Assembly (NCBI RefSeq): GCF_026967935.1 | Contig: NZ_JAPVBL010000001.1 | Span: forward strand, 124,001 to 188,000 | Reading direction: 5' to 3' | From: Modestobacter sp. VKM Ac-2982 | GTDB lineage: Bacteria; Actinomycetota; Actinomycetes; Mycobacteriales; Geodermatophilaceae | DNA: 64,000 bases | In this document: in pieces, positions 1 through 64,000 of the stretch | How the letters are laid out: each line of letters starts with the position of its first letter | How positions within the stretch are numbered: the stretch's first letter is position 1 | The notes under the pieces: generated by a model | Database searches by the model: none | What the model was told of the DNA's origin: nothing | The model's input: only the letters and a program-made list of their open reading frames with translations | Position numbers and translations under genes: made by a program

Positions 1-173
1 AGGCTGATGCCCGGGGTGCCGAAGTCCGGCGAGTCCCCGGCCACCTCGCTCAGCCGTTCCAGCAGGTCGTAGATCGCCGTCGGACCGCCCGGGTAGGCCA
101 CGAACTCACCGTGCCCCAGCCTCGGCGCAGGCCCCGCGGACGCCTTCTTGCGTGCTGCCATGCCGGCCATCAT
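1..173 (-). CDS. Hypothetical protein, 5' part only
   Basis: Minus-strand frame open to the left edge, so only the N-terminus (up to about 57 residues) is visible. Three in-frame ATGs (173, 170, 161) could start it. The one at 161 gives MAARKKASAGPAPRLGHGEF, and none has a clear ribosome binding site. The visible part continues with FVAYPGGPTAIYDLLERLSE and is not recognised. It is divergent from the SDR gene at 188, with under 30 bases between starts, so promoters must overlap coding sequence. No function assigned. Confidence 0.55.
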   Translation of the reverse strand, partial: MMAGMAARKKASAGPAPRLGHGEFVAYPGGPTAIYDLLERLSEVAGDSPDFGTPGIS

Positions 174-187
174 CCAGGCTGGGCCGC

Positions 188-983
188 ATGGAGATCTCCG
201 GTGCACGCATCTGGGTCACCGGCGCCTCGACCGGCATCGGGGCAGCGCTGGCAACGGAGCTCGCCGACCGCGGGGCCCGGGTGGCGATCAGCGCCCGCAA
301 CGCCGAGCAGCTCGCCGAGGTGGCTGGGAGCCGGATGGTCGTCGTCCCGGTGGACGTCACCGACCGGGCGGCCACCGTGGCCGCGGGCGAACGGGTCCGG
401 GAGGCCCTGGGCGGCCTGGACGTCGCCGTCCTGAACGCCGGCACCTGGTCGTCGTTCCACGTGGAACCGTGGGACTCGCAGCTGTTCGCCGACCACCTGC
501 AGGTCAACGTGATGGGCGCGGTGCACACCATGGAGGCCGTCGTCCCGCAGATGCTGGCCGCCGGTCGCGGCCGGGTCGTGGGGGTCGCCTCGGTCGCCGG
601 CTACCGCGGCCTGCCCCGCTCGGAGGCCTACAACGCGGGCAAGGCGGCGCTGATCAACCTGCTGGAGGGCCTGCGCGGCTCGCTGGCCCCGCGCGGCGTC
701 GTCGTCCAGATCGTCAACCCGGGGTTCGTGACCACCCCGGCTGACCGACCGGAACCTCTTCCCGATGCCGTTCAAGGTCGAGGCCGACGTCGCCGCTCGC
801 ACCATCGCCGACGGAATCGCCAGGGACAAGGCCGAGGTGGTCTTCCCGGTGCCGATGATGATCGGGATGAAGCTGGCCCGGCTGCTGCCGGTGCGGCTCT
901 GGACCCGGCTCACCGCCGAACTCGCCCGCCGGGGCGTGACCAAGAGGCCCAGCGACGAGTCGCCGCCGTCCGTTCGACAGTGA
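188..983 (+). pseudogene. Short-chain dehydrogenase/reductase, interrupted by a frameshift
   Basis: Classical SDR, normally a cytoplasmic NAD(P)-dependent oxidoreductase of about 265 residues. The N-terminal part has the Rossmann cofactor motif TGASTGIG, the NAG motif (LNAGTW), Ser in SVAG and YNAGK with catalytic Tyr and Lys, then NPGFVTTP. After that point the frame runs into unrelated Arg-rich sequence, while one frame over (from about 741) the expected C-terminus LTDRNLFPMPFKVEADV continues to the TGA at 981-983. One extra base around 737-740 explains this. The break lies after all catalytic residues but removes the substrate-binding C-terminus. It is either a real lesion or a base-call error. 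The ATG at 188 fits the start of the fold; a longer frame to 152 is possible. A parS palindrome lies inside the gene at 454-467. Substrate unknown. Confidence 0.85.
454..467. other. parS centromere site (copy 1)
   Basis: Perfect 14-bp palindrome GTTCCACGTGGAAC. It matches the ParB-binding parS consensus known from Pseudomonas and is close to the Streptomyces/mycobacterial GTTTCACGTGAAAC form. It lies inside the SDR reading frame, where it encodes Phe-His-Val-Glu. ParB loads here and spreads to organise and segregate the origin region. It is one of four identical copies in the window. Confidence 0.8.
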
Positions 984-1062
984 TCAGGTGACCTGACCAC
1001 TGACTGTCCCCCCGCACCAACGCGGGTGCAGGGGGACATCCGGTGATCAGGGCACCTGATCA
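981..1062. terminator. Nested inverted-repeat terminator between convergent genes
   Basis: The core hairpin at 1005-1038 has 14-base arms with one mismatch (TGTCCCCC...GGGGGACA) and a short loop. It is flanked by two copies of a small palindrome: TGATCAGG...CCTGACCA (981-999, overlapping the SDR stop codon) and TGATCAGG...CCTGATCA (1044-1062). The outermost arms, TGATCAGGTG at 981-990 and CACCTGATCA at 1053-1062, also pair perfectly. It lies between the convergent SDR gene and fabG, so it probably stops transcription from both sides. Confidence 0.7.
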
Positions 1063-1078
1063 GTGCTGAGGGTCCGGG

Positions 1079-1834
1079 TCAGGCGCGGGGGCCGCCGGCG
1101 ACGTAGATGACCTGGCCGGACACGAAGCCCGCGCCCTCGCTGCACAGGAACGACGCGGTGTGCGCGATGTCCTCGGGCTGGCCGACCCGGGCGACCGGGA
1201 TCTGCTTGGCGGCCATCTCCTTGAACTGCTCGAACGGCACGCCCACCCGCTCGGCGGTCTGCGCGGTCATCTCGGTCTCGATGAAGCCGGGGGCGATCGC
1301 GTTCGCGGTCACGTTGTACCGGCCGAGCTCGATGGCGAGGGTCTTGGTGAAGCCCTGCATGCCCGCCTTGGCCGCGGAGTAGTTGACCTGGCCGCGGTTG
1401 CCCAGCGCCGAGACGCTGGAGAGGTTCACGATCCGGCCGAACTCGGCCTCGACCATGTGCTTCTGCGCGGCCTTGCTCATCAGGAAGGCGCCCCGCAGGT
1501 GCACGCCCATGACGGCGTCCCAGTCGGCGACGCTCATCTTGAACAGCAGGTTGTCCCGGGTGATGCCGGCGTTGTTGACCAGCACCGTCGGGGCGCCCAG
1601 CTCGGCGGCGATGCGCTCGACCGCGGCGTTGACCGACTCCTCCTCGGCGACGTTCGCACCGACCGCGAGCGCCTCGCCCCCGGCCTTCTGGATCTCCTCG
1701 ACCGTGCCCGCGCAGGCGGCTTCGTCCAGGTCCAGGACGGCGACGGCCATCCCGTCCTGGGCGAACCGCCGTGCGATGGCCGCGCCGATCCCGCGCGCCG
1801 CTCCTGTGATGATCGCCGTCCGCTGCTGAGCCAC
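1079..1834 (-). CDS. fabG: 3-oxoacyl-[ACP] reductase-type SDR
   Basis: 251-residue classical SDR of the FabG kind, which reduces 3-oxoacyl-ACP or -CoA with NADPH in the cytoplasm. It has the cofactor motif TGAARGIG near residue 10, NNAG around residue 87, Ser in SSVSA and the YSAAK catalytic pair, plus PGFIETEMT and a C-terminal VSGQVIYVAGG typical of FabG. The GTG start at 1834 is chosen because GAGGAG lies about seven bases upstream; a longer frame to ATG 1867 exists but adds only an Arg-rich leader. It stands alone rather than in a fatty-acid operon, so it may serve polyhydroxyalkanoate or another 3-oxoacyl-CoA pathway. It converges on the broken SDR. Confidence 0.88.
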   Translation of the reverse strand: MAQQRTAIITGAARGIGAAIARRFAQDGMAVAVLDLDEAACAGTVEEIQKAGGEALAVGANVAEEESVNAAVERIAAELGAPTVLVNNAGITRDNLLFKMSVADWDAVMGVHLRGAFLMSKAAQKHMVEAEFGRIVNLSSVSALGNRGQVNYSAAKAGMQGFTKTLAIELGRYNVTANAIAPGFIETEMTAQTAERVGVPFEQFKEMAAKQIPVARVGQPEDIAHTASFLCSEGAGFVSGQVIYVAGGPRA

Positions 1835-1936
1835 TGCATCTCCTCGTCGAGTACGTCGACGGGCCATGGTCGTCCGGCCCGCCGTGCTGCCGTCCTGCCT
1901 ATCACCAGCCCACCGCGGCCGCGCACCCGACCGGGT

Positions 1937-1942
1937 TACGCT
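1937..1942 (+). promoter_or_regulatory. Likely -10 element for the ykoEDC riboswitch transcript
   Basis: TACGCT fits the actinobacterial TAnnnT -10 pattern and lies about 13 bases before the TPP aptamer, so transcription would start just ahead of it. No clear -35 is visible. Placement, rather than a strong match, is the argument. Confidence 0.35.
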
Positions 1943-1954
1943 CGCCGCTCACAC

Positions 1955-2038
1955 ACGACAGGGGAGCGCCTCGGCGCTGAGAGTGCGGGCAACCGCAGAC
2001 CCTCGAACCTGATCCGGGTCATGCCGGCGCAGGGAGTC
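1955..2038 (+). promoter_or_regulatory. TPP riboswitch (THI element) 1
   Basis: Carries both conserved halves of the thiamine-pyrophosphate aptamer: GGGGAG...GCTGAGAGT at the 5' side and the thi-box core ACCTGATCCGGGTCATGCCG followed by GCGCAGGGA. It sits directly before ykoE. The ribosome binding site GGAGGAG (2040-2046) begins immediately after the aptamer, and no terminator hairpin is seen, so repression by TPP at the translation step is likely. Its identity matches the transported vitamin. Confidence 0.93.
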
Positions 2039-2050
2039 TGGAGGAGAACC

Positions 2051-2665
2051 ATGGCCGAACCGGCCGTCCGTCCGTCCGACGCTGCCCAGGGCGCGCCGCG
2101 CCGCAGCTGGCGCACCGTCGACATCGTCGTCACCGCCGTGCTGGGCGTCGCCTTCGGCGTCGTCTTCTGGGCCTGGGGCCTGCTCTGGGCCGCCACCGGC
2201 CCGGCCTTCGGCGCCTTCCCGCCCGGCCAGGCCTTCATGTACGGCGTGTGGCTGCTGCCCGCCGTCCTCGCCCCGCTGATCATCCGCAAGCCCGGCGCCG
2301 CCCTGTTCGCCGAGCTGATCGCCGGGATCGTCTCCGCGCTGCTGGGCTCGGCCTGGGGCTCGCTGGTGATCGTCTACGGCCTGCTGCAGGGCCTGGCCGG
2401 GGAGCTGGGCTTCGCCGCCTTCGGCTGGCGCCGGTACAGCTGGCCGCAGGCGTTGCTGGCCGCCGCGCTCGCCGGGGGCACGGCCGCCGGGCTGGACCTC
2501 GTCAACTACTACCCGGACTGGACCGCCGGCTGGATGACGACGTACACGGCGCTCATCGTGGTCAGCACCGTGGTGATCGCCGGGCTGGGCGGGATCGCGC
2601 TGACCCGGGCGCTGGCCGCCAGCGGGGTGCTGTCGTCCTTCGCCTCCGGCCGGGCACGGGTCTGA
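2051..2665 (+). CDS. ykoE: ECF transporter S component for thiamine or its pyrimidine precursor (YkoE)
   Basis: 204-residue membrane protein that binds substrate in an energy-coupling-factor importer. After a polar N-terminus (about 20 residues) there are five to six hydrophobic segments, with the YkoE-typical stretch GPAFGAFPPGQAFMYGVWLL and LGSAWGSLVIVYGLLQGL. YkoE families import hydroxymethylpyrimidine or thiamine, and the TPP riboswitch just upstream supports this. Start at ATG 2051, six bases after GGAGGAG. It overlaps the next gene by one base (TGATG), so ykoE, ykoD and ykoC form one translationally coupled operon. Confidence 0.9.
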   Translation: MAEPAVRPSDAAQGAPRRSWRTVDIVVTAVLGVAFGVVFWAWGLLWAATGPAFGAFPPGQAFMYGVWLLPAVLAPLIIRKPGAALFAELIAGIVSALLGSAWGSLVIVYGLLQGLAGELGFAAFGWRRYSWPQALLAAALAGGTAAGLDLVNYYPDWTAGWMTTYTALIVVSTVVIAGLGGIALTRALAASGVLSSFASGRARV

Positions 2666-4152
2666 TGGAGGACCCCGTCCCACCCCGCGGCACGCGCCGC
2701 GCGCCGCGGGTCCCGGGGACGGGGTCGTTCCAGCACGACGGGGTCGGTCCGGCCGCCGTCCGGCTCGCCGGGTTCGGGTTCCGGCACGCCAGCCGGCGGG
2801 CCTGGGCGGTGCAGGACGTCGACCTGCGGATCGAGCCCGGCGAGCGGGTGCTGCTCACCGGCGCCTCCGGGGCGGGCAAGTCGACCCTGCTGCGCGCGCT
2901 GGGCGGCCTGCTCGAGCCGGAGTCCGGCGACGCCGCCGGCGAGCTGACCGTGGACGGCGCCGCCCCCGACCGGCGGCGCCAGCGGGTCGGGGTGGTCTTC
3001 CAGGACCCCGACGCGCAGCTGGTGATGACCCGGGCCGGGGACGACGTCGCCTTCGGCCTGGAGAACACCGGGACGCCGCCGGAGCTGATCTGGCCCGCCG
3101 TCGACACCGCCCTGGACGCCGTCGGGTTCTGCCTCGGCCGGGACCACGCCACCGCGGCGCTGTCCGGCGGGCAGAAGCAGCGGCTGGTGCTGGCCGGCGC
3201 GCTGGCGCCGCGTCCGGGCCTGCTGCTGCTCGACGAGCCGACCGCCCAGCTCGACCCGGACGGCGCGGCGCTGGTGCGGGCCGCCGTCGCCCGCGCGGTG
3301 GCCGACCGCTCGGCGACGCTGGTCGTCGTCGACCACGACGTCGAGGCCTGGCTGCCGCTTGTCGACCGGGTGGTGGAGCTCCTCCCCCACGGCGGCACGG
3401 TGGAGCACCCGCCCGGGTGGCGGCCGGCGCCGCTGCGCATGCCCGTGCGGTGGGTGCACGAGCCCGGCGAGGTGCTGCTGGCCGGCGAGGCGGCCGGCTT
3501 CACCCACCGTGGCAGCGCCCGGCCCGCGCTGGCGCCCACCGACGTCGCCCTGCGGGCCGGCCGAACCCTGGCCGTCACCGGACCGAACGGCACCGGGAAG
3601 TCCACCCTGGCGCTGCTGCTCGCCGGGCTCCGGGCGCCGACCACCGGCCGGGTCGTCGCCGCGCCCACGGTGACCGCCGGGCTGCGCCGTCCGGACCGGC
3701 CACCGCACCGCTGGCCGGCCGCGGAGCTGGCGACCCGGATCGGCACCGTCTTCCAGCAGCCCGAGCACCAGTTCCTCACCGGCCGGGTGCGCGACGAGCT
3801 CGCGCTGGGGTCGCTGCGGTCAGGGGCGGGTGCCGCGCAGGCCCGGGCCACGGCCGAGGAGCTGCTCGAGCGGCTGGGTCTGGCCGCCCTCGCCGACGCC
3901 AACCCGTTCACCCTCTCCGGCGGCCAGCAGCGGCGGCTGTCGGTGGCGACCGCGCTGGCCACCGCCCCGCGGGTGCTGGTCCTCGACGAGCCGACCTTCG
4001 GGCAGGACCGGGAGACCTGGGCCGAGCTGGTGGCGCTGCTGGCCGAGCAGCAGGACGGTGACCGGGCGCTGTGCCTGGTCACCCACGACGCCGCCGTGGT
4101 CACCGCGCTCGCCGACGACGTGTGCACCCTCGGCGTCCCGGTGCCGGTGTGA
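2665..4152 (+). CDS. ykoD: ECF transporter fused double ATPase (YkoD)
   Basis: 495 residues made of two ABC ATPase domains in one chain, driving the Yko thiamine/pyrimidine importer at the inner face of the membrane. The first domain has Walker A GASGAGKST (about residue 70), signature LSGGQKQR and Walker B LLLLDEPTAQLD. The second has GPNGTGKST, LSGGQQRR and VLVLDEPTFGQD. Both Q-loops are visible (VVFQDPDAQL and VFQQPEHQF). The start ATG overlaps the ykoE stop. The first 40 residues are Pro- and Arg-rich and not conserved, so a later start is possible. Its stop overlaps the GTG of ykoC. Confidence 0.92.
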   Translation: MEDPVPPRGTRRAPRVPGTGSFQHDGVGPAAVRLAGFGFRHASRRAWAVQDVDLRIEPGERVLLTGASGAGKSTLLRALGGLLEPESGDAAGELTVDGAAPDRRRQRVGVVFQDPDAQLVMTRAGDDVAFGLENTGTPPELIWPAVDTALDAVGFCLGRDHATAALSGGQKQRLVLAGALAPRPGLLLLDEPTAQLDPDGAALVRAAVARAVADRSATLVVVDHDVEAWLPLVDRVVELLPHGGTVEHPPGWRPAPLRMPVRWVHEPGEVLLAGEAAGFTHRGSARPALAPTDVALRAGRTLAVTGPNGTGKSTLALLLAGLRAPTTGRVVAAPTVTAGLRRPDRPPHRWPAAELATRIGTVFQQPEHQFLTGRVRDELALGSLRSGAGAAQARATAEELLERLGLAALADANPFTLSGGQQRRLSVATALATAPRVLVLDEPTFGQDRETWAELVALLAEQQDGDRALCLVTHDAAVVTALADDVCTLGVPVPV

Positions 4153-4916
4153 GCGCCCCGCTCTCCCTGGGACCGGCCCGGCCGGTGCCGCTGTCCGCGG
4201 TCAACCCGGTGGCCCAGCTGTCGGCCGTCCTCGTCGTCACCTGCGTGCTGCTGGTCAGCGGTGACCTGGTGACGCCGGGCGTGCTGCTCGCCGCCGAACT
4301 CGCGCTGCTGCCGGCCGCCGGGCTGAGCCGGCCCGGCGACGTGTTGCGCCGCACCTGGCCGCTGCTGCTCAGCGCGCTCGGCGTGGCGTGGGTGAACGTC
4401 GCCTTCGGCTCGCTGGACGGCGCCGAGGCCTGGCTCAGCGGGGCCACCTGGGCGCTGCGGGTGGTGGCCCTGGCGCTGCCCGGCATCCTGCTGGTCGCCT
4501 CCACCGACCCGGTGCGGCTGGCCGACGCGCTGACCGTGCACTGGCGGGTGTCCACCCGGTTCGCCTACGGCTCGCTCGCCGCGCTGCGGCTGGTGCCGCT
4601 GCTGGCCGCGGAGTGGGAGACGATCCGGCTGGCCCGCCGCGCCCGCGGGGTGGAAGGCGGCCGGGACCCGGTGGCGCACGTGCGACTGCTGGCGAGCACC
4701 GCGTTCGCCCTGCTGGTGGGGGCGATCCGGCGGGGCAGCCGGCTGGCCACCGCCATGGACGCGCGGGGCTTCGACTCCGGCGTGACCCGGACGAACGCCC
4801 GCGGGTCCCGGCTGCAGCCGCTGGACCGGTGGTTCGTCACCGGGGCGGTCGCCCTCTGCGCGGCGGCGGTCACCGCGAGCGTGCTCAGCGGGGCCTGGTC
4901 GCCGGTCTTCTCCTGA
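4149..4916 (+). CDS. ykoC: ECF transporter T component (YkoC)
   Basis: 255-residue membrane protein linking the S component to the ATPases. About five hydrophobic segments are seen, together with the EcfT coupling motifs: ARRARGVE near residue 165 and AMDARGF near residue 205, both of the A-R-G type that contacts the ATPase. It starts at GTG 4149, overlapping the ykoD stop (GTGA). It is the last gene of the riboswitch-controlled operon and converges on the minus-strand membrane-protein gene, with only three bases between the stops. Confidence 0.9.
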   Translation: MSAPLSLGPARPVPLSAVNPVAQLSAVLVVTCVLLVSGDLVTPGVLLAAELALLPAAGLSRPGDVLRRTWPLLLSALGVAWVNVAFGSLDGAEAWLSGATWALRVVALALPGILLVASTDPVRLADALTVHWRVSTRFAYGSLAALRLVPLLAAEWETIRLARRARGVEGGRDPVAHVRLLASTAFALLVGAIRRGSRLATAMDARGFDSGVTRTNARGSRLQPLDRWFVTGAVALCAAAVTASVLSGAWSPVFS

Positions 4917-4919
4917 GGG

Positions 4920-6329
4920 TCAGTCCGGGGGCCGGGCCGTCCCGACGGCGAGCGCACCCAACGCCAGCGACCAGAGCAGCGCAGCGCCGACCAGCCACCA
5001 GGGCACCGCGCCGAGCAGCAGTGCCAGGGCGACCGGCGCGGTGCCCAACAGCCCGACGTCCGGCCCACGCACCAGGGTGCTGCTCACCCCGACCGGCACC
5101 GCGCCCATCGGGGAGGCGAGCACCGGCCCCGACCAGTCCAGGTCGGGGCGGTAGCCGGCGCGCACGGCCGCGCCCGCCCAGGCCGGTGCGGTGACCACGC
5201 CGAGCACCAGCCAGGCCGCCGGTGCGCCGGTGCCCTGCCCGATGAGCAGCGCCGAGACCCCACAGACTCCCGCGAGCACCGCGGCCGGCACGACGGCCCG
5301 GGCCCAGACGACCGCCGCGCCGCCCAGCGGCAGCCCGCGGTCGGCCGCCGGTGCTGCGGACGCCCGCCGGCTCGGCTCACCGAGGGACGTCGCCGCGAGC
5401 CACCAGCCGAGGACGACGGTCACCGCCACCAGCGCGGGCAGCCCGGCCAGCCCCTCGGTGCGGGCAGCCAGCACCGGCAGCGCCGCGCCGACCGCCAGCT
5501 GCCCCCACCGCCACGGTGACCGGGCCAGCACCGCCAGGTCACCCGCGACGACCGCCTGCCAGGGGTGCCGCACCCAGCGCCAGGCCAGCGGCCGCCGCGG
5601 CCGGCGCACCGTCGTCCCGAGCGCCCGGCCGAGCTCCCGGGTGTCCAGCGAGAAGACCGACGCGGTCGCGTACTGCGCGGTCTCCCCCGATGCGCGCAGC
5701 GCACCGGCGGGCAGGTCCGCCAGCCGGCGGTCGGCCAGGACCAGGCAGAGGACGGCGAGCCCCAGCAGCACCGCGAGCACGCCGGACGCCAGCGGCGCGG
5801 GCAGCGACCACGCCCGCCCCGCGGCGTCCGGCAGCACCACGTCCAGCCGAGCGACCACGGACCCGGCGACGGCGGGACCGACCACGGCCACCGCGGCCAC
5901 CGCGCCGGCGACCGGGGGCACCCAGCCGCCCCCGCCACCGGCCTGCCGGACGACGAGCACCGCGACGGCGATCACCGCCAGCAGCGCACCGGCGGCCAGC
6001 CCGGCGAGCACGCCGGCCGGTGTCCGGGTCCAGGCCAGCACCACCGGGACGCCGACGGTCAGCGCCGCCGCGACGGCGAGGCCGACCGACCTGCGCAGCT
6101 CGCCACGGAGCAACCCGCGGCGCTCCGCGGGCAGCGGCAACCACCACCCCACGGCCGCCGGCGTGGCGCTGACCGGCCCCAGCCGGGCGAACAGCGCGGT
6201 CAGGCCCGCGGCGAGGGAGAGGGCGACGACCGCCGCGGTCAGCGCGCCGGGGAGCACCGCCGCGTCCGCGGCCGGCCGGGCGGCGATCTGCTCCCGGAGG
6301 CTGGACACCGTGCCCCCGCAGAGCGCCAC
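4920..6329 (-). CDS. Large multi-pass membrane protein, partner of the adjacent ABC ATPase (DUF6297-like)
   Basis: 469 residues from GTG 6329, almost entirely Ala/Leu/Val/Gly-rich membrane segments (10 or more) with short Arg-rich loops. It follows the ABC ATPase and most likely forms the membrane part of that transporter. The match to the actinobacterial DUF6297 group is from memory and moderate. The start is unclear. The frame stays open back to the ATPase stop codon at 6498-6500, and the upstream part (for example DEWSGTAVRRFTRRA) reads like coding sequence, yet contains no ATG or GTG. A CTG at 6470 is the only near-cognate start there. Substrate unknown; the operon context hints at a thiamine-related compound. 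Confidence 0.7.
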   Translation of the reverse strand: MALCGGTVSSLREQIAARPAADAAVLPGALTAAVVALSLAAGLTALFARLGPVSATPAAVGWWLPLPAERRGLLRGELRRSVGLAVAAALTVGVPVVLAWTRTPAGVLAGLAAGALLAVIAVAVLVVRQAGGGGGWVPPVAGAVAAVAVVGPAVAGSVVARLDVVLPDAAGRAWSLPAPLASGVLAVLLGLAVLCLVLADRRLADLPAGALRASGETAQYATASVFSLDTRELGRALGTTVRRPRRPLAWRWVRHPWQAVVAGDLAVLARSPWRWGQLAVGAALPVLAARTEGLAGLPALVAVTVVLGWWLAATSLGEPSRRASAAPAADRGLPLGGAAVVWARAVVPAAVLAGVCGVSALLIGQGTGAPAAWLVLGVVTAPAWAGAAVRAGYRPDLDWSGPVLASPMGAVPVGVSSTLVRGPDVGLLGTAPVALALLLGAVPWWLVGAALLWSLALGALAVGTARPPD

Positions 6330-6497
6330 GAAGACCCCCGCGGAGGTGAGCGCGGAGAGCGTGTCCCCGACCCGGGTCAGCCAGCTGGTGTCGGCCCGGG
6401 CTGCCGTCGCCCGGCGGGTGAAGCGACGGACGGCGGTGCCGCTCCACTCGTCCGCCGGCCGCGCCCGCAGTGGGGCCGTCGCCGCCGTGGCCGTGGC

Positions 6498-7175
6498 TCA
6501 GCCCTCCTGCAACGCCGCGACGGCGTCCTCGGGCGCGACCACCGGGCACTCGTCCTCACCGACCACCAGGGCCAGGTCGGCGAGCGTGCCGATGAACGCG
6601 GGGTCGTGGCTGGCGAACAGCACTGCACCACCGGCGTCCACCAGCGCCGCGAGCCGGTCGGCCAGCACCCGGCGCATCGCGGTGTCCAGCCGGCGTTCCG
6701 GCTCGTCGAGCACCAGCAGGTCGGCCGGGCGGACCAGCGCACCGGCCAGCGCCAGCCGCCGGCGCTGCCCGGAGGAGAGCGCCGAGGGCAGCGCGCCGGC
6801 CCGGTCGGTCAGCCCGAAGGCGGCCAGCTCGGCGGCGACCACCTGCTCGGCATCAGCGACCCCGTGGGCGCGGGCGGTCAGCAGCAGGTGCTCCGCACCG
6901 GTCAGCGACGGGAAGAACGCGTCGTCGTCCAGCACCCCGGCGACCGAGCGGCGGAAGCCGGCGTCCCGCTCGTCGACCGGACCGCCGGCGAAGCGCACCG
7001 TCCCGGCCAGTGGCGGCAGCAGCCCGACCATCGTCTGCAGCACGGTCGACTTGCCCGCGCCGTTCGGGCCGACCAGCGCGACCGCCGTCCCGGGTGCGAC
7101 CGACACCGTCACCGGCGCGCACACCGGCGCGTCGCCGTAGCCGACCGACAGCTGCTCGGCGGCCAGCAGGACCAT
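6498..7175 (-). CDS. ABC transporter ATP-binding protein
   Basis: 225 residues, one ABC ATPase domain. It shows Walker A GPNGAGKST, a degenerate signature LSSGQRRR (Ser for the first Gly), Walker B LLVLDEPERRLD and the H-loop SHD. The architecture is like exporter or ABC-2 type ATPases rather than importers, and no binding-protein gene is nearby. Start ATG 7175 overlaps the tenA stop (TGATG), so it is translationally coupled to the TenA genes. The membrane protein downstream is its probable partner. Whether it moves a thiamine breakdown product is unproven. Confidence 0.8.
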   Translation of the reverse strand: MVLLAAEQLSVGYGDAPVCAPVTVSVAPGTAVALVGPNGAGKSTVLQTMVGLLPPLAGTVRFAGGPVDERDAGFRRSVAGVLDDDAFFPSLTGAEHLLLTARAHGVADAEQVVAAELAAFGLTDRAGALPSALSSGQRRRLALAGALVRPADLLVLDEPERRLDTAMRRVLADRLAALVDAGGAVLFASHDPAFIGTLADLALVVGEDECPVVAPEDAVAALQEG

Positions 7176-7804
7176 CAGCCGAGCCCCGCACCACCGCGCC
7201 AGGCGGCGTCGAAGAAGCCGATCTCCAGCTCCATGGCCCGGCGGTAGGCGCGGCGCACCGCGGGGCTGTCGGCAGCGGTCCCGTCCAGCAGCCGTTCCAG
7301 CGTGCCGGTCAGCTCCTCCAGGCCGGGGTCGGCGTAGGTGGTGACCCACTCGCCGTAGGTGCTCGCCGACCGGCCGGCCAGCGACTGCCCGAGGTGGGCG
7401 TACAGCCGCATGCACGGCGTCATCGCCGCGCAGGTCAGCCCGACCCCGCCCAGGGACGCCGTGGCGAGCAGGAAGTCGGTGTAGGCGAGCGTGGCCGGCA
7501 ACGGCTCGACCGCGGCCAGGTCGATGCCCCAGCGGGCCGCGTACCCCTCGTGCAGCCGCAGCTCCTCGCGGACCCCGGTGAGCAGGTCGGCGAAGACGTC
7601 CAGCCCGGCCCGGTCGGGGCTGTGCGCGGCGCCGAGGGCGTAGGCGCGGGCGAAGGACTCCAGGAAGAACGCGTCCTGGGCCACGTAGCCGGCGAACTTC
7701 TCCGCCGGCAGGCTGCCGTCGGCGATGCCCTGCACGAACGGGTGCGCCAGCGCGACGGTGGCGAGATCGGCGTTGGCGGCCCAGAGGTCGACGGACAGGT
7801 TCAT
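7175..7804 (-). CDS. tenA: TenA family aminopyrimidine aminohydrolase (thiaminase II), Cys type
   Basis: 209 residues. TenA hydrolyses aminopyrimidine breakdown products of thiamine to hydroxymethylpyrimidine, a salvage reaction in the cytoplasm. Seen: AHPFVQGIADGSLP at the N-terminus, YVAQDAFFL (active-site Asp and Tyr region), MTPCMRLYAHLG with the catalytic Cys, and MELEIGFFDAAW with the conserved Glu. The length is normal for the family. ATG 7804 overlaps the stop of the second TenA-like gene (ATGA), and its own stop overlaps the ABC ATPase start. The position between two TPP-riboswitch units fits thiamine salvage. Confidence 0.9.
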   Translation of the reverse strand: MNLSVDLWAANADLATVALAHPFVQGIADGSLPAEKFAGYVAQDAFFLESFARAYALGAAHSPDRAGLDVFADLLTGVREELRLHEGYAARWGIDLAAVEPLPATLAYTDFLLATASLGGVGLTCAAMTPCMRLYAHLGQSLAGRSASTYGEWVTTYADPGLEELTGTLERLLDGTAADSPAVRRAYRRAMELEIGFFDAAWRGGAGLG

Positions 7805-8394
7805 GCCGCCTGGACCGCCATGTCCCAGAAGGCGACCTCGGCGGCGACGACCTCGGTGAAGACGTCGTCCTGACCACCGCCCACCGCATCGGCCGCCGTC
7901 TCCAGGCCGGCGACGTAGCCGGCGAAGCCCGGCACGGTCCAGTGCTCGACGAACTGCCGGTAGGCCGGCGCGCCGGGCAGCGCGGTGGTCCAGGCGTCGA
8001 GGTAGGTGCGCTCGATGGTCCACAGCGCGGTCAGCGCGACCGGCACCTCGGCGGCGTCCAGCCGGTCCAGCAGCTCGGCGTAGGCGGCGGTGGCCGGCAG
8101 CGCGGGTGCGCTGAGGTCCAGCCCGCGGGTGGCCGCCTGCTCCTCGAACCAGGCCAGCTCCTCGACCAGCGCGACCAGGCCGCCGGCGAGCACCGCCTGG
8201 GCGGCCCGCGGCGCGCGGGCCAGCAGCCGGGCCTGGAAGCGCAGCAGGTCGGCGACGAAGCGGGCGTCCTGGACCAGCCAGGTGTCGAAGGCGCCGGCGG
8301 GCAGGGACCCGTCGCGCACCGCGATCAGGAACGGGTGCGCGGTGGCCGCGCGCCAGCTCTCGGGATGACGTCGAAGCAGCTCGGCGACCGGCAC
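7801..8394 (-). CDS. TenA-like protein without the catalytic Cys
   Basis: 197 residues with the TenA fold signature at the N-terminus (AHPFLIAVRDGSLP, WLVQDARFVADLL) and a matching C-terminus (EVVAAEVAFWDMA). Where its neighbour has the catalytic Cys, this protein reads LTALWTIERTYLDAW, with no Cys. It therefore belongs with the TenA_E-like group, which uses other residues and probably acts on a related pyrimidine. First gene of the minus-strand operon. The GTG start at 8394 lies seven bases after a TAGAGT -10-like element, suggesting a leaderless mRNA. Being adjacent to a Cys-type TenA argues for two consecutive salvage steps, which is inference. Confidence 0.78.
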   Translation of the reverse strand: MPVAELLRRHPESWRAATAHPFLIAVRDGSLPAGAFDTWLVQDARFVADLLRFQARLLARAPRAAQAVLAGGLVALVEELAWFEEQAATRGLDLSAPALPATAAYAELLDRLDAAEVPVALTALWTIERTYLDAWTTALPGAPAYRQFVEHWTVPGFAGYVAGLETAADAVGGGQDDVFTEVVAAEVAFWDMAVQAA

Positions 8395-8401
8395 GGCGCG
8401 G

Positions 8402-8407
8402 ACTCTA
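8402..8407 (-). promoter_or_regulatory. -10 element for a leaderless TenA operon transcript
   Basis: Reads TAGAGT on the minus strand, ending seven bases before the GTG start codon at 8394. That spacing would place the transcript start at the start codon, a common arrangement in actinobacteria. No good -35 is seen. This operon has no TPP riboswitch of its own. Confidence 0.4.
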
Positions 8408-8416
8408 CGAGGTGGC

Positions 8417-8422
8417 TATGGT
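8417..8422 (+). promoter_or_regulatory. Likely -10 element for the cytX-thi operon
   Basis: TATGGT (TAnnnT type) lies about 28 bases ahead of the second TPP aptamer, so the transcript would begin shortly before it. The -35 is not convincing. Confidence 0.35.
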
Positions 8423-8450
8423 GGGCCCCGTCATGGCGTCGAGCCATGTG

Positions 8451-8537
8451 CGGGAGCTCGGAGGACCGGGCTGAGAGGGCGGCTGACGCGCCGCCGACCG
8501 CTGGAACCTGACCGGGTAATGCCGGCGTAGGGAGCCC
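8451..8537 (+). promoter_or_regulatory. TPP riboswitch (THI element) 2
   Basis: Contains CTGAGAGGG, a GC-rich variable stem (GGCGGC...GCCGCC), and the thi-box core ACCTGACCGGGTAATGCCGG followed by CGTAGGGAG. The closing arms pair as CGGG (8451) with CCCG (8534). The GGGAG near 8529-8533 is both the aptamer 3' end and the only ribosome binding site for cytX (ATG 8541), so ligand binding would hide the site directly. Confidence 0.93.
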
Positions 8538-8540
8538 GTG

Positions 8541-9884
8541 ATGAGCACATCTGGAACCGTCGGCACGACCACATCCGGTGCGGACGCACCGCTCACCCTC
8601 ACCGAGCCGGCGGCCCGCACGCTGGGCTTCCGGGAGTCCGCGGGCCTGTGGGGCAACCTGGGCATCAGCCTGCTGCTGCCGGTGGCCGCCGTCTACGTCG
8701 TCCTGCCCGGGCGGCCGCTGTCGGTCACGCTCGGCGCGATAGTGGTGGGTGCCCTGATCGGCGCCTCGCTGCTGGGGCTGGCCGCCGCGGCGGGCGCCCG
8801 CGAGGGGGTGCCGGGGATGGTGCTGCTGCGCGGCCTGCTCGGCCGGCGGGCCTCGTACCTGCCCACCGCGCTGAACCTGGTGCAGTGCATCGGCTGGGCC
8901 ACCTTCGAGATCGTGATCATCGCCGAGGCGGCGTCCCGGGTGCTGGACGCGCCACGCTGGCCGTTCGTGCTGCTCGCCGGGGTGCTCGCCACCGCGATGG
9001 CGCTGCGGCCCCTCGGCGTGGTCCGGGTGCTCTCCCGCTACGCGGTGTGGGCGGCGCTGGCCGCGATCGTCTACCTGTTCGTCGAGGTGCTCTCCGAGCC
9101 GCTCGCGCCGCTGGACGCCGGCGGCGCCGCGTCGTTCTGGACGGCGACCGACATCGTCATCGCCCTGCCGATCTCCTGGTTCCCGCTCGCCGCCGACTAC
9201 ACCCGGCATGTGCGCAGCGGCCGGGTCGCCGGCACGAGCACCGCCCTGGGCTACGGGCTGGCCACCGTCGCGATGTTCACCCTCGGCGTGCTGGCGCTGG
9301 CCGCCTACGGCAGCTCCGGCCTCGACGTCATCGACGCGCTGCTCGCCGTGCCGCTGGGCGCGCTGGCGGTGCTGGTGCTCGTCACGGTCGAGCTCGACGA
9401 GGCGTTCGCGAACGTCTACTCCACCGCCGTGTCGGCGCAGAACGTGGTGGCCCGGCTGGACCGCCGGCTGCTCGCGCTGGGCGTCGGCGCCACCGCCACC
9501 GTGCTCGCGCTGAGCTTCGACATCGTCGCCTACGAGCCCTTCCTCTTCCTGATCGGCGCGGTCTTCGTGCCGCTGATCGGCGTCTTCCTGGTCGCCTACG
9601 CGCTGCGCGCCCCCGGCCGGTGGGACACCTCGGACACCGCCCCGGCCCGGCTGGTCTACCTGCTGCCCTGGCTGGCCGGGTTCATCGCCTACCAGCTGAC
9701 CCTGCCGACCTTCTTCTCCGGCGTCGGCGCCGGCTGGACCTCCTGGTGGGCCGCACGCCAGACCGACCTCGGCATCGACCCGGCCAACGGCTGGTCGGCC
9801 TCGCTGGTCAGCCTGGCCGTCGCGGCGTCCCTCACCGCGGTGGTCGCGCTGCTCGACGCCCGCCGCGGGCGGCAGCGGGCATGA
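8541..9884 (+). CDS. cytX: NCS1-family hydroxymethylpyrimidine/cytosine-type permease (CytX)
   Basis: 447-residue inner-membrane transporter with about 12 hydrophobic segments. It opens with LTEPAARTLGFRESAGLWGN and has WFPLAADYTRH, a motif of nucleobase:cation symporters of the NCS1 family. TPP-riboswitch-controlled members (CytX) import hydroxymethylpyrimidine or related bases for thiamine synthesis. ATG 8541 is seven bases from GGGAG; a GTG codon just before it (8538) is an alternative start. The last bases overlap the thiE start (ATGA), so it leads the thiE-O-S-G operon. It fits an organism that imports the pyrimidine half and makes the thiazole half. Confidence 0.87.
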   Translation: MSTSGTVGTTTSGADAPLTLTEPAARTLGFRESAGLWGNLGISLLLPVAAVYVVLPGRPLSVTLGAIVVGALIGASLLGLAAAAGAREGVPGMVLLRGLLGRRASYLPTALNLVQCIGWATFEIVIIAEAASRVLDAPRWPFVLLAGVLATAMALRPLGVVRVLSRYAVWAALAAIVYLFVEVLSEPLAPLDAGGAASFWTATDIVIALPISWFPLAADYTRHVRSGRVAGTSTALGYGLATVAMFTLGVLALAAYGSSGLDVIDALLAVPLGALAVLVLVTVELDEAFANVYSTAVSAQNVVARLDRRLLALGVGATATVLALSFDIVAYEPFLFLIGAVFVPLIGVFLVAYALRAPGRWDTSDTAPARLVYLLPWLAGFIAYQLTLPTFFSGVGAGWTSWWAARQTDLGIDPANGWSASLVSLAVAASLTAVVALLDARRGRQRA

Positions 9885-10507
9885 CCGGGTCGCTGGGCCG
9901 GCTGCACGTGCTCACCGACGCCGACGGCGGCCCCGGTGCGCTCGCCGTGGTCGCGGCCGCGGTGGCCGCCGGGGCGCCGGTGGTGCAGGTGCGGGCCAAG
10001 GGCTGCAGCGACCGGGTGCTGCACGACTTCGCCCACGCGGTCGTGCAGCTCTGCCGGCCCGCCCGCACCACCGTCCTGGTCAACGACCGGGTCGACGTGG
10101 CCCTGGCCGTCGGCGCCGACGGGACGCACCTGGGCGCCGACGACCTCCCGCTCGCCGCCGCCCGGCGGGTCGCCGGACCGGGGCACCTGCTCGGCGGCAC
10201 GGCCCGCGACCCGCAGCGGGCCCGGCAGCTGGTGGCCGAGGGCGCGGACTACCTGGGGGTCGGCCCGGCCTTCGCCACCACCACCAAGACCGGGCTCCCC
10301 GCCCCGATCGGGCTCGCCGGGATCGCTGCCGTGGCGACCGCGGTGCCGGTGCCGGTGATCGCCATCGGCGGGGTCACCGCCGCACGGGTCGGGCAGCTGC
10401 TGGCCGCCGGTGCCGCCGGGGTCGCGGTGGTCGGCGCGGTCACCGCCGCCGCCGACCCCGGTGCCGCGACGGCGGAGCTGCTGCGGGCACTGGAGGAGCC
10501 CCGGTGA
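9881..10507 (+). CDS. thiE: Thiamine-phosphate synthase
   Basis: 208-residue TIM-barrel enzyme that joins hydroxymethylpyrimidine diphosphate and thiazole phosphate to give thiamine phosphate. Motifs: QVRAKG (usual QLR-K), VNDRVDVAL, HLGADDLP, DYLGVGPAFATTTKTG (phosphate-binding and Mg region) and IAIGGV. Length is normal. It overlaps cytX by four bases at its start and thiO by four bases at its end. A second ThiE-like gene sits at 12645; this copy has the better-kept active-site motifs, so it is the likelier true synthase. Confidence 0.92.
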   Translation: MTGSLGRLHVLTDADGGPGALAVVAAAVAAGAPVVQVRAKGCSDRVLHDFAHAVVQLCRPARTTVLVNDRVDVALAVGADGTHLGADDLPLAAARRVAGPGHLLGGTARDPQRARQLVAEGADYLGVGPAFATTTKTGLPAPIGLAGIAAVATAVPVPVIAIGGVTAARVGQLLAAGAAGVAVVGAVTAAADPGAATAELLRALEEPR

Positions 10508-11612
10508 TCGACGTGGCGGTGGCCGGGGGCGGGCTGATCGGGCTGTCGGTGGCCTGGCGGGCGGCGCAGCGCGGCCTGTCGGTCACCGTCGTCGACGACG
10601 CCCCGGGCACGGGCGCGTCGGCCGCCGCCGCCGGGATGCTGGCGCCGGTCACCGAGGCAGCCTACGGCGAACAGGCGCTGCTCCGGCTGTGCCTGGCCTC
10701 GCTGCAGCGCTACCCGGCGTTCGCCGCCGAGGTCGAGGCGGCCGGCGGCCTGCCGGTCGGGCTGCGCACCGCGGGCACCGTGGTGGTCGGCTTCGACGCC
10801 GACGACGTCCGGGCGCTGGACGCGCTGCACGGCTACCAGCAGGAGCTGGGGCTCGCCGTCGAGCGGCTGACCCCGCGGGAGACCCGCCGCCGCGAACCCG
10901 CGCTGACCCCGCGGCTGCGCGGTGGGCTCGCCGTCGAGGGCGACCACTCGGTCGACGGCCGGGCGCTGCACCGGGCGCTGACCGCGGCCGCCGAGGCAGC
11001 CGGGGTGCGGTCCGTCCGGGACCGGGTGGCCGGCGTTCAGGTCGCCGGCGGGCGGGCCACCGGGCTGCAGCTGACCGACGGCTCGGTGCTGTCCGCTGGC
11101 AACGTCGTCCTCGCCCTGGGCGCGCACAGCGGCACCCTCCCCGGGGTGCCGCCGCTGCCGGTCCGGCCGGTGAAGGGGCAGATCCTGCGGATGGCCGGCG
11201 CGGCCGGGCTGCTCACCGGCACCGTCCGTGCCCTTGTCCGCAGCCGGCAGGTCTACCTGGTGCCGTACGGCGAGGACGGGCTGATCGTCGGGGCGACCAC
11301 CGAGGACCGCGGCTTCGACGCCACGGTCACCGCCGGCGGGGTGCACGACCTGCTGCACGACGCGATCGAGGTCGTGCCCGGGGTGACCGAGCTGGAGCTG
11401 CTCGAGACCCTCGCCCGCTGGCGGCCCGGCACCGCCGACAACGCCCCGCTGCTGGGCCCCAGCGGGCTCCCCGGCCTGGTGCTGGCCACCGGCCACCACC
11501 GCAACGGCGTCCTGCTCACCCCGGTCACCGGCGACCTCCTCGCCGAGCTGCTGGTCACCGGGGAGCTGCCCGAGCTGGCCGCCCCGTTCACCGTCGAGAG
11601 GTTCCCGCACCG

Positions 11613-11616
<4 letters not shown>
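10504..11616 (+). CDS. thiO: Glycine oxidase
   Basis: 370-residue FAD enzyme of the DAO family that oxidises glycine to iminoglycine for thiazole synthesis in aerobes. The N-terminus has the dinucleotide motif VAGGGLIGLSVAWRAA and SAAAAGMLAPVTEA, which is typical of ThiO. Later come GDHSVDGRALH, RPVKGQILRM and the C-terminal NGVLLTPVTGDLLAELL. GTG start overlaps the thiE stop (GTGA). It supplies ThiG together with ThiS encoded just downstream, so all three are in one coupled operon. Confidence 0.93.
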
Positions 11617-13223
<1,607 letters not shown>

Positions 13224-13233
13224 GGGCGACGCG

Positions 13234-13325
13234 CCGGTCGACTGGCGGGACCCACCCCCGACCGGTGAGGTGGGCATCACATCGGGTTCATGATTAGACC
13301 TGCCCCTGCCGAGACAAGACAGGGG
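13234..13325 (+). other. Intergenic hairpins after the thi operon
   Basis: Two short inverted repeats: CCGGTCG/CGACCGG (13234-13240 with 13259-13265) and CCCCTG/CAGGGG (13303-13308 with 13320-13325). The first may end the thi transcript weakly. The second lies in the leader of the next gene. Neither has a U-tract. Confidence 0.35.
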
Positions 13326-13365
13326 TTCGCCGTGCAGACAGGCGGCCAGACAGCGAGGAGACCGG

Positions 13366-13806
13366 GTGACGGGCGAGCGCACCAGCCTTGCGTGGCCGTC
13401 GTCCCCTCCGCCGCCCGCCGAGGCCGGCTGGCACTGGGCGCTGAGCAGCGTGGCGGAGCTCCCCCGGGTGCGCGCCCAGCTGCGCCGCGGGCTGGCCGAG
13501 GAGTCCCGCGGCGACCGCGAGGCGACCGAGCTCGACGAGGCCGTCGTCCTCGCCTTCGACGAGATGGCCTCCAACGCCCTCCGGCACGGGGGCGGCGGCG
13601 TGCAGGCCCGGGTCCAACGGACGCCGCACGCCTGGTTGATCGAGGTGCGCGACTCCGCGGCCCAGCGCCCTCCGCAGCCGGCGATCGGCCGCGACCCCAG
13701 CCAGGGCGGGCTCGGCCTCTACCTGATCGCCGAGATGGCCGACGCCCACGGTTGGCACCTCACCGGCGGCCAGAAGAGCGTCTGGGCGCTGCTCCCCCGC
13801 CGCTGA
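13366..13806 (+). CDS. RsbW-type ATP-binding anti-sigma regulator
   Basis: 146-residue HATPase_c domain of the anti-sigma kinase type that works in partner-switching stress signalling. It shows the N-box LAFDEMASNALRHGGG with Asn and His, and the glycine loop DPSQGGLGLYLIAEMAD. The middle DxGxG-like loop (DSAAQRPPQP) is degenerate. GTG 13366 follows GAGGAG by five bases. It converges head-on with the SpoIIE phosphatase gene, its likely pathway partner (stops six bases apart, both inside a hairpin). A related protein lies at 26097. Kinase activity and target are inferred. Confidence 0.8.
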   Translation: MTGERTSLAWPSSPPPPAEAGWHWALSSVAELPRVRAQLRRGLAEESRGDREATELDEAVVLAFDEMASNALRHGGGGVQARVQRTPHAWLIEVRDSAAQRPPQPAIGRDPSQGGLGLYLIAEMADAHGWHLTGGQKSVWALLPRR

Positions 13807-13818
13807 GCCCGCTCAGCG
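13801..13818. terminator. Hairpin holding both stop codons of the convergent RsbW/SpoIIE pair
   Basis: CGCTGAG (13801-13807), a four-base loop, then CTCAGCG (13812-13818). The plus-strand TGA (13804-13806) and the minus-strand stop (13813-13815) pair with each other in the stem. It has no U-tract, as usual for high-GC terminators. Confidence 0.5.
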
Positions 13819-16320
13819 CCCCGGCGACCACCCGTCCGGCCCGACCCCGAACGGACCGGGCGCGTCCTCCCGGTAGAGCCGGACGGCGACCAGCGCGACG
13901 TCGTCCTCGGACCCCTGCGGGCGCAGCCGGACGACGATCTGGTCCAGCAGCTGCTCCAGCGGCAGCTCCCCCAGCTCGGCGAGCAGGCCGACCAGCCGGG
14001 CGACGCCCTCGTCCAGCGGCAGGTCGGGGCCCTCGACCAGGCCGTCGGTGTACAGCAGCACGGTCGACCCGTGCTCCAGCACGGTCACCTGCTCCCGCCG
14101 GGAGGTGGCCGGGTCGACCCCGAGCATGAGGTCCGCCCGGTCCGTGGCCAGCACCTCCACCCGCCCGCCGGGGGTGAGCACCAGCAGCGGCGGGTGGCCA
14201 GCGTTGGACCAGCGGAGCCGGGTCTCCCCACGATCCCGGTCGACCTCCTCCCGCTCCAGCCGGGCCACGGCCGCGGTGGCCAGCGCACGCACCTGCAGCC
14301 CCTCCATCGCCCGGTCGAGGTCCGTGAGCACCCCGGCCGGCCCAGCACCGCCGCTGTAGGCGATGCCGCGCAGCAGGCTGCGCAACTGCCCCATGGCCGC
14401 GGCGGCGACCGTGTCGTGGCCGACGACGTCCCCGATGGCCACCACCGTCGCCCCGCCGGGCTGGCGGAAGGCGTCGTACCAGTCGCCACCCACCTGGGCG
14501 GCCTGGACGGCGGGCACGTAGCGCACGGCGATCTGGCAGTGGTCGGACTCCGGCGGGTCGGTGAGCAGGCTCCGCTGCAGCTCCTCGGCCATCCGTCGCT
14601 GCTGCTCCTGCAGCGCCGCACCGTCCAGCGCGACCGCCACCCGGTCGGCGACCTCCCGCAGCAGCTCGTGCTCCCGGGCGTCCATCGGGGCCCGGCCCCG
14701 GTCGCGGTAGAGGGTCATCGCCCCGAGCACCTGCCCGCGGGCGACCAGCGCGAGCGCCACCGCGGTCCCCGGGTCCAGCACCCAGTAGGCCTCCCGGACC
14801 TCGCCCGCCGGCAGCCCGTTCCCCACGGCGGCCGCCATGTCCGGGACGACGGTGATCTCGCCGGTCGCCAGGGCGTCGACGATCGGGGCGGTGCTGGTGA
14901 GCGCCGCCAGCCGGAGCCGGGCGTACGTGGCCGCGACCGGGCGGGCGGCCGGGTCCCGGTGCCAGCTGGCCACGTCGTGCAGCCGGCCGTCCTCCTCGAC
15001 CAGGCTGACGATCGCCCAGTCGGCCAGGTCGGGCACGACGGCCTGCACCAGTTCCTGCAGGGCACCGTGCGCCCCCCGCCGGTCCACGAGCGCGGCGGAG
15101 AGGACGTCCGACACCCGGGCGACCAGCGCGAGACGCTCGGCGTCCCGGCGGGTGGCCTCCTCGGCGCGGTGACGCTCGGTGACGTCGAGGAAGTACACCG
15201 ACAGCCCCTCGTCGCTGGGCCAGGCCCGCACCTCGTACCAGCTGTCCAGCGGCGGCGGGTACCACGCCTGGAACAGCGCCGGCTCACCGCTGTCCATCGC
15301 GTGCCGGTAGTGCCGCTCGAAGTCGCTGCCCGCCGCGGCCGGGAAGAGCTCCCAGAGGTCGCCGCCCAGCAGCTCCGCCCGGCCGTTGCCCAGCAGCCGC
15401 TCCGCCTCGGCGTTGACGTAGGTGAAGGACCAGTCCCGGCCGAGGGAGAAGAAGGCCGCCGGCATCGACTCCAGCACCCGGGAGACCTGCGCCTCGGCCC
15501 GCCGCTGGTCGGTGGAGTCGTGCGCGACCCCCACGATCCGGACCGCCGTCCCCGCGTCGTCCAGGACGGCGCGGCCGCGGGCACGCACCCAGCGGACCTC
15601 GCCACGGGGCGGCTGGACGCGGTGCTCCTGGTCGAAGCCGTCCCCGGTCGCCAGCGCCGTGTTGATGGTCGCGACGACGCCCTCCCGGTCGTGCGGGTGC
15701 AGCCGCTCGATCAGGGCGTCGAGCGTGCCGGGGAAGTCCGCGCGGTCCCAGCCGTAGAGGGCGAGCAGCCGGTCGTCCCAGATCAGCCGGTCGGCGACGG
15801 CGTCCCAGTCGAAGCTGCCGAGCTCGGCGGCGTCGATCGCCAGCGCCCACCGCCACCCGGAGGCCTCCGACTCCGCGCTGACGCCGGCCAGCCGGAGCTC
15901 GCTCGAGGCGCACTCGGCGAGCATCTCCAGCACGGCGACGTCCCGGTCGGTCCAGTCCCGTGGCGCAGCCCCGAAGACGCACAGGGCGGCTGCCAGGCCC
16001 TCCAGCGGCACCCCGAGGTAGGCCCCGACCGCACCGGAGGCGGCCGCCGACCGGCCAGCGATCCGGGGGTCGTGCGCCACGTCCCGGACGACGAGGGGCT
16101 CCCCCGCCTGCACGGTCACGGCGCACAGCGACTCCGCCAGCGGCAGCTCGGCACCCGCCGGGCCGGCACCCGGACCGCTGACGACGGCCGCCGTCTGCAC
16201 CGCGCCGACCAACGAGAGCTGGGCGACGTCCGGCCCGAGCAAGCGGACGGCCAGATCGGTCAGCCGCTGCAGCAGGGGACCGGCCACCGGCGCCACGGGA
16301 TCGGGGTGGTGCACCGACAT
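13813..16320 (-). CDS. GAF-PAS-PAS-GAF sensor phosphatase with SpoIIE/PP2C domain
   Basis: 835 residues. In order: GAF-like domain (about 10-145), PAS_3 domain (155-275, with HPHDREGV), a second PAS (about 285-390), GAF (about 400-565) and a SpoIIE-type PP2C phosphatase (about 585-810). Metal-binding and core motifs are kept: VGGDWYDAF, GDVVGHDTVAAAAMGQ, LLYTDGLVEG and DDVALVAV. Such RsbU/RsbP-like proteins dephosphorylate a STAS anti-anti-sigma factor when the sensors respond. No membrane segments, so cytoplasmic. The linker QEQQRRMAEELQRSLL is typical before the phosphatase. It faces the RsbW-type gene at 13366. The STAS protein at 25577 is a candidate substrate, which is inference. Confidence 0.88.
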   Translation of the reverse strand: MSVHHPDPVAPVAGPLLQRLTDLAVRLLGPDVAQLSLVGAVQTAAVVSGPGAGPAGAELPLAESLCAVTVQAGEPLVVRDVAHDPRIAGRSAAASGAVGAYLGVPLEGLAAALCVFGAAPRDWTDRDVAVLEMLAECASSELRLAGVSAESEASGWRWALAIDAAELGSFDWDAVADRLIWDDRLLALYGWDRADFPGTLDALIERLHPHDREGVVATINTALATGDGFDQEHRVQPPRGEVRWVRARGRAVLDDAGTAVRIVGVAHDSTDQRRAEAQVSRVLESMPAAFFSLGRDWSFTYVNAEAERLLGNGRAELLGGDLWELFPAAAGSDFERHYRHAMDSGEPALFQAWYPPPLDSWYEVRAWPSDEGLSVYFLDVTERHRAEEATRRDAERLALVARVSDVLSAALVDRRGAHGALQELVQAVVPDLADWAIVSLVEEDGRLHDVASWHRDPAARPVAATYARLRLAALTSTAPIVDALATGEITVVPDMAAAVGNGLPAGEVREAYWVLDPGTAVALALVARGQVLGAMTLYRDRGRAPMDAREHELLREVADRVAVALDGAALQEQQRRMAEELQRSLLTDPPESDHCQIAVRYVPAVQAAQVGGDWYDAFRQPGGATVVAIGDVVGHDTVAAAAMGQLRSLLRGIAYSGGAGPAGVLTDLDRAMEGLQVRALATAAVARLEREEVDRDRGETRLRWSNAGHPPLLVLTPGGRVEVLATDRADLMLGVDPATSRREQVTVLEHGSTVLLYTDGLVEGPDLPLDEGVARLVGLLAELGELPLEQLLDQIVVRLRPQGSEDDVALVAVRLYREDAPGPFGVGPDGWSPGR

Positions 16321-16460
16321 CGCCTACCCGCCCCCGCTCCGTACGCCCGCCGGCGGGAGTCTCCACCGCTGCGTACCGGAACTGATCATGCCTCGTGGCA
16401 CCGGCGCGGTGCACAGGGCCATCCCGGGCGCCGCCACTGCCCACGGGGGACGATGACCGG

Positions 16461-17600
16461 ATGGACGGAACCGCCCGCCCCCGGCAGCAGGTCGGCCGGC
16501 CACGCTCGTTCCACCCACGTTCCTGGGCCGGTGCCCTGCACCGCAGCTGGGCCCGGCACCCGCAGATCGGCCTGGCCGTGCGGGCCGCGATCGCGGCGAC
16601 GATCGCCTGGGCGCTCGCCCGCCTGCTGCCGGGCCCGGCGCAGGAGTACCCCTACTACGCGCCGTTCGGGGCGGTGATCGCCATCTCCACCACCCTGGCC
16701 GGCTCGGCCCGGTCGGCCGCGCAGTCGATCTCCGCCATCGCGATCGGGGCGGCGGTGGCGCTGGCCGCCGACGCGCTGCCCGTCCCGATCGTGGCCAGGG
16801 TCGCCATCGTGGTGACCATCGGGGTGCTGCTCGCCGGCTGGCACCGGCTGGGCGGCTCCGGCAGCTGGGTGCCGACCTCGGCGCTCTTCGTGCTGATCAT
16901 CGGCGGCGGCGACCCGCTGGACTACGTGGTGGGCTACGCCGGGCTCACGTTCTTCGGTGCGCTGATCGGCACGGCCGTCCTGGCGCTCTTCCCGCCGCTG
17001 CCGCTGGCGCCCTCGCAGACCGAGCTCGGCCGGCTGCGCGACCTGCTGGCCACCCAGCTGGAGGACCTCGCCGAGGGCCTGCAGCAGGAACACCCGCCCA
17101 CCGAGGACGAGTGGCGCGAGCGGATCCACACCATCGACCCGGTGCTGGCGCAGACCCGCGCAGCGGTCCAGCAGACCGACGAGGCCCGCCGGGGCAACCT
17201 CCGGGCCCGGCGGCACCAGCAGGACGCCGATCGGCAGTACGCCCAGGCCCGGGCGCTGGAACGCCTGACGCTGATGGTGGAGGACCTCACCCAGCTGATC
17301 GCGGAGACCGAGACCGCCGACCTCTCCCACGTGGCGCTCGGCCCGGCGCTGCGGCCGCCCGCGGCCTCGGCGCTGGCCGGGCTGGCCGAGGTGCTGCACT
17401 CGGTGGACGGCCCGACCGCCGAGCCAGACGTCACCCGCGCCGCCTACGACGAACTGCACGCCCTCGAGGACCAGTTGCGGCGCGCCCGACGGCACACCGA
17501 TGACGACCTGTTCGCCGCCAGCAGCATCGCCCTGGCGATCCGGCGCTGCCTGGCCGCGGTGGTGCCCGAGGAGCTGGCCGAGGAGGAGGCGCCCAGCTGA
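16461..17600 (+). CDS. FUSC/aromatic-acid-exporter-like membrane protein
   Basis: 379 residues. The N-terminal half has about six hydrophobic segments (AVRAAIAATIAWALARLL, FGAVIAISTTLAGSARSAA and others) as in FUSC/YccC-type proteins of the aromatic acid exporter group. The C-terminal half is a long polar, probably coiled-coil cytoplasmic region (QLEDLAEGLQQE, RARRHQQDADRQYAQARALE). Start ATG 16461 is preferred because the hydrophobic region begins soon after; an upstream GTG at 16395 is possible. Divergent from the phosphatase. Substrate unknown. Confidence 0.7.
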   Translation: MDGTARPRQQVGRPRSFHPRSWAGALHRSWARHPQIGLAVRAAIAATIAWALARLLPGPAQEYPYYAPFGAVIAISTTLAGSARSAAQSISAIAIGAAVALAADALPVPIVARVAIVVTIGVLLAGWHRLGGSGSWVPTSALFVLIIGGGDPLDYVVGYAGLTFFGALIGTAVLALFPPLPLAPSQTELGRLRDLLATQLEDLAEGLQQEHPPTEDEWRERIHTIDPVLAQTRAAVQQTDEARRGNLRARRHQQDADRQYAQARALERLTLMVEDLTQLIAETETADLSHVALGPALRPPAASALAGLAEVLHSVDGPTAEPDVTRAAYDELHALEDQLRRARRHTDDDLFAASSIALAIRRCLAAVVPEELAEEEAPS

Positions 17601-17628
17601 GCCCGATCGACGCCCGGCGACCGACAGC

Positions 17629-19449
17629 TCAGCGACCGACGGCGTAGCCCTGCATGCCTCGCGGGTTCGCCCCGGCCCGCAGCACGCCGGTCTCCGGGTC
17701 GACCGACACCGCCGACAGCCGGCCCAGCGACCAGGGGTCGGACACCGTGACCGCGTGGCCGCGACGGCGCAGCTCGGCGATGGTGTCGTCGCCGAGCCGG
17801 GACTCCACCACGAGCTCGCCCGGTGACATCTCACGCGGGTAGAACGACGACGGGAAGCTGGTGGTGTGCCAGGCCGGCGCGTCGATGGCCGCCTGCAGGT
17901 CCAGCCCGCCGAGCACGTGGGCCAGCCAGAAGCACAGCTGCCACTGCTCCTGCTGGTCACCGCCGGGGGTGCCGAAGGCCAGGGTCGGCACGCCGCCGCG
18001 CAGCGCCAGCGACGGGGTGAGCGTGGTGCGCGGCCGCTTGCCCGGCTGCAGCGAGTTGGGGAGCCCGGGCTCCAGCCAGAACATCTGCGCCCGGGTGCCC
18101 AGCGCGAAGCCCAGCGAGGGGATGACCGGCGAGCTCTGCAGCCAGCCGCCGGAGGGGGTGGCCGAGACGAGGTTGCCCCACCGGTCGACGACGTCGACGT
18201 GGCAGGTGTCGCCCCGGGTGGTGCCGCGAGTGTCGACGGTGGGCTCCCCGACCCCGGCGATCGTGCCGCGGTCGACCCGCACGCCGGCGGCGGCGTCGGT
18301 GACGAACGCGGGGAGCCGGGGCGGGCGCCCCCCTGGCGAGCCGGGCCGCAGCTCGGTGCTGGCCCGGTCGCTGATCAGCGCCCGCCGCTGCTCGGTGTAG
18401 CTCGTGGAGAGCAGGTCGTCCACGGGTGCCTCGGCCGTGTCCCCGTACCAGGCCTCCCGATCGGCCATCGCCAGCTTCACCGCCTCCGCGCTGACGTGGA
18501 CCAGGTCGGCATCGGCGGTGCCCGATGCGTACCCGGCCCCGGCTCCTGCCGCCGGGTGGCCGTCCAGCATCGCGAGCGCCTGGAGCAGCGCCGGGCCCTG
18601 GGACCACGGCCCGGCCTTCGCGAGCGTCCACCCCTGCCAGTCGAGGGTGACCGGCGGCTCGTACCTCGGGGCCCAGCTGGCCAGGTCCTCACCGGTGAGG
18701 AGACCGCGGTGGGCACGACCGGAGTCGTCCATCACCGGGGACCGGGAGAACTCGTCGATCGCCTCGGCGACGAACCCCGTGTACCAGGACGCCAGTGCCG
18801 CGTCGATCTGCGCCTCTCGGGAGGGTCCGCGCGCTGCGTCGAGCAGTCGGCGGTAGGTCGAGGCGAGGACCGGGTTGCGGAACAGGCGGCCGGCGGTGGG
18901 GGGTGCTCCGTCGGGGGCGAGCCAGGTGGCGGCCGAGGTCGGCCAGTGGGTGCGGAAGTGCTCGGAGACCGAGGCGACGGTCGCGGCGACCCGGGGGTGG
19001 ACCGGGTGGCCGTGCTCGGCGTACTCGATGGCGAAGCGGAGGACGGCGTCCAGCGGCAGGGTGCCGTGGTCGCGCAGGAGGGTCAGCCAGGCGCCGAGGG
19101 CGCCGGGCACGGTGGCGGCGAGGAGACCGGTGCCTGGGATCAGGTCGAGACCGAGGTCCCCGAAGGCGTCGATCGTGGCGCCGGCGGGGGCGACCCCCTG
19201 ACCGGACAGCACCACGGGGACCCCCGCGCCGGAGGCTGCCCGCGGGCTCCGGGCGAAGAGGATCGGGACCTCGCCCCCCGGGCCGTTGAGGTGCGGCTCG
19301 ACCACCTGCAGGGTGAAGCCCGCAGCGACCGCGGCATCGAACGCGTTCCCACCGGCCTCGAGGGTCGCCATGCCCGCGGCGCTGGCGAGCCAGTGCGTCG
19401 AGGCGACCATCCCGAAGGTGCCGGCGAGCTCCGGCCGCGTGGTGAACAC
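17629..19449 (-). CDS. Gamma-glutamyltransferase family Ntn-hydrolase
   Basis: 606 residues. The N-terminus FGMVASTHWLASAAGMATLEAGGNAFDAAVAAGF is the GGT signature (seen in two stretches from about residue 12). The self-cleavage site DTCHVDVVDRWGN supplies the new N-terminal Thr of the small subunit (about residue 400), followed by SGGWLQSSPVIPSLGF and RPRTTLTPSLAL. Members hydrolyse glutathione or other gamma-glutamyl or acyl-amide bonds. No signal peptide, so it may be cytoplasmic, like many actinobacterial GGT-like acylases. GTG 19449 is the start. An open frame of the next gene runs over its first 310 bases. Substrate not predictable. Confidence 0.88.
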   Translation of the reverse strand: MFTTRPELAGTFGMVASTHWLASAAGMATLEAGGNAFDAAVAAGFTLQVVEPHLNGPGGEVPILFARSPRAASGAGVPVVLSGQGVAPAGATIDAFGDLGLDLIPGTGLLAATVPGALGAWLTLLRDHGTLPLDAVLRFAIEYAEHGHPVHPRVAATVASVSEHFRTHWPTSAATWLAPDGAPPTAGRLFRNPVLASTYRRLLDAARGPSREAQIDAALASWYTGFVAEAIDEFSRSPVMDDSGRAHRGLLTGEDLASWAPRYEPPVTLDWQGWTLAKAGPWSQGPALLQALAMLDGHPAAGAGAGYASGTADADLVHVSAEAVKLAMADREAWYGDTAEAPVDDLLSTSYTEQRRALISDRASTELRPGSPGGRPPRLPAFVTDAAAGVRVDRGTIAGVGEPTVDTRGTTRGDTCHVDVVDRWGNLVSATPSGGWLQSSPVIPSLGFALGTRAQMFWLEPGLPNSLQPGKRPRTTLTPSLALRGGVPTLAFGTPGGDQQEQWQLCFWLAHVLGGLDLQAAIDAPAWHTTSFPSSFYPREMSPGELVVESRLGDDTIAELRRRGHAVTVSDPWSLGRLSAVSVDPETGVLRAGANPRGMQGYAVGR

Positions 19450-20342
19450 CCAGCCACCCTAGAGAGGGGTGGCCGGTTCGCGCTGGGTCGCGGCGGCTCC
19501 GTCGCCGCGCTGCGGGGCTCTGTCACCGCGCTGCGGGGCTGCGGCGGTGCGGTGGGGGTGCTGGGCAGCTCCCGCATCGGCGGGTCGTCGTCGTCCTCCG
19601 GCGCACGGTGCCGCAGGTCGACGTCGGCGGGCCGGAGGTCGACCGGCTGCCGCGGCGTGGGCACGACCACCCGGGACGGCCGCGGCTCGGACGTGGGGAG
19701 CGCCGCCAGGGTCAGCTGGTGCGCCGGGGGCAGGACCGGACGCCCCCAGCTGAGCGAGGCACCGTTCGGGCCGCTGCCCCAGCCCGCCGCCCGCCGGCGC
19801 ACGCCCCGCAGCCGGCTGAGCAGCTGCCGCACCGGGGCGGTCAGCCGCGGCGCCGGCGCAGCCAGCCGCACGGGCGTGGTGAGCAGGTCGACGGAGAAGT
19901 CGGTGGCGAACTCGATCGCGGCATCGAGGTCGTGGTCCACGGCCGGCGGCGGGGACGGGACGGGGTGGGTCCGCACCGTCGGGGCGACCGGGGACGCGGG
20001 CGCCGCACGCCACACGGACGGGGCCGGCCCGTCGGTCAGCCGGTAGACCGGCAGCGGGGTCGGGCGCCAGGCCAGGTGCGCACCGTCCTCGCCGGCGCCC
20101 CAGCCGGCGGCGCGGCGGGCGAGCTGGCGACGCCGGGAGCGGGCCGGGCGCACCGGGACGTCGTCGTCCGCCAGCGGGTTGGGGCGCATGCCCAGCACGC
20201 CGCACGCCAGCCCGACCGCCAGGCCGAACGCCAGGTCGGTGGTGTTGGGCGCCGGGGTGTCGGTGCCGAACAGCCCGAGCCGCCCGGTGTCCCGGGGGGC
20301 GGGCAGGGCGGTCGACCGGACCGGTGCCAGCTGGATCGCCAT
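19140..20342 (-). CDS. Hypothetical repeat-containing protein; C-terminus probably run-on
   Basis: 400 residues as the frame stands. ATG 20342 has GGGAGG nine bases upstream, so the start is sound. An internal module occurs twice: RRAAGWGAGEDGAHLAW (about residue 75) and RRAAGWGSGPNGASLSW (about residue 195), each followed by a Pro-rich P-LP-x-x-x-LT stretch. The tail is rich in Pro, Arg and Ser with an acidic run (PEDDDD). No enzyme motif and no clear membrane segment beyond a short hydrophobic stretch near residue 38. The last 310 bases overlap the gamma-glutamyltransferase gene, and G/C third-position bias fades near 19460, so the true end is probably there. Function unknown. Confidence 0.5.
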   Translation of the reverse strand: MAIQLAPVRSTALPAPRDTGRLGLFGTDTPAPNTTDLAFGLAVGLACGVLGMRPNPLADDDVPVRPARSRRRQLARRAAGWGAGEDGAHLAWRPTPLPVYRLTDGPAPSVWRAAPASPVAPTVRTHPVPSPPPAVDHDLDAAIEFATDFSVDLLTTPVRLAAPAPRLTAPVRQLLSRLRGVRRRAAGWGSGPNGASLSWGRPVLPPAHQLTLAALPTSEPRPSRVVVPTPRQPVDLRPADVDLRHRAPEDDDDPPMRELPSTPTAPPQPRSAVTEPRSAATEPPRPSANRPPLSRVAGCSPRGRSSPAPSGWSPRRTGSPAPRAWRPSRPVGTRSMPRSLRASPCRWSSRTSTARGARSRSSSPGARGQPPARGSPWCCPVRGSPPPAPRSTPSGTSVST

Positions 20343-20489
20343 TGCTGCCCTCCCGGGGAAGTAGTCGCCGCGGCCGGGGAAGGGGCCGCGGGCAAGGAAG
20401 AAGTTACGGATGACCGAGCCCCCGGACCCCCGTTCTGGGCACCCCCTCCCGACCGCGTGACCCAACCGTTGCCGGACCCCTCCGCAGCA

Positions 20490-20582
20490 GTCGATGACCC
20501 GCCTCTGGACCCGGGCACTAGTCGACAACCTCGGGCGAAAGGCCAGGTCAGCGGCGTCATCACCGGTCGATGACCTCGGGCG
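20490..20582. repeat. Degenerate direct repeats upstream of the nucleoside hydrolase gene
   Basis: GTCGACAACCTCGGGCG (20521-20537) and GTCGATGACCTCGGGCG (20566-20582) differ at two bases. A partial copy, GTCGATGACC, begins at 20490. Starts are 31 and 45 bases apart. They lie in the divergent intergenic region between the unknown gene (start 20342) and the hydrolase (start 20630), so they could be operator copies. Confidence 0.45.
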
Positions 20583-20629
20583 CCGATCCGGCGCACCGGC
20601 GTGTCGGGCCGGTCTGGTGGGATGGGCGG

Positions 20630-21574
20630 ATGCGCACCCCCCTGGTGATCGACACCGACCCGGGCATCGACGACGCACTGGCCGTGCTGCTCGCGCTGGC
20701 CAGTCCCGAGGTCGACCTGCAGCTGGTGACGACGGTGCACGGCAACGTCGGCCTGGCCGAGACGACCGAGAACGCGCTGCGGGTGCTGCACCTGGCGGGA
20801 CGGTCGGACGTGCCGGTCGCCGCCGGTGCCCGCACCTCGCTGGTCTTCCCCCAGCCACAGCGGGCGGGGCACGTGCACGGGGAAGCCGGCCTGGGCGGCG
20901 TCGTGCTGCCGCCGTCCCCGGCCGCGGTCGACCCCCGGCCCGCGGTGGTGGCGCTGGCCGAGCTGCTGCTGGCCAGCGAGCAGCCGGTCACCGTGGCCGC
21001 CATCGGCCCGCTGACCAACATCGCGCTGCTGCTGGGCGTGTACCCCGAGGCGGCGGCGCGGATCGGCCGGCTGGTGGTGATGGGCGGCTCGGCGACCCGC
21101 GGCGGCAACGTGACCGCGGCCGCGGAGTTCAACGTGTGGGCCGACCCGGAGGCCGCCGCAGCGGTGTTCGGTGCCGGCCTGCCGACCGTGCTGGTCGGCC
21201 TGGACGTCACGCTGCCCACGGTGCTCACCGACCCGGACATCGCCCGGTTCGCCGCGGCCGGCCCGGTGGGTGACCGCGCGGCGGCGATCCTGCAGCAGTA
21301 CGTCGACCACGCCCGCAGCAGCTACGGCGTCGACGGGGTGGTGGTGCACGACGCCCTGGCGCTGGCCGAGGCGATCGTGCCGGGCACGCTGACCACGGTG
21401 CGCCGGGACGTCGTGGTGGACACCGGGCACGGCGCCGGGCGCGGGCAGACCCTGGTGGACCGCCGGACGACGTCGTCCTCGGCCACCGCGGTGGCGGTGG
21501 CCGAGGACGTGGACAGCGAGGCGGCGGTGGAGTTCCTGGTCAGCCGCTTGTGCGGGCTGGCCCAGCGGACCTGA
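20630..21574 (+). CDS. Nucleoside hydrolase (IunH family)
   Basis: 314 residues. It begins with the calcium-binding motif DTDPGIDDALA at residue 9 and has GNVGLAETTENAL, IGPLTNIALLL, MGGSATRGGNVTAAAEFNVW and HDALALAEAI, which together define ribonucleoside hydrolases. The enzyme cuts the N-glycosidic bond of purine or pyrimidine ribonucleosides to base and ribose in the cytoplasm, for salvage. ATG 20630 is chosen over a longer frame from 20570 because the family starts just before this motif. Its stop abuts the stop of the convergent transporter gene (TGATCA). Confidence 0.9.
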   Translation: MRTPLVIDTDPGIDDALAVLLALASPEVDLQLVTTVHGNVGLAETTENALRVLHLAGRSDVPVAAGARTSLVFPQPQRAGHVHGEAGLGGVVLPPSPAAVDPRPAVVALAELLLASEQPVTVAAIGPLTNIALLLGVYPEAAARIGRLVVMGGSATRGGNVTAAAEFNVWADPEAAAAVFGAGLPTVLVGLDVTLPTVLTDPDIARFAAAGPVGDRAAAILQQYVDHARSSYGVDGVVVHDALALAEAIVPGTLTTVRRDVVVDTGHGAGRGQTLVDRRTTSSSATAVAVAEDVDSEAAVEFLVSRLCGLAQRT

Positions 21575-22555
21575 TCAGGCCGGCTCGACGAGCCCCTCGG
21601 AGACCATCCACTCCAGCGCGACGTCCCCGGGCTGCTCGCCGGCCACGTCGACCCGGGCGTTCAGCTCCTGGAGCACGTCGTTGGTCAGCAGCGGGGTGAT
21701 CTGCCCGAACAGGTCGGCCAGCTCGGGGTGCTCCTCGAAGGTCTCGGTGAGCAGCACCGGCGAGATGTTGTAGTTGGGGAAGAACGCCCGGTCGTCCTCG
21801 AGCACCGTGAGGTCCAGCGCCGTGATCCGGCCGTCGGTGGTGAACACCTCGCCGAAGTTGCACGCGCCCTGGTCGGTGGCCTCGTAGACCGCACCGGTGT
21901 CCAGCGTGCTGACGTTGTCCCGCGGCACGCCCTGCGGGTCGCCGAGCTCGAGGCCGTAGGTCTCCAGCATCGGCACGAACCCGTCGTTCCGGCTCGCGAA
22001 CTCGCTCTCCACGCAGAAGGTGCGCTCCTCCACGGGCAGCTCGGCGATCTCCGAGAGCGCGCTGATCCCGCCGAGGTCGTCGACCGCCTCGCTGCGGACG
22101 GCGAAGGCGTAGGTGTTGTTGGCCTCCGCGGGCGGCAGCCAGGTCAGGCCGTTGGCCAGCTCGGCGTCCCGGACGGCCTCGTACTGCTCCAGCGGGTCGA
22201 CGATCGGCGCGCTCTCGCCGAGGTAGGAGAGCCACGCGGTGCCGGTGTACTCCCACTCCATGTCGATCTCGCCGTTGACCATGCCCTGGCGGGCCGGCAC
22301 CGAGCCCGGGATGTTGGTCCGGTCGACGACGTCGAACCCGGCGGTCTGCAGCGCGATCACGGCGATCTTGCCGAGGATCAGCTGCTCGGTGAAGTTCTTC
22401 GACCCCACCACGATCTCCTCGCCCACGGCGCCCTCGATCGGCTGGATCTCGGCCGGCGCGGAGGCCGGGGTGTACTGCGTCGCGGCCTGCAGGCCGCACC
22501 CGCTGAGCAGGGTGGCGGCCGCGACGGAGAGTGCGGTGGCTGCGCGGGTCCGCAT
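21575..22555 (-). CDS. Osmoprotectant-type ABC transporter substrate-binding lipoprotein
   Basis: 326 residues with a lipoprotein signal: hydrophobic SVAAATLLSGC with the lipobox Cys at residue 20. The mature part starts the OpuC/ProX type fold with EEIVVGSKNFTEQLILGKIA, then DMEWEYTGTAW and ACNFGEVFTTDGRI. Such proteins bind glycine betaine, choline, carnitine or (EgtU group) ergothioneine outside the membrane; the ligand cannot be told from sequence. Last gene of the four-gene operon, starting at ATG 22555 with one base overlapping the permease stop. It ends against the nucleoside hydrolase gene. Confidence 0.9.
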   Translation of the reverse strand: MRTRAATALSVAAATLLSGCGLQAATQYTPASAPAEIQPIEGAVGEEIVVGSKNFTEQLILGKIAVIALQTAGFDVVDRTNIPGSVPARQGMVNGEIDMEWEYTGTAWLSYLGESAPIVDPLEQYEAVRDAELANGLTWLPPAEANNTYAFAVRSEAVDDLGGISALSEIAELPVEERTFCVESEFASRNDGFVPMLETYGLELGDPQGVPRDNVSTLDTGAVYEATDQGACNFGEVFTTDGRITALDLTVLEDDRAFFPNYNISPVLLTETFEEHPELADLFGQITPLLTNDVLQELNARVDVAGEQPGDVALEWMVSEGLVEPA

Positions 22556-23385
22556 CAGAGTCCCTTCGGTCGGGCGACGTGCTCGACGACGCGGCCGAGC
22601 CAGTCGATGGCCAGCGCCAGCAGGGCGACGAGGACGGCCCCGCTGAACAGCAGGCTGTCCAGCGAGAGGTTGATGCCGGTGGTGATCAGCTGGCCCAGGC
22701 CGCCGCCGCTGATGAAGGTCGCCAGCGTGGCGGTGCCGACGAGCAGCACCAGGGCGGTGCGGACGCCGGCCAGGATGACCGGCACGGCCAACGGCAGCTC
22801 CACCCGCAGCAGGACGGCGAGCGCGCTCATGCCCATCCCCCGGCCGGCCTCGACCAGCCGGGCGTCGACGCCCTGCAGCCCCACCATGGTGTTCCGCAGC
22901 ACCGGCAGCACGGTGTAGAGCACCAGGGCCACGACCGCGGACCGGAAGCCGAACCCCAGCCAGGTGGCCAGCAGCACGAACAGCCCGATCGCCGGGGCGG
23001 CCTGGCCGGTGTTGGCCACACCGAGCACCAGCGGCGTGGCGCGGCGGAACGGCCCGCGGGTGAGCAGGACGCCCAGCGGGATGCCGATCAGCAGCACGAC
23101 GACGGCGGCGAGCAGGGTGAGCTGCAGGTGCTCGACGATGCTGCGGCCCAGCACGCTCCAGCCGAGCTGGCGCTGCTCGGTGTCGGCGAGCTCGGCGGTC
23201 GACCGCCAGACGACGAAGGCCAGCACCCCGGCCAGCACGAGGACCGGCTGCACGAGCAGTCCTCGCCAGGCACCGCGGGCCTCGTCCGGGGCGCCGCCGC
23301 GGACCGGCGTCTGGGTCTGGGCGAGCGCGTCGTCGATCTCGGTGTCGGGGTACGCCTCGGTGGCCGCGGGGCGGGGCGCCGTCAT
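22555..23385 (-). CDS. Osmoprotectant ABC transporter permease
   Basis: 276 residues. A polar N-terminus of about 40 residues (EAYPDTEIDDALAQTQTPV) precedes six membrane segments. The EAA-like coupling loop is DARLVEAGRGMGMSALAVLLRVELPLAVPVI, with the family-typical G-MG--P pattern. It forms the channel together with the permease at 24568 and the ATPase between them. ATG 23385 overlaps the ATPase stop, and its own stop overlaps the lipoprotein start, so expression is coupled. Confidence 0.9.
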   Translation of the reverse strand: MTAPRPAATEAYPDTEIDDALAQTQTPVRGGAPDEARGAWRGLLVQPVLVLAGVLAFVVWRSTAELADTEQRQLGWSVLGRSIVEHLQLTLLAAVVVLLIGIPLGVLLTRGPFRRATPLVLGVANTGQAAPAIGLFVLLATWLGFGFRSAVVALVLYTVLPVLRNTMVGLQGVDARLVEAGRGMGMSALAVLLRVELPLAVPVILAGVRTALVLLVGTATLATFISGGGLGQLITTGINLSLDSLLFSGAVLVALLALAIDWLGRVVEHVARPKGL

Positions 23386-24575
23386 CCCTCCACCTCGTCG
23401 CGGGTGCGCTGGATCGCGGCCATCACCGTCTCCACCACCATGACGCCGGCGACGCCGTCCCGGCCGGTCACGACGACACCGCCCTGACTGGCGGCGAGCA
23501 TCGTGTCCAGTGCGTCGTTGAGGGTGGAGCGCAGCCCGACCACCGGGAGCTTCTCGTCCACGGTGTCGGGCACGGTGGACACCCGGGACAGCTCTGCCAG
23601 CGACGGCCAGCTGATCGGCCGGCCGCGGCGGTCGGTGACCACGACGTACTTCTCCCCGGCGGCCGACGCGCGGCGGACGACCTCGGCGGCGTCCTCGCCG
23701 ACCTGGGCCTGCTGGGGGTGGATCAGCTCGACGTCCCCGACCCGGGTCAGGGTGAGCTGCTTCAGGGTCGCGCCGGCGCCGACGAAGTCGGCGACGTACT
23801 CCTCCGCCGGGTCGGCGAGGATCGCCTCCGGGGTGTCGTACTGCACGACGCGGGCGCCGACGTCGAAGACGACGATCCGGTCACCGAGCTTGACGGCCTC
23901 GTCGAAGTCGTGGGTGACGAAGACGATCGTCTTGCCCAGTTCCTCCTGGATGCGCAGCAGCTCGTCCTGCAGCCGCTGGCGGGTGATCGGGTCGACCGCC
24001 CCGAACGGCTCGTCCATCAGCAGGACGGGCGGGTCTGCGGCGAGCGCCCGGGCGACCCCGACGCGCTGCTGCTGACCACCGGAGAGCTCGCGGGGGTACC
24101 GGTCGCGGTACACCTCCGGGTCCAGGCCGACCAGCTCGAGCAGCTCGTCGACCCGGGCGGCGATCCGCTTCCGGTCCCACTTGAGCATCCCGGGGACCAG
24201 GCCGATGTTGGTGGCCACGGTCATGTGCGGGAAGAGGCCGCCGGCCTGGATGACGTACCCGATCCGGCGGCGCAGCTGGTCGGCGTCCTGGCCGGTGACG
24301 TCCTCGTCGCCCAGGAAGATCTTGCCGCTGGTCGGCTCGACCAGGCGGTTGAGCATCTTCAGCAGCGTGGTCTTCCCACAGCCGGAGGGGCCGACGAACA
24401 TGACCATCTGGCCGGCCGGGATGTCCAGGTCGACGGCGTCGACGGCCGGCTTCGCCTGCCCGGGGTAGCTCTTGGTGACGCCCTCGAGCCGGATGGAGAC
24501 GCCGCTGACCTGGCGCTCGGCGCCGGCGGGCTGCTCGACGGTGTCGCCGGTGGTCTCGGCGATGGTGTCAGACAC
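23382..24575 (-). CDS. Osmoprotectant ABC transporter ATPase with CBS domains
   Basis: 397 residues. ABC ATPase domain with Walker A GPSGCGKTT (about residue 65), Q-loop YVIQAGGLFP, signature LSGGQQQR, Walker B VLLMDEPFGAVD and THD. The C-terminal 110 residues form a tandem CBS pair (VVTDRRGRPISW, GVVVTGRDGVAGVMVVE). In OpuA/OpuC-type importers these domains sense ionic strength or cyclic di-AMP. The N-terminal 25 residues are not conserved. It overlaps the upstream permease gene by eight bases and the downstream one by four. Confidence 0.93.
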   Translation of the reverse strand: MSDTIAETTGDTVEQPAGAERQVSGVSIRLEGVTKSYPGQAKPAVDAVDLDIPAGQMVMFVGPSGCGKTTLLKMLNRLVEPTSGKIFLGDEDVTGQDADQLRRRIGYVIQAGGLFPHMTVATNIGLVPGMLKWDRKRIAARVDELLELVGLDPEVYRDRYPRELSGGQQQRVGVARALAADPPVLLMDEPFGAVDPITRQRLQDELLRIQEELGKTIVFVTHDFDEAVKLGDRIVVFDVGARVVQYDTPEAILADPAEEYVADFVGAGATLKQLTLTRVGDVELIHPQQAQVGEDAAEVVRRASAAGEKYVVVTDRRGRPISWPSLAELSRVSTVPDTVDEKLPVVGLRSTLNDALDTMLAASQGGVVVTGRDGVAGVMVVETVMAAIQRTRDEVEG

Positions 24576-25209
24576 GGATGCCCCTCGAGGTGGTGAGGCG
24601 ACCGACCAGCACGAGCACCACGTCCAGGACGAGGGCCAGCAGGACGATCGCGATGGTCCCGACGAGCGTGGCGTTCAGTGCGTTCGCACCGCCCAGCCGG
24701 GAGAGTCCGGAGAAGATGAAGCTGCCCAGGCCGGGGCCGAGCACGTAGGCGGCGATCGCGGCGATGCCCATGACCATCTGGGTGGAGACCCGGATGCCGG
24801 CCAGGATCACCGGCCACGCGAGCGGCAGCTCGATCCGCAGCAGCGTGCTCAGCCGGCTCATCCCGATGCCGCGGGCCGACTCCACCAGCGAACGGTCGAC
24901 GCCCGCCAGGCCGACGACGGCGTTGCGCAGGATCGGCAGGGCCGCGTAGAACGTCACGGCCAGCACCGCCGGGGTGATCCCGAACCCGAACGGCGCGAGC
25001 AGGATGCCCAGCAGCGCGAAGGACGGGATGGTCAGTCCGATCGCGGAGAGCCCGTTGGCCAGCCCGGTCAGCCGTGGGCTGCGGTAGGCCAGCACGGCCA
25101 GCCCGATCGCTATCACGGTGGCCAGCAGCACGCACTGCACCACCAGGCTCACGTGCTGGAAGGCCTGGAAGGCGATCAGCCCGCGCCGGTCGACGAGGTA
25201 CTCCCACAT
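24568..25209 (-). CDS. Osmoprotectant ABC transporter permease, first gene of operon
   Basis: 213 residues with five to six membrane segments and the coupling loop DRSLVESARGIGMSRLSTLLRIELPLAWPVI, nearly the same as in its partner at 22555. It starts at ATG 25209 (MWEYLVDRRGL) with a G-rich AGAGGGGG site upstream. A much longer open frame upstream is not coding in character. Order permease-ATPase-permease-binding protein with overlapping ends means a single transcript, whose promoter should lie in 25210-25450. Confidence 0.9.
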   Translation of the reverse strand: MWEYLVDRRGLIAFQAFQHVSLVVQCVLLATVIAIGLAVLAYRSPRLTGLANGLSAIGLTIPSFALLGILLAPFGFGITPAVLAVTFYAALPILRNAVVGLAGVDRSLVESARGIGMSRLSTLLRIELPLAWPVILAGIRVSTQMVMGIAAIAAYVLGPGLGSFIFSGLSRLGGANALNATLVGTIAIVLLALVLDVVLVLVGRLTTSRGIRV

Positions 25210-25576
25210 CGGCCCGCCCCCTCTCCGCGCCCGGACCACGGCCGGCCGGGCGTTCGTCGTCCTCGTGGTGCCGCACACGGTCCGGCGAGGACACGGGCGA
25301 CCTGGTGGGCGAGCGTCCCCGGCGCGCACGGCGCAGCAGCGAGGGGCACCACCGCCGAGCCCGAGCGGTACCGAGCACGGCGGCCTCATCTCGGCCGTGT
25401 GACACGGTGACACACCCGTCGTCCGGCTGGCGACCCCAGGCGCATGACGAAGTGATGACGGTCCCCGCCGCGGGGGCCGGGCGGGACTGTCCTGCCCCGA
25501 TCGGGGTGAGGGGGTCAGCCGGTCTCCTCCGCGAGCACGTCCGCGGAGGAGACGATCGGGGACGGACACGACGCAC
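25210..25576. promoter_or_regulatory. Divergent regulatory region (367 bases without a gene)
   Basis: No convincing gene on either strand. It holds a direct repeat GTGACAC (25399-25405 and 25407-25413, period eight), which lies about 190 bases upstream of the transporter operon, a 12-base palindrome CCCCGATCGGGG (25495-25506), and a strong hairpin at 25522-25553 ahead of the STAS gene. It presumably carries promoters for both the osmoprotectant importer and the STAS gene. Confidence 0.5.
25522..25553 (+). promoter_or_regulatory. Perfect 12-bp hairpin in the STAS gene leader
   Basis: GTCTCCTCCGCG (25522-25533) pairs perfectly with CGCGGAGGAGAC (25542-25553) around an eight-base loop. Its 3' arm contains GGAGGAG, like the real ribosome binding site GGAGGAGG about 40 bases later, so the 5' arm could alternatively pair with that site. 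It might be a terminator, or a leader structure controlling translation. Confidence 0.5.
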
Positions 25577-25999
25577 GTGTCCTGGTCTGGAGGAGGACCC
25601 ATCAACACGGTCAGGTCGGCAGCCGACGAGGCCCCGTTCCAGGTGCGGCTCGCCGACGGCCCAGAGCCGGGGCAGCTCGTCGCCTCGGTGTCCGGTGAAC
25701 TGGACGCCGCCAGCAACCCGCTCCTGCAGCAGACGCTGCTCACCGCACTGCGCCGGGCGGAGCGGCTGCTGACCATCGACCTGTCGGGGGTCACCTTCTT
25801 CGGGTCGGCCGGCGTCACCGCTCTGGTCTGGGTCAGCCAGCACCCCGAGGCCGCCGGCAAGCACGTCGGGGTCATCGCCACCAGCCGGATCGTCACCGGT
25901 CCGCTGGAGCTGACCGGGCTGCTCCCGCGGCTGGACGTCCAGGGCATGCCCGGGGTCTCGGCCGGCTCCCCGGGCGACCCGGAGCAGGCGCGGCGCTGA
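25577..25999 (+). CDS. STAS-domain anti-sigma factor antagonist
   Basis: Up to 140 residues. Core FQVRLADGPEPGQLVASVSGELDAAS, then LLTIDLSGVTFFGSAGVTALVW with the phosphorylatable Ser region (F-GSAG), as in SpoIIAA/RsbV. It would bind an RsbW-type kinase and free a sigma factor when dephosphorylated. The start is a puzzle. GTG 25577 lacks a ribosome site, whereas a perfect GGAGGAGG (25589-25596) sits just before an ATC codon (25601) in the same frame. A GTG near 25643 is too deep in the domain. The neighbouring HATPase gene at 26097 is the natural partner; SpoIIE phosphatases at 13813 and 33243 may act on it. Confidence 0.8.
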   Translation: MSWSGGGPINTVRSAADEAPFQVRLADGPEPGQLVASVSGELDAASNPLLQQTLLTALRRAERLLTIDLSGVTFFGSAGVTALVWVSQHPEAAGKHVGVIATSRIVTGPLELTGLLPRLDVQGMPGVSAGSPGDPEQARR

Positions 26000-26096
26000 C
26001 CGCGCCGAGCCGGGACGTGACCCCCCGTGCTGCGCCGGGCCCCTGCGTCCGCCACCATGGTCGCGCGGAGACACCGGCCGGCGGGAGGCCCGAAGA

Positions 26097-26579
26097 GTGA
26101 GTGCACTGGTCTGGCCCTCGGCCGACGTGCCCCACGAGGACGGCGACGTCTGGCGCTGGGAGCTCCCGACGGTGCACGACGCGTCCCGGGTCCGGATGGA
26201 CCTGCGGGCCCGGCTCGCCCACCCGTCCCTCGCCGCCCGGTCCACCGAGGACGCCCGCGAGGGCCTGCTGCTGGTCTTCGAGGAGCTCAGCTCGAACGCG
26301 CTGCGGCACGGTGGCGGTGCGGTGGTGGCGGTGATCGTCGCCGTCCCGGCCGGCTGGCTGATCGTGCTCACCGACGGTTCGCCCGACTCCCCGCCGCGCC
26401 CGGCGGTCGACCGCGACCCCGCGTACGGCGGCATGGGTCTGCCCATGGTCGCCCAGCTGTCGGTCGACTACGGCTGGTGCAGCGAGGCCGACCGCAAGCA
26501 CGTCTGGGCCCGGTTGCCCTCCGGGCTCGCCACCGCGTCGGTCCCCCGGCCGCGCTCCTCCTCCGGTCCGGGTCTCTGA
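26097..26579 (+). CDS. RsbW-type ATP-binding regulator
   Basis: 160-residue HATPase_c protein similar to the one at 13366: both start with a W-W-L/S pattern and share FEELSSNALRHGGG (N-box) and a glycine loop (AYGGMGLPMVAQLS). The central nucleotide loop is degenerate (TDGSPDSPPRP), and the C-terminal 20 residues are a Ser/Pro/Arg tail. GTG 26097 follows GGGAGG by eight bases. It lies 97 bases after the STAS gene on the same strand, so the two probably form an antagonist/anti-sigma pair. No sigma factor gene is adjacent. Confidence 0.78.
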   Translation: MSALVWPSADVPHEDGDVWRWELPTVHDASRVRMDLRARLAHPSLAARSTEDAREGLLLVFEELSSNALRHGGGAVVAVIVAVPAGWLIVLTDGSPDSPPRPAVDRDPAYGGMGLPMVAQLSVDYGWCSEADRKHVWARLPSGLATASVPRPRSSSGPGL

Positions 26580-26636
26580 CCGGTCTCCTCCCCGCCCGCG
26601 ACGACATCGGCCCCACGCCCCGCTGGACCGTCGGGG

Positions 26637-27062
26637 TCAACCGGGGACGCGCGTCACCTCGCTGAACCCCTCCGCGGTGCTCGGTGGGACGAGCCGCCCG
26701 GCCGCGCTGTACAGCCCGACCAACGGCACCCGCGCCCGGCCCTGGCGGGCCTCGTTGCGGGCCCGGCAAATCTCCAGCGGCACGTCCAGGAACACCGCCC
26801 GGGCCCGGACGCCCGCCGCTGCCGCCAGCGCGACCAGCGGTGCCCGCTCGGCCGGCGAGGGCGAGGTGTTGTCGACGACGACGCTGGCGCCCTCGGCGAG
26901 GAGGGCGGCCACCACCCGCTGCTGCCGGGCCTCACGACGGCGGGCGTTCGGCCAGTGGTCCTTGCTGACCACCGCGTGCGTGCCGGCCAGGTGCTCGGCC
27001 ACCCAGGTGGACTTGCCCGACCCCTGCAGCCCGACCATCACCACGAGCTCCTGGCAGGCCAC
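26637..27062 (-). CDS. P-loop kinase-like ATPase (AAA_33 type)
   Basis: 141 residues. Walker A GLQGSGKST at the very N-terminus, then VSKDHWPNARRREARQQRVV, VVVDNTSPSPAERAPLV (Walker B-like Asp) and the lid segment CRARNEARQGRARVP. This pattern belongs to small predicted polynucleotide/nucleoside kinase-like proteins. The substrate is unknown. GTG 27062 starts it. A longer frame reaches 27254 but crosses the divergent promoter region of the PRC-barrel gene. It converges with the HATPase gene (57 bases between). Confidence 0.78.
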   Translation of the reverse strand: MACQELVVMVGLQGSGKSTWVAEHLAGTHAVVSKDHWPNARRREARQQRVVAALLAEGASVVVDNTSPSPAERAPLVALAAAAGVRARAVFLDVPLEICRARNEARQGRARVPLVGLYSAAGRLVPPSTAEGFSEVTRVPG

Positions 27063-27180
27063 GCCGTCCCAGGTACCCGGGACCGGCCGTGTGCACGTCC
27101 GGGCGCGGTGCGGCGGACGGTTGCGGGGCGGTGGCTGCGGGCATGGAGGAGCAACTGTCCCGAGAACTGAGGAGGACCCC

Positions 27181-27528
27181 GTGTTCCCGGCCGAGAACAT
27201 CCGTGACTGGCGCACCATGAACGTCGTCGACCCGGACGGGAGCAAGATCGGCACGTTGGAGTCGGTCTACGTGGACACCACCACCGACCAGCCCTTCTTC
27301 GCTGCGGTCGTCACCGGCTTCATCGGCCGGCGCCAGCTGACCTTCGTGCCGCTGACCGGCGCCACCGTGTCCCCCGACCACATCACGGTCACCGTGTCCA
27401 AGGACCTCACCAAGAACGCGCCGTCCATCGACACCGACGGCGAGCTCACCGTCGAGCAGGAGCCCGACGTCTTCGCGCACTACTCGCTGCCCTACACCGG
27501 CGGCGTGCGCCGGCTGGCTCGCCGCTAG
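27181..27528 (+). CDS. PRC-barrel domain protein
   Basis: 115 residues. A single PRC-barrel runs from the start to about residue 80: FPAENIRDWRTMNVVDPDGSKIGTLESVYVDT, FAAVVTGFIGRRQLTFVPL and TVTVSKDLTKNAP. The tail EPDVFAHYSLPY is common in actinobacterial stress-linked PRC proteins. GTG 27181 has GGAGGA six bases upstream. The domain binds other proteins or RNA; the role here is unknown. Divergent from the P-loop kinase gene. Confidence 0.85.
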   Translation: MFPAENIRDWRTMNVVDPDGSKIGTLESVYVDTTTDQPFFAAVVTGFIGRRQLTFVPLTGATVSPDHITVTVSKDLTKNAPSIDTDGELTVEQEPDVFAHYSLPYTGGVRRLARR

Positions 27529-27646
27529 CCGCAGCCGGGAGCAGACCCGGAGCCCGGCCGGCCGGTGCGCTGACGGGTCCAGCGGCCCTTCTGCGTCGCG
27601 CATCGGCACCGCGTGGTCACTTGTCGTTCATCTGACGTCCTCCAGG

Positions 27647-27676
27647 TTGTCGACTGTTGGTCAACCGACCTACGGT
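27647..27676 (+). promoter_or_regulatory. Promoter for the 27730 membrane protein gene
   Basis: TTGTCG (27647-27652) and TACGGT (27671-27676) with 18 bases between fit a housekeeping -35/-10 pair. This puts the transcript start near 27683, about 45 bases before the start codon. Confidence 0.5.
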
Positions 27677-27729
27677 GCAACGACACCTGGGTCGCCACTG
27701 CGCTCGGGGCGTCGACACCGGGGACCACG

Positions 27730-28587
27730 ATGCTCACCGCCATCCGACCGCGCCGCCTGCTCGTCGTCCTGGCGGTGGTGTCCGTCCTGCTGGGCGCCGT
27801 CAGCCTGGTCCTGAACCTCACCGTCCTCCACGCCGCCGACACACCCGCGCAGCTGGCCGCCGGGCTGCGGTCCGGGGCGCTCGACCTGCTCAGCGTCAAC
27901 CGGGAGGCGAACCTCCCGACGTGGTTCTCCTCGGCCCTGCTGCTGGCCGCCGGAGCAGCGGCGGCAGCAACGGGCGTGTGGGCGCACCGCACCCGTGACC
28001 GTTGGCGGTGGCACTGGTCGATCCTGGCGGTGGCGTTCTGCTACCTGGCGGTCGACGAGCTGCTGCGGTTGCACGAGAAGGCCAACCACCAGGTGGCCGA
28101 GGTGGTGGACCCGAGCGGGGTCTTCACCTTCGGGTGGTGGCTGCTGGCCGCCCCGCTGGTGGCCCTCTTCGCCGCCGCCTACATCCGCTTCCTCCGCGCG
28201 CTCCCCGCGCCGATCGGTCTCCTCATCGTGGTGGGCGGGACCCTCTACGTCGGCGGCGCCATCGGCATGGAGATGGTGGGCAGCTGGTTGGCCGATGACC
28301 GGGGGACGACGGTGTCCGCTGCCTACGTCCTGGCCACCACGGCCGAGGAGGTGCTCGAGATGCTCGGCGTGGTCGTCTTCCTCTACGCCGTGACCAGCTA
28401 CGCACACACCCGGGCGCGCGTCGTCGACGCGCCGGTCGCGCACCCTGCCACGCCGCCCGCGGAGGCCGTCGACGGCGGCGTTCGGGGTCGACGCGAGGAC
28501 GTCGCAGGCGCGGGCACCACCGCTGCCGCCCCGGACGGGCCGGGGCCCGCTAGCGAGATCGGCGCCGGCAGCACCCGCGCCGCCTGA
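27730..28587 (+). CDS. Multi-pass membrane protein of unknown function
   Basis: 285 residues with about six membrane segments. Conserved-looking features are SVNREANLPTWFSSALLL after the first segment, YLAVDELLRLHEKANH in the third (D-E and H-E pairs), and ATTAEEVLEMLGVVVFLYA near the end. The acidic/His motifs inside membrane helices suggest a metal or proton site, but no family function is known to me. The C-terminal 60 residues are low-complexity (Ala, Gly, Pro). ATG 27730 sits before the first helix. Confidence 0.75.
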   Translation: MLTAIRPRRLLVVLAVVSVLLGAVSLVLNLTVLHAADTPAQLAAGLRSGALDLLSVNREANLPTWFSSALLLAAGAAAAATGVWAHRTRDRWRWHWSILAVAFCYLAVDELLRLHEKANHQVAEVVDPSGVFTFGWWLLAAPLVALFAAAYIRFLRALPAPIGLLIVVGGTLYVGGAIGMEMVGSWLADDRGTTVSAAYVLATTAEEVLEMLGVVVFLYAVTSYAHTRARVVDAPVAHPATPPAEAVDGGVRGRREDVAGAGTTAAAPDGPGPASEIGAGSTRAA

Positions 28588-28609
28588 CCGGCCGGGTGCG
28601 CGACCCCCG

Positions 28610-29308
28610 TCAGCTCCGGCGGGCGGCGAAGAGACCGGCGGCGTCCCGCAGGCTCTTGGTCGGGCGCAGCCAGGCGCCGTCCGTCGGCAGGGCGTCCAGC
28701 CGCACGCGGTCCAGCGGCTCGACGAACGCCCCGGGGACGTCCTCGATGTCGACGAACTGCAGCAGCTCGGAGCTGATCGCGTAACCGGCGACCTCGCTGA
28801 ACGCGACGACGACCACCTCGGTGCCGGCGCGGGCCAGGTCCTCGAGCGGCTCGGCGAAGTTCCGGCCGTCACCGGAGAAGACGACCAGTCGGCGCAGCCG
28901 GTGGCTGTGCGCCCGCACGCTGATGTGGTCGAGCATCGACTGGTCGATGTCGTCGTCGGGCTGGAGCTTCGGCCGGGCGAAGACGGCGTAGCCGAAGCTG
29001 CGCAACGCCTCCACCCAGCGCTGCAGCGAGGTGGCGTGCTGCGGCGGCACGTTGGCGAAGACGCAGGCCTCCACCTCGGGCGGCTGCACGGCGCCGAACT
29101 CCTCGGCCCCCTCGACGAACCAGGCGGCGATCGCGTCGAACCGCGGCCGGGACGCTGCGGTGGGGCGTGCGCCGATCACGTTCGCCAGGGTCATGTCGAT
29201 GTTCGGCGCGTCCCACACCAGGAGGTCCAGCGACGGGCGCGGCCCCTCGGACGAGAACTCGTCGTGCCCGTCCACCGATCCGGTCGCGTCGTCGAGGATC
29301 TCGGTCAT
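28610..29308 (-). CDS. NYN-domain (PIN-like, LabA/DUF88) putative RNase
   Basis: 232 residues. The NYN fold shows the Asp-bearing motif LLVWDAPNIDMTLANV near residue 30, KLQPDDDIDQSMLDHI (Asp cluster) and LVVFSGDGRNFAEPLEDL, matching the acidic metal site of NYN/PIN nucleases. Such proteins are thought to cut RNA. ATG 29308 follows TGAGGCG. It ends facing the membrane protein gene. Longer upstream frames are non-coding in character. RNase activity is predicted only. Confidence 0.82.
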   Translation of the reverse strand: MTEILDDATGSVDGHDEFSSEGPRPSLDLLVWDAPNIDMTLANVIGARPTAASRPRFDAIAAWFVEGAEEFGAVQPPEVEACVFANVPPQHATSLQRWVEALRSFGYAVFARPKLQPDDDIDQSMLDHISVRAHSHRLRRLVVFSGDGRNFAEPLEDLARAGTEVVVVAFSEVAGYAISSELLQFVDIEDVPGAFVEPLDRVRLDALPTDGAWLRPTKSLRDAAGLFAARRS

Positions 29309-29487
29309 CGCCTCAGTCTGCCGGTCGGGGCCCGGCTGCGGGTCCGGTGGTCGTGGAACGGCGTTGGGCGTGCCGCCCGGAGCGGTCGCCCGGCGCCGAC
29401 GGCGGCCGGTCACCGGGCCTCTCCCTCGCCGGGACGACGGCATCGCGACCAGCTCACCCCGGCACCGTACGAGATGCCCGCCCGCGC

Positions 29488-29883
29488 TCAGGTCGTGATG
29501 GTCACCAGCCGCTTGATCGCCAGCAGGGCCAGCGGGGCGTAGCCGAGCACGAGGGGCGCGAAGCCGCGGATCCGCAGGCCGGTGGTCGTCCCGCCGTCCG
29601 GGGCCGGGTTCACCCAGTGCGTCAGCCGCAGCCGGGTCGGGCCGACGGCGACCTGCCAGCTCCACCACCGCGTGGCGTCGGAGACGCCGTCGACGACGAA
29701 CGGGACGGAGGTGCGCAGCGGGTCGTGCACCCGGCCGGTGACGCCCGGGGCGATCCGGGGGGCGGTGGCCTGCACCCGGCTGATCTGCGGGGACCACTCC
29801 GGCCAGCGGGCCGGGTGCACGAAGCGGTCCCAGACCTCGTCGGGCTCGACCGGGCCGGTGGCGTGCAGGGTCAGTGTGGTCAC
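29488..29883 (-). CDS. SRPBCC-family (polyketide cyclase-like) protein
   Basis: 131 residues. VTTLTLHATGPVEPDEVWDRFVHPARWPEWSPQI is the typical start of a START/SRPBCC ligand-binding fold, followed by RVHDPLRTSVPFVVDGV and RWWSWQV. The ligand is unknown. GTG 29883 gives the standard family start. The gene is followed by about 180 bases without a feature before the NYN gene start. Confidence 0.78.
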   Translation of the reverse strand: MTTLTLHATGPVEPDEVWDRFVHPARWPEWSPQISRVQATAPRIAPGVTGRVHDPLRTSVPFVVDGVSDATRWWSWQVAVGPTRLRLTHWVNPAPDGGTTTGLRIRGFAPLVLGYAPLALLAIKRLVTITT

Positions 29884-30018
29884 CGGGGACGGGTGCCCGC
29901 CCAGCTGCCGACCGACACCCGGGCGGGCTGATGGCCGGGGTCCGCCCCCGAGAGTGACCCAGGCCAGTCCATCCGCGCCGGACCATGATGCGCCCCACCC
30001 GCCGACGCTGCAGGTCCG

Positions 30019-30032
30019 GTTCCACGTGGAAC
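30019..30032. other. parS centromere site (copy 2)
   Basis: Exact GTTCCACGTGGAAC palindrome, in the divergent intergenic region between the SRPBCC gene and the GNAT gene. Flanks are CG on the left and CC on the right. Confidence 0.82.
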
Positions 30033-30073
30033 CCCCGCGGACCACCGACCGGGCCGGGCGCGAGGATCGTGGC

Positions 30074-30613
30074 GTGTCCGGGTCCCCTTCCTCCCCGGTC
30101 CTCCGCCCGATGACGGCGGGCGACTGGCCAGCCGTCCGCGCGATCCACGCCGCCGGCATCGCCACCGGCCTCGCCACCTTCGAGACCGAGCCACCGAGCT
30201 GGGCCGCCTTCGACGCCTCGCGCCTGCCCGGTCACCGGCACGTGGCCACGGACGACGCCGGCACGGTCCTCGGCTGGGTGGCGTGCACCCGCGAGTCGCC
30301 GCGGGCTGCCTACGCCGGCGTGGTCGACCACTCGGTCTACGTCGCACCCGAGGCGGCCGGCCAGGGTGTCGGGCGGCTGTTGCTGCAGGCGCTGGTCGAC
30401 TCGACCGAGGGCGACGGCATCTGGACGATCCGCGCGGCGGTCCTCCCGGCCAACACGGCCAGCCTCGCCCTGCACGAGCGGCTCGGGTTCCGGGTGGTCG
30501 GCCGCCGCGAACGGATCGGTCGCCGGGTCGTCGACGGGCGGGCGAGCTGGCACGACGTGCTGTTCCTCGAGCGTCGCAGCCGCGTGGTCGGCTGGGCGGA
30601 CGACCCGGCCTGA
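30074..30613 (+). CDS. GNAT N-acetyltransferase (phosphinothricin/amino-acid acetyltransferase type)
   Basis: 179 residues. LRPMTAGDWPAVRAIHAAGIATG and ATFETEPPSW are typical of the Pat/MnaT group. The acetyl-CoA loop reads VAPEAAGQGVGRLLLQAL, and LHERLGFRVVGRRERIGR closes the fold. These enzymes acetylate the amino group of phosphinothricin, methionine sulfoximine or related amino acids. GTG 30074 is the best start. It converges on cinA, and its stop codon is in a perfect hairpin. Confidence 0.85.
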   Translation: MSGSPSSPVLRPMTAGDWPAVRAIHAAGIATGLATFETEPPSWAAFDASRLPGHRHVATDDAGTVLGWVACTRESPRAAYAGVVDHSVYVAPEAAGQGVGRLLLQALVDSTEGDGIWTIRAAVLPANTASLALHERLGFRVVGRRERIGRRVVDGRASWHDVLFLERRSRVVGWADDPA

Positions 30614-30629
30614 GCGTCCGTCAGGCCGG
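30605..30629. terminator. Bidirectional hairpin containing both stop codons
   Basis: CCGGCCTGA (30605-30613), a seven-base loop, then TCAGGCCGG (30621-30629), a perfect 9-bp stem. The acetyltransferase TGA and the cinA stop form the top of the stem. Confidence 0.6.
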
Positions 30630-31904
30630 CGGGCCGCCGAGCAGGAGCTGACGCAGCAGGTGCAGGGCGAGCGTCGTCGTCCGCTGCCGCACCGCCTCCC
30701 GCGACCCGAACAGGGTCAGCGAGCGGGCGAGCGCGCCGTCCGGGCCGGCGACGGAGAGGTGCACCGTGCCGACCGGCTTCTCCACGGTGCCGCCACCCGG
30801 GCCGGCGATGCCGGTCACGCCGACGCCGACGTCGGCGCCGAACCTGCTCCGGGCGCCGGCGGCGAGCGCGGCGGCGACCTCCTGGCTGACCGCACCGACG
30901 CTGGTCAGCGTGCCGGCCGGCACGTCCAGCAGCTGGGTCTTGGCGCTGTCGGCGTAGGCCGCCACCCCACCGAGCACCCGGGCCGACGAGCCCGACGGGG
31001 CGGTGAGCCGCGCGGTGAGCAGGCCCCCGGTGCACGACTCGCCGATGCCGACCGTCCACCCGCGCTCGTCCAGCGCGGCGGCGACCAGTTCGTCCACGGT
31101 CGGCCCGTCGCTGAAGAGCGTGTCGCCGAAGTCGGCGGTGAGCGCCTGCACCAGCCGCTGGTACGCCGTCTCGGCGTCCGGGGCGTACCGGGTCACGATC
31201 TCCAGCTCGCCGTCCCGCAGGCAGGTGGTGATCTCCAGGCCGGTCACCTGGTCCTCGACCCGGCGCAGGGTGGCCGCCAGCTCGGACTCCGGCGTGCCCC
31301 ACAGCCGCAGCGTCGACTGGTGCAGCGCGGTCGCCCCGGCCAGCGCCCGGCGCACCGGTTCGGCCGCCAGCGCTGCCGGCCACATGCCCTGCAGCTCCGA
31401 CGGCGGCCCGGGCAGCACCAGCACCGGGGGCCCGGCCCGACCGTCGGCCACCGGGACGACGAGGCCCGGGGCCGTGCCGACCGGCTCCAGGACCGTGGCC
31501 CCCGCCGGGACCTGCGCCTGCTTGGCGACCCCGGCCGCGGTCGCCGCCGGGTCCATCCGCCAGCCGCGGCGGGCACTGAGCCGGGCGACCACGTCGGCGA
31601 TCCGCTGCTCCAGGGCCGGGTCGACCGTCGAGGGCCGGCCCTGGAAGTCACCGACCAGGGCCGCGGTCAGGTCGTCGGCCGTGGGACCCAGCCCGCCGGT
31701 GGTGATCACCAGGTCGGTGCCCGCGTCGGCCAGGAAGGCCAGGGCGGCCCGCAGGTCCTCGGGCCGGTCCCCGACGACGACCACGGCGGCGACGTCGACA
31801 CCCAGGACGCGCAGCGCCTCGGCCAGCCACGGCCCGTTCCGGTCGGCCACCCGGCCGGTGAGCACCTCGGTGCCGGTGACGAGGATGCCCGCGCGCGCTG
31901 CCAC
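30621..31904 (-). CDS. cinA: CinA: molybdopterin-binding domain plus nicotinamide nucleotide amidase
   Basis: 427 residues. The N-terminal MoCF-like domain has GILVTGTEVLTGRVADRNG and VITTGGLGPTADDLT, and a middle region has LVLPGPPSELQGMW. The C-terminal CinA domain carries GIGESCTGGLLTARLT with the catalytic Ser and GVTGIAGPGGGT. The C-terminal domain deamidates nicotinamide mononucleotide (PncC activity), and the N-terminal domain may act on ADP-ribose. It acts in the cytoplasm in NAD recycling. GTG 31904 is the start, right before the conserved ARAGILVTG. Confidence 0.93.
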   Translation of the reverse strand: MAARAGILVTGTEVLTGRVADRNGPWLAEALRVLGVDVAAVVVVGDRPEDLRAALAFLADAGTDLVITTGGLGPTADDLTAALVGDFQGRPSTVDPALEQRIADVVARLSARRGWRMDPAATAAGVAKQAQVPAGATVLEPVGTAPGLVVPVADGRAGPPVLVLPGPPSELQGMWPAALAAEPVRRALAGATALHQSTLRLWGTPESELAATLRRVEDQVTGLEITTCLRDGELEIVTRYAPDAETAYQRLVQALTADFGDTLFSDGPTVDELVAAALDERGWTVGIGESCTGGLLTARLTAPSGSSARVLGGVAAYADSAKTQLLDVPAGTLTSVGAVSQEVAAALAAGARSRFGADVGVGVTGIAGPGGGTVEKPVGTVHLSVAGPDGALARSLTLFGSREAVRQRTTTLALHLLRQLLLGGPPA

Positions 31905-31970
31905 GGGACCGACCCTAGGCGGGCGGCCGGACCACGGCGCGGGGGCAGGATCCCGGCGGCCCTCCGCGGC

Positions 31971-31976
31971 TACGGT
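31971..31976 (+). promoter_or_regulatory. Possible -10 element for the 32053 gene
   Basis: TACGGT, about 80 bases before the GTG start of the Pro-rich membrane protein. It fits TAnnnT, but no -35 is evident. Confidence 0.3.
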
Positions 31977-32052
31977 GACCAGCGCGCTGTTCGCCGTCCT
32001 GCCGGACGGGACCCGGCCGCCAGCGCCTCGGCGCACCCCACGAGGAGGACAC

Positions 32053-32910
32053 GTGAGCCAGCCGCACCCACCGATCCCCGAACCGCAGCCGCAGCCGGGG
32101 TCGGCACCGACCGGCGCGACCCGGGACCCCGCCGACGAACAGGCCGGGGACCAGCACGCCACCACCGAGCACCCGGCCACCGAGCCCGCGGTCACCGGCC
32201 CGACCGAGGACCCCCGCACCCAGTCGATCCTGCTGCCGCCCAGCCAGCGCCAGACGGCCGAGCCGGAGGAGCCGACGGCCGGCCCGCAGCCGGACGCCGG
32301 GGAGCACGGCAGCCACCCCCCGTACCAGCCCTCCTACGACCCGCCGACCGGCGCCCACCGGACCGGTCCGGTCGACGTCGTCCCCGGGTTCGCGCCCACC
32401 CCGCCGCCGGTCCCGGGGCCGGCCACCACCCCGGGCACCGCGCCCGGCGGCCCGTCCGCGGGGCAGCAGGGTGGCGGCTCCTCGTCGTCCTCGGTCCGCT
32501 CCCGGCTCGCCGCCGTCCGCTCCCCGGGCCGCCCCGGCACCGAGCTGGTGGCCCTCGCACTCGGCGTCCTCGGGATCGCGCTGGTCCAGCTGGGGCTGGC
32601 CCTCGACTTCGGCAACCAGTCGCTGTGGGACGTCGTGCCGACCTGGTCGACCTTCGCCACCGTCGCCACCCTGGTCGCACTCGCCCCCTCGGTCGCCGCG
32701 CTGGCCGGCCGTGGCGCATCCGCCCGGACGGCGTGGCGGGTCGGTGCCGGCGGCCTGATCGCGCTCGCCGCCTTCTGGGTGCTGGTCGCCCTCCCGCTGG
32801 CCGTCAGCGACCGTGGCTTCTGGCTCACCGCGGCCCTGGCCGCCACGGGCGCCGCGGTGGCCTTGCTGCGCGGAGGGCACGTGGCCCTGGCCCCGGGCCG
32901 CACCGAGTGA
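32053..32910 (+). CDS. Pro-rich membrane protein, unknown
   Basis: 285 residues. The first 155 are disordered and rich in Pro, Thr, Glu and Gln (for example PHPPIPEPQPQPG and TEHPATEPAVTG). The rest has four membrane segments (VALALGVLGIALVQLGLAL, FATVATLVALAPSVAALAG and two more). GTG 32053 follows GAGGAGG. It overlaps the next small membrane protein gene (GTGA), so the two are coupled. No known domain. Confidence 0.7.
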   Translation: MSQPHPPIPEPQPQPGSAPTGATRDPADEQAGDQHATTEHPATEPAVTGPTEDPRTQSILLPPSQRQTAEPEEPTAGPQPDAGEHGSHPPYQPSYDPPTGAHRTGPVDVVPGFAPTPPPVPGPATTPGTAPGGPSAGQQGGGSSSSSVRSRLAAVRSPGRPGTELVALALGVLGIALVQLGLALDFGNQSLWDVVPTWSTFATVATLVALAPSVAALAGRGASARTAWRVGAGGLIALAAFWVLVALPLAVSDRGFWLTAALAATGAAVALLRGGHVALAPGRTE

Positions 32911-33233
32911 CCCCGGGCCGCGGCTGGTTCCTCGGCGCCGCGGCGCTCGCCCTCGCCTCGCTCGGGCTGCCGTGGGCCGGGCAGCTGTCCGGCGCCGGGC
33001 ACCCGGCGCGGGTCGCCGTCCTCGCCGCCCTGGCCCTGGCCGTGATGGGGCTGCGCCGCGGGGAGGACCGGTGGCTCACTGCAGCGCTCGCCGCCGCCGG
33101 GGTCGGACTGCTGCTCGGGGGGCTCGACGCGTCGTCCGGCCGGATGGCGCTGGCCGGGGCGGCGGTGTGCCTGGTGCTCGGCTGCCGGGCCGCCGGGCAC
33201 CGCCTCGTCCCGGCCCGGGGCCCGGCGGGCTGA
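32907..33233 (+). CDS. Small membrane protein, unknown
   Basis: 108 residues with three to four hydrophobic stretches (FLGAAALALASLGLPWAG, VAVLAALALAVMGL, MALAGAAVCLVLGC). GTG 32907 overlaps the stop of the preceding membrane protein gene, so both are probably made together and may interact. It ends ten bases before the convergent phosphatase gene. Confidence 0.62.
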   Translation: MTPGRGWFLGAAALALASLGLPWAGQLSGAGHPARVAVLAALALAVMGLRRGEDRWLTAALAAAGVGLLLGGLDASSGRMALAGAAVCLVLGCRAAGHRLVPARGPAG

Positions 33234-33242
33234 GCGCGGGCG

Positions 33243-35123
33243 CTACCCGCGCACCCGCACCGCCAGCACCGCGACGTCGTCCTCCACCGCCCCCTCGAGC
33301 GCCCCGAGCAGCCGGTCGCACAGCTCCTCCAGCGGGAGGTGCGCCCATCGGGCGAGCTCGTCGACCAGCCAGTCGATGCCGTCGTCCAGCACCGCGCCGC
33401 GTCGTTCCACGAGCCCGTCCGTGTAGAGGACCACCGTCGACCCGGGGACGAGCAGCCGGGCGTGGTCGCTGCGCGGGGAGGACGGGTCGACGCCCAGCAG
33501 CAGGTCCGGCGCCCGCTCCAGCACGGTGACGGTGCCGTCGGGGTCGATCAGCAGCGGTGGCGGGTGCCCGGCGTTGCTCCAGCGCAACAGCCGGCCGCCG
33601 GTCCCGGTCTCCTCGACCGTGGCCAGGACGCCGGTGGCGAGAGTGGCCACCTGGAGATCCTCCAGCGCCCGGTCCAGCGCGCCGAGCACCGCCCCCGGGG
33701 AGTCCCGGCGGCTGTGGGCGACCCCCCGCAGCACGTTGCGGACCTGGGCCATCGCCGCCGCGGCGTGGCGGTCGTGCCCGGTGACGTCACCGATCACCAG
33801 CGCGAGCCGGCCGTCGCCCAGCAGGAAGGCGTCGTACCAGTCCCCGCCCACCTGGGCCAGCGACGCGGCCGGCAGGTACCGCACGGCGACCTGCAGGTGC
33901 TCGGTCTCCGGCGGCTCGGTGAGCAGGCTGCGTTGCAGGGCCTCCGCCATGCCCTCGACGACGGCGTGCTGGGCACGCTCGTCCGCCCGGGCCCGGATCC
34001 GCTCCAGCGCCTGCGCCGACTGCCCGGCCAGCGCGAGCAGCAGCTCGATGTCGCCCTGGTCCAGCGCCGCCGGGCGTGTCCAGCCGACGCTCAGCGACCC
34101 GATCCGGCGGGATCCGCTCTCCAGTGGCACCGCCGCCCAGGCCTGGACCCCGGTCTCCGCGGCCAGCCGGGCCAGCTGGGGGGAGAACTGGTCGGTGGCC
34201 GCGCGATCGGGCAACAGCACCCGCTCCCCGGTGCGGGCTGCGACGCAGCTGGGGTAGGGCGCGTCCAGGGACAGCACCGTGTCCGGTCCGACGCCGACCG
34301 GGGCGATCCCGTCGGTGAGCACCAGCCGCAGGTTGTGCTCCCCGTCGCAGACCCCGATCGCGCCGCCGTGCGCGCCCAGCGCCACCAGGCCGCGCTCGTT
34401 CACCACCCGGGCGAGGTCGTCGAGGGTCTCCGCCCGGCCCAGGGCCAGGGCGACGCCGGAGAGGGCGGCCAGCCGGCGGGCCGCATCGGCCTCGGCCTGC
34501 CGGGCAGCGCGCAGCTCCGCGCCGCGGGCGAACAGGTCGCTCTCCACCTCCAGCACCCGGCGGTGCCAGCGCCGCCCCCGGCCGCTGGGGTGGTCGGACA
34601 TCGCCTGCTGGCGCACGTAGTCGGTGATGTCCTCCGCTCGCTGGAGCAGGTGCCGGCAGCGCCCGCCCTCGTCCAGCACCGGGACGCTGATCAGGCTCCA
34701 GAAGTGCTTGGTGAAGCCGCCGGACCCGTCCGGGATGTCGAACTCCTGGACCGGCAGGGTGTGCGGCCGGCAGGTGTCCCGTGCCCGCTCCAGCGACGCG
34801 CGGATGCGGCTCGCGCCGTCCGTGGCGGTCGCGTCGGGGTTGCCGGGGAACGCCTCGAAGACCGGCCGCCCGATCAGCTCGTCCCGGGTCCGGCCGGTGG
34901 TGGCCAGGTACGCCGGGTTGGCGTCGGCGATGACCAGCTCCGGCGTGAGCACCAGGTAGGGGGTGGGCATCGCGGCGAACAGAGCCGCGTGGTCGGGCAC
35001 TGCCGGCTCGTCGGGCAGTGCTGGGTCGTCCGGCCGTGCCGACTGACCGCCGCCCGCGCCGGCGCCGCCGGCTGGCCCCTCGGTGCCGGTCGGGTGGTCT
35101 GGCCCGTTCGCGCGCGCGCCCAC
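33243..35123 (-). CDS. PAS-GAF sensor phosphatase with SpoIIE/PP2C domain
   Basis: 626 residues. After a Pro/Gly-rich leader of about 45 residues come a PAS domain (45-165: LFAAMPTPYLVLTPELVIAD), a short helix linker, a GAF domain (about 215-375) and the SpoIIE phosphatase (about 395-620). Motifs VGGDWYDAF, GDVTGHDRHAAAAMAQ, VLYTDGLVERRG and DDVAVLAV are intact. It likely dephosphorylates STAS antagonists, as does the 835-residue protein at 13813; the two phosphatase domains are close relatives. Start GTG 35123; the ATG of MPTPYL is too late. It converges on the small membrane protein gene. The sensed signal is unknown. Confidence 0.87.
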   Translation of the reverse strand: MGARANGPDHPTGTEGPAGGAGAGGGQSARPDDPALPDEPAVPDHAALFAAMPTPYLVLTPELVIADANPAYLATTGRTRDELIGRPVFEAFPGNPDATATDGASRIRASLERARDTCRPHTLPVQEFDIPDGSGGFTKHFWSLISVPVLDEGGRCRHLLQRAEDITDYVRQQAMSDHPSGRGRRWHRRVLEVESDLFARGAELRAARQAEADAARRLAALSGVALALGRAETLDDLARVVNERGLVALGAHGGAIGVCDGEHNLRLVLTDGIAPVGVGPDTVLSLDAPYPSCVAARTGERVLLPDRAATDQFSPQLARLAAETGVQAWAAVPLESGSRRIGSLSVGWTRPAALDQGDIELLLALAGQSAQALERIRARADERAQHAVVEGMAEALQRSLLTEPPETEHLQVAVRYLPAASLAQVGGDWYDAFLLGDGRLALVIGDVTGHDRHAAAAMAQVRNVLRGVAHSRRDSPGAVLGALDRALEDLQVATLATGVLATVEETGTGGRLLRWSNAGHPPPLLIDPDGTVTVLERAPDLLLGVDPSSPRSDHARLLVPGSTVVLYTDGLVERRGAVLDDGIDWLVDELARWAHLPLEELCDRLLGALEGAVEDDVAVLAVRVRG

Positions 35124-35215
35124 GACCCCTCACGCCCCCCACGGCCACCGCCTCGACGGACCGGGCCTGTGGTCGGGAACATACCGGCGCGGGACCCGCC
35201 TGGGGGCTGCCTGGC

Positions 35216-36976
35216 TCAGCCTCTGCCGGGGTTCCCGTTCCCGTTCCCGTTCCCGTTGCCGTTGCCGTTGCCGTTCGCGTTCGCGTTTCCCGGGCCGTTG
35301 CCGTTTCCCGGGCCGTTGCCGTTGCCGTTGCCGGCGGGGAGGGTGGGCGCCACGGTGCCGGGGGAGTCCGGCGTGTCGTCGGCGTCCTCCCCGCCATCGG
35401 CGTCGTCCCCGCCGTCGGCGTCCTCGTCCGTGCCGTCGTCCTCCCCGGTGCTCTCCTCCCCGGTCGACTCCTCCGAGTCGTCGGATTCGGTGGGCTCGGC
35501 CTCGGTCGACTCGTCCTCGTCGCTCCCACTGGTCGGCGACCCGCTGGGCGTCGGGGTCACGGTCGGGGTGGGGGACGGCGTGGGTGTGGGGGTCGGGGCG
35601 GGGGCCGGCTGCTGGACGACGGCGTCGACCGGCCCCCGGCTCGGCCGGACCGGCGCCGGGGTGTCACTGGGGGCGACCGCGTAGCTGACCAGCACCGTCT
35701 CGCCCGCCCGGAGCTCGGTCGCCAGCGGCGCCACGTCGACGACCGTGCCGGGCTCGGCGGAGTCGGTCTCCGTCGGCTGGGCCTCGACGACCAGGTCGAG
35801 GGCCTCCAGCTGGGCGCGGACGGCGTCGACCGGGCGGCCCAGGTAGTCCTCGGCGTCCAGGACCACGGTCGCCGGGGAGGCCACGACCTCCCCGGGGACC
35901 TCCACCGCGGCGGCGATCGGGGTCGTCCCGGTCGGGGCCAGGGCCTGCAGCACGACGGCGGCCAGGCCGGCCCCGACCAGCAGCGCGACGAGCGGGACCA
36001 GCAGCCGGCCGACGCCGGTCCGCGGGGCGGGACGGCGGGTGGCGGGCTCGCTCGCCGAGGACGCACCGGCCAGCGCGGCGGCGTCCGGCAGCAGCCAGAA
36101 GCTCTGGGTGTCGGTGCGCTGCACCGCGGGCAGCTCGCGCCCGGCGAGCACCTCGTCGATCGCCGCGACGACGGCCGCACCGTCGGGGTAGCGCTGGGCG
36201 GGGTCCTTGACGACAGCGCACTCGACCAGCCGCCGCACGCCCTGGGGGAGCTCCGCCGGGAGCGGGTCCGGCTGGTCGCGGAGGTGGCGCAGCGCGATGG
36301 TCACCGAGTTGTCGCCGTCGAAGGCGCGCCGGCCGGTCAGGCACTCGTAGCCGACCATGCCGAGGGCGTAGACGTCGCTGGCCGGGGTGGCGTGCGCGCC
36401 CGCGGCCTGCTCCGGGGAGAGGTAGGAGGCCGTGCCGACCACCTGGCCGGTCTGGGTGAGCGGGACGCTCCCCGCCGACCAGGCGATGCCGAAGTCGGTG
36501 ATCTTGATCGTGCCGTCCCAGCGGACCAGCACGTTGCCCGGCTTAACGTCCCGGTGGACCACGCCGGCCGCATGCGCGGCGGCCAGCGCGGAGGCGGTCT
36601 GCCGGAGCACGTCGAGCGTGCGGTCCGGCGTCAGGCTCCCCTCCCGGGCCAGCACGGTCGACAGCGACTGGCCCTCGACCAGCTCCATGACCAGGTAGGC
36701 CAGGTGCTCGCCCGACCCGTCGACCGCCGGCTCCTCGCCGTAGTCGTAGACGGCGGCGATGTTCGGGTGGCTCAGCGCAGCCGCGTGGTGGGCCTCGGCC
36801 CGGAAGCGGGCGAGGAACAGCTCGTCGCCGGTGTACTCACTGCGCAGCACCTTGACCGCGACGGCCCTGCCCAGCAGCTCGTCGTGCGCGCGCCAGACCT
36901 GGCCCATGCCACCGGAGGCCAGCAGGGTCGCCAGCTCGTAGCGGTTCCCGAGGCTCTTCCTCGCGGGCTCCACCAC
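35216..36976 (-). CDS. Serine/threonine protein kinase with PASTA-like domain and Gly-Asn repeat tail
   Basis: 586 residues. The kinase domain (about 12-275) has the glycine loop LASGGMGQV, VAVKVLRSEY (Lys), HRDVKPGNVLV (catalytic), ITDFGIA and SYLSPEQA. One membrane helix (about 325-345: LLVPLVALLVGAGLAAVVLQAL) is followed by an outside PASTA-like domain (DAEDYLGRPVDAVRAQLEALD), a Thr/Pro linker, an acidic Glu/Asp/Ser run and a tail of alternating Gly and Asn. It closely resembles PknA at 60612 (VKVLRSEYTGD, SHPNIA-VYDYGE), so it is a paralog rather than PknB. Start GTG 36976, with another GTG just inside. Confidence 0.9.
   Translation of the reverse strand: MVEPARKSLGNRYELATLLASGGMGQVWRAHDELLGRAVAVKVLRSEYTGDELFLARFRAEAHHAAALSHPNIAAVYDYGEEPAVDGSGEHLAYLVMELVEGQSLSTVLAREGSLTPDRTLDVLRQTASALAAAHAAGVVHRDVKPGNVLVRWDGTIKITDFGIAWSAGSVPLTQTGQVVGTASYLSPEQAAGAHATPASDVYALGMVGYECLTGRRAFDGDNSVTIALRHLRDQPDPLPAELPQGVRRLVECAVVKDPAQRYPDGAAVVAAIDEVLAGRELPAVQRTDTQSFWLLPDAAALAGASSASEPATRRPAPRTGVGRLLVPLVALLVGAGLAAVVLQALAPTGTTPIAAAVEVPGEVVASPATVVLDAEDYLGRPVDAVRAQLEALDLVVEAQPTETDSAEPGTVVDVAPLATELRAGETVLVSYAVAPSDTPAPVRPSRGPVDAVVQQPAPAPTPTPTPSPTPTVTPTPSGSPTSGSDEDESTEAEPTESDDSEESTGEESTGEDDGTDEDADGGDDADGGEDADDTPDSPGTVAPTLPAGNGNGNGPGNGNGPGNANANGNGNGNGNGNGNGNPGRG
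35230..35333 (-). repeat. Hexanucleotide repeat coding for the Gly-Asn tail
   Basis: Repeats of the GGsAAC type on the minus strand (seen on the plus strand as GTTCCC/GTTGCC units), about 17 units with a few Pro and Ala interruptions. Slippage-prone DNA that adds or removes whole Gly-Asn pairs without breaking the frame. Confidence 0.8.
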
Positions 36977-37122
36977 CGTGCGCCGTCCCCTCGTCCTGCC
37001 TCGTCATCGAATGCGGCCCCCAGGCGGCCGGCGCTGGCGGCTGGACACACCGACGAGATCCGTGCCCCGTACCGGCGTTCGCAAACCTGCCCACGACCGG
37101 ATTCTCGGCCACCGCCGCAACG

Positions 37123-38226
37123 TCAGGTCGAGACGGACTGTTCCCGTGCGAGCTGCTCCCCCGCCGTCGCCAGCCAGAGCGCCGGCTCGGCCATGGCGGC
37201 CGCCACCGAACCGGCCAGCTCGGTGAGCGAGAGCGCACGGGACACCGGCAGCCCTTCCGCCGCGACGACCCGGCCGGCGACCACCGCGACCGGCACCTCC
37301 GCGCCCTGTGCCCGGTCGACCAGGTCGCCGACCACCTTGCCCCGCAGCGACTGGGCGTCGAACTGCCCCTCGCCGGTCACCACCAGGGCTGCGCCCCGCA
37401 GGGCCTCGTCCAGGCCGGCGGCGGCGGCCACCGCCTGGGCACCGCTGACGAACTCCGCCCCCCAGCAGACCGCGAAGCCGTAGGCGGTGCCGCCGGCCGC
37501 GCCGGCCCCCGGCGCCTCCCGGTCACCACCGAGCAGGTCGGCCAGCCGGGCCAGTCCCGCGTCCAGCTCGGTCACCTGCCCGGGGTCCGCGCCCTTCTGC
37601 GGCCCGAACTGGCCGGCGGCGCCCAGCGGCCCCAGCAGCGGCGCGGTGACGTCGACCAGGCACTGCACGCCGCCGGCCGGCGGCGGGGTCAGCCCGGCCA
37701 GGTCGACCCGGGCCAGGCGGGACAGCGCGCCGCCGCCCGGGGGCAGCTCGGCACCGTCGGCGTCCAGGAAGCGGGCGCCGAGGGCGGTCAGCGCACCGGT
37801 GCCGCCGTCGGTGGTCGCCGAGCCGCCCAGGGTGAGCATCACCCGGTGCACGGCCGGGTCGGTGACGACCGCGGCCAGCAGCTGCCCCAGCCCCCGGGTC
37901 GTCGCACCGAGCGGGTCGGGCCGGTCCAGCAGCGGCAGCCCGGCAGCCCGGGCCATCTCCACCACCGCCGTCCCGTCCGGGAGGAGCAGCCAGGCCGCGT
38001 CCACCGCACGCCCGTCCGGCCCGGTCACCGGTGCGCTGCGCCAGCAGTCGGCGGGCAGGTCGTGCCCGAGCGCCTCGAGGGTGCCCTCGCCGCCGTCGGC
38101 GAGCGGGACGGTGAGCAGCTCGTCCTGCGGCCGCACCCGGCGCCAGCCCTCGGCCAGCGCCTCCGCGGCCGCCGCCGCGCCGAGCGTGCCCTTGAACGAG
38201 TCGGGGGCGATCACCACCCGGGTCAC
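37123..38226 (-). CDS. glxK: Glycerate kinase (GlxK type I)
   Basis: 367 residues. It starts VVIAPDSFKGTLGAAAAAEAL, the hallmark of this family, followed by VPLADGGEGTLEAL, LTLGGSATTDGGTGALTALG, GPQKGAD and VTGEGQFDAQSLRGKVVG. It phosphorylates D-glycerate to 2-phosphoglycerate, feeding glyoxylate or serine breakdown into glycolysis. GTG 38226 is the start, three codons before VVIAPDSF; a longer frame upstream is non-coding in type. Divergent from the unknown gene at 38414. Confidence 0.93.
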   Translation of the reverse strand: MTRVVIAPDSFKGTLGAAAAAEALAEGWRRVRPQDELLTVPLADGGEGTLEALGHDLPADCWRSAPVTGPDGRAVDAAWLLLPDGTAVVEMARAAGLPLLDRPDPLGATTRGLGQLLAAVVTDPAVHRVMLTLGGSATTDGGTGALTALGARFLDADGAELPPGGGALSRLARVDLAGLTPPPAGGVQCLVDVTAPLLGPLGAAGQFGPQKGADPGQVTELDAGLARLADLLGGDREAPGAGAAGGTAYGFAVCWGAEFVSGAQAVAAAAGLDEALRGAALVVTGEGQFDAQSLRGKVVGDLVDRAQGAEVPVAVVAGRVVAAEGLPVSRALSLTELAGSVAAAMAEPALWLATAGEQLAREQSVST

Positions 38227-38413
38227 CCTCGGTCGCCGTCGTCGTCGCCGCAGCACATGACGGGCAGCCTCGCCGCTGCCGGGGGCGGGCGGCAAGCCGG
38301 GTGGGCCAGGTGGCCGAGAAAAGTGCCGCCAGCCGGTGCCGATCGGCCCGGGAGCTGCCGAGGAGGACCGCGACGGCCGCTCGCGCAAGCCCACGACCAG
38401 GAGTACAGGTCCG

Positions 38414-38812
38414 ATGATCGGTGCCACGTCCACGTCCGCCACCCCGGCCCGAGCCCTGCGGCCGGTCACGATGCGCGCCGCCGCCCCGGCGCGCTGGCGG
38501 CGGAACGCACTCGCCGCGCTCACCGCCGAGGACCGCGCGCTGCTCGCCGAGGCGACCGGCGTCCAGCTGACCGCGGACGGCGAGCGGGCCGACGGTCGCT
38601 CACTCGTGCCTGCGCTGGCCACCGCCGTCGCCCGGGACCGCCTGACCGGGCAGCTGCCGGCCGGCCACCCGATCACCCGCGCCTACCTGGAGCAGACGTG
38701 GGCGGCGCTGCCCCTGGGCCCGGCGTCGGCGGGGACGATCCAGGACATCACCGCCCTGCTGGACGTGCTGGCCCGGCACGGCGTGCAGCAGCCCCTCGCC
38801 TGCCCCGCCTGA
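38414..38812 (+). CDS. Hypothetical protein
   Basis: 132 residues from ATG 38414. Ala-rich and helical (ALAALTAEDRALLAEATGVQ, DRLTGQLPAGHPITRAYLEQ, TIQDITALLDVLARHG), with no signal peptide or membrane helix. Not recognised. Codon third positions are G/C as in its neighbours, so it is probably a real gene. An upstream in-frame start at 38336 is possible. Confidence 0.5.
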   Translation: MIGATSTSATPARALRPVTMRAAAPARWRRNALAALTAEDRALLAEATGVQLTADGERADGRSLVPALATAVARDRLTGQLPAGHPITRAYLEQTWAALPLGPASAGTIQDITALLDVLARHGVQQPLACPA

Positions 38813-39042
38813 CGGCACGCCGGACCGGTCACCGGGCGCCAGCCCCGCGGCAGTCCACGCCGGGGAGCCCCGGGTCGGCCGCCGCCCCGGACGACGGGTC
38901 GGCGGGCTCGGCGACATCGCCGGTCCGTGCGCGTCCACCGGTGGGACGACCCCGGGCGCCCTGGCGCCGTCCGGGCAGCAGAATGGGCCGCGCCCGGACC
39001 GCCGCCAGCAGAGGAGCTGTCGATGCACCCCCAGGACACCCC
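38813..39042 (+). promoter_or_regulatory. Leader region with a seven-codon upstream ORF
   Basis: GAGGAG near 39011 precedes ATG 39023, which opens a seven-codon frame (MHPQDTP) ending in TGA at 39044-39046. This TGA overlaps the GTG (39043) of the dehydrogenase gene. The dehydrogenase GTG has no ribosome site of its own, so it may be translated by coupling to this mini-ORF. The rest of the 230 bases shows nothing clear. Confidence 0.5.
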
Positions 39043-39936
39043 GTGACGCGCAGCGACCGGACCAGCGATGCGACCAGCACCGCACTGCCCCACCAGGTCG
39101 GGGTGATCGGCGGCGGCCGGATGGGCGCCGGGATCGCCCAGGCGTTCCTGGCCGCCGGCGCACGGGTCGAGGTGGTCGAGGCCGGGGACGAGGCCGCCGA
39201 GGCCGCCCGCGGCCGGGTGTCGGCCGGGCTCGAGGAGGCCGCCCGGCGCGGCAAGCTCACCGGCGAGGTCGCCGAGGCCCTCGGCCGGCTCACCCTGGTC
39301 GACTCCCCCACCGAGCTGACCCGCGACGCCGGCCTGGTCGTGGAGGCGGTGCCCGAGCGGGCGGACCTCAAGGTCGCCGTGCTCACCGCCGCGGAGTCCG
39401 TGCTGGGGCCTGACGCCGTCCTGGCGACCAACACCTCCTCGCTCTCGGTCACCGAGCTGGCCGCCGCGCTGCAGCGGCCGGCGCGCTTCCTGGGCCTGCA
39501 CTTCTTCAACCCGGTGCCGGCCTCGAAGCTGGTCGAGGTGGTCGTCGCCCCGGAGACCGGCGCGGACGTCGTGGTGGCCGCCCGGGACTGGGTGCGCGCC
39601 CTGGGCAAGACCGACGTGGTGGTCCGCGACTCCCCCGGCTTCGCGTCGTCCCGGCTGGGCGTGCTGCTCGGGCTGGAGGCGATCCGGATGCTGGAGGAGG
39701 GCGTCGCCGACGCCGCGGCGATCGACGCCGCGATGGAGCTGGGCTACCGGCACCCGATGGGCCCGCTGCGCTCGACCGACCTCGTCGGCCTGGACGTGCG
39801 GCTGGCGATCGCCGAGTACCTGGCCAGCACCCTGGGCGAGCGCTTCACCCCACCGCAGCTGCTGCGTGACAAGGTGGCCGCCGGCGAGCTCGGCCGCAAG
39901 ACCGGCCGCGGCTTCCACGACTACGCAGAGGACTGA
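39043..39936 (+). CDS. 3-hydroxyacyl-CoA (3-hydroxybutyryl-CoA) dehydrogenase
   Basis: 297 residues. Rossmann motif VGVIGGGRMGAGIAQAFLAAG from about residue 19, VVEAVPERADLK, ATNTSSLSVTELA, GLHFFNPVPASKLVEVV and the C-terminal domain ending YRHPMGPLRSTDLVGLDV and LGRKTGRGFHDY. It oxidises 3-hydroxyacyl-CoA with NAD in beta-oxidation, butyrate metabolism or phenylacetate breakdown. GTG 39043 is used because it overlaps a translated leader; 15-18 extra residues precede the fold. The enoyl-CoA hydratase gene follows 10 bases later, so they form one operon. Confidence 0.92.
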   Translation: MTRSDRTSDATSTALPHQVGVIGGGRMGAGIAQAFLAAGARVEVVEAGDEAAEAARGRVSAGLEEAARRGKLTGEVAEALGRLTLVDSPTELTRDAGLVVEAVPERADLKVAVLTAAESVLGPDAVLATNTSSLSVTELAAALQRPARFLGLHFFNPVPASKLVEVVVAPETGADVVVAARDWVRALGKTDVVVRDSPGFASSRLGVLLGLEAIRMLEEGVADAAAIDAAMELGYRHPMGPLRSTDLVGLDVRLAIAEYLASTLGERFTPPQLLRDKVAAGELGRKTGRGFHDYAED

Positions 39937-39946
39937 GAGGACGACG

Positions 39947-40747
39947 ATGTCCACACCCGGCTCCGAGCCCACCGTCACCCGCTCCGACGCCGACGGCGTC
40001 GCCACGCTGACCCTGCAGCGACCGGCGCTGTCCCACCGGCTGCGCACCGAGCTGCTCGCCCACGTGCAGGAGGTGGCCGCCGACGAGTCGGTGCGCGCGG
40101 TGCTGCTCACCGGCAGCGGCCGTGCCTTCTGCGTCGGCCAGGACCTCGCCGAGCACGTCGAGGAGCTGCGCTCCGAGCGCCCGGACGCGCAGCCCTCGCT
40201 GTCGGTGGTCGAGGCCGAGTACAACCCGCTGATGCTGGCGCTGGCCGGCCTGCGGGTGCCCCTCGTGGTGGGGGTCAACGGCGCCTGTGCCGGCGCGGGG
40301 CTGGGGATCGCGCTCGCCGGTGACCTGCGGGTCGCGGCCGCCGGCGCGAAGTTCACCACCGCGTTCGCCGGCATCGGGCTCTCCAGCGACTCGGCGCTGG
40401 CCTCGCGGCTGGTGCACTGCGTCGGCGGGTCACGCGCCACGGAGCTGCTGCTGCTGCCCGAGCCGTTCCTCGCCGAGACCGCCGCCGAGTGGGGGCTGGT
40501 GCACCGCGTCGTCCCGGCCGCGGACGTGCTCGCCGAGGCGACCGCGCTCGCCACCCGGCTCGCCGCCGGGCCGACCCGGGCCTACCGGGCGATCAAGACG
40601 GTGCTGGCGACGGCGGCCACCGACAGCCTGGCGGACACCCTGGCGCTGGAGGCGAGCCTGCAGACCGACCTGGGGCGGACCGCCGACCACAGGGAGGCCG
40701 TCGAGGCGTTCCTGGGCAAGCGACCGGCGGTCTTCACCGGCCGCTGA
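39947..40747 (+). CDS. Enoyl-CoA hydratase/isomerase family protein (PaaG-like)
   Basis: 266 residues of the crotonase fold. Oxyanion-hole segments are GSGRAFCVGQDL and GVNGACAGAGLGIALAGDL. The usual catalytic Glu pair is absent; instead GIGLSSDSA carries an Asp, as in PaaG-type isomerases (LVPDSG pattern). The N-terminal substrate motif is also odd: RPALSHRL replaces the common RP-x-x-x-N. It probably handles a ring or unsaturated acyl-CoA with the upstream dehydrogenase. ATG 39947 has GAGAGG upstream. Its 3' end overlaps a small minus-strand ORF by 14 bases, and a parS site begins four bases after the stop. Confidence 0.85.
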   Translation: MSTPGSEPTVTRSDADGVATLTLQRPALSHRLRTELLAHVQEVAADESVRAVLLTGSGRAFCVGQDLAEHVEELRSERPDAQPSLSVVEAEYNPLMLALAGLRVPLVVGVNGACAGAGLGIALAGDLRVAAAGAKFTTAFAGIGLSSDSALASRLVHCVGGSRATELLLLPEPFLAETAAEWGLVHRVVPAADVLAEATALATRLAAGPTRAYRAIKTVLATAATDSLADTLALEASLQTDLGRTADHREAVEAFLGKRPAVFTGR

Positions 40748-40979
40748 CCGGTTCCACGTGGAACCAGCTGGCGGCGGTGCAGACGGTGCAGACGTCGACG
40801 GCGCGCACCGGCCAGTGCTCCTCGGTGCTCACCCGGGCCAGGGTGCCGCAGACGCTCAGCTCGCAGGCGCCGTCCAGGTCGGCCGGGGCCCGGTGCACCT
40901 CCACGGCGTGCCACAGCGCGGCGGTCGGCCCGTGCGCACGGCTGCGGGCGGCGGCGAACATGAGCGTCTGCGTGGTCAC
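40734..40979 (-). CDS. Small Cys-containing hypothetical protein
   Basis: 81 residues from GTG 40979 (VTTQTLMFAAARSRAHG), ending CTVCTAASWFHVEP. Four Cys, two of them as C-T-V-C, hint at a metal or redox site. No family recognised. The ribosome site is poor (AGAGG touches the GTG), and a later ATG at 40961 is an alternative. Codon bias is like real genes. The parS palindrome at 40751 is inside it and fixes the residues Phe-His-Val-Glu near its end. Confidence 0.42.
   Translation of the reverse strand: MTTQTLMFAAARSRAHGPTAALWHAVEVHRAPADLDGACELSVCGTLARVSTEEHWPVRAVDVCTVCTAASWFHVEPVSGR
40751..40764. other. parS centromere site (copy 3)
   Basis: Exact GTTCCACGTGGAAC palindrome, just after the enoyl-CoA hydratase stop and inside the 3' end of the small minus-strand ORF. 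Confidence 0.82.
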
Positions 40980-41115
40980 CTCTGGGACGTCGGCAGCACC
41001 GGCCCATCGGCAGAGTGGCTCCGTCGCCGGCTCACCCCATCGGAGGACCCCGCCCGCTGCCGACGTGTGGCGTGGCACCGTGCAACGACGTCCCACCGCC
41101 TGCGAGGAGGCCCTG

Positions 41116-41754
41116 GTGCAGCTCACCAAGCACGGACACGCCTGTGTCGTCCTGTCCGACGGCGACCGACGGCTGGTCGTCGACCCGGGCGCGTTCACCG
41201 CGGACGACGCCTGGCACGGCGCCTCGGCCCTGCTGGTCACGCACCAGCACCCCGACCACTTCCTGCCCGAGAAGGTCCGCGCGGCGCTGGACGCCGACCC
41301 GGCGCTCGAGGTGTGGACGAACTCCGCGGTGGCCGAGCAGCTGGCGGGTGCGGGCCCGCGGGTGCACGTGGTCGGGGCCGGTGACGCCGTCACCGCCGCG
41401 GGGTTCGAGGTCACCGTGCACGGGGAGTGGCACGCCGTCATCCACCCGGACCTCCCGCGGGTGCGCAACGTGGGGTTCCTCGTCGAGGGCCGGGTCTTCC
41501 ACCCCGGCGACGCGCTCACCGTGCCCGAGGTGGCCGTCCCGACCGTGCTGCTGCCGGCCCACGCGCCGTGGTCCAAGACCGCCGAGCTGATCGACTACCT
41601 GCGCGAGCTGCGCGCCGAGCGGGCACTCGCCGTGCACGACGGCCTGCTCAACGACACCGGCCTGGGTCTGGTCGCGGGCCTGCTCGGTGAGCGCGGCCCC
41701 GGCCAGCCGGTGCCCTACACCCGCCTGGCCCCCGGGGAGTCCGTCGAGGCGTGA
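41116..41754 (+). CDS. Metallo-beta-lactamase-fold hydrolase (UPF0173/YtkL-like)
   Basis: 212 residues. VQLTKHGHACVVLSDG starts the fold; the metal motif is VTHQHPDHF (H-x-H-x-D-H). Further metal and core segments are HGEWHAVIHPDLPRVRNVGF, FHPGDAL and VLLPAHAPWSK. The family comprises metal-dependent hydrolases of mostly unknown substrate. GTG 41116 has GAGGAGG five bases upstream. It converges on, and overlaps by 40 bases, the EAL-LOV gene. Confidence 0.85.
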   Translation: MQLTKHGHACVVLSDGDRRLVVDPGAFTADDAWHGASALLVTHQHPDHFLPEKVRAALDADPALEVWTNSAVAEQLAGAGPRVHVVGAGDAVTAAGFEVTVHGEWHAVIHPDLPRVRNVGFLVEGRVFHPGDALTVPEVAVPTVLLPAHAPWSKTAELIDYLRELRAERALAVHDGLLNDTGLGLVAGLLGERGPGQPVPYTRLAPGESVEA

Positions 41755-43583
41755 GGTGCCGCGGGGGGCACCGGCACGGTGACCCGCGGGTCCAGCTCGG
41801 CGATCCGGGCCACGTGGCTCCGCACCCGGTCCCGCTCGGTGAGGAGGGCGCGCTCGGTCTCCACCTGGTCGGTGACGTCGGCCTGGATGCCGATGTACTG
41901 GACGACGGCGCCGGACTCGTCGGTCACCGGGGTGAGCGTGCACTGGTTCCACCAGGTGCTGCCGTCGGTCCGCCGGTTGAGCAGCACCTCCCGGCACTCG
42001 GCACCGGCCGCGATCGCCGCACGGATGCGGCCCACGGCGGCGGCGTCGGTGTCCGGGTGCTGCAGGAAGCGGCAGTTGCGGCCCAGCAGCTCGGCGGCGG
42101 GCTGCCCGGCCAGCCGCTCGAACGCCGGGTTGACGTAGACCAGCGGCTGGTCGGGGAGCCGCAGGTCGACGACGGTGACGCCGGTGCCGACCGCGGCCAG
42201 CGCCCGGTGCAGGAGCGCCTCCCCCGGGTCGCCGGCCGACCGGCCGGCCAGCGGCGGGACCACGCCGGCGGGCACCGGGGGCACCGCGCCGTCCGTCGCC
42301 GACGCGGGCTGCGCGGTGCTCGGCGCGACCCGGGAGAGCAGGGCCTGGGCGGCCCGGACGACGGTGTCGCGCTCGTAGGTGAGCGCGAAGGCGAAGCGGC
42401 GCTCCAGGTCCGGCCCGTCGTCCCCCAGGTCGCGGGCCAGCAGGGCAGCGCTGAAGTGCGGGCTGAGCACCACGATGTCCCACTCGCCGCGCACCGGGTC
42501 ACCGGGCGCCAGATCCGCGCCGCGCAGGCCGGGCATCGGCTCCACCGGCAGGTCCTCACCGAGGACGGCGACGAACCCGACCCGCTCGACCAGGTCGCGG
42601 TAGCGGAGCCGGGTGGCCGGCGTGAGGTGGCGCGCCTCCTGGAACGTGGCGACGACCACGCAGGTCTCCCCCAGGCGCATGGCCTGCCGCTCCAGCTGCT
42701 TGCTGAGCTCGATCAGCAGCGCCTTGGGCGCCTCCCGGACCGGTGCGCGCGCCGGCAGGCAGGCGAAGGGGGAGACCAGCTCGCCCCGCGGGTCGGTGGA
42801 CTGGACGACGGGCAGCCGGAGCGTGCCGGGTCGCGCCCCGGGGGCCACCCCGGGCCCCGGGCGGCCGAACAGCCAGCCCTGCCCCAGGGTCGCGCCCAGC
42901 GCCCGGGCCATGGTCAGGTGCGTGCCGTTCTCGATGCCCTCGGCCAGCACCAGCGCCCCGGTCGACTCGGCGTAGGCGTTGACCGCGTTCATGATCTCGG
43001 CGATCGCCGGGCCCGGGCGCTCCTGCACCAGGCGCAGGTCGAGCTTGACGACGTCCGGGCGCAGCAGCGGCATGAACGCCAGCGACAGGGAGTCGGCGCC
43101 GACGTCGTCCAGGGCGATCGCCCAGCCGAACTCGCGCACCCGGGCGATGGTGCGCAGCAGTTCTGCGGGGCGGGCGGCGAGCGCACGCTCGGTGATCTCC
43201 AGGACCACCCGCAGGTCCGCGGGCACCGGCTCGCCGGCGTCGAACAGGGCGGCCACCGGGGTGTCGTCCAGCACCTCGGACTCGACGTTGACGAAGACGG
43301 TCGACGGGGCCAGCAGCCCGTGCGTGACCGCGCCGCGCAGGGCGGCGGCCCGGCAGGCCTGGTCGAGCTCGGTGAGGCAGCCCTCGGCGCGCGCGGCGGC
43401 GAACAGCTCGTCCGGTGCGCTCAACGGGCCCTCCGGGCCGCGGGCGAGCGCCTCGTAGGCGACCACCCGACCGCTGTCCAGCTCGACGATCGGCTGGAAG
43501 ACGCTGGTCACCGCCCGGTCCGCGATCACCGCCCGGACACCGGTCGTCCACTGTTCCCGGAACTGCTCCACGTCGTCCCCCAT
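41715..43583 (-). CDS. EAL-DICT-LOV protein: candidate blue-light-controlled c-di-GMP phosphodiesterase
   Basis: 622 residues. The N-terminal EAL domain (about 10-245) has YEALARG, EITERA, ALDDVGAD (canonical DDFGTG), VVKLD and LAEGIEN, so the metal and catalytic residues look intact. A DICT domain follows (about 255-420: LIELSKQLERQAMRLGE, VVLSPHFSAALLARDL). The C-terminal part is a LOV-type PAS (about 470-575), with LVYVNPAFERLAG, the photoactive Cys motif GRNCRFLQ (Cys 504), LLNRRTDGSTWWNQ and YIGIQADVT. FMN-binding Asn and Gln positions are kept. It would break down c-di-GMP under blue-light control. ATG 43583 is chosen; the longer frame overlaps the divergent GAF gene. Confidence 0.88.
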   Translation of the reverse strand: MGDDVEQFREQWTTGVRAVIADRAVTSVFQPIVELDSGRVVAYEALARGPEGPLSAPDELFAAARAEGCLTELDQACRAAALRGAVTHGLLAPSTVFVNVESEVLDDTPVAALFDAGEPVPADLRVVLEITERALAARPAELLRTIARVREFGWAIALDDVGADSLSLAFMPLLRPDVVKLDLRLVQERPGPAIAEIMNAVNAYAESTGALVLAEGIENGTHLTMARALGATLGQGWLFGRPGPGVAPGARPGTLRLPVVQSTDPRGELVSPFACLPARAPVREAPKALLIELSKQLERQAMRLGETCVVVATFQEARHLTPATRLRYRDLVERVGFVAVLGEDLPVEPMPGLRGADLAPGDPVRGEWDIVVLSPHFSAALLARDLGDDGPDLERRFAFALTYERDTVVRAAQALLSRVAPSTAQPASATDGAVPPVPAGVVPPLAGRSAGDPGEALLHRALAAVGTGVTVVDLRLPDQPLVYVNPAFERLAGQPAAELLGRNCRFLQHPDTDAAAVGRIRAAIAAGAECREVLLNRRTDGSTWWNQCTLTPVTDESGAVVQYIGIQADVTDQVETERALLTERDRVRSHVARIAELDPRVTVPVPPAAPHASTDSPGARRV

Positions 43584-43689
43584 CGGAGCCGGGCACCGAC
43601 CTCTGGAGTCTGACAGCATCGTCGTGCTCCCGAGCGGTGAGCACCCCGGTGGCCGTCGCCGGGCAGGCTGCAGACGAACAGGGGGCACG

Positions 43690-44808
43690 GTGACCGCTGC
43701 GTACGAACTGCCGACCTGGTCCGTCCTGCCGGCCCGGCCCGACGCCGCCTTCGACCGGCTCGCCCGGTCGGTGGCCGAGGAGCTGAGCGCCCCCCGGGCA
43801 CTGGTCGTCCTGGTCTCCAAGGCCGGTCAGGTCTTCCCCGGCGCCTTCGGGCTGCCCGAGCCGTGGGCCAGCCGCCGCTCGATGCCGCTGAGCCACTCGA
43901 TCAGCAAGCGGGTGGCCACCAGCGGCAGCCCGCTGGCGCTGCGCGACGCCCGGGAGCACCCCGAGTTCGCCACCGGCCCCTCGGTCCAGGAGCTCGATGC
44001 CGTCGCCTACGCCGGGACGCCGCTGTGGGGGGTGCACGGGCAGCCCATCGGCGTGCTGTGCGCCATCGACACCCGCCCCCGGGACTGGACCGGCGACGAG
44101 CTGGCCACGCTGCACCGGATGGCCGACGAGAGCTCGCGGCAGCTCCGGTTCCGGGCGATCGAGCTGGCCGAGCAGGAGGCACACGCGGTCGCCGTCCGGG
44201 ACGACAGCGCTGCCCAGAGCGCTGCGGAGGCGGCGCGGGCCGCGTTCGTGCTGGCCGAGGCGGACGCCGACCGCGCCCGTGTGGTCGCCCGGCTCAGCAC
44301 CGCCCTGCTGTCGGCGGAGACGCTCCCCGACCTGCTGCACACGGTGGACCGGCTGGTCCGGTCCCCGCTGGGCGCCACCACCGTGCTGCTCGGGGTGGCC
44401 GAGGTGGGGTGTCCGGAACTGCAGGTCTGGTCGGCGACGGCCGGCTCGCGGAGCGGTCCCGTCGCACGCCTCGGGGTCGACGACGCCCACCCGCTGGCGG
44501 CGGCGATGCGGGAACGGCAACTGGTGGCGATCGCCACCCCGGGGGAGGTCCGAGCCCTCCCGGGGCTGCGGGAGCTGCCCGGTGCAGGTCCGGTGCTCGC
44601 CGTCCACCTGCCGCTCGGTCAGCACCACTCCGATGCCGCACTGCTGGTCAGCTGGCGGCAGCCCCGGCAGCTGGACGCGCCGGTGCGGGCCGTCGTCACC
44701 GACCTGGCCCGGCCGGTCGGCCACGCCCTGGACCGGGTGCTGCTGCGCGAGCAGCGACTGCAGTTGGCGGAGCTGCCGCTCGGGCCGTCCGGGCCCGACC
44801 GACGCTGA
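43690..44808 (+). CDS. Tandem GAF-domain protein
   Basis: 372 residues. First GAF about 15-165 (VLVSKAGQVFPGAFGLPEPW, PLSHSISKRVATSGSPLALRD, YAGTPLWGVHGQPIGVLCAID), a helical linker rich in Ala and Glu, and a second GAF about 200-350. It ends LLREQRLQLAELPLGPSGPD, resembling the linker that leads into SpoIIE phosphatases, but no phosphatase follows. It may be a truncated descendant of such a sensor, or a stand-alone regulator. GTG 43690. Divergent from the EAL-LOV gene, with which it may work. Confidence 0.78.
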   Translation: MTAAYELPTWSVLPARPDAAFDRLARSVAEELSAPRALVVLVSKAGQVFPGAFGLPEPWASRRSMPLSHSISKRVATSGSPLALRDAREHPEFATGPSVQELDAVAYAGTPLWGVHGQPIGVLCAIDTRPRDWTGDELATLHRMADESSRQLRFRAIELAEQEAHAVAVRDDSAAQSAAEAARAAFVLAEADADRARVVARLSTALLSAETLPDLLHTVDRLVRSPLGATTVLLGVAEVGCPELQVWSATAGSRSGPVARLGVDDAHPLAAAMRERQLVAIATPGEVRALPGLRELPGAGPVLAVHLPLGQHHSDAALLVSWRQPRQLDAPVRAVVTDLARPVGHALDRVLLREQRLQLAELPLGPSGPDRR

Positions 44809-44831
44809 TCCTGGGTCCGCCGGGCTCAGCG
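44803..44831. terminator. Weak hairpin with both stop codons (GAF gene and gntR)
   Basis: CGCTGA (44803-44808) can pair with TCAGCG (44826-44831) across a 17-base loop. It is another convergent pair whose two TGA stops form the stem, but it is short. Confidence 0.3.
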
Positions 44832-45566
44832 ACCGCCGACGGAGACCTCGAACTCGACCTGGCTGACGTCGGGGCGCAGCCGGCTGAACGAGTGCACCAG
44901 CGGGTGACCGGACGTGTCCCGGACGGTGGTGCGCACCACCAGCAGCGGGGAGCCCGCGGTCACCGCCAGCACGTCGGCCTCGTCGGCGGCCGCCGTCCCG
45001 ACGTCGACGACGAGCCGGGCGTGCGCCAGGTCGGCGGAGTACTCCCGGCGCAGGAACTCGTAGAGCGAGCCGTGGCTGAAGTCCTCGGTGGCCGCCTTGG
45101 GGTAGCGGGCAGCGGGCAGGAAGCTGCGGACGACGTGGTTGGGCAGCCCGTCGACGCTGCGCAGCCGGACCAGCTCGATGACGTCGTCGGCGGTGGCGAC
45201 CGCCAGTTCGACGGCGATCGGCGGGGCGGCCGGGACGACCCGCTGGGTCAGCACCGAGGTGCCCACCTGGGCGCCCTGCTCGGTCATCACCGAGTGGAAG
45301 CCGGCGATCCGGTGCACGAAGCTCTCGCGGTACTCGTGCCGGATCCCCGGCCGGCTGACGAACGTGCCCCGGCCCTGCTCGCGGATCAGGTGCCCGTCGG
45401 CGACCAGTCCGTCGACCGCCCGGCGCAGCGTGATCCGGCTGACGCCGTACTCGGCGCACAGCACCGGCTCGGGAGGGAGGAGGGTGTGCTCAGGCAGCGC
45501 GGAGGCGCGTCGCCGCAACGCCTCGCGCACGGCGAGGTACTTGGGCCCCGCCTCCGAACTCGCCAC
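44826..45566 (-). CDS. GntR/HutC-family transcriptional regulator
   Basis: 246 residues. The winged helix-turn-helix (about 8-75) has LLPPEPVLCAEYGVSRITLRRAVDGLVADGHL and GRGTFVSRP. A UTRA ligand domain (about 95-240) ends PLVHSFSRLRPDVSQVEFEV. HutC/UTRA members bind sugar phosphates or related effectors. GTG 45566 lies seven bases after a TACCTT -10 element, so the mRNA is probably leaderless. It is divergent from pfkA, and the palindrome between them contains GTCTAGAC, the core of DasR-type operators, so it likely represses itself and pfkA. Confidence 0.9.
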   Translation of the reverse strand: MASSEAGPKYLAVREALRRRASALPEHTLLPPEPVLCAEYGVSRITLRRAVDGLVADGHLIREQGRGTFVSRPGIRHEYRESFVHRIAGFHSVMTEQGAQVGTSVLTQRVVPAAPPIAVELAVATADDVIELVRLRSVDGLPNHVVRSFLPAARYPKAATEDFSHGSLYEFLRREYSADLAHARLVVDVGTAAADEADVLAVTAGSPLLVVRTTVRDTSGHPLVHSFSRLRPDVSQVEFEVSVGGR

Positions 45567-45573
45567 GCCCAGA

Positions 45574-45579
45574 AAGGTA
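45574..45579 (-). promoter_or_regulatory. -10 element of the leaderless gntR transcript
   Basis: TACCTT on the minus strand, seven bases before GTG 45566. The transcript would start at the start codon. The operator palindrome lies about 12 bases upstream of it. Confidence 0.5.
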
Positions 45580-45590
45580 CTGCACCATGA

Positions 45591-45604
45591 GACGTCTAGA
45601 CGTC
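45591..45604. promoter_or_regulatory. GntR-family operator palindrome
   Basis: Perfect 14-bp palindrome GACGTCTAGACGTC with core GTCTAGAC, as in DasR/NagR (HutC-type) operators. It sits between the -35 region and the -10 (TACGGT, 45611-45616) of pfkA and just upstream of the gntR -10, so one bound dimer could block both. Confidence 0.72.
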
Positions 45605-45610
45605 ATGACG

Positions 45611-45616
45611 TACGGT
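45611..45616 (+). promoter_or_regulatory. pfkA -10 element
   Basis: TACGGT, with TGAGAC 17 bases upstream (45588-45593) as a weak -35. The transcript would start near 45623, about 30 bases before pfkA. Confidence 0.45.
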
Positions 45617-45651
45617 TCACCCGCCCGACCCCCTCGTCCGGAGGAGAGCAC

Positions 45652-46680
45652 GTGCGCATCGGAGTCCTGACCGGCGGCGGAGACTGCCCCGGTCTCAACG
45701 CCGTCCTACGAGCGGTGGTCCGCACCGCGGAGAAGCAGTACGGCAGCGACGTGGTCGGCTTCCGCAACGGCTGGCGCGGCCTGCTCGACGACGACGCGAT
45801 GCCGCTGGACCGGCCCATGGTCCACAACCTGCTGACCCGCGGCGGCACGATCCTCGGCTCGGCCCGGGTGGCGCCGGAGAAGCTGCACGCCGGGCTGGGC
45901 CGGATGCGCGAGGTGCTCGACGCCCACGGGGTCGACGTGCTGGTGCCCATCGGCGGCGAGGGCACGCTCACCGCCGCGGCGTGGCTGTCCTCGGAGGGCG
46001 TGCCGGTGGTCGGCGTCCCGAAGACGATCGACAACGACATCGACGGCACCGACCTCACCTTCGGCTTCGACACCGCGGTGAGCATCGCCACCGAGATGAT
46101 CGACCGGCTGCACACCACCGCCGAGTCCCACCAGCGCGTGCTGCTGGTCGAGGTGATGGGTCGACACGCCGGCTGGATCGCGCTGAACTCCGGGATGGCC
46201 GCGGGCGCGCACCTGGTGATCACCCCCGAGCAGCCCTTCGACATCGAGGAGGTCTGCGAGATGGTCACCGCCCGGTTCGAGCGGGGCCACCGGCACGTCA
46301 TCGGGGTGATCAGCGAGGGCGCCACCCCGAAGCCGGGCACCATGCCGCTGCGCGACGGCGGGCTCGACGAGTTCGGGCACCGGCGGTTCACCGGGGTGGC
46401 CCAGCAGCTGGGCGAGGAGCTCGAGCGGCGCACCGGCAAGGAGGTGCGGACGACGGTGCTCGGCCACGTGCAGCGCGGCGGCACCCCGACCTCGTTCGAC
46501 CGGGTGCTGGCCACCCGCTTCGGGCTGCACGCCACGATCGCCGCCCACGAGGGGCACGTGGGGCAGATGGTCGCGTTGCAGGGCACCGAGATCGGGCTGG
46601 TCCCGCTGGCCGACGCCGTGGCGCGGCTGAAGACCGTGCCCCCGTCGCGCCTGGGTGAGACCACCGCCTTCACCGGGTAG
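45652..46680 (+). CDS. pfkA: 6-phosphofructokinase (group III, probably ATP-dependent)
   Basis: 342 residues. It phosphorylates fructose 6-phosphate in glycolysis. Motifs: GVLTGGGDCPGLNAVLRAVV, PIGGEGTLTAA, PKTIDNDIDGTDLTFGFDTA, EVMGRHAGWIAL and LGHVQRGGTPTSFDR. The Gly in GGEGT points to ATP rather than pyrophosphate as donor, while PKTIDND is the group III form. GTG 45652 has GGAGGAG six bases upstream. It is controlled from a promoter with an embedded GntR-type operator. Its TAG stop lies five bases from the convergent next gene. Confidence 0.93.
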   Translation: MRIGVLTGGGDCPGLNAVLRAVVRTAEKQYGSDVVGFRNGWRGLLDDDAMPLDRPMVHNLLTRGGTILGSARVAPEKLHAGLGRMREVLDAHGVDVLVPIGGEGTLTAAAWLSSEGVPVVGVPKTIDNDIDGTDLTFGFDTAVSIATEMIDRLHTTAESHQRVLLVEVMGRHAGWIALNSGMAAGAHLVITPEQPFDIEEVCEMVTARFERGHRHVIGVISEGATPKPGTMPLRDGGLDEFGHRRFTGVAQQLGEELERRTGKEVRTTVLGHVQRGGTPTSFDRVLATRFGLHATIAAHEGHVGQMVALQGTEIGLVPLADAVARLKTVPPSRLGETTAFTG

Positions 46681-46685
46681 CGGCC

Positions 46686-47594
46686 TCACCACTCCCAGCG
46701 GTAGCCGAGCACGCACCGGCCGGGCGGCACCAGCTCGAACGACGCCTGACCGTCGACCAGCTCGACCGGCTCGGCCTCCTCGGCCGTCTCGGACTCCACC
46801 GAGGCCCAGCGGCCGCGCAGCAGCTCCCGGGGCCGGGCCGCCGGATCGAAGTGCACGGTGATCGCCAGGTGGCGGACCGAGGCGGAGACCCCGCGCCGGA
46901 ACTCCGGCGCCGGGGGCTCGGGGTAGGCGAACACCGTCTGGTACTCCAGGTGCGTCGTCTGCCCGGGCAGCAGCGGCCGGGACAGCAGCACCTCGACCAC
47001 GTGGATCGGGGTGCCCCGCACCCGGAACGCCCGGACCGGGTCGCCGCCCTGCAGGACCGACACCGCGGCGTGCGCGGTGTCGAAGGCGTACGTGTACCGA
47101 TCGGTCGGCTCGACGGCCTCCAGCAGCTGCCGGGTGTGGTGCAGCCGGGGGCTCCGGTCGGGCCCCACGTGGTGCTCCTCGGCCAGCTGCAGGGTGCGCC
47201 ACGGCCGCGGCGGCATCGGGCCCTCGGCACCCAGTGCGCTGGCGACGACCAGCTGCCGGGCGGTGCTCCGCCCGCTGCGCAGGCTCCGCAGCTCGTCGGC
47301 GTGCTCGTCGGTCAGCTCGAAGGCCCGGATGAAGAGCTCGAGGGTCGCGTCGGAGATCCGGTCCCCGTTCAGTGCGCGGCCGACGCGGTTCTCCAGACTC
47401 CGTGACCGGTGGCCGTCGTCGACCTCACCGGCGTCGAACAGGTGCTCGGCCAGGACCGCGGCCACCGCGGCCCGGGACAGCTCACCGCGCCGCACCACGC
47501 TGTGCACCTGCCAGCGCCGCCGGTACCGCGGCTCACCCAGCAGCTCGGCCAGCCGCCGGGCCGCCAGCCGCAGGCCCCACGCAGGGTCCACCAC
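46686..47594 (-). CDS. Hypothetical protein with XRE-like helical N-terminus
   Basis: 302 residues from GTG 47594. Helical N-terminus: LAARRLAELLGEPRYRRRWQ, then NRVGRALNGDRISDATLELFIRAFELTDEHADEL, which resembles the recognition part of Cro/CI-type domains in actinobacterial regulators. The C-terminal 150 residues are beta-rich (TYAFDTAHAAVSVLQGGDPV, THLEYQTVFAYPEPP) and unknown. DNA binding is a guess. The start is uncertain (a frame runs to 47762). The gene converges tightly on pfkA. Confidence 0.6.
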   Translation of the reverse strand: MVDPAWGLRLAARRLAELLGEPRYRRRWQVHSVVRRGELSRAAVAAVLAEHLFDAGEVDDGHRSRSLENRVGRALNGDRISDATLELFIRAFELTDEHADELRSLRSGRSTARQLVVASALGAEGPMPPRPWRTLQLAEEHHVGPDRSPRLHHTRQLLEAVEPTDRYTYAFDTAHAAVSVLQGGDPVRAFRVRGTPIHVVEVLLSRPLLPGQTTHLEYQTVFAYPEPPAPEFRRGVSASVRHLAITVHFDPAARPRELLRGRWASVESETAEEAEPVELVDGQASFELVPPGRCVLGYRWEW

Positions 47595-47795
47595 CGCCCC
47601 ACCCCCGTCGCGCCCCCGGTCGTCCGCGCGGGTGGCACCCACGGCGGACACGTCACGGCCACGTCCGTTGTGTACCAACGCGGAGCGGCGGCCGCGAGGC
47701 GCGGGGGGACTCACGGCCGCCGCCGACCGGCTCGTCTGCACGCGCCGGTCGGGTCCACACACCGCCCTGTCCCCGCGGGTGGGGACCGGCGGAGG

Positions 47796-49130
47796 TCACC
47801 GCGGCGGCGCGGTGGGAGTGCCCGGCTGCAGCTCGATCACGGTGACCTCCGGGCGGGCGCCCACGCGCATCGGCGGCCCCCAGTAGCCGGCTCCGGAGGA
47901 GACGTACAGCTGGGTGTCCCCCTGCTGTGACCAGCCCTCGACCACCGGCTGGTCCAGCAGGACGGCGTAGTCGAAGGGCCACAGCTGACCGCCGTGGGTG
48001 TGCCCGGACAGCTGCAGGTCCACCCCCGCGGCCCGCGCCTGCTCCACCTGCACCGGCTGGTGCGCCATCAGGACCACGGGAACGGCGTCGTCCCGGCCGT
48101 CCAGGGCGGCGTCCAGGTCGGCACCGTGCCCGGGCAGCCCGGAGGCGGCTGCCGTCCGGTCGTCGATGCCGGCGAGGTCCAGCGTCGCGCCGCCGCGGCC
48201 GATCGAGACCCGCTCGTTGCGGAGCACGTCGACCCCGAGCGTGGACAGGTGCCGCAGCCACTCCCCGGTGTCGACGAAGTACTCGTGGTTCCCGGTCACG
48301 AAGTACACGCCCTGGTCGCTGACCAGATCGGCCAGCGGGGCGGCGTCCTCGCGCAGCTCGCTCACCTCGCCGTCGACCAGGTCACCGACGATCGCCACCA
48401 CGTCGGGGCGCTGGGCGTTGACCGTCTCCACGAGCCGCTCGAAGCGCCGCCCGCCGTAGGTCGAGGACAGGTGCCCGTCGGAGAAGGTCACGATCCGCAG
48501 CCCGGCCAGCGCAGGGTCCAGCCGCGGGATCCGGATCGGCACGCGGCGGACGACCGGGGCCGAGTTGGCCAGGACGACGCCGGTGCCCGCCGTCCCGACC
48601 GCGACCGCACCCGCCCCGACGGCCAGCGTGCGGGCCAGGAACAGCCGGCGGGACGGGTCGACGACACCGCGGTCCGCGCGGACCGCACCGCCCTTCGGTG
48701 CCGGGCCCGGAACGGGAGGAGCCGCGTCGGTCCGGCGTGCCCCGTCCGGCACCAGCACCGTGCTCGGTGCGGACTCGACCTCACCCGGCTCCCGCGCGGA
48801 CACGGCATCCGTTCGGCGACGACGCTGCACCAGCCGGGCGAGCAGGCGGATCGGCTCGGTCGCCAGCGTGGCGAGGAACAGGTAGAAGGCCAGGCCCAGC
48901 CAGGTGTAGCCGACCCAGTCCAGCACCGAGCCACCGACCGGCAGCCGGCCGCGCAGCAGCACCACGAGCACCGGCAGCACGGCGAGCACCACCAGGAGCA
49001 CCGTGAGCCGGCGCCGGACGGGCCCCGGCCGGGTGGTGCTGCGCACCAGCCGCCACCAGAGGTAGCCGTGCAGCAGGGACACGGCGAGCAGCACGGTCAG
49101 GCCGAAGCCGAGCAGGCCGATCAGGGACAC
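47796..49130 (-). CDS. Membrane-anchored metallophosphoesterase
   Basis: 444 residues. Three N-terminal membrane helices (about 1-105) are followed by a linker, then a twin-arginine-like or transmembrane segment (RRLFLARTLAVGAGAVAVG, about 170-190). The phosphoesterase domain (about 205-435) has FSDGHLS (D-x-H), GDLVDGE, TGNHEY, MAHQP and SGHTHGGQLWPF. Such YkuE/YaeI-like enzymes use two metals to cleave phosphodiesters, for example UDP-diacylglucosamine or phospholipids; the substrate is open. The catalytic domain would face outside. ATG 49130. Confidence 0.87.
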   Translation of the reverse strand: MSLIGLLGFGLTVLLAVSLLHGYLWWRLVRSTTRPGPVRRRLTVLLVVLAVLPVLVVLLRGRLPVGGSVLDWVGYTWLGLAFYLFLATLATEPIRLLARLVQRRRRTDAVSAREPGEVESAPSTVLVPDGARRTDAAPPVPGPAPKGGAVRADRGVVDPSRRLFLARTLAVGAGAVAVGTAGTGVVLANSAPVVRRVPIRIPRLDPALAGLRIVTFSDGHLSSTYGGRRFERLVETVNAQRPDVVAIVGDLVDGEVSELREDAAPLADLVSDQGVYFVTGNHEYFVDTGEWLRHLSTLGVDVLRNERVSIGRGGATLDLAGIDDRTAAASGLPGHGADLDAALDGRDDAVPVVLMAHQPVQVEQARAAGVDLQLSGHTHGGQLWPFDYAVLLDQPVVEGWSQQGDTQLYVSSGAGYWGPPMRVGARPEVTVIELQPGTPTAPPR

Positions 49131-49167
49131 CGGCGCGCTCCTGGGGGTCGGGGTGGTGCCCCCGACG

Positions 49168-50748
49168 CTACGTCGACCGGCTCTTCAGCACCGAGCGCAA
49201 CTCCGGCCAGCGCAGCCAGAACTCCCGCTCCGCCTGCTCGCACCGGGCCTCCTCCAGGGCGTGCAGGCGGCCCCAGGTGAAGGCGTTCTCCCCGGCCGCG
49301 AACGCCGCCCGGCCGAGCTGCAGGCACAGCGGGCGGGTGATGAAGGTGTCCTGGCGGTCGCCGAGCACCTCCTGGACGCCCTTCAGCGCCGACACCAGCT
49401 CGACCACCGGTTCGCCCAGCACCGGCACCGCCGCCTCGGCGGTGTACCGCAGCCGCTTGGCGGCCTTGCGCACCTCGTGCAGGGCCTCGGCGTCGTCGCT
49501 GTCCTGGGCCGCCTCGACGCTGCGCCGCAACCGGCGGCCGGTGCGCGCGACGACCTCGCGGAGCACCTCCTCCGCCGGCCGGGCGGCGGCCTCGGTGAGC
49601 GGTGGCGCCTCGACCAGCGCGTCGAGGTCGTCGCGCAGCTGCAGGTAGGCGGGTGCGTTCAGCGCCTTGCGCGCCTGCGCGTCACCGGCCTGCTCGTCCC
49701 GGACCGCCTCCTGCTGCAGCCGGGCGACCACGGGGCCCAGCACCAGCTCGGCCGGCTCGGCGTCGACCAGGTCGCGCAGGTGGGCGACCGCCACCTCGCC
49801 GTCCCGGCTGGGGGACAGTGCCGACCCGACCTGGGCGAGCTCCTCGCGCAGCGGGTCCGTCTGCGTGCGGTCGAGCACCGGGCGGAAGGCGGCGAGCGTG
49901 CTGCGCAGCCGGCGGCAGGCCACCCGCACCTGGTGGACACCGTCGGGCTGCCCGGTGCGGACCATCAGGTCGGCGTCCTGGAGGGCCCGGACCTGCGCGG
50001 CCAGCGCGGCACGCACGACCTCGCCGGCCGGCGTGCCCGGCGCGTGCCGGTGCTTCTTCTTCTTGCCCTTCTTGGTCTTCCCGGGCGGCGCCGGGGCCGG
50101 CGGCGCTGCGGCCTCGGCGTCGGCGAGCCGGTGGGCGAGCACGCGGGTCAGCTTGGCCGGGGACGAGGCCGGCTGGGCGCCCGCCGCCACGAGCAGCCCG
50201 GCGACGTCGGCGAGCAGTTGCTCGTCGCCGTCGACCAGCTCCACCTCCACCTCCCGCCACGTGGTGACGACGGCGGCCTCGCCGGGAGCGGCCGGCAGCG
50301 CGGTGCCGGTGACGTGGTCGTCGGCGACCTCGGCGAGCACCCGCCCGTCGTCGGCGACGAGCTCGCTGACCACCCGGCGGGTGCGCAGGGACGCCACCTG
50401 GGACGCCGGGGCGCGCCGGACGATGCCCAGCACCGGCTCCAGCACCGCCTTGGGCGGCGTCTTGGTCGCCCGGCCGAGGGGCGAGTGCAGTTCCCGGCGG
50501 GCGCCGGCGGCGGCCGGGAGCTTCACGTGCCAGCCGGCGTCCGGGCCGCCGGTGCGGCGCCGCATCGTCACCCGCGCGCGGGCCAGCCGCAGGTCGGCGG
50601 TGTCGTAGTAGGCGGCCTCCAGCGCGTGCTCGACCGGCTCACGGACCTCGACCACGCCCGGTGCACCGCCGAGGTCGGGCAGCGCGAACGCCTCGTCGAC
50701 GTCGAACTTCCGCTCGATCTCCACATGCTCGACCGCCACCAGCGCCAC
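49168..50748 (-). CDS. CYTH-CHAD domain protein
   Basis: 526 residues. The CYTH domain (about 5-200) begins EIERKF and has AYYDTADLRLARARVTMRRR and WREVEVELVDGDE, the charged tunnel that binds triphosphates. A Lys-rich linker (KTKKGKKKKHRH) precedes the CHAD domain (about 240-515) with VHQVRVACRRLRSTLAAF and LHEVRKAAKRLRYTAEA, His-rich helices that bind polyphosphate. Probable inorganic triphosphatase or polyphosphate-associated protein. GTG 50748 follows GGAGGAG. Confidence 0.92.
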   Translation of the reverse strand: MALVAVEHVEIERKFDVDEAFALPDLGGAPGVVEVREPVEHALEAAYYDTADLRLARARVTMRRRTGGPDAGWHVKLPAAAGARRELHSPLGRATKTPPKAVLEPVLGIVRRAPASQVASLRTRRVVSELVADDGRVLAEVADDHVTGTALPAAPGEAAVVTTWREVEVELVDGDEQLLADVAGLLVAAGAQPASSPAKLTRVLAHRLADAEAAAPPAPAPPGKTKKGKKKKHRHAPGTPAGEVVRAALAAQVRALQDADLMVRTGQPDGVHQVRVACRRLRSTLAAFRPVLDRTQTDPLREELAQVGSALSPSRDGEVAVAHLRDLVDAEPAELVLGPVVARLQQEAVRDEQAGDAQARKALNAPAYLQLRDDLDALVEAPPLTEAAARPAEEVLREVVARTGRRLRRSVEAAQDSDDAEALHEVRKAAKRLRYTAEAAVPVLGEPVVELVSALKGVQEVLGDRQDTFITRPLCLQLGRAAFAAGENAFTWGRLHALEEARCEQAEREFWLRWPELRSVLKSRST

Positions 50749-50859
50749 TCCTCCTCCGCCGGGCCACCCTCTGCTGGGCGCCCCGCTGTGAGCTCACCGT
50801 CCTACCCCACGCAGGTGGACGGCGCACCCGCTGATGATCATCCCACCGCGGTCGGCACC

Positions 50860-51843
50860 ATGGACGCCGTGTCCCGCCGACCCTCCACCCGCCGCCGCTG
50901 GACCGCCACCGCGTTCGCCGTCCCGTGGGCCGCGGCGGCCGTGCTCCGGTCCACCGGCACCGAGCGGGGCTTCCCGCTGGTGCCCGCGCTGGCCTTCACG
51001 CCCTACATCGCGGCCACCAGCGCGCTCCCGCTGGCCGCGGCGCTGGTGTCCCGGTCGCGCGGTGCTGCCGTGCTGGCGGCTGCCTCGGCCGCGCTGCTGA
51101 CGGCCGCCGTGCGCCGGCCGATCGCGCCCGCTGCCCCGGTGCCGCCGCCGCGCGGGCCGCGGCTGCGCGTCGTCTCGGCCAACATGCTGCACGGCCGGGC
51201 CGACCCGGCCGCCCTGGTGGCCCTGGTGGCCGACCGGGACGCCGACGTGCTGGCGCTGATGGAGGTCACCCCCGAGGCGGTGTCCGCCCTGCTGGCTGCC
51301 GGGGTCGCCGACCTGCTGCCCGCCGGCCACGTGGTGCCCGCCGGGGAGGGCCAGCCCGCCGGCGCCGGGGGCGCGCTGTGGACCCGGCTGGAGATGCGGG
51401 GGCGCACGGTGGTGCCGGGCCGGTTCGGCCAGCCGGCGGCCCTGCTGACCGTGCCCGGCGCGCCCGACGTGGAGCTGACCGCGGTGCACACGGACCCGCC
51501 GACCAGCTCCCCCGCTCAGGTGGCCAGCTGGGTCGAGGACCTCCGGCTGCTGCCCGACCCGGAGCCCGGCGTGCTACGGGTGCTGGCCGGCGACTTCAAC
51601 GCCACGCCCGACCACGCCGCCTTCCGGCGGTTGCTGGGCCGGGGCTGGGTGGACGCTGCGGCGGCGACCGGCCACGCCCGGCGGGCCACCTGGTGGCCGA
51701 TGCGGGCGCCGCACCCGCGGCTCACCCTGGACCACGTCCTGGTCGACCCGCGGATCGCCGTGGAGGCCCTGCAGGTGGTGCACGTGCCCGGGACGGACCA
51801 CCGGGCACTCGTCGCCGACCTGCGGCTACCAGCGGCCGACTGA
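50860..51843 (+). CDS. Endonuclease/exonuclease/phosphatase (EEP) family protein with N-terminal membrane segments
   Basis: 327 residues. Two to three hydrophobic stretches at the N-terminus (about 15-85) are followed by the EEP domain: LRVVSANMLHGRADPAALVAL, ADVLALMEVTPEA (catalytic Glu), TAVHTDPP, LAGDFNATPDHAAF, LDHVLVDPRI and GTDHRALVADLRL. This set of Asn, Glu, Asp and His residues is complete. It may hydrolyse nucleic acid or phosphate esters outside the cell. ATG 50860; a GTG at 50869 is an alternative. Divergent from the CYTH-CHAD gene. Confidence 0.85.
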   Translation: MDAVSRRPSTRRRWTATAFAVPWAAAAVLRSTGTERGFPLVPALAFTPYIAATSALPLAAALVSRSRGAAVLAAASAALLTAAVRRPIAPAAPVPPPRGPRLRVVSANMLHGRADPAALVALVADRDADVLALMEVTPEAVSALLAAGVADLLPAGHVVPAGEGQPAGAGGALWTRLEMRGRTVVPGRFGQPAALLTVPGAPDVELTAVHTDPPTSSPAQVASWVEDLRLLPDPEPGVLRVLAGDFNATPDHAAFRRLLGRGWVDAAAATGHARRATWWPMRAPHPRLTLDHVLVDPRIAVEALQVVHVPGTDHRALVADLRLPAAD

Positions 51844-51854
51844 GCGACGGGAGT

Positions 51855-51889
51855 CCCGGGCGGCGGGTTCCGCGGCACCGCCGCCCGGG
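51855..51889. terminator. Strong terminator hairpin
   Basis: CCCGGGCGGCGG (51855-51866) and CCGCCGCCCGGG (51878-51889) pair perfectly over 12 bp, with an 11-base loop. It lies 12 bases after the EEP gene stop and can also face the minus-strand S4 gene. Confidence 0.72.
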
Positions 51890-52010
51890 CAGTGCATCTC
51901 ATGCCCACAGCCCGGCGGAGTGCACGCGAGTTGTGTGACATCTGGGTTAACTCGCCCCGGGGCCCGCGCGGGGTGACGCCACGCGCACGGTCACGCACCG
52001 GATCGGCGCG

Positions 52011-52226
52011 TCAGCCGATGCGCACGTCGTCCTGCCCCGCCACCGAGACGACGTCGCCGCGGCGCAGCTGGCGGCCGCGGCGTTCCTCGGGTTCACCGTT
52101 GACCTGGACCTCCCCGGCGACCAGCACGTCCTTCACCTGGGCGCCGGTGGGGACGGCGTCGACCAGCTTGAGCAGCTGACCGAGCCGGATGGTGTCCTCG
52201 CCGGAGCGGAGTTCGATGGTGCGCAC
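52011..52226 (-). CDS. S4-domain RNA-binding protein (YbcJ/YaaA-like)
   Basis: 71 residues, a single S4 domain: IRLGQLLKLVDAVPTGAQVKDVLVAGEVQVNGEPEERRGRQLRRGDVV (seen from about residue 14). Similar to small stand-alone S4 proteins that bind structured RNA, probably at the ribosome. GTG 52226. It follows the MOSC gene by 19 bases, so it is probably co-transcribed with MOSC and the aldose epimerase. Confidence 0.87.
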   Translation of the reverse strand: MRTIELRSGEDTIRLGQLLKLVDAVPTGAQVKDVLVAGEVQVNGEPEERRGRQLRRGDVVSVAGQDDVRIG

Positions 52227-52245
52227 GACCCTGATCCTCCCCGCC

Positions 52246-52974
52246 TCACGCCGGGACCAGCACATCGCCCACCGAGACCTCGCCGGGGCGGGCCACCAGC
52301 GCCCCGACCGCGAGGGCACCCCCGCGGTCGCGGTGGATCGTCTTCAGCACGGCGGTGTCCCGTCCGATGCCGCCGGACTGCGGCCGGGTGGTCATCACGC
52401 ACCGGGGCACCCGGCGGACGACGTCCAGCTCCGCACCGCCCGCCCGCACCCGCCGACCCACCAGCGCGTCCTCCCCGGCGCCGGCCAGCACCAGGTTGGC
52501 GCGGAAGCGGCGGCGGTCCCAGCCGCCCAGGGTGCCGGCGGAGACCAGCGTCACCCGGGCGTCGGCGTTGTCGTGGAAGGCGCCGTCCGCCCCCGAGAAC
52601 GGGTTCCACCGGCCGGTCTCCTCGTCGTCGCCGTCTGCCGGGTTCTCGTACCGCCGCGCACCCGCCACCGCCGCCGCTGGGCGCAGGCCGACCCGGCGCC
52701 CGGCCCAGTCGGAGAGGACATCGTCCTCGGCGGTCACCGTGCCGTCGGGCAGCACCACCTCGGCGCCGCCGTCGGCGCGCAGCCGGCCGGCTGCGAACAG
52801 CAGCTCGGGCACCCGGCGGGCGGTCAGCCCGAACCCCGTGGTGAGGTCGAACAGCGCCCAGCCGCGGTCACCGGTGATCCCCTCCGAGCCGATCTCCGCC
52901 CGGGCCAGCCGCTCGCCCTGCAGCGACTTCACCGGGAACCGCCAGACCTCGGTGACCCGGAGGTCACCGCTCAC
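52246..52974 (-). CDS. MOSC domain protein
   Basis: 242 residues. An N-terminal MOSC_N beta barrel (VTEVWRFPVKSLQGERLARAEI, GDRGWALFD) is followed by the MOSC domain (about 120-240) with RFRANLVL and the conserved Cys in RRVPRCVMTTRP. Related to molybdenum cofactor sulfurases and to YiiM/mARC-type enzymes; probably carries sulfur or reduces N-hydroxylated compounds with Mo cofactor. GTG 52974 overlaps the stop of the aldose epimerase gene (four bases). Confidence 0.88.
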   Translation of the reverse strand: MSGDLRVTEVWRFPVKSLQGERLARAEIGSEGITGDRGWALFDLTTGFGLTARRVPELLFAAGRLRADGGAEVVLPDGTVTAEDDVLSDWAGRRVGLRPAAAVAGARRYENPADGDDEETGRWNPFSGADGAFHDNADARVTLVSAGTLGGWDRRRFRANLVLAGAGEDALVGRRVRAGGAELDVVRRVPRCVMTTRPQSGGIGRDTAVLKTIHRDRGGALAVGALVARPGEVSVGDVLVPA

Positions 52975-53906
52975 GCCGGGGCCCAGCCCACGGTCCAGGT
53001 GCCCGACCAGGTCTCCCCCGGTACGAGGACGAGCAGGTCCACCCCGTCGGCCAGCGCGTTCGCCGGGCAGGTCATCGGCTCCACGGCCACGCTGCGCCGC
53101 CGCTGGTCCGCGGGCAGGGTGTCGCCGGTGTAGACCTGCAGCCAGGTCCAGGCCGGGTCGACGGCCACCTCCAGCGCCCCGGCGGGCCCGCTGAGCCGGG
53201 TCCGCGCCCAGCCGTCGTCGTCCCGGACGAGGTCGGTCACGGCGGTGTCGATCGCCTGGTCACCGATCCGGCCGACCGCGCCGTCCCAGGGCCGCCGCTC
53301 CCCGGTGGGCAGGCCGCCCTCGAGCACCAGGGCGGTGCGGGCCGGCACGGTCAGCTCGGCCGCGGCCACGTCACCCGGGGCCGGCGCCCCGACCGAGAAG
53401 TAGGGGTGCATGCCCACGCCGAACGGTGCGTCCTCGTCCCCGGCGTTGCGCACCCGCACGGTCACGGTGAGCCGGTCGGCCGTCAGGGTGTGGTCGACCG
53501 CGGCGGCCAGCCGGAAGGGGTACCCGGTGCGCGGCTCGATCGTCGTGCCGACCGTGACGGCGTCCGCCCGCTGGGCCAGCACCTGCCAGGGCTGGGCGGT
53601 GACCAGCCCGTGCACCGCGTTCGGGGTGGACGGGCTGACCACGTCGAGCTGGAGCTCGCGGCCGCGCCAGGACCAGCGCCCGCCGCGGAGCCGGTTGGGC
53701 CAGGGCAGCAGGACACCACCACGTCGGCCGGCCGGGACGGTGCCCGACGCGTAGCCGTCCAGCACGTGCCAGTCGCCGACCACCAGCTCACGCAGGGCGC
53801 CGCCGCGCAGGTCCACGGCGAGCCGGGCCGGACCGGCGGTCACCTCGACGTCCCGCGGTTCGGTGGCCGGCCAGGGGCGGTCGGTGGGCGAGGGGTCGAG
53901 CGACAT
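52971..53906 (-). CDS. Aldose 1-epimerase family protein
   Basis: 311 residues. GVLLPWPNRLRGGRWSWRGRE and NAVHGLV (catalytic His region) near residue 90, GVGMHPYFSVG with the second His, and a C-terminal TGDTLPADQRRRSVAVEPMTCPANAL with the catalytic Glu. It interconverts alpha and beta anomers of galactose, glucose or similar sugars. ATG 53906. First gene of a three-gene minus-strand operon (with MOSC and S4). Confidence 0.9.
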   Translation of the reverse strand: MSLDPSPTDRPWPATEPRDVEVTAGPARLAVDLRGGALRELVVGDWHVLDGYASGTVPAGRRGGVLLPWPNRLRGGRWSWRGRELQLDVVSPSTPNAVHGLVTAQPWQVLAQRADAVTVGTTIEPRTGYPFRLAAAVDHTLTADRLTVTVRVRNAGDEDAPFGVGMHPYFSVGAPAPGDVAAAELTVPARTALVLEGGLPTGERRPWDGAVGRIGDQAIDTAVTDLVRDDDGWARTRLSGPAGALEVAVDPAWTWLQVYTGDTLPADQRRRSVAVEPMTCPANALADGVDLLVLVPGETWSGTWTVGWAPA

Positions 53907-53961
53907 GCGTTCCTCCCGGGGAGACGGTTCCCGGACAGCTCACCACAGCAGCGGTGCCCCC

Positions 53962-53975
53962 GTTCCACGTGGAAC
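53962..53975. other. parS centromere site (copy 4)
   Basis: Exact GTTCCACGTGGAAC palindrome, in the divergent region between the aldose epimerase and DUF1707 genes. Confidence 0.82.
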
Positions 53976-54069
53976 CACCGGCTCCGGCGAGGGTCGTGAC
54001 AGACGTCAGTGGCCTCGGCGGGTCGGGCGGCGACAGACTGGACGGGCACCGACGACGAGGAGCCCCCCG

Positions 54070-54582
54070 ATGCCCGAGCCCCACCTGCGTGCCGCCGACG
54101 CCGACCGAGCCGCGGTGGCCGAGGTCCTCGGCCACCACATGTCCGCCGGCCGGCTCACCGTCGAGGAGTACGACGACCGGCTGGCCCGGGCCTACGCGGC
54201 CCGCACCTACGGCGAGCTCGCCGAGCTGACCACGGACCTCCCCGCCGCCGAGCCGGCCGGGAGCCGGGCCCTCGAGGCGCCGGCCGTCGCCGGCCCACCG
54301 GCCGGCCCGGCCGGCGGCGGTCCCTGGGCCGTCCACGGCTGGCACGGGAGCTTCGGCGCCTGGGCCGGCGGGTCGAGCATGCGGGCGGCCTGGGCGAGCT
54401 GGCTGAGCACCGCGGTCATCGTGGTGGGCATCTGGCTGATCACCTCGCTGGTCACCGACGGCTGGATCTACCCGTGGCCGATCTGGGTGATCGGGCCGTG
54501 GGGGCTCGTCCTGGTCGCCCAGACGATCGGCGGACGGCGCGAGCCCGACCAGGAGCAGCTCCCGCACCGCACCGGGGACTGA
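54070..54582 (+). CDS. DUF1707 (SHOCT-like) and 2TM membrane protein
   Basis: 170 residues. The N-terminal DUF1707 domain (about 4-56) reads LRAADADRAAVAEVLGHHMSAGRLTVEEYDDRL and ARTYGELAELTTDLP. The C-terminal half holds two membrane helices (WLSTAVIVVGIWLITSLV, WPIWVIGPWGLVLVAQTI). Common in actinobacteria; function unknown. ATG 54070 begins the domain. It is followed by a strong hairpin near 54674. Confidence 0.87.
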   Translation: MPEPHLRAADADRAAVAEVLGHHMSAGRLTVEEYDDRLARAYAARTYGELAELTTDLPAAEPAGSRALEAPAVAGPPAGPAGGGPWAVHGWHGSFGAWAGGSSMRAAWASWLSTAVIVVGIWLITSLVTDGWIYPWPIWVIGPWGLVLVAQTIGGRREPDQEQLPHRTGD

Positions 54583-54673
54583 GCCGGGCGTGACCCCACC
54601 CGGCCGCCTCCTGCTGGGTCGCAGGGGCACGGCCTGTGCGGCCGGGCGCCCGGGGCAACCCGCCCGGGAACGC

Positions 54674-54704
54674 AGCAGGGGCCGCCCCATGGGCGGCCCC
54701 TGCT
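54674..54704. terminator. Perfect 14-bp terminator hairpin
   Basis: AGCAGGGGCCGCCC (54674-54687), a three-base loop (CAT), then GGGCGGCCCCTGCT (54691-54704). It lies 12 bases past the 3' end of tRNA-Leu and 92 bases past the DUF1707 stop, so it serves both. Confidence 0.78.
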
Positions 54705-54715
54705 GGTCGTTCTGG

Positions 54716-54798
54716 TGGGCAAGGGGGGAGTTGAACCCCCACGTCCTCTCGGACACACGGACCTGAACCGTGCGCGTCTGCCATTCCGCCACTTGCCC
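54716..54798 (-). tRNA. tRNA-Leu (anticodon CAG)
   Basis: 83 bases on the minus strand. Acceptor arms GGGCAAG and CTTGCCC pair perfectly, with discriminator A and no encoded CCA. The anticodon stem CACGG/CCGTG holds the loop TTCAGGT, anticodon CAG. A long variable arm (GTCC...GGAC) marks it as class II, and the T-arm is GGGGG-TTCAACT-CCCCC. It reads CUG, the most used Leu codon here. The same tRNA sits next to fhaA in mycobacteria. Confidence 0.95.
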
Positions 54799-54971
54799 TG
54801 GCGAGGAAGGACAGTAGCAGCCCCCTCGGAGGTGGTCCTCGCAGGCCCCCGTCCGGCACGGCGCCGCCCCCCGGCGGGCGGTGCGCTGGTAGAACGGTGT
54901 GCCGACGCGGCACGGACGACATCGTCCGGGGCGTCCTGCGCTGCGCGACGTCCCGGCGACCCTCCCCCGGT

Positions 54972-54977
54972 TACGAT
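54972..54977 (+). promoter_or_regulatory. Likely -10 element of the fhaA-pknB operon
   Basis: TACGAT, 45 bases before the fhaA start. TAnnnT type; no clear -35. It would drive the long cell-wall operon. Confidence 0.4.
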
Positions 54978-55022
54978 CAGCGCTCAGGCAGTGGGAGGTC
55001 GACCGAGCGCAAGGGAGCGACT

Positions 55023-55820
55023 GTGGGTGTGCTGCAGCGCTTCGAGCGACGCCTCGAGGGCATGGTCGGGCTGGCCTTCGCCCGGGTGTTCAAGGGGAAG
55101 GTCCACCCCGCCGAGATCGCCCACGCCCTGCAACGCGAGGCCGACGAGCAACGCTCGGTGCTCAGTGGTGACCGGGTCCTCGCCCCGAACGTCTACGTCG
55201 TGATGCTGGGCCCCACCGACCACGAGAACCTCGTCGAGTGGTCCGAGCAGCTGGCCGCCGAGCTCGCCGACATGGTCGCCGAGCACATCGAGCGCGAGGG
55301 CTACCAGACCTTCGGTGACATCGAGGTCCGGCTGGAGCTCGACGAGGAGCTGCGCACCGGGGTCTTCGAGGTCGCCTCGCACGTCACCGGCGGCGCCCCG
55401 AGCCGCTCCGCGGCCGCCCCGCCGCCACCGCCGCCCGGCCTGCCCCCGCTCCCGCGGCTCCCCGGCGCCGCCGTGGGGGCCACCGACACCGGCGCCCAGC
55501 CGCCCTCGGTCGTGGGCCGGGCCGGCCAGCGGGTCAGTCACGTCCTGGTCGTCGACGGCCCCGGCACCAAGCACGTGCTCGAGCAGGGCAGCAACGTGCT
55601 CGGCCGCGGCACCGAGGCCGACGTCCGGTTGCCCGACACCGGGGTGAGCCGGAAGCACGCCGACGTCCAGCTGGCCGGCAGCGCGGTCGTCGTCGAGGAC
55701 CTCGGCTCGACCAACGGCACCCTGGTCAACGGCCGCCGGGTCAGCCGGCAGGAGCTCGCCGACGGCGACGTCCTCCGCATCGGCCACTCGGTGCTGGTGT
55801 ACCGGCAGGACGGCGCGTGA
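55023..55820 (+). CDS. fhaA: FhaA: DUF3662 plus FHA domain protein
   Basis: 265 residues. The N-terminal DUF3662 domain (about 1-125) includes VGVLQRFERRLEGMVGLAFARVFKGKVHPAEIA and the strand EREGYQTFGDIEVRLELDEEL. A Pro-rich linker follows, then an FHA domain (about 175-262) with LGRGTEADVRLPDTGVSRKHADV and DLGSTNGTLVNGRRV. FHA binds phospho-Thr proteins; in mycobacteria FhaA binds the peptidoglycan factor MviN/CwlM side of the kinase pathway. GTG 55023 has AGGGAG upstream. First gene of the operon. Confidence 0.94.
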   Translation: MGVLQRFERRLEGMVGLAFARVFKGKVHPAEIAHALQREADEQRSVLSGDRVLAPNVYVVMLGPTDHENLVEWSEQLAAELADMVAEHIEREGYQTFGDIEVRLELDEELRTGVFEVASHVTGGAPSRSAAAPPPPPPGLPPLPRLPGAAVGATDTGAQPPSVVGRAGQRVSHVLVVDGPGTKHVLEQGSNVLGRGTEADVRLPDTGVSRKHADVQLAGSAVVVEDLGSTNGTLVNGRRVSRQELADGDVLRIGHSVLVYRQDGA

Positions 55821-55854
55821 GAAGGCTGAGCGCAGGCCCGGGCGGGGCCGAGCA

Positions 55855-56319
55855 GTGACCGCGGAGATCGTGCTGCAGGCGTTCCGCTTCGGCTTCCTGA
55901 TCCTGCTCTGGCTGTTCGTCTTCGCCGCCTTCCGGGTGGTCCGCGCCGACCTGTTCGGCGGCCGGGCCGGCCGGGTGGCCTCGGTGCCGCCCCGCGCCGC
56001 CGCCGCCGCCCGCAAGCGCGGTGGCCGCGGGCCCCGCCACCTCGTCGTCACCGCCGGCCCGCTGTCGGGCACCCGGATCACCTTGGGGGAACAGGCCATC
56101 CTGATCGGCCGCGCCGATGACTCGACGCTGGTGCTCACCGACGACTTCGCCTCCTCACGGCACGCGCGGCTGACCAACCGCGGCGGCCAGTGGTACGTCG
56201 AGGACCTCGGGTCCACCAACGGCACCTACCTCGACCAGCAGCGCGTGCAGGGTCCGCTGCTGGTCGCCCCCGGCCAGCCGATCCGGATCGGGCAGACCGT
56301 CCTGGAGCTGCGTTCATGA
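55855..56319 (+). CDS. fhaB: FhaB/FipA-type FHA domain protein
   Basis: 154 residues. One membrane helix near the N-terminus (FRFGFLILLWLFVFAAFRVV), then a basic linker and an FHA domain (about 65-150): ILIGRADDSTLVLTDDFASSRHARL and VEDLGSTNGTYLDQQRV. The Thr in LVLTDDFASSRHA matches the kinase site in mycobacterial FhaB. GTG 55855, 34 bases after fhaA. It overlaps pstP (ATGA). Confidence 0.93.
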   Translation: MTAEIVLQAFRFGFLILLWLFVFAAFRVVRADLFGGRAGRVASVPPRAAAAARKRGGRGPRHLVVTAGPLSGTRITLGEQAILIGRADDSTLVLTDDFASSRHARLTNRGGQWYVEDLGSTNGTYLDQQRVQGPLLVAPGQPIRIGQTVLELRS

Positions 56320-57743
56320 GCTTGGTCCTCCGCTATGCGGCGCGTTCCGACCGCGGCCTGATCCGCGGCACCAACCAGGACTCCGTCTACGCCGGGCCCC
56401 GGCTGCTGGCCGTCGCGGACGGCATGGGCGGGCACGCGGCGGGCGACGTCGCCAGCAAGGTCGTCATCGCCGCGCTCGAGCACCTCGACGAGGACGCCCC
56501 CTCCGGCGACCTGCTCCAGGCGCTGCGGCACGCGGTCTTCGAGGGCAGCGAGCACCTGCGCGAGGTGATCCGGGAGTCCCCGCAGCTGGAGGGCATGGGG
56601 ACGACGCTCACCGCCGTCCTCTTCGCCGGTGGCCGGCTGGGGCTGTGCCACGTCGGCGACTCCCGCGCCTACCTGATGCGCGACGGCGAGCTCCACCAGA
56701 TCACCCACGACGACACCTTCGTGCAGACGCTGATCGACGACGGCCGGATCACCGAAGAGGAGGCCAACAGCCACCCGCAGCGCTCGCTGCTGCTGCGCGC
56801 CCTCAACGGCCAGGACGTCGAGCCGGACCTGTCGATGCGCGAGGCCCGCGCCGGCGACCGCTACATGCTCTGCTCCGACGGACTGTCCGGCGTGGTCAGC
56901 CACGAGACGCTCGCCGCCGCGATGCGCGAGCCCGACGCGCAGGCGACGGCCGACCGGCTGATCGAGCTCGCCCTCCGCAGCGGGGGCCCGGACAACATCA
57001 CCTGCATCGTCGCCGACGTCGTGGAGGACGACGGCCGCGGTGTGCTGGTCGAGCCGGTCGTCGACGGCGCCGCCGGCGACCACGTGGGCCAGCGCGAGGT
57101 CGACCCCCGGTCGGCCGCCGGTCGCGCCGCGCTCGCCGACCCGCAGGCGGCCGGGCAGGCCACCGCGCTGACCACCAGCTCCCCACCGCCGCGCCGTCGC
57201 CGGCCGCTGCGCACCGCCCTGTTCGCCCTCGCCGCCGTCGTGGTGCTGGGCGCCGCGACGATCGGTGCGTACCTGTTCGTGATGGCCCACTGGTTCGTCG
57301 GGGTCGCCGAGTCCGCCGACGGTGACCGGGTCGGGGTCTTCCGCGGGCTGAACGCCTCCGTCGTCGGGCTGGACCTCTACCGCCTGGACGAGGCGACGGC
57401 GCTGGCCACCACCGACCTCACCCCGGCCGCCCGCAACCGGGTGGTCGACGGGATCCCCGCCGACGATCCGGACGACGCCGAGCGGATCCTCACCAACCTC
57501 CGCGGCCAGCAGCTGCCCCTGTGCCGGACGACGCCGGCGGTCACCGCCAGCACCCCGTCCGCTACCTCGACGCCGGCGGCGGAGCCCACCCCCGCCGCCG
57601 TCCCGGGCCAGCCGGACGCCGCCGCGGCCACGACGACCGTCACGACGACCGTCCCCGACACCGCCGAGCCGACGCGCTCAGCCGCGGCCCCCGGGCTGAC
57701 GCGTTCCGGTGAGCCCGGAGTGGACTGCCGGGAGGTCGACTAG
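56316..57743 (+). CDS. pstP: PstP: PP2C Ser/Thr protein phosphatase
   Basis: 475 residues. PP2C domain (about 5-240): ARSDRGLIRGTNQDSVYAG, LLAVADGMGGHAAGDVASK, GTTLTAVLF, HVGDSRAYL, LCSDGLSGVVS and GPDNITCIVADV, all metal-binding Asp residues kept. A cytoplasmic linker precedes one membrane helix (about 300-320) and an outside Thr/Pro/Ala-rich domain. It removes phosphate from PknA/PknB and their targets. ATG overlaps the fhaB stop; its TAG overlaps the rodA GTG. Confidence 0.95.
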   Translation: MSLVLRYAARSDRGLIRGTNQDSVYAGPRLLAVADGMGGHAAGDVASKVVIAALEHLDEDAPSGDLLQALRHAVFEGSEHLREVIRESPQLEGMGTTLTAVLFAGGRLGLCHVGDSRAYLMRDGELHQITHDDTFVQTLIDDGRITEEEANSHPQRSLLLRALNGQDVEPDLSMREARAGDRYMLCSDGLSGVVSHETLAAAMREPDAQATADRLIELALRSGGPDNITCIVADVVEDDGRGVLVEPVVDGAAGDHVGQREVDPRSAAGRAALADPQAAGQATALTTSSPPPRRRRPLRTALFALAAVVVLGAATIGAYLFVMAHWFVGVAESADGDRVGVFRGLNASVVGLDLYRLDEATALATTDLTPAARNRVVDGIPADDPDDAERILTNLRGQQLPLCRTTPAVTASTPSATSTPAAEPTPAAVPGQPDAAAATTTVTTTVPDTAEPTRSAAAPGLTRSGEPGVDCREVD

Positions 57744-59170
57744 TGGCTGCGCCGGTCAACGGCCCCGGCACCGACCCGCGCGCTGCCCTCGCCCCCGGCA
57801 CGGCCGTCCCCACCCGGCGGGGCACCGAACTGCTCCTGCTCGGCTTCGCGGTGCTCATCACGCTGGCCGCGCACCTGATCATCGACATCACCGTCACCGG
57901 GTCCCCGGGCACCGAGATGGTCACCTTCGGCGTCTGGTTCTCGGTCCTGTGGGCGGTCGCCCACGTCGTCGTCCGGCGGTTCGCGCCCTACGCCGACCCG
58001 CTGCTGCTGCCCTGCGTCGCGGTGCTGTCCGGGCTGGGCCTGTCGATGATCCACCGGCTGGACATCGCCGGTGAACAGGTCGGCGGCAACGGCGCCGCCA
58101 GCGTGGACGCCCCGGTCCAGCTGGTGTGGGCCACGGTCGGGCTGGTGCTCTTCATCGCCGTCCTGGTGATCGTGCGCGACCACCGGGCGCTCTCCCGCTT
58201 CGCCTACACCCTCGCCCTCATCGGGCTGGTCCTGCTGGCGCTCCCCGCGGTCCTGCCGAACTCCGAGATCAACGGTGCCAAGCTCTGGATCCGGTTCGGT
58301 GGCTTCTCCATCCAGCCCGGCGAGTTCGCCAAGATCTGCCTGATCGTCTTCTTCGCCGCCTACCTGGTCGACAAGCGCGACGTGCTGGCGCTGGCCAGCC
58401 GCCGGGTGCTGCGCCTGGAGCTGCCGCGTGGCCGCGACCTCGGCCCGGTGCTGCTGGCCTGGGTCGCCTCGATCCTGGTGCTGGTCTTCGAGCGCGACCT
58501 GGGCAGCTCGCTGCTGCTGTTCGGCATCTTCGTGGTGATGCTCTACGTGGCCACCGAGCGGGCCAGCTGGCTGGTCATCGGCCTGCTGCTGTTCGCCGGC
58601 GGGGCGTTCGTCGCCTACCAGCTCTTCGGTCACGTCCGCGTGCGGGTCGACACCTGGCTGGACCCGTTCGCCTACGCCGACACCGGCGGCTACCAGGTGG
58701 TCCAGTCGCTGTTCAGCCTGGGCACCGGCGGCCTGTTCGGCGCCGGGCTCGGTGGCGGGCGGCCGGACCAGGTGCCGGTGGCCAAGAGCGACTTCATCGC
58801 CGCCGCCATCGGTGAGGAGCTCGGCCTCTTCGGCCTCGTGGCGATGATCGTAATCTACCTGGTGCTGGTCGAGCGGGGGCTGCGCACCTCCCTGGTGGTC
58901 CGGGACGGCTTCGGCAAGCTGCTGGCCGCCGGGCTGGCCTTCTCCCTCGCCTGGCAGGTGTTCGTCGTCCTCGGCGGGGTCACCGGTCTGCTCCCGCTCA
59001 CCGGGCTGACCACGCCGTTCCTCGCCTACGGCGGGTCCTCGCTGGTCGCCAACTTCGGCCTGGTCGCGCTGCTCGTGCGGATCAGCGACGCCGCCCGCCG
59101 ACCGGCCGGCACAGCCGTGGCCACGCCGCCGAAGCTCACCGACGCACCGACCGAGGTGGTGCAGCCGTGA
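57743..59170 (+). CDS. rodA: RodA/FtsW-type peptidoglycan glycosyltransferase
   Basis: 475 residues with about ten membrane segments. SEDS-family motifs: ALPAVLPNSEINGAKLWIRF, FSIQPGEFAKICLIVFFAAYL, ERDLGSSLLLFGIFVVMLY, VPVAKSDFIAAAIGEELG and PLTGLTTPFLAYGGSSLV. The Asp in the KSDF region is the usual catalytic site. It polymerises glycan from lipid II together with the class B PBP encoded next. GTG 57743 overlaps the pstP TAG. Its end overlaps pbpA (GTGA). Confidence 0.95.
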   Translation: MAAPVNGPGTDPRAALAPGTAVPTRRGTELLLLGFAVLITLAAHLIIDITVTGSPGTEMVTFGVWFSVLWAVAHVVVRRFAPYADPLLLPCVAVLSGLGLSMIHRLDIAGEQVGGNGAASVDAPVQLVWATVGLVLFIAVLVIVRDHRALSRFAYTLALIGLVLLALPAVLPNSEINGAKLWIRFGGFSIQPGEFAKICLIVFFAAYLVDKRDVLALASRRVLRLELPRGRDLGPVLLAWVASILVLVFERDLGSSLLLFGIFVVMLYVATERASWLVIGLLLFAGGAFVAYQLFGHVRVRVDTWLDPFAYADTGGYQVVQSLFSLGTGGLFGAGLGGGRPDQVPVAKSDFIAAAIGEELGLFGLVAMIVIYLVLVERGLRTSLVVRDGFGKLLAAGLAFSLAWQVFVVLGGVTGLLPLTGLTTPFLAYGGSSLVANFGLVALLVRISDAARRPAGTAVATPPKLTDAPTEVVQP

Positions 59171-60612
59171 ACGCCCCACTGCGCAAGGTGGCGATCAGCG
59201 TGCTGGTGCTGTTCACGCTGCTGATCGTCAACGTGAACGTGATCCAGGTCTTCCGCGCCGACGAGCTGCGGGCGGACGCGCGCAACACCCGGGTGCTCGT
59301 CGAGCAGTACGACGAGCAGCGCGGTTCGATCATCGTCGACGGCACCGAGATCGCGCTGTCCGAGGCGACCGAGGGTCCGCTCACCTACCTGCGCCGCTAC
59401 CCGCAGGGCCCCCTCTACGCACCGGTGACCGGCTACAACTCGCTGATCTTCGGCAACCGGGGGCTGGAGGAGGCCGTCGACGAGGTGCTCTCCGGCGACG
59501 ACGCGCGGCTGGCGCTCAGCTTCCGCCGGCTCACCGAGCTGTTCACCGGGCAGGACCTCTCGGGTGGCAGCGTGGAGCTCACGCTGGACCCGGCGGTGCA
59601 GGAGGCGGCGATGTCGGCCCTGGAGGGGCGGGTCGGTGCCGTCGTCGCCCTGGACCCGCAGACCGGCGCCGTCCTGGGGCTGGCCAGCACCCCGACCTAC
59701 GACCCGAACCCGCTCTCCAGCCACGACCCCAGCGCCATCCGGGCCTACGCCGAGGAGCTGGAGGCACAGGAGACCGACCCGCGGACCAACGTGGCCATCT
59801 CCGAGCGCTACCCGGCCGGGTCGATCTTCAAGGTGGTCGTCGCCGCCGCGGCGCTGGCCAGTGGCGACTACGCGCCGGAGACGGTGATCCCGGCGCCGCA
59901 GGACTACATCCTGCCGGGCACCACGACCGACCTGCAGAACTTCGGCGACCAGCCCTGCAGCCCGACCGGTGAGCAGCCGCTGATCGAGGCGCTCACCATC
60001 TCCTGCAACACCGCCTTCGCCCAGCTCGGCATCGACCTGGGCGAGGAGGCCGTCCGGGAGATGGCCGAGGCGCTCGGCATCGACGGCACGGGCTTCGAGA
60101 TCCCGCTGGAGGTGGAGGGCAGCACCCTCGGCGAGATCGACGGCGACGCAGCGCTGGGCCAGACCTCGATCGGCCAGCTCGACGTCGCCCTGACCCCGAT
60201 GCAGGCCGCCATGATCGCGGCCGCGGTGGCCAACGACGGCGTGCTGATGAACCCGTACCTGGTCGAGTCGGTCCAGGCCCCCGACCTGACGGTCATCGAC
60301 CAGACCGAGCCCGAGACGTTCTCCGAGCCCTTCTCCGCCGACGTCGCCGAGCAGCTGACCCGGATGATGACCAACGTCGTCGACGAGGGCACCGGCCGGC
60401 GCGCGCAGATCAGCGGCATCGAGGTGGCCGGCAAGACCGGTACGGCGGAGAACGCCGGCCCCGACCACAACTGGTTCATCGGCTTCGCCCCCGCCGGGGA
60501 CCCGAGCATCGCCGTGGCGGTCTTCATCCGCAACGGTGGCGGCACCGGCGGCGACATCTCCGCGCCGATCGCGCGCGAGGTCATCGAGGCGCACCTGCAG
60601 GGCGGCGGCTGA
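59167..60612 (+). CDS. pbpA: PbpA: class B penicillin-binding protein (transpeptidase)
   Basis: 481 residues. One N-terminal membrane helix (about 10-28: ISVLVLFTLLIVNVNVIQVF), a short non-penicillin-binding domain (EQYDEQRGSIIVDG), and the transpeptidase domain with the active-site S-x-x-K in YPAGSIFKVVVA (Ser about residue 219), S-C-N in TISCNTAFAQ and KTGTAENA. It cross-links peptidoglycan with RodA. GTG 59167 overlaps rodA; it ends against the pknA ATG (TGATG). Confidence 0.95.
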   Translation: MNAPLRKVAISVLVLFTLLIVNVNVIQVFRADELRADARNTRVLVEQYDEQRGSIIVDGTEIALSEATEGPLTYLRRYPQGPLYAPVTGYNSLIFGNRGLEEAVDEVLSGDDARLALSFRRLTELFTGQDLSGGSVELTLDPAVQEAAMSALEGRVGAVVALDPQTGAVLGLASTPTYDPNPLSSHDPSAIRAYAEELEAQETDPRTNVAISERYPAGSIFKVVVAAAALASGDYAPETVIPAPQDYILPGTTTDLQNFGDQPCSPTGEQPLIEALTISCNTAFAQLGIDLGEEAVREMAEALGIDGTGFEIPLEVEGSTLGEIDGDAALGQTSIGQLDVALTPMQAAMIAAAVANDGVLMNPYLVESVQAPDLTVIDQTEPETFSEPFSADVAEQLTRMMTNVVDEGTGRRAQISGIEVAGKTGTAENAGPDHNWFIGFAPAGDPSIAVAVFIRNGGGTGGDISAPIAREVIEAHLQGGG

Positions 60613-62324
60613 TGGCGGTCCGCGTGGGCAGCATGCTGGCCGGCCGCTACGAGATCACCGCCCCGATCGCCACCGGCGGGATGGGTGAGGTCTGGCAGGC
60701 CCGCGACCGCACCCTCGGCCGGATCATCGCGGTCAAGGTGCTGCGCAGCGAGTACACAGGCGACTCGAGCTTCCTCATCCGGTTCCGCAACGAGGCCCGG
60801 CACACCGCCGCCCTGTCGCACCCGAACATCGCCTCGGTCTACGACTACGGCGAGACGACCGAGGACGGCCAGCGCCTGGCCTACCTGATCATGGAGTTCG
60901 TCGAGGGCAAGCCGCTGGTCACCGTCCTGGCCGAGCGCGGGCGGCTCACCGCCGAGCAGACCCTCGACGTCCTCGGGCAGGCCGGTGACGGCCTCTCCGC
61001 CGCACACGCGGCCGGCATGGTGCACCGGGACATCAAGCCGGGGAACCTGCTCGTGCGCCCGGACGGCGTGGTCAAGCTGACCGACTTCGGCATCGCCTAC
61101 GCCCGCGACGCCGCCCCCCTCACCCGCACCGGCATGGTGGTCGGCACCGCGCAGTACCTCTCCCCCGAGCAGGCCCAGGGGCACGTGGTGACCGCCGCCT
61201 CCGACGTCTACTCCCTCGGCGTGCTCGGGTACGAGTGCATCGCCGGGGTGCGCCCGTTCGACGGCGAGTCGCAGGTGGCGATCGCGCTGGCGCAGATCAA
61301 CCGCCCCCCACCCCCGATGCCCGCAGACGTGCCGTGGCAGGTCCGGGCCCTGATCGAGCGGTGCCTGGCCAAGGACCCGGCGGCCCGCTTCCCCGACGGC
61401 GCGGCCTTCTCCGACGCGGTGCGACGGGTGGCGGCCGGCGGCACCGTGCCGGCCGCCACCGCCATGACCCAGGTGGTCGGGGACGACGGCACGGCGACCA
61501 CGATGCTCCCGGCGACCGGCCCCGGCACCGCCCTCGGCCCCACGACCGCGCCCCGGACCATGCCGCCGTTGCACGGCCCCCCGGTCGACGGCGACGGAGC
61601 GAGCACCTGGACCGGCGGGGAGGCCGACCCGCAGGACGTCCGGCGCACCCGACTGCTGTGGGCGGCCGCCGCACTGGCCCTCGTGGGGCTGATCGCCGCC
61701 GGGGTGTTCCTGCTCCAGTTGGGATCCGACGACCCGGACGGCTCGGCCGCGTCGCCGGGCACCAGCTCCGCCTCGGCCTCCGCGTCGGCGAGCAGCAGCG
61801 CCTCCGGGACCTTCGCGTTCGACGTGACCGACTACGTCGGGGACGACGCCGACACCGTGGCCGACGAGCTCGAGGAGCTCGGCTTCGAGGTGCGGCAGCG
61901 GGAGGCCACCGCCACCGAGCTGGCGGCGGCCGACGTGGCCCTGGCGGAGAACGCCGTCGTGACCGCCAACCCGGCGCGGGCCACGCTGACGCCCGGGGCG
62001 ACGGTCACGCTGGCCGTGGCCGCCGAGGCCTACGCCCCCGAGGCCGAGCAGGACGGCGACGAGGGCGACGCACCGGCGCCGGCGGCACCCACCCCCGACA
62101 GCGAGGACGACGAGGACGACGGGCCCACCACCCCGACGACCGCCACGGTCACCGCCACGGTCACCCGGAGCAGCCAGCCGACCACGAGCAACACGAGCAC
62201 GTCGGCTGCCCCGACGTCGACGTCCCCGACCTCCTCGGCCGCCCCGACGTCGACGTCCCCGACCTCATCGGCCGCCCAGGAGGACGGCGCGTTGGGGCAG
62301 ACCAACACCGCGGACCTCCCATGA
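60612..62324 (+). CDS. pknA: PknA: Ser/Thr protein kinase
   Basis: 570 residues. Kinase domain (about 12-275): IATGGMGEV, IAVKVLRSEY (Lys), MVHRDIKPGNLLV, LTDFGIA and QYLSPEQAQG. One membrane helix (about 347-368) is followed by one PASTA-like domain (about 395-475: VTDYVGDDADTVADELEELGFEV) and a Thr/Ser-rich tail. PknA of M. tuberculosis has no PASTA domain, so this is a lineage difference. It phosphorylates cell-division and cell-wall proteins and itself. ATG 60612 overlaps the pbpA stop. pknB follows after 136 bases. Confidence 0.94.
   Translation: MAVRVGSMLAGRYEITAPIATGGMGEVWQARDRTLGRIIAVKVLRSEYTGDSSFLIRFRNEARHTAALSHPNIASVYDYGETTEDGQRLAYLIMEFVEGKPLVTVLAERGRLTAEQTLDVLGQAGDGLSAAHAAGMVHRDIKPGNLLVRPDGVVKLTDFGIAYARDAAPLTRTGMVVGTAQYLSPEQAQGHVVTAASDVYSLGVLGYECIAGVRPFDGESQVAIALAQINRPPPPMPADVPWQVRALIERCLAKDPAARFPDGAAFSDAVRRVAAGGTVPAATAMTQVVGDDGTATTMLPATGPGTALGPTTAPRTMPPLHGPPVDGDGASTWTGGEADPQDVRRTRLLWAAAALALVGLIAAGVFLLQLGSDDPDGSAASPGTSSASASASASSSASGTFAFDVTDYVGDDADTVADELEELGFEVRQREATATELAAADVALAENAVVTANPARATLTPGATVTLAVAAEAYAPEAEQDGDEGDAPAPAAPTPDSEDDEDDGPTTPTTATVTATVTRSSQPTTSNTSTSAAPTSTSPTSSAAPTSTSPTSSAAQEDGALGQTNTADLP
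62205..62270 (+). repeat. Tandem 33-bp repeat in the pknA tail
   Basis: Two units (62205-62237 and 62238-62270), nearly identical, each encoding AAPTSTSPTSS in the extracellular Thr/Ser-rich tail. Likely a recent in-frame duplication. Confidence 0.75.
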
Positions 62325-62376
62325 CACACGCGTCCCCCGGCGCTCGCGTCGCGCCTGCCGCGACGCAGCCAGCGAT

Positions 62377-62382
62377 TAGGCT
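62377..62382 (+). promoter_or_regulatory. Possible internal promoter (-10) for pknB
   Basis: TAGGCT in the 136-base gap between pknA and pknB. The gap, unlike the overlaps upstream in the operon, leaves room for a separate promoter. Confidence 0.35.
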
Positions 62383-62460
62383 CCGCGACGGCGCACCGCT
62401 CCCCGGTCCTGCCGTCCCGGAGCCGCGACCGCCGCACCGCACCACCCGAGAGGACCACCG

Positions 62461-64000
62461 ATGACCACCCCCCAGGTGCTCGGCGAGCGCTACGAGATCG
62501 GCGGGGTGCTCGGCCGCGGCGGCATGGCGGAGGTGCACCGGGGGCGGGACCTCCGGCTGGGGCGCGAGGTCGCGGTCAAGGTGCTGCGTCAGGACCTCGC
62601 CCGGGACCCGTCGTCCCAGGTCCGGTTCCGCCGCGAGGCCCAGGCCAGTGCGTCGCTGAACCACCCGGCGATCGTCGCGGTCTACGACACCGGGGAGGAC
62701 CGCACTGCGACCGGGGCGACCCCCTACATCGTCATGGAGTACGTCGAGGGCGACACCCTGCGCGACGTGCTGCGGCGTGAGCGGCGGCTGTCCCCCGAGC
62801 GGGCCATGTCCCTGACCGCCGACATCTGCGCGGCCCTGGACTTCAGCCATCGCAACGGCATCGTGCACCGGGACGTGAAGCCCGGCAACGTCATGATCAC
62901 GCCGCAGGGCACCGTCAAGGTGATGGACTTCGGCATCGCCCGCGCGGTCTCCGACTCCGCCGCGACGATGACCTCCACGGCCGCCGTGATCGGCACCGCC
63001 CAGTACCTGTCCCCCGAGCAGGCCCGGGGTGAGGGCGTCGACGCCCGCTCCGACGTCTACTCCGCCGGGTGCCTGCTCTACGAGCTGGTCACCGGCAGCC
63101 CGCCCTTCACCGGCGACTCCCCCGTCGCCGTCGCGTACCAGCACGTGCGGGAGGACCCGCGGACTCCGTCGTCGATCAACCCGGAGATCAGCCCGGAGCT
63201 GGACGCGATCCTGCTCAAGGCGATGAGCAAGAACCCGGCCAACCGCTACCAGTCGGCCGCCGACATGCGGGCGGACCTGCTGCGCGCCGTGGCCGGCCAG
63301 CGGGTCGAGGCCACGCCGGTGATGAGCGACGCCGAGAAGACCACGATCATCGGGGTGACCCCCGGCGGGTACGGCAACGACGAGTGGGACGACGGGCAGA
63401 CCGACGACAAGCGCCGGCGCAACCGGATCATCGCCCTGGTCATCGCCGTGGTGCTGGTCGTCGCTGGGGCCGTCGGCCTGGCGCTGGCCCTCAACGGTGC
63501 TTCGGACGAGCCCGACACCCCGGTCGTCGAGCAGGTGGCGGTCCCCGACCTGGTCGGGGACCCGCAGGCCGACGCGGAGGCCGAGATCCTGGCCCAGGGC
63601 CTCCTGATCGGCCCGATCACCCGCGAGCCCAGCACGGAGGCCCAGGAGGGCACCGTGCTCAGCTCGGACCCGGCAGCAGGGACCGAGGTGGACCCCGAGA
63701 CGCGGGTGGCCCTGGTCGTCGGCGGCGGCCCGAACACCATCGCCGTCCCCAACGTGCTCGGCGACCAGCAGGACGAGGCGATCGAACGGCTGGAGGGGGC
63801 CGGCTTCACCGGGAGCACCAGCACCGACCAGGTCGACAGCCTCGAGCCGGCCGGCACCGTCGTTGCCCTCGACCCCGCACCGGGCAGCCAGGCGGCCCCG
63901 GACGTGTCGTTCCGGCTGAGCGTCTCCACCGGCTCGATCACCCTGCCCGACGTGCGTGGTCTCACCGAGCCCGCTGCCCGGGAGGCCCTCGTGGACGCCG
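62461..64000 (+). CDS. pknB: PknB: Ser/Thr protein kinase with PASTA repeats, 3' end cut off
   Basis: 513 codons visible, running past the window edge. The kinase domain (about 10-275) has LGRGGMAEVHRG, VAVKVLRQDL (Lys), IVHRDVKPGNVMI, VMDFGIAR and TMTSTAAVIGTAQYLSPEQARG, where the activation-loop Thr residues match mycobacterial PknB. One membrane helix (about 323-345: IIALVIAVVLVVAGAVGLAL) follows. Outside, two full PASTA repeats (VPDLVGDPQADAEAEILAQG; VPNVLGDQQDEAIERLEGAG) and the start of a third (LPDVRGLTEPAAREALVDA) are seen. PASTA binds muropeptides. ATG 62461 is preceded by GAGAGGA. It controls wall synthesis and division with PknA and PstP. Confidence 0.96.
   Translation, partial: MTTPQVLGERYEIGGVLGRGGMAEVHRGRDLRLGREVAVKVLRQDLARDPSSQVRFRREAQASASLNHPAIVAVYDTGEDRTATGATPYIVMEYVEGDTLRDVLRRERRLSPERAMSLTADICAALDFSHRNGIVHRDVKPGNVMITPQGTVKVMDFGIARAVSDSAATMTSTAAVIGTAQYLSPEQARGEGVDARSDVYSAGCLLYELVTGSPPFTGDSPVAVAYQHVREDPRTPSSINPEISPELDAILLKAMSKNPANRYQSAADMRADLLRAVAGQRVEATPVMSDAEKTTIIGVTPGGYGNDEWDDGQTDDKRRRNRIIALVIAVVLVVAGAVGLALALNGASDEPDTPVVEQVAVPDLVGDPQADAEAEILAQGLLIGPITREPSTEAQEGTVLSSDPAAGTEVDPETRVALVVGGGPNTIAVPNVLGDQQDEAIERLEGAGFTGSTSTDQVDSLEPAGTVVALDPAPGSQAAPDVSFRLSVSTGSITLPDVRGLTEPAAREALVDA

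Follow-up and report, generated by a model that had tools for sequence, protein, structure and literature searches.

The window, a 64,000-nucleotide stretch of DNA from a genome of 4.78 Mb (contig C1) with Modestobacter as its nearest named relatives, has a GC content of 75.6% and carries a gene for a STAS-domain protein of the anti-sigma-factor-antagonist type (Table 1). The closest solved structures to its product are those of an anti-sigma factor antagonist (4qtp) and of RsfB (8ih8). The protein scores 47.1 bits against the Pfam model STAS_2, whose cut-off is 29.2, and 41 bits against STAS, whose cut-off is 22.6; with the protein read from an ATC codon, residue 24 is the first of the STAS domain. 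The serine of its FFGSAG or GSAG motif, which we take to be the phospho-site of the RsbV/SpoIIAA type, is present in 17 of 18 STAS proteins from the same genus and is replaced by proline in L024. About 100 nt downstream of the STAS gene lies a gene for an RsbW-like HATPase. The pair resembles RsbV/RsbW (SpoIIAA/SpoIIAB) modules in that a STAS protein with a presumed phospho-site serine is encoded beside an ATPase with N and G2 boxes (EELSSNALRHGGG and GGMGLPMV, each identical in all 18 same-genus loci). It differs from them in that the ATPase falls below the curated Pfam cut-off (HATPase_c_2, 23.2 bits; cut-off 27.4), in that its G1 region is degenerate by eye (e.g., DGSPDSPP or DEAPDRPP), and in that the neighboring genes that were read showed no sigma gene.

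Table 1. Features of the STAS locus and of infC in the same genome (positions in the window unless a contig is named; "." denotes no strand)
Feature	Position	Strand	Remarks
ABC-transporter permease, divergent from the STAS gene	24568–25215	-	First gene of an operon running to 21575 (from ORFs)
Palindrome CCCCGATCGGGG between the divergent genes	25496–25507	.	From alignment; possible promoter or operator
Perfect 12-bp hairpin with SD-mimic arm, GTCTCCTCCGCG-AGCACGTC-CGCGGAGGAGAC	25522–25553	+	Loop of 8; unique to this strain in the comparison
In-frame GTG, alternative upstream start without SD; judged not to be the start	25577–25579	+	GTG at -24 in 6/18 orthologs
Shine-Dalgarno (SD) sequence GGAGGAGG	25589–25596	+	Two registers, spacer 7 or 4
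STAS-domain gene, anti-sigma-factor-antagonist type	25601–25999	+	132 aa from ATC; stop 25997–25999
ATC, very probable start codon of the STAS gene	25601–25603	+	ATC in 18/18 distinct same-genus orthologs
In-frame GTG, alternative downstream start (+42); judged not to be the start	25643–25645	+	SD score 0 in this strain
RsbW-like HATPase, anti-sigma/kinase type	26097–26579	+	GTG start; ribosome site GGGAGG by eye
infC (L142)	G000:C10, about 20586–21083		ATC behind AGAGGAGAGG

On its other side, the STAS gene faces a divergent ABC-transporter operon that is of the osmoprotectant type by eye. Within the flank compared, its permease gene neighbors the STAS gene in 13 of the 18 same-genus loci and six of the eight Klenkia-group loci. 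In the intergenic region, the CGATCGGGG part of the palindrome is identical across six close relatives in the alignment, and GTGACAC repeats at 25397–25415, partly conserved in these six, are possible operator or promoter sites. A scan with consensus promoters and terminators gave no match. Across the genome, a SigBFG model has seven matches, one of which exceeds the cut-off; this match, on contig C7, has a STAS paralog about 2 kb away (C7:30740–31411 and C7:33619–33939), and a classical SigB-type module may sit at that site.

The reading frame of the STAS gene is open from an in-frame TGA at 25445. A sequence-only reading of this DNA had placed GGAGGAGG at ideal spacing before an in-frame ATC at 25601 and had named GTG 25577 as the lone upstream start, one without a ribosome-binding site. 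Re-reading of the sequence agrees on the first point, with the ATC lying 7 nt from the first GGAGG and 4 nt from the second, and a scan bears out the second, as GTG 25577 is the sole in-frame ATG, GTG, or TTG between the TGA and the ATC and has no SD. A further in-frame GTG, at 25643, is located downstream and was absent from that reading.

Orthologs were compared in order to locate the start. The STAS gene has an ortholog in 18 of 23 genomes of the genus, the other five giving no match at E 1e-20, and a search of the family at the same threshold found a match in 27 of 112 genomes; named genomes supplied further loci. Forty-six loci were merged into 30 distinct ones, comprising 18 from the same genus, eight Klenkia-group orthologs, one ortholog from a further genus, and three Klenkia paralogs; 45 weaker, more distant loci (L041–L085) were left out of the comparison. 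The same-genus proteins are 66–100% identical to that of the window. The sequence-only reading had asked whether orthologs carry ATG at this position: within the genus, all 18 distinct orthologs have ATC behind an SD at the same place, and it is the Klenkia group that has ATG or GTG. The number of contiguous SD bases before the ATC is five or six in 17 of the 18 and four in L023. Because the arrangement of SD and ATC recurs in every same-genus ortholog, it is beyond what chance would produce.

The pattern of variation among six close relatives changes at the ATC. In the 45 bases before it, the gap-free variable columns number 6/1/1 at codon positions 1/2/3 (14 columns for each position, three further columns being gapped, and only eight variable columns in total); an ungapped count gives 8/5/4. 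In the 357 bases after it, the corresponding numbers are 8/7/41 (119 columns for each position), such that third-position variation sets in after the ATC and not before it. Residues 2–14 of the ATC-started protein share in this third-position variation, and their sequence is recognizably conserved.

These data bear on two canonical alternatives. Translation could begin at GTG 25577 or at another upstream start, possibly as a leaderless message, with the ATC serving as an ordinary isoleucine codon. An in-frame GTG at -24 is indeed present in the six closest species, but these are six of 18, and the codon lacks an SD in the window. The columns upstream do not vary as codons do (6/1/1 before the ATC vs. 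8/7/41 after it), and the conserved block found there includes the SD itself. Moreover, three of the 18 orthologs (L018, L022, and L024) have no in-frame ATG, GTG, or TTG between the upstream stop and the ATC; L018 is from a single-contig genome, and the genomes of L022 and L024 are about 70% complete. We consider an upstream start very improbable, although a minor longer form that begins at the GTG at -24 may be made in the six closest species. The second alternative is initiation downstream, at GTG 25643 (+42). A GTG occupies the matching valine position in 16 of the 18 orthologs, and the shorter protein would keep the STAS domain, which makes this codon the best remaining canonical candidate. 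However, its SD score in this strain is 0, L018 and L023 carry GTC instead, residues 2–14 show third-position variation and recognizable conservation, and in most of the 18 species the strong SD would have no start to serve. In L018, the next canonical start downstream, a GTG at +87, already falls within the STAS domain. Initiation at 25643 is scarcely credible on these grounds, and the GTG is taken for an ordinary valine codon.

The case that the STAS gene starts at ATC 25601 thus rests on the SD, the lack of other starts, and the point at which codon constraint sets in; from the sequence comparison we regard this placement as very probable. That the codon is ATC rather than ATT is by itself uninformative, since 6871 of 6883 isoleucine codons counted in this genome are ATC. 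A genuine AUC-initiated anti-sigma-antagonist gene is our best reading of the locus.

Outside the genus, the start differs. The eight Klenkia-group orthologs begin with ATG (six) or GTG (two), exactly aligned with the ATC in four and within one to four codons of it in the other four, and with an SD score of at least 5 in five and of 0 in three. This group includes the Modestobacter-named strain Leaf380 (L035), which has a GTG start and whose genome groups here with the genus Klenkia. In L086, the ortholog from another genus, the start position is occupied by ATA preceded by AGGAGG. ATA would be odd as an internal codon, because only seven of the 6883 isoleucine codons counted over 800 kb of the window's genome are ATA. 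The three Klenkia paralogs (L095–L097) represent a divergent second STAS protein (53–55% identity), and in these a similar protein begins at an ATC after CGAGGACCCC or CGAGGACATC, with an SD score of 4; they constitute a second candidate AUC-start family. In a tree of the 30 proteins the ATC label clusters, with two changes compared with a mean of 7.9 upon shuffling; one entry, L040, was taken from a non-start codon, AAG, and its likely start is a GTG four codons on. The tree gives no firm order to its root or to the deepest branches of the genus, and it does not indicate which start is ancestral.

The ATPase gene follows the STAS gene in all 18 same-genus loci, that is, those with ATC, and its aligned start is GTG in all of them. 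It is absent from the compared flank of all 12 other loci, of which the eight with neighbors read carry other genes. A strict correlation between an ATC start and the ATPase partner is nevertheless rejected because L095–L097 have ATC without the partner and L086 has ATA without it in the flank.

The use of ATC by this organism was examined at infC, the gene for IF3, and across the genome. In the same genome infC begins with AGAGGAGAGGCC-ATC, and no SD-backed canonical start was found upstream of this ATC. The infC start was also ATC in 30 of 30 other family loci read (the 30 best-scoring loci among 108 family genomes with a match). ATC starts are thus very probably used by this organism. An ortholog survey of 533 pairs, which compared 1.2 Mb of the window's genome with 0.8 Mb of a relative and to which infC was added as a positive control, returned seven ATC candidates, and only infC and the STAS gene stand after inspection. 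Three candidates were dropped for a GTG two codons before, an ATG directly before, and a GTG directly after the ATC, respectively; two others were internal or antisense by eye. The seven raw candidates are not above background, since ordinary codons score as many or more in the same survey (15 each for CCC and CCG). In a first survey, of 279 pairs, four of five ATC candidates lay inside conserved coding sequence. Further ATC starts may have been missed because the survey is coarse and a stricter earlier form of it lost the infC control.

ATC is not a general start codon in this genome. SD-backed ATC is enriched 1.16-fold near gene starts relative to gene interiors, compared with 3.98-fold for ATG and 2.33-fold for GTG (with rare-codon noise reaching 4.15-fold, for AGT). 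Four STAS paralogs of the same genome have SD-backed ATG or GTG starts (L006 and L007, without a match, were left out); one paralog, L005, has ATG together with an in-frame ATC with a four-base SD beside the start of the aligned domain. In a search of NAT anticodons among the 47 tRNA gene loci, an initiator-type anticodon stem was found in only two, both with the anticodon CAT, and a dedicated AUC-reading initiator tRNA was rejected, as no NAT anticodon other than CAT is found with an initiator stem.

The leader of the STAS gene contains a perfect 12-bp hairpin, one arm of which mimics the SD. According to the sequence-only reading, the arm that pairs with the GGAGGAG mimic could also cover the real SD. 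On such a view the CTCCTCC arm would switch between mimic and SD and control initiation. The hairpin and its mimic are exactly as described, and the leader as a whole folds somewhat better than shuffled sequences (z = -2.0; five of 200 shuffles as good). The proposed control does not find support. The perfect hairpin is present in one of the 18 same-genus leaders; some others have different, shorter hairpins, and in two close relatives the CTCCTC arm is preserved but lacks a perfect complement. Treated as separate strands, the CTCCTCC arm pairs with the mimic at -24.3 kcal/mol and with the real SD at -14.9 kcal/mol, and this difference of 9.4 kcal/mol leads us to expect that the arm spares the real SD. 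In the predicted fold the SD pairs elsewhere and not with this arm, and its predicted openness of 0.46 is unremarkable beside the other 17 leaders (range 0.14–0.62). The 18 leaders do not share an alternative fold in which the SD is covered, as would be expected of an attenuator or an SD-sequestering leader. On its own, the hairpin stands out only slightly: when 20 sequences of 64 kb were generated from a first-order Markov model, five contained at least one hairpin with arms of at least 12 and a loop of 3–12 (mean 0.45), and the window holds six such places. We regard control by the hairpin as highly unlikely. Other perfect hairpins with arms of 12–16 bp lie at 21474–21509, 51855–51889, 54673–54705, 56232–56266, and 61427–61460; the first of these follows closely on the last part of the ABC-transporter operon and may act as its terminator.

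Noncanonical starts of this kind have a known regulatory context, described in Feeney et al. 2017 (PMC5472188). IF3 destabilizes 30S complexes on codons other than ATG, GTG, and TTG, and infC, with ATT in Escherichia coli and ATC in Streptomyces, is the classical case, in which IF3 regulates its own synthesis. In Streptomyces, sigR starts with GTC behind AGGAGGTG and is repressed by IF3, which keeps SigR below its anti-sigma factor RsrA; among 34 Streptomyces genomes, the sigR start is GTC in 32 and GTT in two. Very few noncanonical start codons have been characterized experimentally, according to the same source. The STAS gene resembles sigR, as portrayed there, in being an actinobacterial sigma-network gene with a noncanonical start, an extended SD, and genus-wide conservation, and in being followed by a partner gene that has a separate ribosome site. 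It is unlike sigR, a sigma factor gene with GTC, in that the start is ATC and the product is the STAS antagonist of a partner-switching-type pair, for which an IF3 response would hold by analogy. With infC it shares the same kind of start, ATC, in this very genome; unlike that of the autoregulatory infC, its product has no known part in translation. Searches of open-licence literature yielded no noncanonical start in a partner-switching STAS or anti-anti-sigma gene; the open-licence papers found on AUC initiation, PMC10303841 among them, showed no natural bacterial AUC start by title or opening text; and start codon searches on Modestobacter returned only papers that are unrelated by title.

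We propose that the ordinary initiator tRNA would start translation of the STAS gene at the AUC with its third codon base mispaired, aided by the very strong SD. IF3 would destabilize this codon on the 30S subunit, such that STAS output would be low and would fall as IF3 rises, a limitation that would parallel that of infC. The RsbW-like ATPase, with GTG and its own ribosome site, would escape the limit; the antagonist would thus stay below its partner because its AUC start is limited and the GTG start of the ATPase is not. The partner-switching module would accordingly rest in an "anti-sigma free" state, and the partner would be titrated only upon dephosphorylation of the STAS protein or relief of its translation. 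To this model as a whole, with an AUC start, limitation by IF3, and an antagonist kept below the ATPase, we assign a probability of roughly two in three. Its parts differ in strength. Limitation of STAS translation by IF3 appears likely by analogy, and the STAS protein is probably held low in this way because its gene starts at ATC as infC does. A low level of the switch protein, as the sequence-only reading expected, is a reasonable view, for which Streptomyces sigR is a close experimental precedent (PMC5472188). That the AUC start serves the stoichiometry of STAS protein and partner could equally be true or false, and such stoichiometry cannot wholly explain the non-AUG starts in the family, because L095–L097 and L086 lack the partner.

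It could instead be that the ATC is a real start that has drifted neutrally and is rescued by its SD, with no regulatory meaning and no consequential IF3 response. The Klenkia-group orthologs work with ATG or GTG and L086 has ATA, as this explanation would allow. Against it, ATC is retained in 18 of 18 species at 66–100% protein identity although one base change gives ATG, no other convincing case but infC emerged from 533 pairs, and IF3 represses noncanonical starts in both E. coli and Streptomyces coelicolor (PMC5472188). Neutral drift seems doubtful in light of these points. IF3 limitation, the preferred reading, is consistent with the three features expected of an IF3-discriminated gene, all of which are found here: a noncanonical start, a strong and well-placed SD, and conservation among relatives, with the start read from comparison alone.

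The STAS gene would thereby probably join the small class of genes with noncanonical, IF3-limited starts, in a new place for such a start, the antagonist of a partner-switching-type pair. A more speculative and rather unlikely extension, which follows from the same reading of the AUC start shared by infC and the STAS gene, is that the antagonist is made when free IF3 drops relative to ribosomes, so that the module would sense the state of translation initiation and signal it to a sigma factor. If true, a stress-type partner switch would be wired to the translation machinery, with relevance to growth, cold, and recovery from drying, and the signal might reach the divergent osmoprotectant-type transporter operon as well. 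Gene callers limited to ATG, GTG, and TTG mis-start genes of this type. With ATC conserved in 18 species and canonical starts in the Klenkia sister group, the family offers a one-codon contrast, and the example suggests that actinobacterial sigma-factor networks use IF3-limited starts repeatedly, here at the level of the antagonist.

Follow-up and report, generated by a model that had tools for sequence, protein, structure and literature searches.

LOV-regulated enzymes of c-di-GMP turnover are already known. SL2 from Synechococcus elongatus, a LOV-GGDEF-EAL protein, hydrolyzes c-di-GMP in blue light (PMC8846402), LOV-activated cyclases have been described (PMC10396304), and ≈18% of bacterial LOV proteins bear GGDEF or GGDEF plus EAL (PMC4844311). 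Where one photoreceptor combines GGDEF and EAL, assigning the light control to one half or the other is difficult. BlrP1 from Klebsiella (BLUF-EAL) is a blue-light-regulated EAL phosphodiesterase that lacks a cyclase, and in PAL from Nakamurella (PAS-ANTAR-LOV; 6hmj), a C-terminal LOV domain acts on upstream domains, with RNA binding as the output. The protein described here, with an EAL-DICT-LOV order and no GGDEF, is a new variant; we found no papers on EAL-DICT-LOV proteins in the open-licence literature, which is not proof of their absence. Like SL2, it would couple LOV to an EAL phosphodiesterase, but the domain order is opposite, with LOV N-terminal, GGDEF present, and no DICT described in SL2. 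The proposed activity resembles that of the cyclase-free BlrP1, in which, unlike here, the photosensor is an N-terminal BLUF and there is no DICT. Finally, the C-terminal placement of LOV is that of PAL, whereas the predicted output is c-di-GMP turnover.

The gene lies on the minus strand at positions 41715–43583 of a 64,000-nucleotide stretch of Modestobacter sp. VKM Ac-2982 (the window; contig NZ_JAPVBL010000001.1, positions 124,001–188,000). The reading frame is open, with its stop at 41715 and 622 codons from ATG 43583. The ORF and locus alignment leave the start codon ambiguous between ATG 43583, GTG 43571, and ATG 43619; GTG 43571 is kept in 17 of 17 aligned loci, and ATG 43583 is absent or out of frame in several. 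Pfam matches give the domain order of the 622-residue protein as EAL (21–242), DICT (286–385), and LOV (PAS_9/PAS; 457–574), in agreement with the original prediction of EAL and DICT followed by a full C-terminal LOV in a soil- or stone-dwelling bacterium, an assignment that suits Modestobacter. A full-length AlphaFold2 model (mean pLDDT 83) aligns in Foldseek with LOV structures and with EAL phosphodiesterases, e.g., PaMorA (4rnj).

The LOV domain (41862–42215, minus strand; residues 457–574) is recognized by Pfam (E-value 3.7e-18), by a PDB sequence match, and by Foldseek. The top PDB sequence match of the window protein, and the nearest LOV sequence in the PDB, is the receptor 6hmj (4.7e-33), and NCBIfam places the YtvA family and a blue-light histidine kinase nearest among its LOV models, both below their full-length cut-offs. 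Within the predicted PAS fold, the GXNCRFLQ signature of LOV photoreceptors reads GRNCRFLQ (42060–42083, minus strand; residues 501–508) and places the photoactive Cys at residue 504 (codon 42072–42074), as had been proposed. This pattern occurs once in the window against 0 expected from shuffles, which rules out a chance origin. The flavin contacts N503, Q508, N536, N546, and Q567, which cover the Asn and Gln positions named beforehand, are all present, and each of them, like the photoactive Cys, is retained in 82 of 83 full-length homologues. The single exception (L119, from Kineococcus siccus) has lost Cys504, N503, Q508, N536, N546, and Q567 together; K. siccus carries this blind-LOV copy of EAL-DICT-LOV-GGDEF type alongside an intact one (L070) and so provides a natural blind control. 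On these residues, the window LOV is a probable blue-light sensor. The window genome contains four GRNCRFLQ sites, three of which belong to the EAL-DICT-LOV family; the remaining site falls in a separate LOV protein that, judged by eye, seems to continue downstream into GAF plus a PP2C-type phosphatase.

The EAL domain (42858–43523, minus strand; residues 21–242; Pfam 2.9e-38) harbors the full metal and catalytic set of EAL phosphodiesterases (E, N, E, D, D, K, E, Q) as E44, N99, E129, D159, D160, K180, E215, and Q235, together with the loop-6-stabilizing glutamate, E132. These ligands are invariant or found in 82 of 83 full-length homologues, and the E132 position is invariant. Active EAL domains carry a DFG(T/A)GYSS loop 6 (PMC2994820); in the window protein, this loop reads DDVGADSLSL (DVGADSLS in place of the usual motif), and EAL activity may for this reason be low. 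The same deviation is common to all EAL-DICT proteins inspected, LOV present or not, which makes it a feature of the subfamily, not a sign of decay. The domain, earlier described as apparently active, thus has the expected catalytic ligands but departs from the usual loop 6; it should break down c-di-GMP, with activity not assured given that loop.

DICT, listed as a domain without discernible purpose (PMC8846402), occupies 42309–42800 (minus strand; residues 262–425), with a Pfam core at residues 286–385 (PF10069; 2.6e-10, 40.8 bits versus a curated cut-off of 23.8). Its model is confident (pLDDT 92), and its fold was compared with two libraries, the PDB and viral predictions. The top PDB matches in Foldseek belong to the PLD superfamily, namely FAM83A (BJ-TSA-9), PPK1, Zucchini, and SauUSI (probability 0.85–1.00), and those among viral predictions are a PPK C-terminal domain, a NucT-like nuclease, and PLD-like proteins (0.60–1.00 for the viral PLD-like matches); in the same searches, E-values are weak (~1e-3 to 1e-1) and TM-scores moderate (0.38–0.56). 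The HxKxxxxD catalytic motif (HKD) was not found in the DICT alignment, hmmsearch of the PDB found no DICT–PLD sequence homology, and hhalign of DICT against PLD domains gave a probability of 0.1, with a DICT alignment low in diversity (Neff 2.9). We found no paper linking DICT with phospholipase D in the open-licence literature. The predicted PLD-like fold is a lead, not a result. The window protein offers a tractable system for asking what role DICT plays.

The named relatives at 95% identity are Modestobacter isolates, and further named homologues come from Geodermatophilus, Blastococcus, Klenkia, Kineococcus, Cellulomonas, Motilibacter, and a Nocardioidaceae MAG. A close match is present in 22 of 23 genomes of the genus, and a close homologue in 84 of 99 good-quality genomes of Geodermatophilaceae, where the match ends before LOV in a few. 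The order EAL-DICT-LOV, initially thought uncommon, is the rule in this family, and GGDEF follows LOV in almost all close homologues; it is the missing GGDEF, not the domain order, that sets the window protein apart. The uncharacterised EAL-DICT-LOV-GGDEF proteins of Geodermatophilaceae, Kineococcus, and Cellulomonas (typified by L002, L070, and L110) share this order, mostly 56–70% identity, and the same catalytic and flavin residues, but they run on into GGDEF, whereas the window protein stops after a C-terminal helix (41793–41873, minus strand; residues 571–597) that is the counterpart of their linker into GGDEF. The window genome encodes two more full-length EAL-DICT-LOV paralogues, 67% and 47% identical, both of which end in GGDEF and contain the only other DICT domains of the genome. 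In many assemblies, L002 and its relatives, which represent the GGDEF-bearing paralogue, are found ~15–17 kb short of where the contig ends; this suggests a nearby repeat, perhaps an rRNA operon.

Elsewhere in the order, some families have the complete EAL-DICT-LOV-GGDEF protein (L138–L140), and several have EAL-DICT without LOV or GGDEF (L141–L143 and L145–L157); the stand-alone proteins L141 and L147–L157, from other Mycobacteriales families, have the same core and the same unusual loop 6 but neither LOV nor GGDEF. Within Geodermatophilaceae, LOV has been lost from copies L158 and L159, in which GGDEF is degenerate. Since the modules vary around EAL-DICT across families, EAL-DICT looks like a core to which modules attach. 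Blastococcus copies (L108:5036–7210, L072, and L106, also L158–L161) are EAL-DICT proteins that lack LOV and whose GGDEF is weak or degenerate, and some of these LOV-less copies sit in tandem.

A tree of 88 sequences, built by a quick method with the distant paralogue L003 set as outgroup, groups the 13 GGDEF-less proteins in a single clade (support 100), and every one of them comes from Modestobacter or a genome of the same genus. The sister clade comprises three Modestobacter entries with GGDEF sequence, one of which (L096) is internally deleted, and every further entry bears GGDEF. Unrooted counts do not separate gain from loss of GGDEF, but the GGDEF-bearing outgroups on every side make loss the simpler reading; given a GGDEF-bearing ancestor, GGDEF was lost once, in Modestobacter. 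Pfam detects in the window protein no GGDEF domain of the kind that defines diguanylate cyclases, and its tail retains the beginning of the linker that precedes GGDEF in relatives. A GGDEF shifted out of frame downstream is ruled out, as no remnant was found there, and a pseudogene or assembly truncation is ruled out by the occurrence of the GGDEF-less form throughout a 13-member clade under purifying selection. Two orthologues are themselves incomplete in the assemblies: a frameshift within EAL splits that of M. caceresii (L092:2772–4877), and that of M. lapidis (L123:1879–4335) ends before LOV, each an assembly error or a pseudogene.

We obtained NG86 estimates of dN/dS for the nine genomes that have both copies, in which pairs are not independent. 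The means for the GGDEF-less versus the GGDEF-bearing copy are 0.21 versus 0.10 (EAL), 0.28 versus 0.22 (DICT), 0.38 versus 0.24 (LOV), and 0.68 versus 1.00 (linker). All domains of the GGDEF-less clade are under purifying selection, and the clade evolves faster than its paralogue in EAL and LOV; the photoactive Cys, the flavin contacts, and the EAL catalytic residues are kept in 13 of 13 GGDEF-less proteins. That LOV was kept up after the domain directly behind it was lost favors, without proving, an effect on EAL, and LOV probably acts on EAL in this clade.

We consider the window protein reasonably likely to be a soluble c-di-GMP phosphodiesterase regulated by blue light, the EAL output of which is altered by the C-terminal LOV; a light-to-phosphodiesterase switch can soundly be inferred from its sequence. 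Blue light would generate a Cys504–flavin adduct in LOV, and the signal would travel through the flanking helices to DICT, probably within a dimer, and on to the N-terminal EAL, where breakdown of c-di-GMP would be changed, most likely raised; the direction of the light effect, activation or inhibition, is beyond what sequence can tell. The 28-residue linker between DICT and LOV (residues 425–452) is disordered in the AlphaFold2 model (pLDDT <50), so that LOV–EAL coupling is not evident from the model. The faster evolution of the GGDEF-less clade and the M. caceresii frameshift likewise count against this reading. Given a GGDEF-bearing ancestor, the protein derives by duplication in Modestobacter from the EAL-DICT-LOV-GGDEF protein found across the family, and the single loss of the cyclase left only the breaking half of a putative make-and-break enzyme. 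The GGDEF-bearing paralogue is retained in the same cell in this genome, and the pair thus separates the two outputs naturally.

Other readings of these data assign a different role to one or the other domain. EAL might be poor or dead but still bind c-di-GMP, which would make the protein a light-gated receptor or partner-binder, perhaps pairing with the GGDEF-bearing paralogues of the same cell; the deviant loop 6 of all EAL-DICT proteins examined and the approximately twofold relaxed constraint on EAL following GGDEF loss are consistent with such a role, but we think it unlikely with a metal and catalytic set, E132 position included, that is invariant or present in 82 of 83 homologues. It is less probable still that LOV, which directly precedes GGDEF in relatives and would normally govern it, is in the GGDEF-less clade a leftover that does not control EAL. 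The concurrence of an absent LOV and a degenerate GGDEF motif in the Blastococcus-type copies L158 and L159 fits this view; the intact flavin residues of all 13 clade members and a LOV dN/dS well under that of the linker argue against it. A flavin redox or oxygen sensor, for which the redox-responsive LOV-like PAS domains of RmcA provide a precedent (PMC8846402), is very improbable, as the near-universal photoactive Cys (82 of 83 homologues) is unnecessary for a purely redox role.

We tentatively propose a broader scheme, itself doubtful, in which DICT is a catalytically dead PLD-like fold that now serves as relay or ligand sensor beside an EAL with a matching altered loop 6, the C-terminal LOV acts backwards through DICT to drive the N-terminal EAL, and the Modestobacter clade isolates the EAL branch by a single cyclase loss. 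As a conjecture, light-controlled c-di-GMP could matter to stone and desert actinobacteria that live on sun-exposed surfaces.

Gene position and order are kept as far as the contigs of the orthologues reach, GGDEF-bearing sisters included. In Modestobacter, a Lactamase_B_3 gene lies on one side, and a GAF-domain gene (Pfam), a GntR/UTRA regulator, and phosphofructokinase lie on the other. The lactamase ORF (plus strand, within 40489–41754) is convergent and overlaps the window gene by 40 bp (41715–41754); its 3' end runs opposite the codons for the C-terminal residues STDSPGARRA, which may be why these residues are conserved. The divergent GAF-domain gene (43690–44808, plus strand) is a syntenic neighbor in Modestobacter orthologues, and no GAF gene was seen beside the GGDEF-bearing paralogues within the short flanks examined. 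The divergent upstream region contains an element, GATGCTGTCAGACTC (43606–43620, minus strand), that with its flanking CTCACC...GCAGG is near-invariant in 17 Modestobacter loci though the surrounding reading frames break. The exact 15-mer is present in a single copy in the genome, and its 7 matches at two mismatches are close to a control count of 4; a role as a regulon motif was rejected on these counts. Rfam finds no known riboswitch upstream of the window gene; elsewhere in the window, it identifies two TPP riboswitch aptamers ~6.4 kb apart on the plus strand (1950–2052 and 8440–8550).
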